DNA of 19,803 bases from Nitrospirota bacterium (GTDB lineage: Bacteria; Nitrospirota; Nitrospiria; Nitrospirales; UBA8639): positions 1-19,803 of the forward strand of contig JAOUNC010000006.1 in assembly GCA_029881175.1 (NCBI GenBank), read 5' to 3'. Positions 1 through 19,803 of the stretch are shown in pieces. Both the position numbers and the translations under genes were made by a program. The notes beneath the pieces were generated by a model. The model was given only the letters and a program-made list of their open reading frames with translations. It was not told where the DNA came from and searched no databases. Every line of letters starts with the position of its first letter. The stretch's first letter is position 1.

Positions 1-1
1 C

Positions 2-460
2 GAGGATACAGAAGCCTTGCGCGACTCCAACTTAATGACCGCCCAAGAGATCGAGGCAGAACTTGCGCCACTCATGCTCCGATCACGGCGGGAGGCGATG
101 GACTCAGGAATCCTTAAGGACGTCACGCCCCTTGCCCAAAGTATCGGACTGGAATTTTCCGTTGGCATGACCAATCCTCTATGGAAACAATATATTACGT
201 CATCTCCTGACTTCACCGAAGAACATATTCAATCCCGTTTACGTGACACGTTGGTGGCCGTGCGCCTTCGGCTCGCCAGCCTCAAGACGCCCACGCCATT
301 AGTGGACGTCCCGGTTTTGCTGGAATTTGCCCCGGAACCCACGCCACAACTCTGCCTCACCTTCGCGTTATTCCATAAAGACCCGGTTGAAGGAGACTGC
401 TTGCTGCTCATCCATCCTGGAGAAGTCTTTGCCACCCGCCAATCCTTCGAGAATAATTAA
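2..460 (+). CDS. DUF6573-like protein, 5' end outside or near the window edge
   Basis: The frame is open from the left edge to the TAA at 458-460, so the gene may begin outside the window. In-frame candidate starts are TTG at 17 and ATG at 35; neither has a clear ribosome binding site, so I leave the start open. The pattern 'DSGILKDVTPLAQ...GLEFSVGMTNPLW' followed by 'RLRDTLVAVRLRL' and a C-terminal 'HPGE' resembles the DUF6573 family, where a 'DV...A...G...PV.lT..vW' block precedes a beta-rich half. The function of that family is unknown. There are no transmembrane segments or signal peptide. The residue pattern and low stop density make it a convincing gene; the family call is by eye and moderately sure. 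Confidence 0.65.
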   Translation, partial: EDTEALRDSNLMTAQEIEAELAPLMLRSRREAMDSGILKDVTPLAQSIGLEFSVGMTNPLWKQYITSSPDFTEEHIQSRLRDTLVAVRLRLASLKTPTPLVDVPVLLEFAPEPTPQLCLTFALFHKDPVEGDCLLLIHPGEVFATRQSFENN

Positions 461-1179
461 GGGGTGAGTACACCCGGCTTCCTGATTTAGCTTCGCTCAT
501 CAAGAGAGAGTGCCTCGCTTCCCTGCTGGATCCAGCTCCAAGCCCAAGAGAACCCAGCATCATGCATCGATTCCTTTCTGTAGCAGGGCCCACCCCAAAA
601 TTTCCGCATCCCTAGAAAAGATTTCCCAGCCAAACCAACCTGCCCTTCCTGCTTCATTCAACATGAATATCCGCGAACAAAGAGGCAAAGCAGTCAGTCC
701 TGTCTCCAGAGACACCCATGCCTCATCACCCTCAGCATTCTTTTCCATTTCGTGGCCATGCCGAAAAACTCGTCAGGGATTCGAGCCCTCTGCCTATGGT
801 GAGGAATACTCACATTCTTCTTTTCTCCGGATATGGTGCATGCCGAATTTCTTGATCGCCTTGAATCGCTCACCTCCTTGCCCCAAAGCCAGCACCAACA
901 ATTGGACCAGTTCCCCAAAAGATCCGCAGAGAAAAACCCCAAGCCGATATCCTGAAGCTGGCAGTTAAAGGAACGAAAGCCATCCTGTGCTTCGCGCATT
1001 CGGCAGGCCTGCCTTGTGAGCCAGCCAATCGACTCCGGGGGCAGCATGAACAACGCTTGCCATGCTATCCCAAATTGGTGAAAAGCCCGTTCATCCGGAG
1101 CAGACTGGGTAGCGGGTCGAAACGTTGAAAACCACCAAACTGCCGAATTGGGATTCGGAGATGAGATACCCACGGAAAT
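461..1179. other. Gene-free stretch with fragments of apparently decayed coding sequence
   Basis: No intact gene is visible in these 719 bases. On the + strand, protein-like stretches switch frame. Frame 1 from 457 to a stop near 613 contains 'LASLIKRECLASLLDP'. Frame 1 from about 718 to 858 contains 'THILLFSGYGACRIS' and then a stop. Frame 2 from about 830 to 953 contains 'HAEFLDRLESLTSLPQS'. Frame 1 again, from about 868 to 1128, contains 'ADILKLAVKGTKAILCFAHS'. Shifting between adjacent frames keeps the text protein-like, as expected of a gene broken by indels, and it lies directly upstream of the beta-helix gene on the same strand. I cannot name a family. Longer minus-strand frames here are rich in Trp and Cys and look like shadows. 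Confidence 0.35.
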
Positions 1180-2049
1180 GTGCTACAAAAGGGATCCCTT
1201 TGCATTTTTTTGCCACAGGCAACTCATAAAGGTCGGAATATTCTGAGTACGCTTCCAACACCTCTAACAGAACACCCTCCCAATCCCCTTGGAGGGAGAA
1301 CCTTAATTGTGGATCCAACCCACCCGAAGTGCTTTGCGCTCCCCAGCGAAGCCTTGAAACAGGCGGAATCGACCGATCAGATTTTCATCCGTCCGGGAAT
1401 ATATGAAGACCGCCTGGTCATCACCGAACGACCAATTTATCTCATCGGCGCCGGTCGCGATCAGGTCACCATTTTTAGTCGACGAAGCGGCCCCTGCTAT
1501 CTCCAACGAGTCTCAGGGGGGCATATCAGCGGGATCACGTTTCGCTATGTCGGCAGCGACCAACATTCTGCCCTGAATATTTTGGATTCGACCTGCACCA
1601 TTACCCAATGTCGGGCGACGGAAGGCCTCTTATCCGGGATAGTCATTTACGGACCAGACTGTCGACCAACGTTACATGGCAATGAGATTTGTCATAACAG
1701 AGAGTCAGGCATTTTTTCGTTTGCCGGAGCTCAGCCTTACCTGCGGGAGAATGAGTGCTTTGGGAATCATCACTTTGGCATAGCCGCCCGGGACGAACAC
1801 ACGCGGCCTGACGTCATCAACAACATCTGCCGAGACAATATGCTGAGTGGGCTCCTGCTTTTCTCTCAAGCACAGGCGCTCATTCTCGACAATACGTTTC
1901 AAAAGAACGTTCAATGGGGCATCGTGCTGACACCAGACTCCGAACCAACCCCCAAGGCAGAAGACTTACCGCAGTCCAATCATTTCACCGATAATCCTCG
2001 CGGGGCATACACTATCACCTCCGAACCCCTCGCTGACATTGGTCGGTAG
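1180..2049 (+). CDS. Right-handed parallel beta-helix (NosD/pectate-lyase-fold-like) protein, N-terminus uncertain
   Basis: From about residue 43 the sequence shows the repeating short beta-strand/turn pattern of right-handed beta-helix proteins. The first coil is 'IFIRPGIYEDRLVITERPI', then 'ITFRYVG', 'LNILDSTCTITQC', 'SGIVIYGPDCRPTLHGNEI', 'SGIFSFAGAQPYLRENECF', 'FGIAARDEHTRPDVINNIC' and 'SGLLLFSQAQALILDNTF'. Such domains (DUF1565/NosD/F-box-11 type) bind or process carbohydrates or act as scaffolds; nothing here shows a catalytic site. There is no signal peptide. The frame has no ATG: the start used is GTG at 1180 and a second GTG lies near 1309. The sequence upstream looks decayed, so this may be the surviving C-terminal domain of a once longer protein. 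The fold is fairly sure; the start and functionality are not. Confidence 0.6.
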   Translation: MLQKGSLCIFLPQATHKGRNILSTLPTPLTEHPPNPLGGRTLIVDPTHPKCFALPSEALKQAESTDQIFIRPGIYEDRLVITERPIYLIGAGRDQVTIFSRRSGPCYLQRVSGGHISGITFRYVGSDQHSALNILDSTCTITQCRATEGLLSGIVIYGPDCRPTLHGNEICHNRESGIFSFAGAQPYLRENECFGNHHFGIAARDEHTRPDVINNICRDNMLSGLLLFSQAQALILDNTFQKNVQWGIVLTPDSEPTPKAEDLPQSNHFTDNPRGAYTITSEPLADIGR

Positions 2050-2155
2050 CCTCACTCGTCAATCATCAGCGAAACCAACAAGCTCGCACTTCAAGATGCT
2101 GGAGGGCGAAGGTCTATGATAAGGTCAGAATCTTGATCATGAATAGGGAGAGTGA

Positions 2156-2602
2156 GTGGGAATGAACGACCAACTCTGGCATCAATTCAATGCAGTCTTA
2201 GGCAGTCTCACTGTCACGGTGGGGCTCTGGGTCTTAATTGGCGCCCTCCCGCTTCCCATAGTAATTGCGGCAGGGCTTGGACTCGCGATTCTGCTGGCCT
2301 GGAAATGCCCGTCTAAGGGATACATCTGGGCCATCTGCACGTTGCTGTTGGGTGTGGAGAGCATGGCATGGCCAATAATGCAAATGGCCGATCTACAAAA
2401 ATTAGGCCCTGAACCGCCCCTAGAAGAAATGGAACGGATCTTTACCGCCGTCTTATTTGGGCTCTTCTCCGGTGTGTTTTGGATCACGTTTGCCTACGGA
2501 ATCTTCAAACGCACCCACGGCCCACTCATCCCTGTAACTACTGCCCCAACGGTCCCTCAAACCAAAAATCAAAAAAAGAAATCCAAACAAAACTCACGAT
2601 AA
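2156..2602 (+). CDS. Small multi-pass membrane protein of unknown function
   Basis: It encodes 148 residues from GTG 2156 or 146 from ATG 2162; GGGAG at about 2146-2150 fits either. I see about four hydrophobic segments: 'LTVTVGLWVLIGALPLPIV', 'IVIAAGLGLAILLAW', 'GYIWAICTLLLGVESMAW', and 'IFTAVLFGLFSGVFWITFAY'. A short acidic loop 'GPEPPLEEMER' precedes the last one. The C-terminal tail is hydrophilic, strongly basic and probably cytoplasmic, ending 'QKKKSKQNSR'. I recognise no family. It stands alone between the beta-helix gene and a 407-bp gap, in the same orientation as the next gene but with its own spacing. The TAA stop lies inside a small hairpin (2600-2616). Confidence 0.7.
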   Translation: MGMNDQLWHQFNAVLGSLTVTVGLWVLIGALPLPIVIAAGLGLAILLAWKCPSKGYIWAICTLLLGVESMAWPIMQMADLQKLGPEPPLEEMERIFTAVLFGLFSGVFWITFAYGIFKRTHGPLIPVTTAPTVPQTKNQKKKSKQNSR

Positions 2603-2616
2603 TCTTTTCAAGATTA
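2600..2616 (+). other. Small hairpin overlapping the stop codon
   Basis: TAATCTT (2600-2606) and AAGATTA (2610-2616) are perfect 7-bp arms around a TTC loop, and the gene's TAA stop is the first arm's start. There is no following T-run, so it is at best a weak terminator or an mRNA-end stabiliser. Confidence 0.3.
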
Positions 2617-2961
2617 CAAGGGTAGCTTCAGAACCGAGACTCATCAGACTTCGTAACGGCCCCTCAGGGTTATACGACCCGCCGATTGGCAAGACCCCTC
2701 CAGTCTTTGACGGTGAACACCATGCCTATACGCATTCTGTTCTGGTGCACTTCATTTTAGAATATGGTGCTGATGGGCCGTGTAGTGAACAACGACCCGC
2801 TTATGAAGAGTCAGCTGCTTCCCTTTCTTGAACTACGAAGCGCCTACTTCACCAACCTGGGCTATTTTGTGCGCTATGGACTAGCACAAGGCTAGTTCTC
2901 AAGCACCCCGGTGATGAAAGCAGGGAAAATCTTTCGGGTTTCCTTCCCATTTATACTAACT
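2603..2961. other. Intergenic stretch with two overlapping start-less open frames
   Basis: No supported gene is seen. Frame 3 is open from within the preceding gene to a TGA at 2829-2831, contains 'YDPPIGKTPPVFDGEHHAY', and has no ATG, GTG or TTG start after the upstream gene ends. Frame 1 has a small ATG-started reading (2764-2895, 43 codons plus stop) containing 'DPLMKSQLLPFLELRSAYF'. Both look somewhat protein-like and could be remnants of one frameshifted gene, but they are short enough to be chance. Confidence 0.25.
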
Positions 2962-2984
2962 TATAATGAATTTTGTGTATAAAT
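2949..2984 (+). promoter_or_regulatory. Inverted repeat ATTTATAC/GTATAAAT upstream of the AAA+ gene
   Basis: ATTTATAC (2949-2956) and GTATAAAT (2977-2984) are exact 8-bp inverted arms, 20 bp apart. They lie just upstream of the putative -10 element of the ATPase gene, where an operator could sit. The region is very AT-rich, so chance symmetry is possible. Confidence 0.35.
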
Positions 2985-2994
2985 AGATATAAAT

Positions 2995-3003
2995 TGGTAT
3001 AAT
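2995..3003 (+). promoter_or_regulatory. Extended -10 promoter giving a probable leaderless transcript
   Basis: TGGTATAAT is a perfect extended -10 (TGn plus TATAAT). The hexamer ends 6 bases before the A of the ATG at 3010, so the usual start distance puts +1 on or next to the start codon. No Shine-Dalgarno sequence precedes the ATG. A -35 is poor (TTGTGT at 2973-2978, 19-bp spacer), as is common with extended -10 promoters. TATAA-type hexamers also lie at 2962, 2978 and 2988. Confidence 0.5.
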
Positions 3004-3009
3004 TCGGTC

Positions 3010-4191
3010 ATGGATCCTATCAAAAACCCATTTTCTCCCGGTGCGGGTTCTCCCCCGCCAGAACTAGTTGGACGCGACCCAGTTTTAGAGCAAGCCAGGA
3101 TTCTGCTCGGAAGAGTACGACAAAGGCGTCCCGAAAAGAGCATGTTGCTCACGGGCCTTCGCGGCGTGGGCAAAACAGTTCTGCTTAACGAGATCAAACG
3201 AATGGCAGATGATGATGGATACCGAACCATCTTTATTGAGGCACACGAAGGAAAAGCACTCGGTCCGTTGATTGCCCCGTATTTGCGAAGTCTCCTCTAT
3301 GACCTGGATCGAATTGCGGGAACCGGGGACAAAGTCAAACGTGGGCTAGCTGTTCTTCGGAGTTTTATCGGAGCACTCAAACTCACGATGGGTGATATCA
3401 GCATCGGATTGGATATCGAGCCAGAAAAGGGCGCAGCAGATAGTGGCGATCTGGAAGTGGATTTGCCTAACCTATTCATCGCCATAGGTGAGGCTGCCGC
3501 TGATCGGAAAATCCCCCTCGCTCTCTTCATAGATGAAATTCAATATTTCAACAAGAAGGAATTGGGTGCCCTGATCATGGGGATGCACAAGATTCAACAG
3601 CATCAACTACCCATAGTGCTGTTGGGTGCGGGGTTGCCTATTCTTCCTAGTTTAGCCGGTGAGTCGAAATCCTATGCCGAGAGGCTTTTTAGTTTCCCCA
3701 ATATTGGTGCATTGTCACAGGAAGAGACGGCCAAGGCCTTGCAAGACCCTGCGCAAGAGGCTGGAATCGTCTTCGAGTCCGCAGCATTAACAGAGGTGTA
3801 CAACCTGACCAAAGGGTATCCGTATTTTTTGCAGGAATGGGGGTATGTCGCATGGAATGTCGCGACGTCCAGCCCAATTACATTGCAGGTGATTCAAGAT
3901 GCCACGTTAACGGTCATTCCCCGGCTCGACGAAAATTTTTTCCGTGTTCGCTATGAGCGGCTCACGCCAAGTGAAAAAAACTTTTTGAGGGCAATGGCAG
4001 AACTCGGACAGGATGCACATCGTACTGGCGATATTGCCGAGATATTGGGAGTTAAAGTGACAAGCCTTGGTCCAGTTCGAGCCAAACTGATTAACAAAGG
4101 CATGATCTATAGCCCCGCACATGGTGATCTAGCCTTCACCGTCCCGTTGTTTCGTGACTTTATGATTCGGACGATCCCTACCTTTCAATAG
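3010..4191 (+). CDS. AAA+/STAND-like P-loop ATPase with C-terminal winged helix, solitary
   Basis: This 393-residue protein has a Walker A motif GLRGVGKT at residues 49-56, a Walker B 'LALFIDE' at 170-176 and a sensor-1-like strand 'LPIVLLGAGLP' near 199. About residues 310-390 look like a winged helix-turn-helix ('TGDIAEILGVKVTSLGPVRA', ending 'AFTVPLFRDFMIR'). The arrangement matches the archaeal-ATPase/AAA_16 type of orphan ATP-binding proteins, whose substrates are mostly unknown; such genes are often mobile or linked to toxin or defence modules, but no partner gene is adjacent here. The preferred start is ATG 3010, with a leaderless promoter and the conserved 'NPFSPG...ELVGRDPVL' start of the family. 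The next gene is convergent. The family call is secure; the role is unknown. Confidence 0.85.
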   Translation: MDPIKNPFSPGAGSPPPELVGRDPVLEQARILLGRVRQRRPEKSMLLTGLRGVGKTVLLNEIKRMADDDGYRTIFIEAHEGKALGPLIAPYLRSLLYDLDRIAGTGDKVKRGLAVLRSFIGALKLTMGDISIGLDIEPEKGAADSGDLEVDLPNLFIAIGEAAADRKIPLALFIDEIQYFNKKELGALIMGMHKIQQHQLPIVLLGAGLPILPSLAGESKSYAERLFSFPNIGALSQEETAKALQDPAQEAGIVFESAALTEVYNLTKGYPYFLQEWGYVAWNVATSSPITLQVIQDATLTVIPRLDENFFRVRYERLTPSEKNFLRAMAELGQDAHRTGDIAEILGVKVTSLGPVRAKLINKGMIYSPAHGDLAFTVPLFRDFMIRTIPTFQ

Positions 4192-4452
4192 TAAGTGGAA
4201 TTATGGACTTTTGGATCGCCGCTACCCTCACCCATGTCTCCCTCTTCGCCCTCAACCTTGAATTCAAGGGCAGACAAGCTCCCCGAGTTTTCGCACCACT
4301 GGGGTCGGTGAACCGCGACTTCAATACTCAGTATCTTCAACAAGATCTTGATGATTCGCTTGTCCTTTGCGTTGATCTGACTGCGGCATGCCCTTGCCCT
4401 TTCCTGCCACGATTCCTGGAAATGCGTAAGCCAGATTCTGAACAATCCAAGC
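4192..4452. other. Gap between convergent genes
   Basis: These 261 bp separate the 3' ends of the ATPase and priA genes. A perfect 14-bp palindrome CCTTGAATTCAAGG lies at 4256-4269. I found no hairpin with a T-run. A + strand frame runs through it into priA, but it has no ribosome binding site and no family resemblance. Confidence 0.4.
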
Positions 4453-6765
4453 TTAATGAATGTCGATCGGATCGACGTTGATTTCACAGATGACGGGGTC
4501 TTTCGGAAATTGCTCCTTGAACGCTTGCTGAATTTTTCGAAGGGCCTGTTGCGTTCCTGGCAAATCTGCCGTTTTGATTAGGAAGAGCATGCGATTCTTT
4601 TTGGTGCTCCCCGATTTTTTTGAGGCCATCGGCCCCAAGACCATTGGCCATGCGAACATTCTTTTTCCTTCTGACAGTGAGGCTCCCATCAAACCACAGG
4701 CAGTCAACTGTTGCGCTAAAAAATCGACCACTCGTTGCACTCGACTCGCTTGCTCACCGGTGACCACCAACAGGATGGCATGCGTGGCAGGAGGGTAGCC
4801 TAAGGCTTCTCGCAGTTCTAATTCCTGGTCATAAAATAGGCGTGGGTCATGTTGGGCGATCGCTTGAAGCACGTGATGCTCCGGCATGCGGGTTTGCAGA
4901 ATGACCTGTCCAGGCTGTTGATCACCCTGCGCTAAGGCCACGGCACTCGAAAGGAGATGATAGGTACGCTCGGCGGAACGAAAATCAGGAATATGCAGAC
5001 CGAGATCAGCTTGAGGCAAGGCTATCAACGGGGCAGTCAATGGCGTGGGTTGGTGAAGCAAAAATTCGGTTCCAATCAGGATCTGGGTCTTTTTCTGTCG
5101 GAATTGTTCCAAGATCTGCATGGCTTCTTGTTCTGTCTTGACGTTATCACGGTCAAACCGAGACAAAGCACGTCCAGGAAATAGGCCTGCTATCTCTTCT
5201 TCCAATCGTTGCGTGCCCATTCCTGAAAATCGAAAGATCCTTCCTTGGCAGGCCGAACAGACTTCGGGAGCAGCCTGACTCTTGGCACACAACGGACACA
5301 CCAACCGAGCCGGACGTTGAAACAATTTGAAGGCCACTCCACAGTTTCCACACGTCGGAGCCTGGCCACAATCTCGACAAATCAGGGATCGGGAAAACCC
5401 TTTGCGATTCAGAAGAAGAATAACTTGTTGGCCCGCCTCCAACGTGCGCGCCATACCATCCTGTAACGCCAGTGACACCGGAGGACCAAAGGGCAAGGAC
5501 GCCATATCGACGATCTCTACCGAGGAAACATGGGGACCCGAGGATTCTGAGGGAAAGGTGATCTGCTCACGAAAGCGGGCATAGGTTTCTAATGACGGGC
5601 TCGTGGTGCCATAGACCACCAAGGCTCCTTCAACCTCTCCTCGCATCTGCGCCACCTCCCGTGCATGATAATAGGGAAGATGTTCATCTTTGTATGATGA
5701 GTCCTCTTCCTGTTCAACCCACACGAGACCGACGTTGGAAAGAGGCAGAAACAACGCCGAACGTGTTCCCACCACAATTGCCGCCTGCCCTTGTCGGATG
5801 CGTTCCCATCTGGCAGAACGGTCATATGACGAAAGATGGCCATGATACACCTCGACCTGATCCTTCCACATCTTTCGCAAATTTTCTGCTACCGTTTCCG
5901 CTTGATGAACCTCAGGCGTCAGCACCATCGCCTGTTGCCCTTGCTGGCAGATGACTTGAATCGTTTTCAGAAGAAGATTCTGTCGTAACGATTCGGCACT
6001 CACCACAGAAACTTCCTGAAACCCACCAAGCCTAACCCCACTTGAAATGGCTTGCCACAGGGGGGCCTCTCCATTCTCCAACGCCAGTTGTTCGACAGGA
6101 GCTTCGGCGACGTACCGAGCTTGTTGATCAAAAAGATCTAATAAATCTGGAGTCGATGGCTTTTCCTTTCCACGTCGTGCATGGCTCTGGCCAAGGGACT
6201 TGGAACGGGAAGGGACCGAGGTCCGCTCAACAACCCATCCTTTCTTTTTGACAGAGACCAGCGTGGCAGACGCATGCTTCATCGATTGCGTGAAGGAGGA
6301 ACGAAGCAACCCATTGGGGACACATTCCAATTTGCGAAGCACGGCCTTCACCTCTTCCGGGAGTGATCGATTCACAATGGCCGTACGCCCTTCCTCTGTG
6401 ATAAAGAGACGCTTGACCACCTTAACTGAATGGGGGGGCACAATGAGCCGCAAGCAGGCCGCCAACGGGGCAAGATAATAATCCGAAATTTTTTCTATGA
6501 GCTGGAAGAGGTTGCGGCCAAGATGAGCCGGTCCCCCCTCGGTTTCCACAGCCAGAATTTCGCGTAAGGAGGTGTAGCGGACCTGCGTGGAGGTCCCCAC
6601 TCCCGATTGCTGTTCGAACAGACTGACTACCAACCCTGACACCACCCCAGATCCTAACGGCACAGTAACCTGGGTTCCTATGTGGAGATGCGCGAGAAGG
6701 GGTGGAGGAACTTGATAGGTAAAGACCTGAAATCGCCGACCCGGCAAGACCACATCAGCCAGCAT
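4453..6765 (-). CDS. priA: PriA-type primosomal protein N' with degenerate helicase motifs
   Basis: The 770-residue length matches PriA, which recognises stalled forks and reloads the replisome. The N-terminal 3'-DNA-binding domain is clear (residues 1-110). Eight zinc-binding cysteines are intact (C463, C466, C472, C475, C490, C493, C503, C506), followed by 'GTQRLEEE' and the C-terminal domain ending 'INVDPIDIH'. The helicase motifs are not intact. The segment where GxTGSGKT is expected (about 243-258) reads 'GVRLGGFQEVSVVSAE' with no P-loop. DEEH is replaced by 'EQEEDSSYK' (351-359), SATPSLES by 'GTTSPSLET' (386-394), and the QxxGRAGR region by 'SSAVALAQG' (606-614). It should be unable to hydrolyse ATP. 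Actinobacterial PriA proteins are also annotated as lacking helicase activity, so this is a plausible structural fork-recognition factor rather than a pseudogene. The start is ATG 6765. Confidence 0.9.
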   Translation of the reverse strand: MLADVVLPGRRFQVFTYQVPPPLLAHLHIGTQVTVPLGSGVVSGLVVSLFEQQSGVGTSTQVRYTSLREILAVETEGGPAHLGRNLFQLIEKISDYYLAPLAACLRLIVPPHSVKVVKRLFITEEGRTAIVNRSLPEEVKAVLRKLECVPNGLLRSSFTQSMKHASATLVSVKKKGWVVERTSVPSRSKSLGQSHARRGKEKPSTPDLLDLFDQQARYVAEAPVEQLALENGEAPLWQAISSGVRLGGFQEVSVVSAESLRQNLLLKTIQVICQQGQQAMVLTPEVHQAETVAENLRKMWKDQVEVYHGHLSSYDRSARWERIRQGQAAIVVGTRSALFLPLSNVGLVWVEQEEDSSYKDEHLPYYHAREVAQMRGEVEGALVVYGTTSPSLETYARFREQITFPSESSGPHVSSVEIVDMASLPFGPPVSLALQDGMARTLEAGQQVILLLNRKGFSRSLICRDCGQAPTCGNCGVAFKLFQRPARLVCPLCAKSQAAPEVCSACQGRIFRFSGMGTQRLEEEIAGLFPGRALSRFDRDNVKTEQEAMQILEQFRQKKTQILIGTEFLLHQPTPLTAPLIALPQADLGLHIPDFRSAERTYHLLSSAVALAQGDQQPGQVILQTRMPEHHVLQAIAQHDPRLFYDQELELREALGYPPATHAILLVVTGEQASRVQRVVDFLAQQLTACGLMGASLSEGKRMFAWPMVLGPMASKKSGSTKKNRMLFLIKTADLPGTQQALRKIQQAFKEQFPKDPVICEINVDPIDIH

Positions 6766-6864
6766 GGGGAACCAACGCCTTCGTGGGGGAATATTTTCTC
6801 ACAACAACCTTTCTTTCTTTTCACCCAATGGACTTCTGAACAGTCAAGCACCCTCCTAGACAGA

Positions 6865-7029
6865 ATGCCATCTGAAGTGCCACACTTTTCTTATGAGTGC
6901 CCATTCACCTTTTGTGCCGATAGGCAACAGGTTTCACGTCCGCACATCCCTTGGCTGATCCTTTTTGATGGCATTTGCGGATGGTGTACCGATTGGGTGC
7001 GCTTTGTGATCAGAAAAGATGGTGAATAG
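6865..7029 (+). pseudogene. Truncated thiol-disulfide oxidoreductase DCC-family (DUF393) fragment
   Basis: Translation from ATG 6865 gives 54 residues ending in the DCC-family N-terminal signature: 'WLILFDGICGWCTDWVRFV', then 'IRKDGE' and a stop at 7027-7029. The family is usually about 110-150 residues, with the DGxCxxC site near the start and a 'FAPLQS'-like segment following. Here the protein ends about 27 residues after entering the domain, and I see no continuation in any + frame downstream. The frame runs upstream without a stop into priA sequence, so the start is not certain. It is most likely a remnant of a DCC gene whose 3' part was deleted; a functional short CxxC peptide is less likely. 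Confidence 0.6.
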
Positions 7030-7121
7030 ATGAGGGATTGGCCACATCTGTCGCTTGAGCTGAGAGACATATCAAGGAATCATCACCCCCAGCACACAGG
7101 TACCAGAATGCTCACAAACAT

Positions 7122-7126
7122 GGAGG
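7122..7126 (+). promoter_or_regulatory. Strong ribosome binding site of the small membrane protein
   Basis: GGAGG ends 7 bases before ATG 7134. This consensus site is the main evidence that the short gene is translated. Confidence 0.6.
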
Positions 7127-7133
7127 CAAGAAC

Positions 7134-7229
7134 ATGGGAGGATTGGAATTACTTGGATTATTAGCGATTGTCATCGGAATCATTGGAGTCATCGTGCTGC
7201 TGAAAAGCCGTCAAAAATCAGACCGGTAA
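7134..7229 (+). CDS. 31-residue single-pass membrane small protein
   Basis: The peptide starts 'MGGLELLGLLAIVIGIIGVI', continues 'VLLKSRQKSDR', and ends with TAA at 7227-7229. It has one long Ile/Val/Leu-rich transmembrane helix and a basic cytoplasmic-type tail, so by the positive-inside rule the N-terminus should face out. A perfect GGAGG site with 7-base spacing precedes the ATG. It lies between the DCC fragment and the convergent response-regulator gene, 28 bp from the latter's stop. I know no family. Such small proteins commonly associate with larger membrane complexes or sensor kinases; the nearby kinase is a possible but untested partner. Confidence 0.55.
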   Translation: MGGLELLGLLAIVIGIIGVIVLLKSRQKSDR

Positions 7230-7257
7230 CGTGTGGGCTCAGCTGCAGAAAGGGCTT

Positions 7258-8646
7258 TCACACATCAGATTGCTTTTTGAGGCGGCGGTCCAGAGCAAAT
7301 CGCGTAATTCCCAGGTGTTTAGCGGCCAGGCTTTTATTGAAATCCGAGACGCGCATCACCTCATCAATAAGCGTATTCTCAATATCCCCCAACGTGTGCT
7401 CGCCTAAACGCATTTCAATGCGCACCACCGGTTGATTCCCTTGCGTCACCACATTCACCGCCGAGTGCGGGACTTCCAGCACTTCCCTCGGAAGATCACC
7501 ACTCGCCAAACTCTGCCCCCGGCAAAAAATCACTGCCCGTTCAATAATATTTTGTAATTCCCGGATATTGCCCGGATACCCATAGCGTTCCAAGAACTGC
7601 TGCGCCTCGGGATCGATGGCCGTCACATCCTTGCCGAGATCTTTGCTATGCACAGCGAGGGTTTGCAAACACAGGGGAATGATATCTTCAATGCGTTTCC
7701 GCAAGGGTGGAAGATCCAGCGAGACGACATTCAATCGAAAAAAAAGATCTTCGCGAAAGATACCCTGAGCCACATCTTTCCGGAGATCACGATTGGTCGC
7801 CGCGATCAACCGGAAGTCCACATCAATATCTTGGCGACCTCCTAGACGTCTAAACGACCGTTCTTGAAGCACCCGAAGCAACTTGGCTTGCATCGTGGGA
7901 TTCAGATCGCCGATCTCATCGAGGAACAGCGTGCCACCTTCGGCCTGTTCACAGAGCCCAGGTTTTCGTTGATGGGCTCCGGTAAACGCACCCCGCTCAT
8001 AGCCAAACAACTCGCTTTCAAAAAGCTCTTGGGGAATAGCCGTACAATTCACCCCCACGAATGGGCCCTGTGCTCTGGGACCATTATGATGGAGCACACG
8101 TGCCACAAATTCCTTCCCCGTCCCGGTTTCCCCAAACAACAACACGGTGGTCTTCAGATTTTGGGCCATTTCCTGGATCTGTCCGACTAACTCCTTCATG
8201 CTGGGGCTGTTGGACACTAAACTCTGAAGAGCATACCGGCCCGGTCGATCTTGTGTTTCAAAGTCGATACGGCGACGAAGGGTCAAGTATTCCAATGCCC
8301 GATCCACCACGGGTTCGACCCCTGACAGATCCACACTTTTGATGAGGAAGTCATACGCGCCCAGCCGCATGGCCTCGACGGCATCCTCGACCGTGCCATA
8401 GGCGGTGAGTAAAATGACTAAGCTTTGTTGCGTTTTTGCGCGAACCTGCTTCAAGGTTTCAATCCCACTCATGCCCGTCATTTTCAAGTCCAGCAAAATG
8501 ATGTCGGGCAAATCATGGTCAAGAGCCACGAGCAACGCCTCACCCGAGTCAAAGCTTCGAACATCCTGATGGCGTTTCGCCAATCGTCGGCTAATCGCCT
8601 GGCGAACCACTTCATCGTCATCCGTCACAAAAATTGTTGCGCGCAT
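7258..8646 (-). CDS. NtrC-family sigma54-dependent response regulator
   Basis: The 462-residue protein has three domains. The receiver (1-120) has acidic residues at 9-11, phospho-acceptor D53, T81 and K103. The AAA+ domain (about 145-385) has Walker A GETGTGKE at 172-179, the sigma54-contact loop GAFTGA at 219-224, Walker B 'GGTLFLDEIG' at 237-246, N200 of the 'VNC' strand, and both arginine fingers R298 and R304. A Fis-type helix-turn-helix (about 425-460) reads 'NKSLAAKHLGITRFALDRRL'. All catalytic parts are present, so it should activate sigma54 RNA polymerase when phosphorylated. The residue after K103 is Ser instead of the usual Pro. The start follows the kinase stop by 3 bases, so the two form a translationally coupled operon. 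Its likely targets are the sigma54-type promoters at 14701, 16428 and 18776. Confidence 0.93.
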   Translation of the reverse strand: MRATIFVTDDDEVVRQAISRRLAKRHQDVRSFDSGEALLVALDHDLPDIILLDLKMTGMSGIETLKQVRAKTQQSLVILLTAYGTVEDAVEAMRLGAYDFLIKSVDLSGVEPVVDRALEYLTLRRRIDFETQDRPGRYALQSLVSNSPSMKELVGQIQEMAQNLKTTVLLFGETGTGKEFVARVLHHNGPRAQGPFVGVNCTAIPQELFESELFGYERGAFTGAHQRKPGLCEQAEGGTLFLDEIGDLNPTMQAKLLRVLQERSFRRLGGRQDIDVDFRLIAATNRDLRKDVAQGIFREDLFFRLNVVSLDLPPLRKRIEDIIPLCLQTLAVHSKDLGKDVTAIDPEAQQFLERYGYPGNIRELQNIIERAVIFCRGQSLASGDLPREVLEVPHSAVNVVTQGNQPVVRIEMRLGEHTLGDIENTLIDEVMRVSDFNKSLAAKHLGITRFALDRRLKKQSDV

Positions 8647-8649
8647 CTT

Positions 8650-10578
8650 TTACACCGTTGAAAGTTGAACCTGGCACGCACAAGGCAGCCAGATCGAAAT
8701 CGTCGTCCCAATAAATTGTTGACTCTCCACATGCATCTCCCCACCATGCGCATCCACAATATTACGACAGATCGCCAGACCCAGTCCTGTTCCACGAACC
8801 TTTCCCGTCGTAAAAAATGGTTCAAAAATTCTGGAGATCACATGAGGATCAATCCCTTTACCCGTATCCTCGACGGTTAATCGAAGACCTTGTTGATGCT
8901 CATAGAGTTCTTCTCGAATGGACAGATGCAGGGCAGCATTGTCGGGCATGGCTTCAATCGCATTCTGAAGAATGTTCAACACGACCTGCTTGAGTTGATC
9001 TCGATCGGCATGAAGCGCCCGCACATGCGTCGGCCAATGATGGTGGACCTGAATGGCTTTTTGTTGCACGGACGTTGATAAGACCTGTAAGGACTCCTCC
9101 AATAATTCTTCGAGTTGAAAGGCGACCGGGATGAGATCGCGTGGACGTGCATAGTCGACGATTTGATTCACAATGCGATCCAAGCGACGCGTTTCTTTCA
9201 AGATCGTTTGCAAATCGTCTCGACGAGAATCCCCTTCCGCAAAATCGTCTAACAGCAAGGACGCCGTAGACCCAATTCCTACTAAAGGGTTCCGTATTTC
9301 ATGAGCAATCCCTGCTGCCACTTGGCCTAAGGTCGCCAGCCGTTCCGATCGGCTCAATTGTGCACGCATCTGCTCTAAAGCCGTGATATCCACATTAAAG
9401 CCTTGATACACCAGAGTCTGACCTGATTCATCCTTGATTGGGACCGCACGACTCAAGACACGTCGCACCGCGCCATCCTTATGCAAAAATCGGAACACGC
9501 GCTCAAAGGATTCACTTTGAGCCTGAGCCTGACGAAAGGCTTCTTGGACAGACACTCGATCCTCAGGATGCAAGGCTTCCCACATCCCTTCCGGATCTAA
9601 GACCTCCTCGGGGTTTCGGCCAGCCAAAATCCAATTCTGGCGATTGCTGAAAATCACCCGATCTTGCTCAACCGTAAAAATCCCGATAGGCGCGTAATCG
9701 ACGATTCCTCGGTAGAGGGCCTCGGAAGAGGTGATGTCTTGATTAAGTGTCCGCAACTCCTGTTCTGAATGCTCAATCTGCTGAATATGCTGATGGATTT
9801 GGGTCCCCATCCTGTGCATCACCCGGGTTAATTCTCCGATTTCATCATGCCGATCCAAAACAGGGACCATCGGCATCCGTCCACCGGAAAAGTTTTCCAC
9901 GGTTTTCACCAACGTGGTTAATGGCCCGGTAATCGATCGGGCAATCAGTTGTAACGGCAGGAGCATCAACACCAGGGCGAACCCACCACCCCAAACCACC
10001 ACGCTCATCAGAACCGATCGATCGTGGGAGCTACTCGCTAACGCCTCCTGCAACTGCCCCACTTCCTGGCGATCGAATCGGGCCATTTCTTCGCGAATGG
10101 CCAACATGAGCAATCGGCCCTTTTCCGCTTCAACATACCGTAAGGCCTCTTCCGGATGCCCATCCTTCACCCGTTCAATTAAGAGATCTTTATCGGACAT
10201 CAGGTGTTCCACATTGGCTTGAACAGACTCAATAAGCTGTCGCTGCGATATATCGTCAGCAACCATCTGTCGAAGCACATTGCCTAATGTCAGCACCCGA
10301 TGTTTCGCCGCTTGATACGGCTGTAAAAATTGCGGTTGTTGAGTCAGCACATATCCACGAAACCCCGTTTCGAGATCCACAATTAATCGCATAAATTCTG
10401 AGGACGCACTTTGCGCATGATACACATCATTCAGGTGATCTTCGTCCAACGAAAAGGTCTGCACACTCTTATAGGTCACGAGGCTCAAGATCAAGACAGC
10501 CAGGATCGGGACACCAGAAACAAAGAGGAGCTTTTTGGCAATAGGAAGATTGAGGAAGAATTTATTGACCGTCATCAC
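8650..10578 (-). CDS. Membrane sensor histidine kinase (CHASE3-HAMP-PAS-HisKA-HATPase)
   Basis: The 642-residue protein has TM1 at about 18-37, a helical periplasmic CHASE3-like domain (about 44-180, with the typical 'VDLETGFRGYVLTQQ' start) and TM2 at about 189-212. Next are HAMP (213-268), PAS (about 285-400, 'YAPIGIF' and 'DITALE'), HisKA with H426 in 'GIAHEIRNPL', and an ATP-binding domain with N box 'NILQNAIEAM' (535-544), G1 DTGKG (571-575) and G2 GTGLGL (596-601). It has all residues needed for autophosphorylation and should phosphorylate D53 of the regulator encoded 3 bases downstream. CHASE3 ligands are generally unknown. The start is ATG 10578, or the adjacent ATG 10575; a GGGG at about 10581-10584 on the plus-strand complement is a weak ribosome site. 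Confidence 0.93.
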   Translation of the reverse strand: MMTVNKFFLNLPIAKKLLFVSGVPILAVLILSLVTYKSVQTFSLDEDHLNDVYHAQSASSEFMRLIVDLETGFRGYVLTQQPQFLQPYQAAKHRVLTLGNVLRQMVADDISQRQLIESVQANVEHLMSDKDLLIERVKDGHPEEALRYVEAEKGRLLMLAIREEMARFDRQEVGQLQEALASSSHDRSVLMSVVVWGGGFALVLMLLPLQLIARSITGPLTTLVKTVENFSGGRMPMVPVLDRHDEIGELTRVMHRMGTQIHQHIQQIEHSEQELRTLNQDITSSEALYRGIVDYAPIGIFTVEQDRVIFSNRQNWILAGRNPEEVLDPEGMWEALHPEDRVSVQEAFRQAQAQSESFERVFRFLHKDGAVRRVLSRAVPIKDESGQTLVYQGFNVDITALEQMRAQLSRSERLATLGQVAAGIAHEIRNPLVGIGSTASLLLDDFAEGDSRRDDLQTILKETRRLDRIVNQIVDYARPRDLIPVAFQLEELLEESLQVLSTSVQQKAIQVHHHWPTHVRALHADRDQLKQVVLNILQNAIEAMPDNAALHLSIREELYEHQQGLRLTVEDTGKGIDPHVISRIFEPFFTTGKVRGTGLGLAICRNIVDAHGGEMHVESQQFIGTTISIWLPCACQVQLSTV

Positions 10579-10737
10579 TGCCCCATCGAACGTGTAGAAA
10601 CTTCGTAGCCGATATGCCTAAACAAAAATTCGTCACCCTTAGCCTGTGCGGGCTGAAAGCCTTCGGAGGACATTTCCTTTCTGTCCACTCACTCATGACC
10701 AACCCCTTCTTCCTCCACTTCATCCGCATAACCTTTC

Positions 10738-10765
10738 ATGATAGGCCTTAGAATACCCGTTTCAA
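10738..10765 (-). promoter_or_regulatory. Putative sigma70 promoter of the kinase-regulator operon
   Basis: On the minus strand, TTGAAA (10765-10760) and TATCAT (10743-10738) are separated by 16 bp. This would start transcription near 10731 with a leader of about 150 bases. No sigma54-type site was found in front of this operon, fitting constitutive or housekeeping expression. Confidence 0.4.
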
Positions 10766-11072
10766 TCCTGCATTGTCCTCGTTTTCATCATCGCTCTTTC
10801 TGAAATCTCTCCTGATTGCTCGCCCCCCCCAATATCCGATTATCCCCATGTCCGAAGGGTCACAGTAACCATTACCTCCAAGAAACACTTTCACGCCAGG
10901 AGCGAGGGGGACAAAGGACCGTCGCAGATGATTTAAGGAAAAGAATCAGGCTTTCTGCTGATAGGCAAAATCCAAGAGAGGGATGGCCCAAATTCAAATA
11001 GAATATAAAAAAAATTGATCCAGCCCAAGCATTAAAGAAGGCCAGCGATTATGCATCCAGATCTCCTCATGC

Positions 11073-11093
11073 ACCCTGGCAAGAAACCAGGAT
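11073..11093 (-). terminator. Hairpin downstream of nhaB, no clear U-tract
   Basis: Read on the minus strand, ATCCTGG and CCAGGGT can pair (7 bp with one G-T) around a 7-base loop, just 11 bases past the nhaB stop. No T-run follows, so intrinsic termination is doubtful. Confidence 0.35.
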
Positions 11094-11103
11094 ACTTAAA
11101 CAG

Positions 11104-12765
11104 CTATTCAGGCGACAACGGATTGTGTTGAATCAAACCATGATCAATAGCCATCGCAGCGTCGGCTTGAGGAACCGTGATCCCATGAACCGGATATTGT
11201 TGGACGACGTCAGGCACATGATGGGTCAACAGTCCTTGTGCATAGTAAGATTGCGTCACCGGTTGCAACAGCATATACACGGCCAAGAAGCCGGTGAGGG
11301 TCATGGTGACCGTATAGGGGATGGCCATCCAGACCATCCGGCCATACGAAAGACGAATCACGGGAGCCAAAGCGGACGTCAACAGAAAGAGAAAGGCCGC
11401 CTGCCCATTGGGAGTCGCGACACTGGGAATATTGGTGCCCGTGTTAATGGCGACCGCCAGGAGATCAAATTGATCACGAGTAATCACTCCCTGATGAAAG
11501 GCCCGCAGGACCTGTTCAATATAGATCGTCGCGACAAAGACATTGTCGCTGATAGATGACAAGATGCCGTTGGCAATAAAAAACATGCCAATTTGATGAT
11601 CCCCATCCATGGCCAAAACATAATGGATAATGCCTCCAAAGAGTTGTTGCTCCTGGATCACCGCGACTACTGAAAAAAACACCACCAAGAGCGCCGTAAA
11701 CGGCAAGGCCTCTTTGAATGCCTCCCCAAGTTGATGCTCCTCGATAATGCCATTCAAAGCGGTCACTCCCACAATGACGGATAATCCAATGATACCCACT
11801 TCCGCCAAATGAAAGGCCAGGGCGAGAATTAACCAGATCATCGCCAGCCCCTGAACAATCAAACGGGCTTGAAACCGATGATCCATCTTGCTAGAGGTCT
11901 CTTGGTCAAACCGCCAAAGAATGTCCCTGACGGCGTGGGGAAGACTGAATCCATACCCAAACCATCGGAATCGTTCGACCAGGGCACAGGTCAGTAACCC
12001 CATAATCAACACCGGGATGGTCACAGGAGACATGCGGATCAAGAATTCAATAAAATTCCAATCCGCCTTCTCTCCGATCAACAGATTTTGGGGCTCTCCG
12101 ACTAAGGTGCAGACACCGCCCAGAGCAGTCCCAACCGCGCCATGCATGAGGAGGTTCCTTAAAAACCCCCGAAACTCCTCTAAATCAGAGCGATGGAGGG
12201 TGCCAACTTCATCGTCCACCGTATGATCATGATCATCCGGAACCCCTTTTCCGGAAGCCACACGGTGATACACTTTAAAAAACCCTACCGCTACCGCGAT
12301 GATGACGGCCGTCACCGTCAACGCATCCAGAAACGCCGACAGAAACGCCCCCATGAAGGAAAAAAAGAGCCCCAACCAAATTTTTGACCGGACGCCCAGC
12401 AAAATCTTATTAAATACAAACAGCAACAGGTCTTTCATGAAGTAGATCCCGGCCACCATAAAAATCAGGAGGAGGATCACCTGAAAATTGTTCAACGCCT
12501 CATGGTAAACCGTTGCGGGTTTCGCCATCCCAATGAGCACGGCTTCAAGGGCCAACAACCCACCTGGTTGCAGAGGATAACTTTTTAACGCCATGGCCAG
12601 GGTAAAAATAAATTCAAGAACAAGGCACCACCCTGTCACAAATGGGCCGACGGTATACAACAAACAGGGATTGAGAATGAGGAAGGCGAGAATCGCTCCC
12701 TTATACCACCTGGGGGCATGGTCGAGGAAATTTTGTTCAAATGCACGAAGAAAAGATAATGCCAT
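11104..12765 (-). CDS. nhaB: Na+/H+ antiporter NhaB
   Basis: The protein is close along its length to NhaB (E. coli about 513 residues) and exports Na+ in exchange for H+ across the inner membrane. Diagnostic segments include '[17 protein letters not shown]', '[18 protein letters not shown]', '[18 protein letters not shown]', '[18 protein letters not shown]', '[19 protein letters not shown]', '[17 protein letters not shown]', '[19 protein letters not shown]' and '[15 protein letters not shown]'. I chose ATG 12765 (553 residues) rather than TTG 12801 because a GTGGAG site lies about 10 bases upstream and because alignment with known NhaB begins there. The C-terminus is about 40 residues longer than in E. 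coli and hydrophilic. The gene follows the SulP gene after 56 bp in the same orientation, so it is probably in its operon, where it could restore the Na+ gradient used for bicarbonate import. Confidence 0.93.
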
Positions 12766-12821
12766 ATTTTGAAATCTCCACAAGAAATGGTTCGTGATCA
12801 AGCAGGCATCATAAATATTTT

Positions 12822-14621
12822 TTACGGTATCGCCTGAACTGGTTCACTCTGAGATTGAGGATTGGCCTCTGCTGCCTTCTTTTCTACGATCTGCATGGCA
12901 ATATCCAAGGCTGCATTAAAGTGTTCGCAGATATAATCCGCCTCCAGTCTGGAAAGTTCATTCAAATCGGCAAGAACCTGACGGGTCCTGGGGGTCATAC
13001 CAGCCGTCAACACGGCCACCCCGCGAGAATTGGCTGCTTCAATTAAATCGCCCAAGGCGTAGGCACCCGACAAATCCAACTCATCCAGCCATTTACACCG
13101 AATGATGAGCACATCTTTGCCCTCAAGATGTTCAACCGTTTCATTCAGCCAATCGATCGCCCCAAAAAACAATGGTCCATGGGGACGAACGATGATAATC
13201 CGATCTCGAACAATATGCTCAAAGCGGCCGCTCACCTCTCCCATATTGGCCCCATTTTGGCTGATCTTACGAGCATACTCCCTGGCAAAGGCAAAAATGA
13301 GGTCCTCTTCTTCTTGTTTCACATCTTCATCCCGTTGACTGAGTTGCGCTTTATACTGATCCGACTGGTCTTTTACAAAACGGAAAAATGCCACAGCAAG
13401 TCCCATGGCCATGGCAGACAACAAGTTCCAAAACACCGTCATGACCACCACTAACCCAAATACCATCAAATCAGAAGTGGGCAGTCTTCGAACCACAGGG
13501 AGCACCCGCATATCCAGAATGTCATACCCGGCCTTCAGAAGAATGCCGGCCAAGGCGGAAAGAGGGATCGAGGCGGCCAGAGTTCCAAGGCCGAGAATGA
13601 ATGAAAGCAGGACAAGACCCATCGTGATCGATGCCAAACGGGTACGGGCTCCGCTCTGGATATTGACGACACAGGGCATGGTATTAGTGGCTCCACCCAA
13701 CCCCCCGACCAATCCTGAAAATAAATTTGCCGACCCTTGGGCGACCAATTCCCGGTCGCTGTTATGATGTGTGCCGGTCATATTATCTACGATGAGACAG
13801 GTGAGTAGGCTATCGAATATACAGAGTCCGGCCAGGGCAGCAGCCGGCACAAACGCTTGCTGAAGAAGGTCAAGATTTGGCAGATATAACTCCGGGAAAC
13901 CGGTTGGAACATCTCCGATTTTGGGAATATCTAAACCCAGTAATGTGGTAGACGCTGTCCCAACAAACAACCCGATCAAGGGTCCTGGCAACCAGGTGAC
14001 CGGTGAAATTTTTGGCCACATCACGACAATCACTAACGTGAGGATCCCAATTCCAATGGCTGGCAAGGATGTATGCATGATGGTTGAGGGCAATTCCGTA
14101 ATGGCAGACGTAATACTCTTGGCACCAGGGAGGCCCAGAAATGGGTTGAGCTGAAGCAGCATGTACAAGAAGCCCAGTCCGGTCATAAATCCTGATATGA
14201 CTGAATAGGGAGTGAACTTAATAAACTGCCCAAGCTTCAACAATCCCAGAACGATCAAAATAAACCCGGCTAAGGCGATGGTGGTAAAAATGAAGACGAG
14301 ATTAGGTGAACCATCAGGCAATTGATGGGTCTGAGCGATATTAAGAATTTGGATAGTCATCGGCCCCGTCGGTCCGCCCACCGACCAGGCTGACCCACTT
14401 AACGGTCCTGCAACAAGACCGGCCGCCACAGCCGACCACAGCCCAGCAATGGCCCCCAACCCAGATGCCACACCAAAGGCCAAAGCCATGGGCAGCACGA
14501 CCATCGCCACCGTGATCCCCGCCAATACGTCTCCTCGCACATGGTTGCCCAACCCCTTAAGATTTTCCTTGAAATTAAAATCTTTCAAATATCCACTAAT
14601 GTTCGCCATCACTTGCTCCAT
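12822..14621 (-). CDS. SulP/SLC26 transporter with STAS domain, BicA-like (probable Na+-dependent bicarbonate importer)
   Basis: The 599-residue inner-membrane protein has a membrane domain (about 25-415), an acidic linker and a C-terminal STAS domain (about 472-580). It resembles cyanobacterial BicA more than sulfate carriers: '[20 protein letters not shown]' (43-62), 'GPTGPMTI' (83-90), '[14 protein letters not shown]' (137-150), '[10 protein letters not shown]' (241-250), '[19 protein letters not shown]' (286-304) and '[12 protein letters not shown]' (318-329). From memory, the Na+ site of BicA uses an Asp, a Thr four residues later, and a Thr in the 'GATM'-like turn; the equivalents here appear to be D270, T274 and T314. 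GGAGGG (14634-14629) lies 7 bases before ATG 14621, which settles the start. A sigma54-type promoter is about 80 bp upstream and nhaB is 56 bp downstream. The family is secure; bicarbonate as substrate is inferred. Confidence 0.9.
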
Positions 14622-14700
14622 TACTATTCCCTCCGCCTCGTTCGTTCTCGTTTCTCAAGCAGCCAATGAAATTAGTCAAAATTCCCCAATCGGGTACATC

Positions 14701-14717
14701 CGCAAATCACATGCCAA
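14701..14717 (-). promoter_or_regulatory. Sigma54-type -24/-12 promoter of the SulP-nhaB operon
   Basis: The minus strand reads TTGGCATGTGATTTGCG. Against TGGCACGN4TTGC it matches TGGCA, G at position 7, and TTGC, with the required 10 bases between GG and GC; only C6 (T) differs, plus the base after TTGC. Transcription would begin near 14690, giving a leader of about 70 bases to the strong SulP ribosome site. Confidence 0.6.
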
Positions 14718-14832
14718 TAACCAAAAGGACTGGCTTCGCAAACAATCAGGGCCTTTTCTTGTTAAATGGCCAAATATTCCTTCGCGAGATCTTATGAAGC
14801 TCTCAGCCTTAGTCTTCCCCAAGGACCCTTCT

Positions 14833-14846
14833 GTGCGAATTCGTAC
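14833..14846. promoter_or_regulatory. Candidate enhancer dyad GTGC-N6-GTAC upstream of the SulP promoter
   Basis: GTGCGAATTCGTAC is a near-perfect palindrome centred about 124 bp upstream of the -24 element. Its layout matches GTGC-N6-GCAC at 16683-16696 and 18667-18680. It could bind the Fis-type domain of the sigma54 regulator. Confidence 0.4.
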
Positions 14847-14967
14847 GGTGTGCCCTGAGCGAAATTAAAAGGTTGTCAGGAATGGGTGCCAACCATCGAT
14901 CATTCCCCTTTGAAATATTTTAAGAAATGGAAAATAAAAGAACTGACTGAAAGGGAGGATTGCAAAA

Positions 14968-16356
14968 CTAGAAGGTGAGCGTGGCCATCGTATACACATA
15001 ATTAACATCGGCCGTACCCGGGCTTTGTGGGACACGATTAAAGTAAGAACCTTTGAAAAATCTGGCAAATCCCAACTCAAATGACGTATGTCGGAAATAG
15101 CCTTCCTGAGGAGACCAATTCAGCGACGTATCGAATAAATTTCCCAGGAACGTCCCCGCTCGACCCGTCGTGTCCTGCAAGCCGCTGCCCACAAAAGGGC
15201 CACGGCCATCCGCCAACCAAAAAGTCCGGTGAGACACCATTAATTCAACAGTAGGATAAGGCTTAAGAGTTGAGCGAAATCCAACAGGGGAAAGAATATT
15301 TGATGGGAAAATAACTCCCAAAATTCCGCTTGGTCCGTATTCAGCCCGACGCTTTGCGAACAAGAAATCAAAATTCTTTTTCGGATTGGGATCACCCGAT
15401 GAATAGTCAAACAGGTAGACAAACCGAAGTGGCCAATCTGTACTAAAACTATAGCCCATCTCTCCGTGATGACGATGCGCAAAGTGACTCGTATGATCGA
15501 CCGTTCCAACTTGATAGATCGATTCTATCTCATAATCCAATTGCTCTTGAGCAGGCTGGGCAAACACTCGAAATCCTACGGTGGAAAGATCCCGCTTTTG
15601 AAGATTATTCCCCTCATTCAGTTGAAAAACATACAACTCCCCATTAGCCCAGGGAACATGGCGGCTGGAAATCGCCGCACCCGAAAAATAGGAACTAGGG
15701 GTATTCCAATCCGGGCTGACCGTATGTCGTTGAACAGGTCGCGTGACAAAGGCCCGAAGTCCCCACTCATGGGTTTTGTCCGATCCCATGGTCAATTGCA
15801 CACCATCAAATGTTGGAGTAAAGCTTCCAAACCGATGTCACGCCACGAGACGCCCTTTTCCAAAATCCATGATCAAACGCCCGACCTCAAATTTACCAGA
15901 ACTCCCCGTTCCCAAAAAGTTTTGAGACACCAGATCAAGACGGAGTTGAAAAATATCCAGATGATCCACAAAAATTGGTTGGTGTTCCTGTCCCCTATCA
16001 GCCACTGGGGCACGAAAATCTGCTAATTCCAGTGTGAATCGGATAGGGTCCCAGATATCCTTGATTCCAAACAAAATCCTAGTCCGTTGAGCGACCATCT
16101 GATCACTTCCTGCTGTCCCTTTCGTAAAACTGTGACTAAAGGTTTCATAGCGGGTTCGATGTTCAACCCCCAAATCCATCCATTTCGGCGTCATAGCAGA
16201 AAGTGAATTGGGCTGTTGTAAAATGATTTTCAAACGATCAAAATCACTCGGGAATTCTTTGGAGGCATCGCCAGCACCAAATGTACTTGTTGCCCATGAA
16301 CAGCCTCCAAGAATCATGAGGATCGTTATACGCATAATTCGAAAGGTTTTCATCAT
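14968..16356 (-). pseudogene. Outer-membrane porin of the alginate-export family, interrupted by one in-frame TGA
   Basis: The two halves lie in the same frame, split only by a TGA (plus-strand 15838-15840). The N-terminal part begins 'MMKTFRIMRITILMILGGCS', a signal sequence with a possible lipobox, then 'GVEHRTRYETFSHSF', 'RTRILFGIKD' and 'GRLIMDFGKGRLVA'. The family pattern 'GRQ..s.GD.RLig..dW.n.gr.FDG' continues straight through the stop as 'HRFGSFTPTFDGVQL' with no length change. The C-terminal half has alternating beta strands and ends 'TMATLTF', with a terminal aromatic residue as in outer-membrane barrels. Restored length is about 462 residues. CGA to TGA is the simplest lesion. The start is ATG 16356, or 16353; TTG 16359 is also in frame. 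A sigma54-type promoter precedes it. The solute is unknown; passage of inorganic anions is speculative. A sequencing error cannot be excluded. Confidence 0.75.
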
Positions 16357-16427
16357 CAATTCTTCAGAAAATGTGGTAGGCGGTTTTCCCTCTTACGCTT
16401 TTCAGAACGAGTCAATCTGCCTCCAAC

Positions 16428-16443
16428 GCAAAACTAATACCAA
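16428..16443 (-). promoter_or_regulatory. Sigma54-type promoter of the porin gene
   Basis: The minus strand reads TTGGTATTAGTTTTGC: TGG, A at position 5 and TTGC match, with 10 bases between GG and GC. The -24 block has three mismatches (C4, C6 and G7). The start would be near 16417, about 60 bases before the ATG. It shares TGGTA(C/T)T and TTTTGC with the site at 18776. Confidence 0.5.
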
Positions 16444-16681
16444 ATAATTCATAAGGAACGATTAGATTCGGTTTGAAATTTTGCAGCTTGGGAATCAAAT
16501 CCTAGAGGGCGGGCTTTTCATCTCCTCATGATTACCTTGACGGTAAAAAATGAAGATCTTTGTTACGCTCTTTTCTTTTTCCATCATGTGACGCGTTTGT
16601 TTATTTTAGAATTTCCTCTTTTTTTCTTTACTCATAACTTTCAAACACATCACAAAAGGTGCCAATTCACACGTCTCCCCC

Positions 16682-16697
16682 TGTGCACCATCGCACA
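16682..16697. promoter_or_regulatory. Candidate enhancer dyad TGTGC-N6-GCACA
   Basis: TGTGCACCATCGCACA has perfect 5-bp arms. It lies about 245 bp upstream of the porin -24 element and about 390 bp upstream of the second regulator. It has the same GTGC-N6-GCAC core as 18667-18680. Confidence 0.45.
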
Positions 16698-17086
16698 CTG
16701 ATGAACTAGTGCAGCAAGTTGGAGCCACATCCTTGTCAAAAATTAGCAAGAAAACTAGCCACCGCACTCGCTGAACACCAATAAGAGACTGCGAGTATGG
16801 ACTTTGCATTTCAATTGCTTCACAGTTGCTCACAGTGATTGTTCCTGTGACAGGTTTCATTGGGGGTGGAGATTCCCTAAAATCGTTCTTATCTGTCCAG
16901 CGCCCCTTGGGCAAATGGCGGTTTTGAGGGATCTCTCCTCGCCGTGGATGGAAGGCATTTAAAATTTTCATCACCATTTATGTGCAGGTAGCTCCAAAGT
17001 CGCCAACATAAACATGGCTGCATGTGACCGACAGGGAGTACTTCGACTTCTTTATTCATTCAAGCACAAGCAACGAGGTTTGTTAT

Positions 17087-18439
17087 ATGCGTGCAACGAT
17101 TTATGTAACAGACGATGACCAAAGTGTGTGTTCGGCGTTAAGTCGCCGATTGGCAAAAAAAGGGCACCTCGTGAGGAGCTTCCATTCTGGAGAATCACTC
17201 CTTGAGGCGGTGGGTTATGAAATTCCCGATCTACTATTTCTGGATCTCAAAATGCCGGAAATGGATGGACTTGAAACGTTACGACGAGTGCGGCAATCGA
17301 TTCCGACAACCCTGGTCGTCATGTTGACGGCCTATGGCGGCGTCGAAGATGCCGTGGAAGCTATGCGTCTGGGTGCCTACGATTTCTTAATCAAATCAGT
17401 CGATTTTTCATCAGTGGAACCGGCACTCAATCGAGCGCTCAATTTCCTCACACTAAGACGCCGGGTTGAGTACACAGCCTCCGAAAAACAACGTGAATTT
17501 TCCTGGAACCACGTCATCGCCATCAGTCCATCGATGACGGCTGTTCTTGAGAGATTCAAAAGGATGGCGGCCGAAGATACGGCGTTAGCGTTTCTCCACG
17601 GGGAGGTGGGAACTGGAAAAGAGTTCTTAGCTCGAGTTCTCCATTACAATAGCCAACAACATCTTGGCCCATTTGTGACGGTCATCTGTACGAATCAAAA
17701 CGTACCACGACTTGAATCACAACTCTTTGGCTATGAACGAGGTGCCTTTAGCGGAGCCAATCAAGCCATGCCGGGAATGTTTGAACATGCAGATGGGGGC
17801 ACCCTTTTTATTGATGAAATCGAACATCTGCCCATACCTGTTCAAGAAAGGTTAGCTGAGGCCATTCGCACCCGTTCATTTTGTCGAACAGGAGGGAAAG
17901 ACTGTCTCCCCATCAATACTCGTCTCATGCTAGCCAGTGCTATCCCTCCAGACCACCCAGGGAATGAAAGCACCTTTCATCCAGCATTACTTTTACTTCT
18001 TCAAAATCATCAGATTCGCATTCCGCCTCTTCGGGAGCGAAAAGAAGACATCCTTCCCTTGGCACTTAAAACCATTCAGACGTATGGAGAAGAAATCGGC
18101 CGACCCAAGATCGATATTGATGCGTCCGTAACCCTGCTGTTGGAAAATTACGAATTCCCCGGTAATATTCGGGAATTAGAAGCCCTCATTAAAAAAGCCG
18201 TGCTCGGCTCTCAGGGACCAATTCTTTCTTCCATGAATTTTCAACTAGAGAATGCTCACGACGTGAGGGAAGACACCTCTCAGAACAAGGTTCACATACA
18301 GTTTGAACTTGGCCGGCATTCCCTCTCTGAAATCCAAAGCATAGTGATTCATGAAGTTCTGCGTTTAGCCAAGCAGGACAAAGAAGAAGCGGCCCGCTAT
18401 CTCCATATTTCTCCCCAAATGCTCGAGGAACAGATGTGA
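17087..18439 (+). CDS. Degenerate NtrC-type response regulator, paralogue of the upstream regulator
   Basis: I chose ATG 17087 (450 residues, 'MRATIYVTDDDQ') over the upstream in-frame start at 17024, because GAGG lies about 8 bases before it and because it then aligns without gaps with the regulator at 7258-8646 over most of its length. The receiver is intact (D9-D11, D53, T81, K103, again followed by Ser). The AAA+ domain keeps Walker A GEVGTGKE (172-179) and Walker B 'GGTLFIDEIE' (237-246). However, GAFTGA is GAFSGA (219-224), N200 is Ile, and the two arginine fingers are H298 and L304. The C-terminal helix-turn-helix stops at 'HISPQMLEEQM', without the basic end of the recognition helix. 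It is therefore predicted to be unable to drive sigma54 open complexes and perhaps unable to bind DNA normally. It may be a decaying copy, or a phospho-sink or hetero-oligomer modulator of its paralogue. Confidence 0.85.
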   Translation: MRATIYVTDDDQSVCSALSRRLAKKGHLVRSFHSGESLLEAVGYEIPDLLFLDLKMPEMDGLETLRRVRQSIPTTLVVMLTAYGGVEDAVEAMRLGAYDFLIKSVDFSSVEPALNRALNFLTLRRRVEYTASEKQREFSWNHVIAISPSMTAVLERFKRMAAEDTALAFLHGEVGTGKEFLARVLHYNSQQHLGPFVTVICTNQNVPRLESQLFGYERGAFSGANQAMPGMFEHADGGTLFIDEIEHLPIPVQERLAEAIRTRSFCRTGGKDCLPINTRLMLASAIPPDHPGNESTFHPALLLLLQNHQIRIPPLRERKEDILPLALKTIQTYGEEIGRPKIDIDASVTLLLENYEFPGNIRELEALIKKAVLGSQGPILSSMNFQLENAHDVREDTSQNKVHIQFELGRHSLSEIQSIVIHEVLRLAKQDKEEAARYLHISPQMLEEQM

Positions 18440-18666
18440 ATACATGAAGATGGGCCGCTCGAGAACAAGTCTTCCTTGGGAAGTTAACTCGTGCGCTTGA
18501 TTTTACTCTTGCTTATACGCTCCTTCTTCCCAGGCTTAGGGGTTACCTGTACCTGCGCAACCATAGTATTTTCCGGGAATCCTTCTTCTTCTCTTCGTCC
18601 CTTCAGGAATGAAGTCAAGAGAGAGTATTGGTCTCGGGATTAAGCCATTTTCACACATTCCGCGTA

Positions 18667-18680
18667 GTGCGATCTTGCAC
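18667..18680. promoter_or_regulatory. Candidate enhancer dyad GTGC-N6-GCAC upstream of the carbonic anhydrase
   Basis: GTGCGATCTTGCAC, with A and T flanks that extend the arms to AGTGC/GCACT, is centred about 103 bp before the -24 element. This is a typical distance for an NtrC-family binding site. Confidence 0.45.
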
Positions 18681-18775
18681 TTTACCCCCACCGTGTCTCC
18701 ATCTTTTGAAAACGAAATACCAAAAATCCCATGCCATTCTTTCTAATTTCCTTAGAGAATGGAGTTGATCGTGCG

Positions 18776-18791
18776 TGGTACTACTTTTGCT
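18776..18791 (+). promoter_or_regulatory. Sigma54-type promoter of the carbonic anhydrase gene
   Basis: TGGTACTACTTTTGCT matches TGGCACGN4TTGCW except C4 and G7, with exactly 10 bases between GG and GC. The predicted start near 18802 leaves about 50 bases to ATG 18852, which favours that start over TTG 18807. Confidence 0.6.
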
Positions 18792-18851
18792 GGTTTCTTT
18801 GATTAGTTGAAAACCCAAATATCCACAATCAACGAAACGGATAAGAATTCC

Positions 18852-19669
18852 ATGGCTAGAGTTTCATACCCAGACCCCATTCTTTCTTCAACCGGACTAC
18901 ACCTTGAATCCTCCCATTTTGACGAAACGCTGATGCGGCATATCCCCGGTTTTCGGCCTAGTCAAAAGTTTATAGACTATTCCTTAGGCATCTTAAAGCC
19001 ATTTGGATTTCAACCAGACAATTCGATGGCCTGCGCAAGTGTGTGCCGCGACGAACTCACCCGCCCGTTTATTAATACGATTAATGAAGCCTGGGGGAGT
19101 TTATTTAACTTCTCCGGCTTGGCAGGCATGCCGTAACTCGGTGTCACGGGTTTTAAGGCCGCTCATCACCATGCGCCCGACACGGATGGAATCGAACGAT
19201 ATATCTATTTTGCCTTTCCCCATATCGCAATCGATGAACAGGGGATACCCGGAAACTGTTGGGGTCAAACTGTTGGCGTCCCGGACGTCAAAATATGTCT
19301 CACGCCTGTGGAGCACTGTTAACGATTCAACAGGATTTAGCCCATGGGTCAGTTGGGCTAGAGCTGAACCAGGATGACCTCGAGCAAAGCCTCTTAAAAC
19401 AACGCCTGTTTAGGAAGCTTCGGTATGGTGACATGCCGGATTTGGTCACACTCACCAAAATGGCCCATACTGTCATCCGAGAAGATCTCGAACGGATGAT
19501 CCAATTGACAGTCGATAGTGCCTCATTCCCGTATGCCGTCTTTACGGGAATTCAAATTCATGGTCCGAACAATCAAACCTGGATCTGGATGGATACGCCA
19601 TATGTGATGGACCAAGGTATTCGAGAAACCTTAGATCCCATGAATCCGGTTTTCCAAGGTGCCTGGTAA
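18852..19669 (+). pseudogene. LCIB/LCIC-type carbonic anhydrase, broken by a nonsense codon and a 14-bp tandem duplication
   Basis: LCIB-family proteins resemble beta-carbonic anhydrases and interconvert CO2 and bicarbonate. Recognisable blocks are 'FGFQPDNSMACASVCRDEL', 'NEAWGSLFNFSGLAGM', 'YFAFPHIAID', 'MSHACGALLTI', 'DDLEQSLLKQRL', 'YGDMPDLVTLTKMAH', 'EDLERMIQLTVD' and 'YAVFTGIQIHGPN'. The family's Cys-His-Cys zinc ligands appear present (Cys codon 19044, His codon 19221, Cys codon 19307). Two lesions occur: TAA at 19134-19136, after 'LAGMP', where the text continues in the same frame as 'LGVTGFKAAHHHAP'; and a frame change from frame 3 to frame 2 at 19253-19280. Deleting one copy of the 14-bp duplication restores 'PGNCWRPGRQNMSHACGAL' exactly. 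The C-terminus ends 'NPVFQGAW'. The in-frame TTG at 18807 is an alternative start. With both lesions, full-length enzyme cannot be made from this copy. Confidence 0.85.
19253..19280 (+). repeat. 14-bp tandem duplication causing the frameshift
   Basis: AAACTGTTGGGGTC (19253-19266) is followed immediately by AAACTGTTGGCGTC (19267-19280), with 13 of 14 bases identical. Fourteen is not a multiple of three. Removing either unit rejoins the two carbonic anhydrase frames at a family-conserved 'RPGR' position. Confidence 0.85.
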
Positions 19670-19803
19670 GTCATTGAGGTCATATTGATAATGGACCGTG
19701 GAATACTTCATCCCGTCCTCTTCATTACCCTCCTAAAATTGAGCAGTAAAACCACTCATTTCCACATATCAAAATTCTCTAAAATGAGCGATTACGCACG
19801 TAT
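19670..19803. other. Right edge, no supported gene
   Basis: An ATG at 19691 opens a frame to the window end ('MDRGILHPVLFITLLKLSSK' start), but it has no clear ribosome site. CTCATTT and AAATGAG form 7-bp inverted arms near 19754-19787. Nothing firmer can be said at the edge. Confidence 0.25.

Follow-up and report, generated by a model that had tools for sequence, protein, structure and literature searches.

Conserved sigma54-type promoters with a common upstream element precede genes for a bicarbonate-type transporter, a porin and a carbonic-anhydrase-family protein in Nitrospirales

Introduction

To our knowledge, little is known about the regulation of inorganic-carbon uptake in autotrophs outside the cyanobacteria. 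The 19,803-nucleotide stretch of Nitrospirales DNA analysed here (the window) raises the question of whether genes for a bicarbonate-type transporter, a porin and a carbonic-anhydrase-family protein are controlled together. In this bacterium and its relatives, conserved sigma54 promoters precede these genes and an upstream element of the same type is found at each target. Inorganic-carbon uptake may therefore be turned on as a single unit by the adjoining two-component system.

A BicA-like SulP transporter beside NhaB was reported for N. marina (PMC8115632), and NhaB and BicA have been considered in connection with the growth of Ca. N. alkalitolerans under haloalkaline conditions (PMC7784846). 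The present cluster resembles these BicA-NhaB pairs, found in marine and in alkalitolerant Nitrospira, in placing a BicA-like SulP near a Na+/H+ antiporter, for which Na+-driven HCO3- uptake was proposed, and differs in its LCIB gene, its second response regulator (RR2) and its common element, none of which is in the available passages of the two papers. The term 'sigma-54' has no occurrence in the text of PMC8115632, nor has 'sigma' in that of PMC7784846. A sigma54 activator near the RuBisCO/carboxysome operon was described for Thioalkalivibrio thiocyanoxidans, and the authors of that work raise the possibility that sigma54 is a shared regulatory factor, also for RuBisCO (PMC5744179); that case concerns Calvin-cycle and carboxysome genes, with no promoter sites in the passages available, whereas conserved sites precede SulP and LCIB genes here. 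No description of sigma54 control of such a cluster was found among the titles and abstract beginnings listed from one open-licence collection.

The genes of the window considered here are as follows.

7258-8646, minus strand: RR1, canonical NtrC-type sigma54 activator (receiver, AAA+ with GAFTGA, HTH_8)
8650-10578, minus strand: sensor kinase, CHASE3-HAMP-PAS-HisKA-HATPase, in tandem with RR1
11104-12801, minus strand: NhaB Na+/H+ antiporter (Pfam NhaB, 802 bits), following SulP and oriented like it
12822-14621, minus strand: SulP transporter, 599 aa (Pfam Sulfate_transp and STAS)
14968-16359, minus strand: porin, outer-membrane barrel of the Alginate_exp family, with an in-frame TGA at 15838-15840
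17087-18439, plus strand: RR2, response regulator whose sigma54-activator ATPase is degenerate, paralogue of RR1
18852-19669, plus strand: LCIB-type carbonic anhydrase gene, interrupted by an in-frame TAA at 19134-19136

Sigma54-type sites and their conservation

A preliminary description of the locus had placed correctly oriented GG-N10-GC sites with TTGC ahead of SulP-nhaB, the porin and the LCIB gene, and all three are present.

14702-14716, minus strand: sigma54 -24/-12 promoter of SulP-nhaB, TGGCATGTGATTTGC, GG-N10-GC
16428-16442, minus strand: sigma54 -24/-12 promoter of the porin, TGGTATTAGTTTTGC, GG-N10-GC
18776-18790, plus strand: sigma54 -24/-12 promoter of the LCIB gene, TGGTACTACTTTTGC, GG-N10-GC

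All three match TGGYAN6TTGC exactly, and the window has no further exact match to it. The distance from the C of the -12 box to the start codon was 62 nt for LCIB, 69 nt for the porin when counted to the TTG at 16359 (slightly more to the ATG at 16353) and 81 nt for SulP, so that the range of 50-70 bases given originally holds for the first two and is too short for SulP. The motif TGGTAYT...TTTTGC, said to be common to the porin and LCIB sites, is likewise correct for the window and is not kept in relatives, where the LCIB site mostly reads TGGCACT and the porin site mostly retains TGGTA; the TGGTAYT identity was therefore rejected as a regulon signature.

Taken on its own, the window shows a modest excess of sites, as would be seen if they were chance matches in AT-rich intergenic DNA: three sites scored at least 13.4, whereas 60 shuffled windows averaged 0.8 such sites, and with one mismatch allowed 13 matches were obtained against 8.7 expected, 20 of 200 shuffles reaching 13. 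Across the bacterium's own genome, TGGYAYN5TTGC gave 33 matches against 16 for the reversed control; three lie in the window, and the remaining 30 were inspected for overlapping and downstream open reading frames.

Conservation in related genomes, which had been proposed as a check, was far more decisive. A site was found in 16 of 18 upstream regions of SulP orthologues (10 of 3600 shuffles), being absent directly ahead of SulP in G033 and G023. The porin site reached the threshold in 7 of 10 orthologues (6 of 2000 shuffles), scored 12.7 in G006 and was absent in G003 and G013; the LCIB site reached it in 8 of 11 (5 of 2200 shuffles), the other three equalling 13.4 only after rounding. Shuffled upstream regions thus yield a site in about 0.3% of cases. 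The SulP count omits G031 and G024, in which the match began beyond residue 5, the porin count omits G002 and G011, which have too little upstream sequence, and two loci from other phyla without a site (L014 and L015) were left out of all later counts. In the alignment of 16 SulP sequences, from which the site-less G033 and G023 were omitted, the box columns were 100% identical. Because they are conserved in orthologues, in orientation, sequence and near-constant position, the sites are convincing, and their origin by chance, which the common upstream element at the same promoters also speaks against, was rejected as extremely improbable although the single-window statistics are weak. A sigma54 gene, rpoN, is present in the same genome (G000:C502:4310-4792, PF04552, 198.8 bits) and in 34 of the 36 genomes examined.

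As controls, the upstream regions of the kinase (1 of 14), RR1 (0 of 15), RR2 (0 of 12) and NhaB (0 of 14) were scored, and with one site in 55 regions the idea that these genes have sigma54 sites of their own was rejected. A good sigma54-like match was also observed about 275 nt ahead of RR2 in three genomes.

An upstream element common to the three promoters

An upstream element (UAS) composed of CGCACA-like repeats 24 bp apart was newly found at all three promoters. Searches for it used a matrix trained on the SulP elements only and a model termed R1, with which 150 candidates were scored per genome and whose training included several of the genomes searched.

14832-14864, minus strand: UAS of SulP-nhaB, TTTCGCTCAGGGCACACCGTACGAATTCGCACA, near-identical in 16 loci; top R1 match in its own genome (E 4.3e-5)
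16665-16697, plus strand: UAS between the porin and RR2, ATTCACACGTCTCCCCCTGTGCACCATCGCACA; third and last R1 match in its own genome (E 0.26), this copy lying outside the R1 training set and its orthologous copies inside it
18649-18681, plus strand: UAS of the LCIB gene, TTTCACACATTCCGCGTAGTGCGATCTTGCACT; R1 E 0.002

The strict form of the element precedes SulP in 16 loci. With the SulP-trained matrix, 9 of 11 LCIB upstream regions (exceptions G033 and G003) were found to contain an element at 199-236 nt from the start, and 9 of 10 stretches between the porin and RR2 (exception G033) contained one as well, equally good matches occurring in 0-2 of 100 shuffles in each; for the LCIB element of the window, none of 100 shuffles matched it. 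At E values up to 1, model R1 returned three matches in the bacterium's own genome, exactly the SulP, porin and LCIB promoters, and in G018 four cluster promoters, the fourth of which is described below, were the sole matches with E below 0.8. Elsewhere the ranking was less clean: in G010 a stray match (E 0.25) stood above the porin/RR2 element (0.31), in G003 one stood above a partial LCIB match, and in G016 the fourth element was not among the matches listed. Simple patterns discriminated less well. The exact pattern gave ratios of matches to reversed control of 6:1 in G018, 5:2 in G010 and G013, 1:1 in G016 and 0:0 in the bacterium's own genome, being too strict for the window copies. A looser pattern gave 2 against 4 in G008, 5 against 6 in G007, 9 against 3 in G005 and 19 against 14 in G024; since it is no commoner than its reversed control in the first two genomes and little commoner in the last two, a weak element ahead of another SulP in G005 may be due to chance.

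Of the 15 SulP entries listed, 14 have a spacing of 145-149 between the element and the -24 box, and the six LCIB entries listed have 123-127; at SulP the spacing is about 355 nt in L010 and 160 in G006. In 7 of 10 cases the porin/RR2 element is 320-336 nt away from the start of the porin, compared with 227 in G013 and 162 in G003. These last two genomes are also those without a porin site.

RR1, its kinase and the degenerate paralogue RR2

An intact sigma54 regulator with its kinase had been noted nearby, and this was upheld: the kinase is in tandem with RR1, whose GAFTGA loop, Walker A and B motifs and arginine fingers are canonical in 14 of 14 aligned copies, HTH_8 being recognised in the window copy. 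The arrangement is that of NtrC-family control, with a receiver-AAA+-Fis activator and kinase, an element mostly 120-160 bp before the -24/-12 site, and rpoN; it departs from it in the SulP, NhaB, porin and LCIB targets and in a conserved paralogue that has no arginine fingers. Conserved sites, the element at three of three promoters, rpoN and the intact activator and kinase uphold the earlier proposal of one co-regulated unit, and SulP-nhaB, the porin and LCIB very probably form a single sigma54 regulon.

RR2, encoded between the porin and LCIB, did not appear in the preliminary description. Both arginine-finger arginines are replaced in 11 of 11 aligned copies, FHPALLLLL aligning to FREDLYYRL of a solved NtrC, and the GAFTGA loop reads GAFSGA in 10 of 11 and GAFDGA in G006, a conservative change in most. 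HTH_8 gave no match at E 0.001 in either the window copy or that of G016. Purifying selection nevertheless acts on the gene: across the 24 pairs whose dS is below 1.5, the median dN/dS is 0.10. It is present in 11 of 59 genomes, all of them with a SulP orthologue, the G015 copy being a fragment at a contig edge. RR2 is unlikely to be an ordinary activator and would most likely modulate RR1, through mixed oligomers or competition for phosphoryl groups; if so, it would represent a naturally selected case of a sigma54 activator turned modulator.

RR1 probably binds the common element and is favoured as the binder because G024 has SulP, element and site with no RR2 match. Should RR2 or an activator encoded elsewhere bind it instead, RR1 would be a bystander from an older kinase-RR1 module. 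The confinement of RR2 to genomes with the cluster (11 of 59) and its location between two targets agree with this, as do the 17 PF00158 matches in the bacterium's own genome and the case of G008, which has RR1 and kinase and no cluster, and in which R1 found no element match below E 0.78. As a binder, RR2 is disfavoured by its missing arginine fingers, by its lack of a recognised HTH_8 and by G024, and we regard the bystander reading as unlikely. For RR1 and the kinase, which seem to predate the cluster, recruitment to it is probable rather than a dedicated role, since both are retained in G005, G007 and G008 without the cluster and the kinase, found in 37 of 59 genomes, is often accompanied by a Tll0287-like heme gene (11 of 14 further kinase loci).

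Target proteins and the proposed circuit

The solved structure nearest to SulP is 6ki1 (261 bits, against 114 to the next), an entry labelled 'Low affinity sulfate transporter' that we take to be BicA, and SulP is closer to it than to other solved SulP proteins. At the positions that we assume to form the Na+ site of BicA (D258, T262, G300, A301 and T302), the window SulP has D, T, T, N and T, two of the five being different. The porin has no PDB relative at E 0.001. The LCIB gene, besides its in-frame TAA, carries a frameshifting 14-bp tandem duplication (19253-19266/19267-19280); its intact G016 orthologue matches Pfam LCIB_C_CA at 173.8 bits and has LCIC 5b5x and LCIB 5k5w as top PDB matches. 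It thus shares the domain and structural matches of the LCIB/LCIC family and differs in being bacterial, preceded by a sigma54-type promoter and interrupted in the assembly. Target genes are broken repeatedly in relatives too. Because LCIB and the porin are interrupted in the assembly, the full circuit may fail to operate in this strain.

In the proposed circuit, the kinase would phosphorylate RR1, which would bind the CGCACA-type element at each target, loop to E-sigma54 on the -24/-12 sites and open the SulP-nhaB, porin and LCIB promoters using ATP. HCO3- would pass the outer membrane through the porin and be imported with Na+ by the BicA-like SulP, NhaB would return Na+, and LCIB would interconvert HCO3- and CO2, while RR2 would act on RR1 as suggested above. 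This explanation as a whole, an RR1-driven sigma54 regulon for HCO3- uptake with RR2 as modulator, is the one we favour with reasonable confidence, and it offers a testable Nitrospirales circuit in which promoters and upstream element are defined and RR1 and RR2 are candidates for the activator and a dead co-regulator, respectively. The attribution to inorganic carbon made in the preliminary description stood in part: the sigma54 unit was retained, while the carbon role comes from homology, two targets are interrupted and the kinase and RR1 are not dedicated. Bicarbonate as substrate and the inducing condition are what we infer, and an inorganic-carbon function is the assignment towards which protein similarity leans.

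A real regulon might instead answer to redox or NO, alkaline pH or Na+, with SulP and NhaB serving ion or pH homeostasis instead of the supply of carbon. Consistent with this are the wide distribution of the kinase and its frequent Tll0287-like neighbour, of a family described as NO- or redox-related in the available part of PMC12889525, the occurrence of NhaB near kinase-RR1 in G033 and G030, with no SulP in the stretch, and in G014, where a 49% SulP piece is also found, and the haloalkaline role discussed for NhaB and BicA in the passages of PMC7784846. A carbonic-anhydrase family, LCIB_C_CA, under the same element and promoter, and a SulP closest to 6ki1, point towards carbon, and redox regulation would be compatible with a carbon-uptake output; a signal of this other kind appears rather doubtful.

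A fourth promoter and its micropeptides

In relatives, a fourth copy of the element precedes genes for 18- and 24-residue peptides, the heme gene and a second SulP, and its start is visible in the window.

19786-19803, plus strand: start of the fourth UAS, GAGCGATTACGCACGTAT, truncated where the contig ends; its first 15 bases equal the fourth UAS region of G009

Beyond the end of the window would lie a fourth RR1 target, an operon coding for a pair of very small hydrophobic peptides, a Tll0287-like heme protein and a second SulP. The second SulP was rejected as the direct target, the site preceding the two micropeptides and the Tll0287-like gene. We put forward only tentatively the wider scheme of a local four-promoter sigma54 regulon acting through one element, with an ATPase-dead RR2 as built-in modulator and sigma54-driven 18- and 24-residue membrane peptides as SulP partners, that would control inorganic-carbon acquisition. 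The 18-residue peptide could act alongside SulP transporters as a small partner; among the 15 copies for which upstream sequence is available, 14 lie 15-65 nt after a sigma54-type site. In the bacterium's own genome the micropeptide gene is on another contig, C384, with its start 64 nt from the contig end.

Sigma54-type sites in the window and in relatives

The window is contig C478 of an assembly of 3.07 Mb in 509 contigs (82% complete), and its genes are arranged as follows (compared genomes, fetched loci and contigs are denoted G, L and C).

Gene order, left to right with strand: PriA (-), RR1 (-), kinase (-), NhaB (-), SulP (-), porin (-), RR2 (+), LCIB (+)

The three GG-N10-GC sites that a preliminary description had placed ahead of SulP-nhaB, the porin and LCIB were confirmed, their distances from the start codons needing slight adjustment. 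Three sites against 0.8 per shuffled window is, for a count in one window, only moderately unusual, and the number of matches in the window was unexceptional when one mismatch was allowed. Across the genome, a stricter pattern yielded 33 matches versus 16 for the reversed control.

SulP relatives were found in 15 loci, 13 of them from Nitrospirota/Nitrospirales MAGs (73-92% identity), and a first survey of these located a site upstream of SulP in 12, missing it in L011 and two loci from other phyla. Later counts used genomes belonging to the window's genus and family together with record L010, and sites were called at a score of at least 13.4 and no more than 150 nt from the start codon. Conservation of the three sites, which the preliminary description had left to be checked, was borne out: they recur in orthologues upstream of SulP (16/18, G031 and G024 being left out), the porin (7/10) and LCIB (8/11, the other three scoring 13.4 after rounding). 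Shuffled sequences reached the threshold in 10/3600, 6/2000 and 5/2200 trials, respectively, and the comparison upstreams in 1/14 cases for the kinase, 0/15 for RR1, 0/12 for RR2 and 0/14 for NhaB. The SulP upstreams below threshold were those of G033 and G023; among the porin upstreams G006 scored 12.7 and G003 and G013 had no site. Mean alignment identity was 100% in the box columns versus 63% in the remaining intergenic columns for SulP (16 sequences, excluding the two site-less upstreams), 81% versus 55% for the porin (10 sequences) and 98% versus 59% for LCIB (11 sequences). Since the sequences are related, these conserved sites are not independent events. A good sigma54-like match approximately 275 nt 5' of RR2, on its strand, was also seen in L067, L082 and L085, and not in the window.

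A shared upstream element

Another conserved block, near-identical across 16 loci, lies 5' of SulP and comprises a pair of CGCACA-type half-sites at a spacing of 24 bp, which flank an inverted GTRCGA half-site. A search matrix built from the SulP elements alone recovered this element ahead of LCIB in 9/11 upstreams, 199-236 nt before the start, and in the porin-RR2 interval in 9/10; neither was recovered in G033, nor was the LCIB element in G003. The porin/RR2 element is partly palindromic, the best match in some copies falling on the other strand of that element, and its distance from the porin start was 320-336 nt in seven cases, 227 nt in G013 and 162 nt in G003, the two genomes in which the porin site is also lost. 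Element-to-box spacing was 145-149 at SulP in 14/15 rows (160 in G006), 123-127 at LCIB (six rows) and 125 at a fourth promoter beyond the window end (five rows); in L010 the SulP element lies approximately 355 nt from the box. Outside the genus, G024 carries both element and site upstream of SulP.

Eight genomes, several of which had contributed training sequences, were searched with a sequence model of 23 elements from the four promoters, and 150 candidates were scored per genome. In the window's own genome the three matches were the three promoters, the window's porin element being outside the training set and orthologous porin elements inside it. Only the four cluster sites matched with E < 0.8 in G018; G033 gave only weak matches, and G008, which is without the cluster, gave none below E 0.78 among its 150 candidates. 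Stray matches ranked above the porin/RR2 element in G010 and above a partial LCIB match in G003, and the fourth element of G016 was absent among the matches listed. A looser pattern gave counts near controls in four genomes; because of this, a similar element (L217, G005:C192:914-942), which lies approximately 500 nt 5' of a SulP paralogue (43%) and is separated from it by a sigma54-like site of weak score (13.1), may be a chance match. G005 has RR1 and is without RR2. Further element/sigma54 pairs occur 3' of SulP in G033, another genus (L071 12292-12669), one before a 119-aa ORF.

The fourth promoter

Relatives carry an element and a site reading TGGCATTTRCCTTGC upstream of two adjoining tiny hydrophobic ORFs, followed by a Tll0287-like c-heme gene and then a second SulP.

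Micropeptide pair MEGFTLILLITWAVLSRF and MEHVPLIAILTIIVIALMNRLGLD: G018:C1:1293924-1293961 and equivalents (L179-L194), preceded by a conserved sigma54-type site

The first micropeptide was found in 16 copies in 15/59 genomes, and directly 5' of SulP in G023 and G031. Fourteen copies lie 15-65 nt 3' of a site scoring at least 13.4, ten of them with the element too; the G017:C141 copy has upstream sequence and no site. Because the window stops within the fourth element, it is probably divided by an assembly gap from the micropeptide contig of this genome, whose copy begins 64 nt from the contig end.

With conserved sites and a shared element, the regulon structure proposed in the preliminary description is correct and better founded than was claimed there. 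This verdict stands despite the site-less micropeptide copy, one long spacing, the two shifted porin elements and the pattern controls.

Function and integrity of the cluster

Among solved proteins the best match of SulP was 6ki1, which we take to be BicA. The LCIB_C_CA domain was recognised in an intact LCIB orthologue, and a sequence search found no relative of the porin among solved structures. A BicA-like SulP near NhaB has already been described for N. marina (PMC8115632) and Ca. N. alkalitolerans (PMC7784846). As judged from homology, carbon uptake is the likely function of the cluster.

Gene status was judged by tblastn. The porin was interrupted in 5/17 entries (G017 counted as two pieces), and a further five ran into contig edges with no stop visible; LCIB was interrupted in 4/11 and NhaB in 5/14, G013 also having an NhaB remnant. 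No stops were found in RR1 (15 entries), RR2 (12) or SulP (20), some of these being cut by contig edges; the SulP of G027 has one C-terminal frameshift. In this assembly both the porin and LCIB are interrupted, by gene decay or assembly error, and the LCIB frame is shifted by the following feature.

19253-19280: 14-bp tandem duplication, 13/14 identical

Of the proposed carbon-acquisition circuit, the regulon structure is retained, the carbon label is probable and completeness in this strain is doubtful, given the two interrupted genes.

Regulators

All 14 aligned copies of RR1, the NtrC-type activator, keep the receiver, Walker motifs, GAFTGA, arginine fingers and HTH, and RR1 with its kinase is the likely, predicted activator of the regulon. 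In the aligned RR2 copies the reading frame stays open, the G033 protein stopping short at 392 residues, and the receiver aspartate is conserved; both finger arginines are replaced in 11/11, in agreement with the finger region of an alignment to solved NtrC, GAFTGA reads GAFSGA in 10/11 and the Walker B glutamate is missing from three. Median dN/dS was 0.10 for RR2 and 0.05 for RR1 (24 pairs each, dS below 1.5), and the low RR2 value indicates that it is maintained: purifying selection preserves RR2 (17087-18439) as a response regulator whose AAA+ activator domain is degenerate. It occurs in 11/59 genomes, all with the SulP orthologue.

The kinase occurs in 37/59 genomes, including G005, G007 and G008, which are without the cluster, and adjoins a Tll0287-like c-heme gene in 11/14 further loci (L165, L166, L167, L171-L178); the kinase-RR1 pair therefore seems to predate the cluster. 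This conserved pairing hints at redox or NO input; a signal tied to redox state, NO or pH is a possible rival to the carbon label, the latter being favoured by the BicA-like and LCIB-type products. One stop was found in the kinase of G002, and 48 of 642 residues are left in the G006 cluster. G006 has two RR1 copies (G006:C75 and G006:C253), one in the cluster with the kinase remnant and the other outside it with a full kinase.
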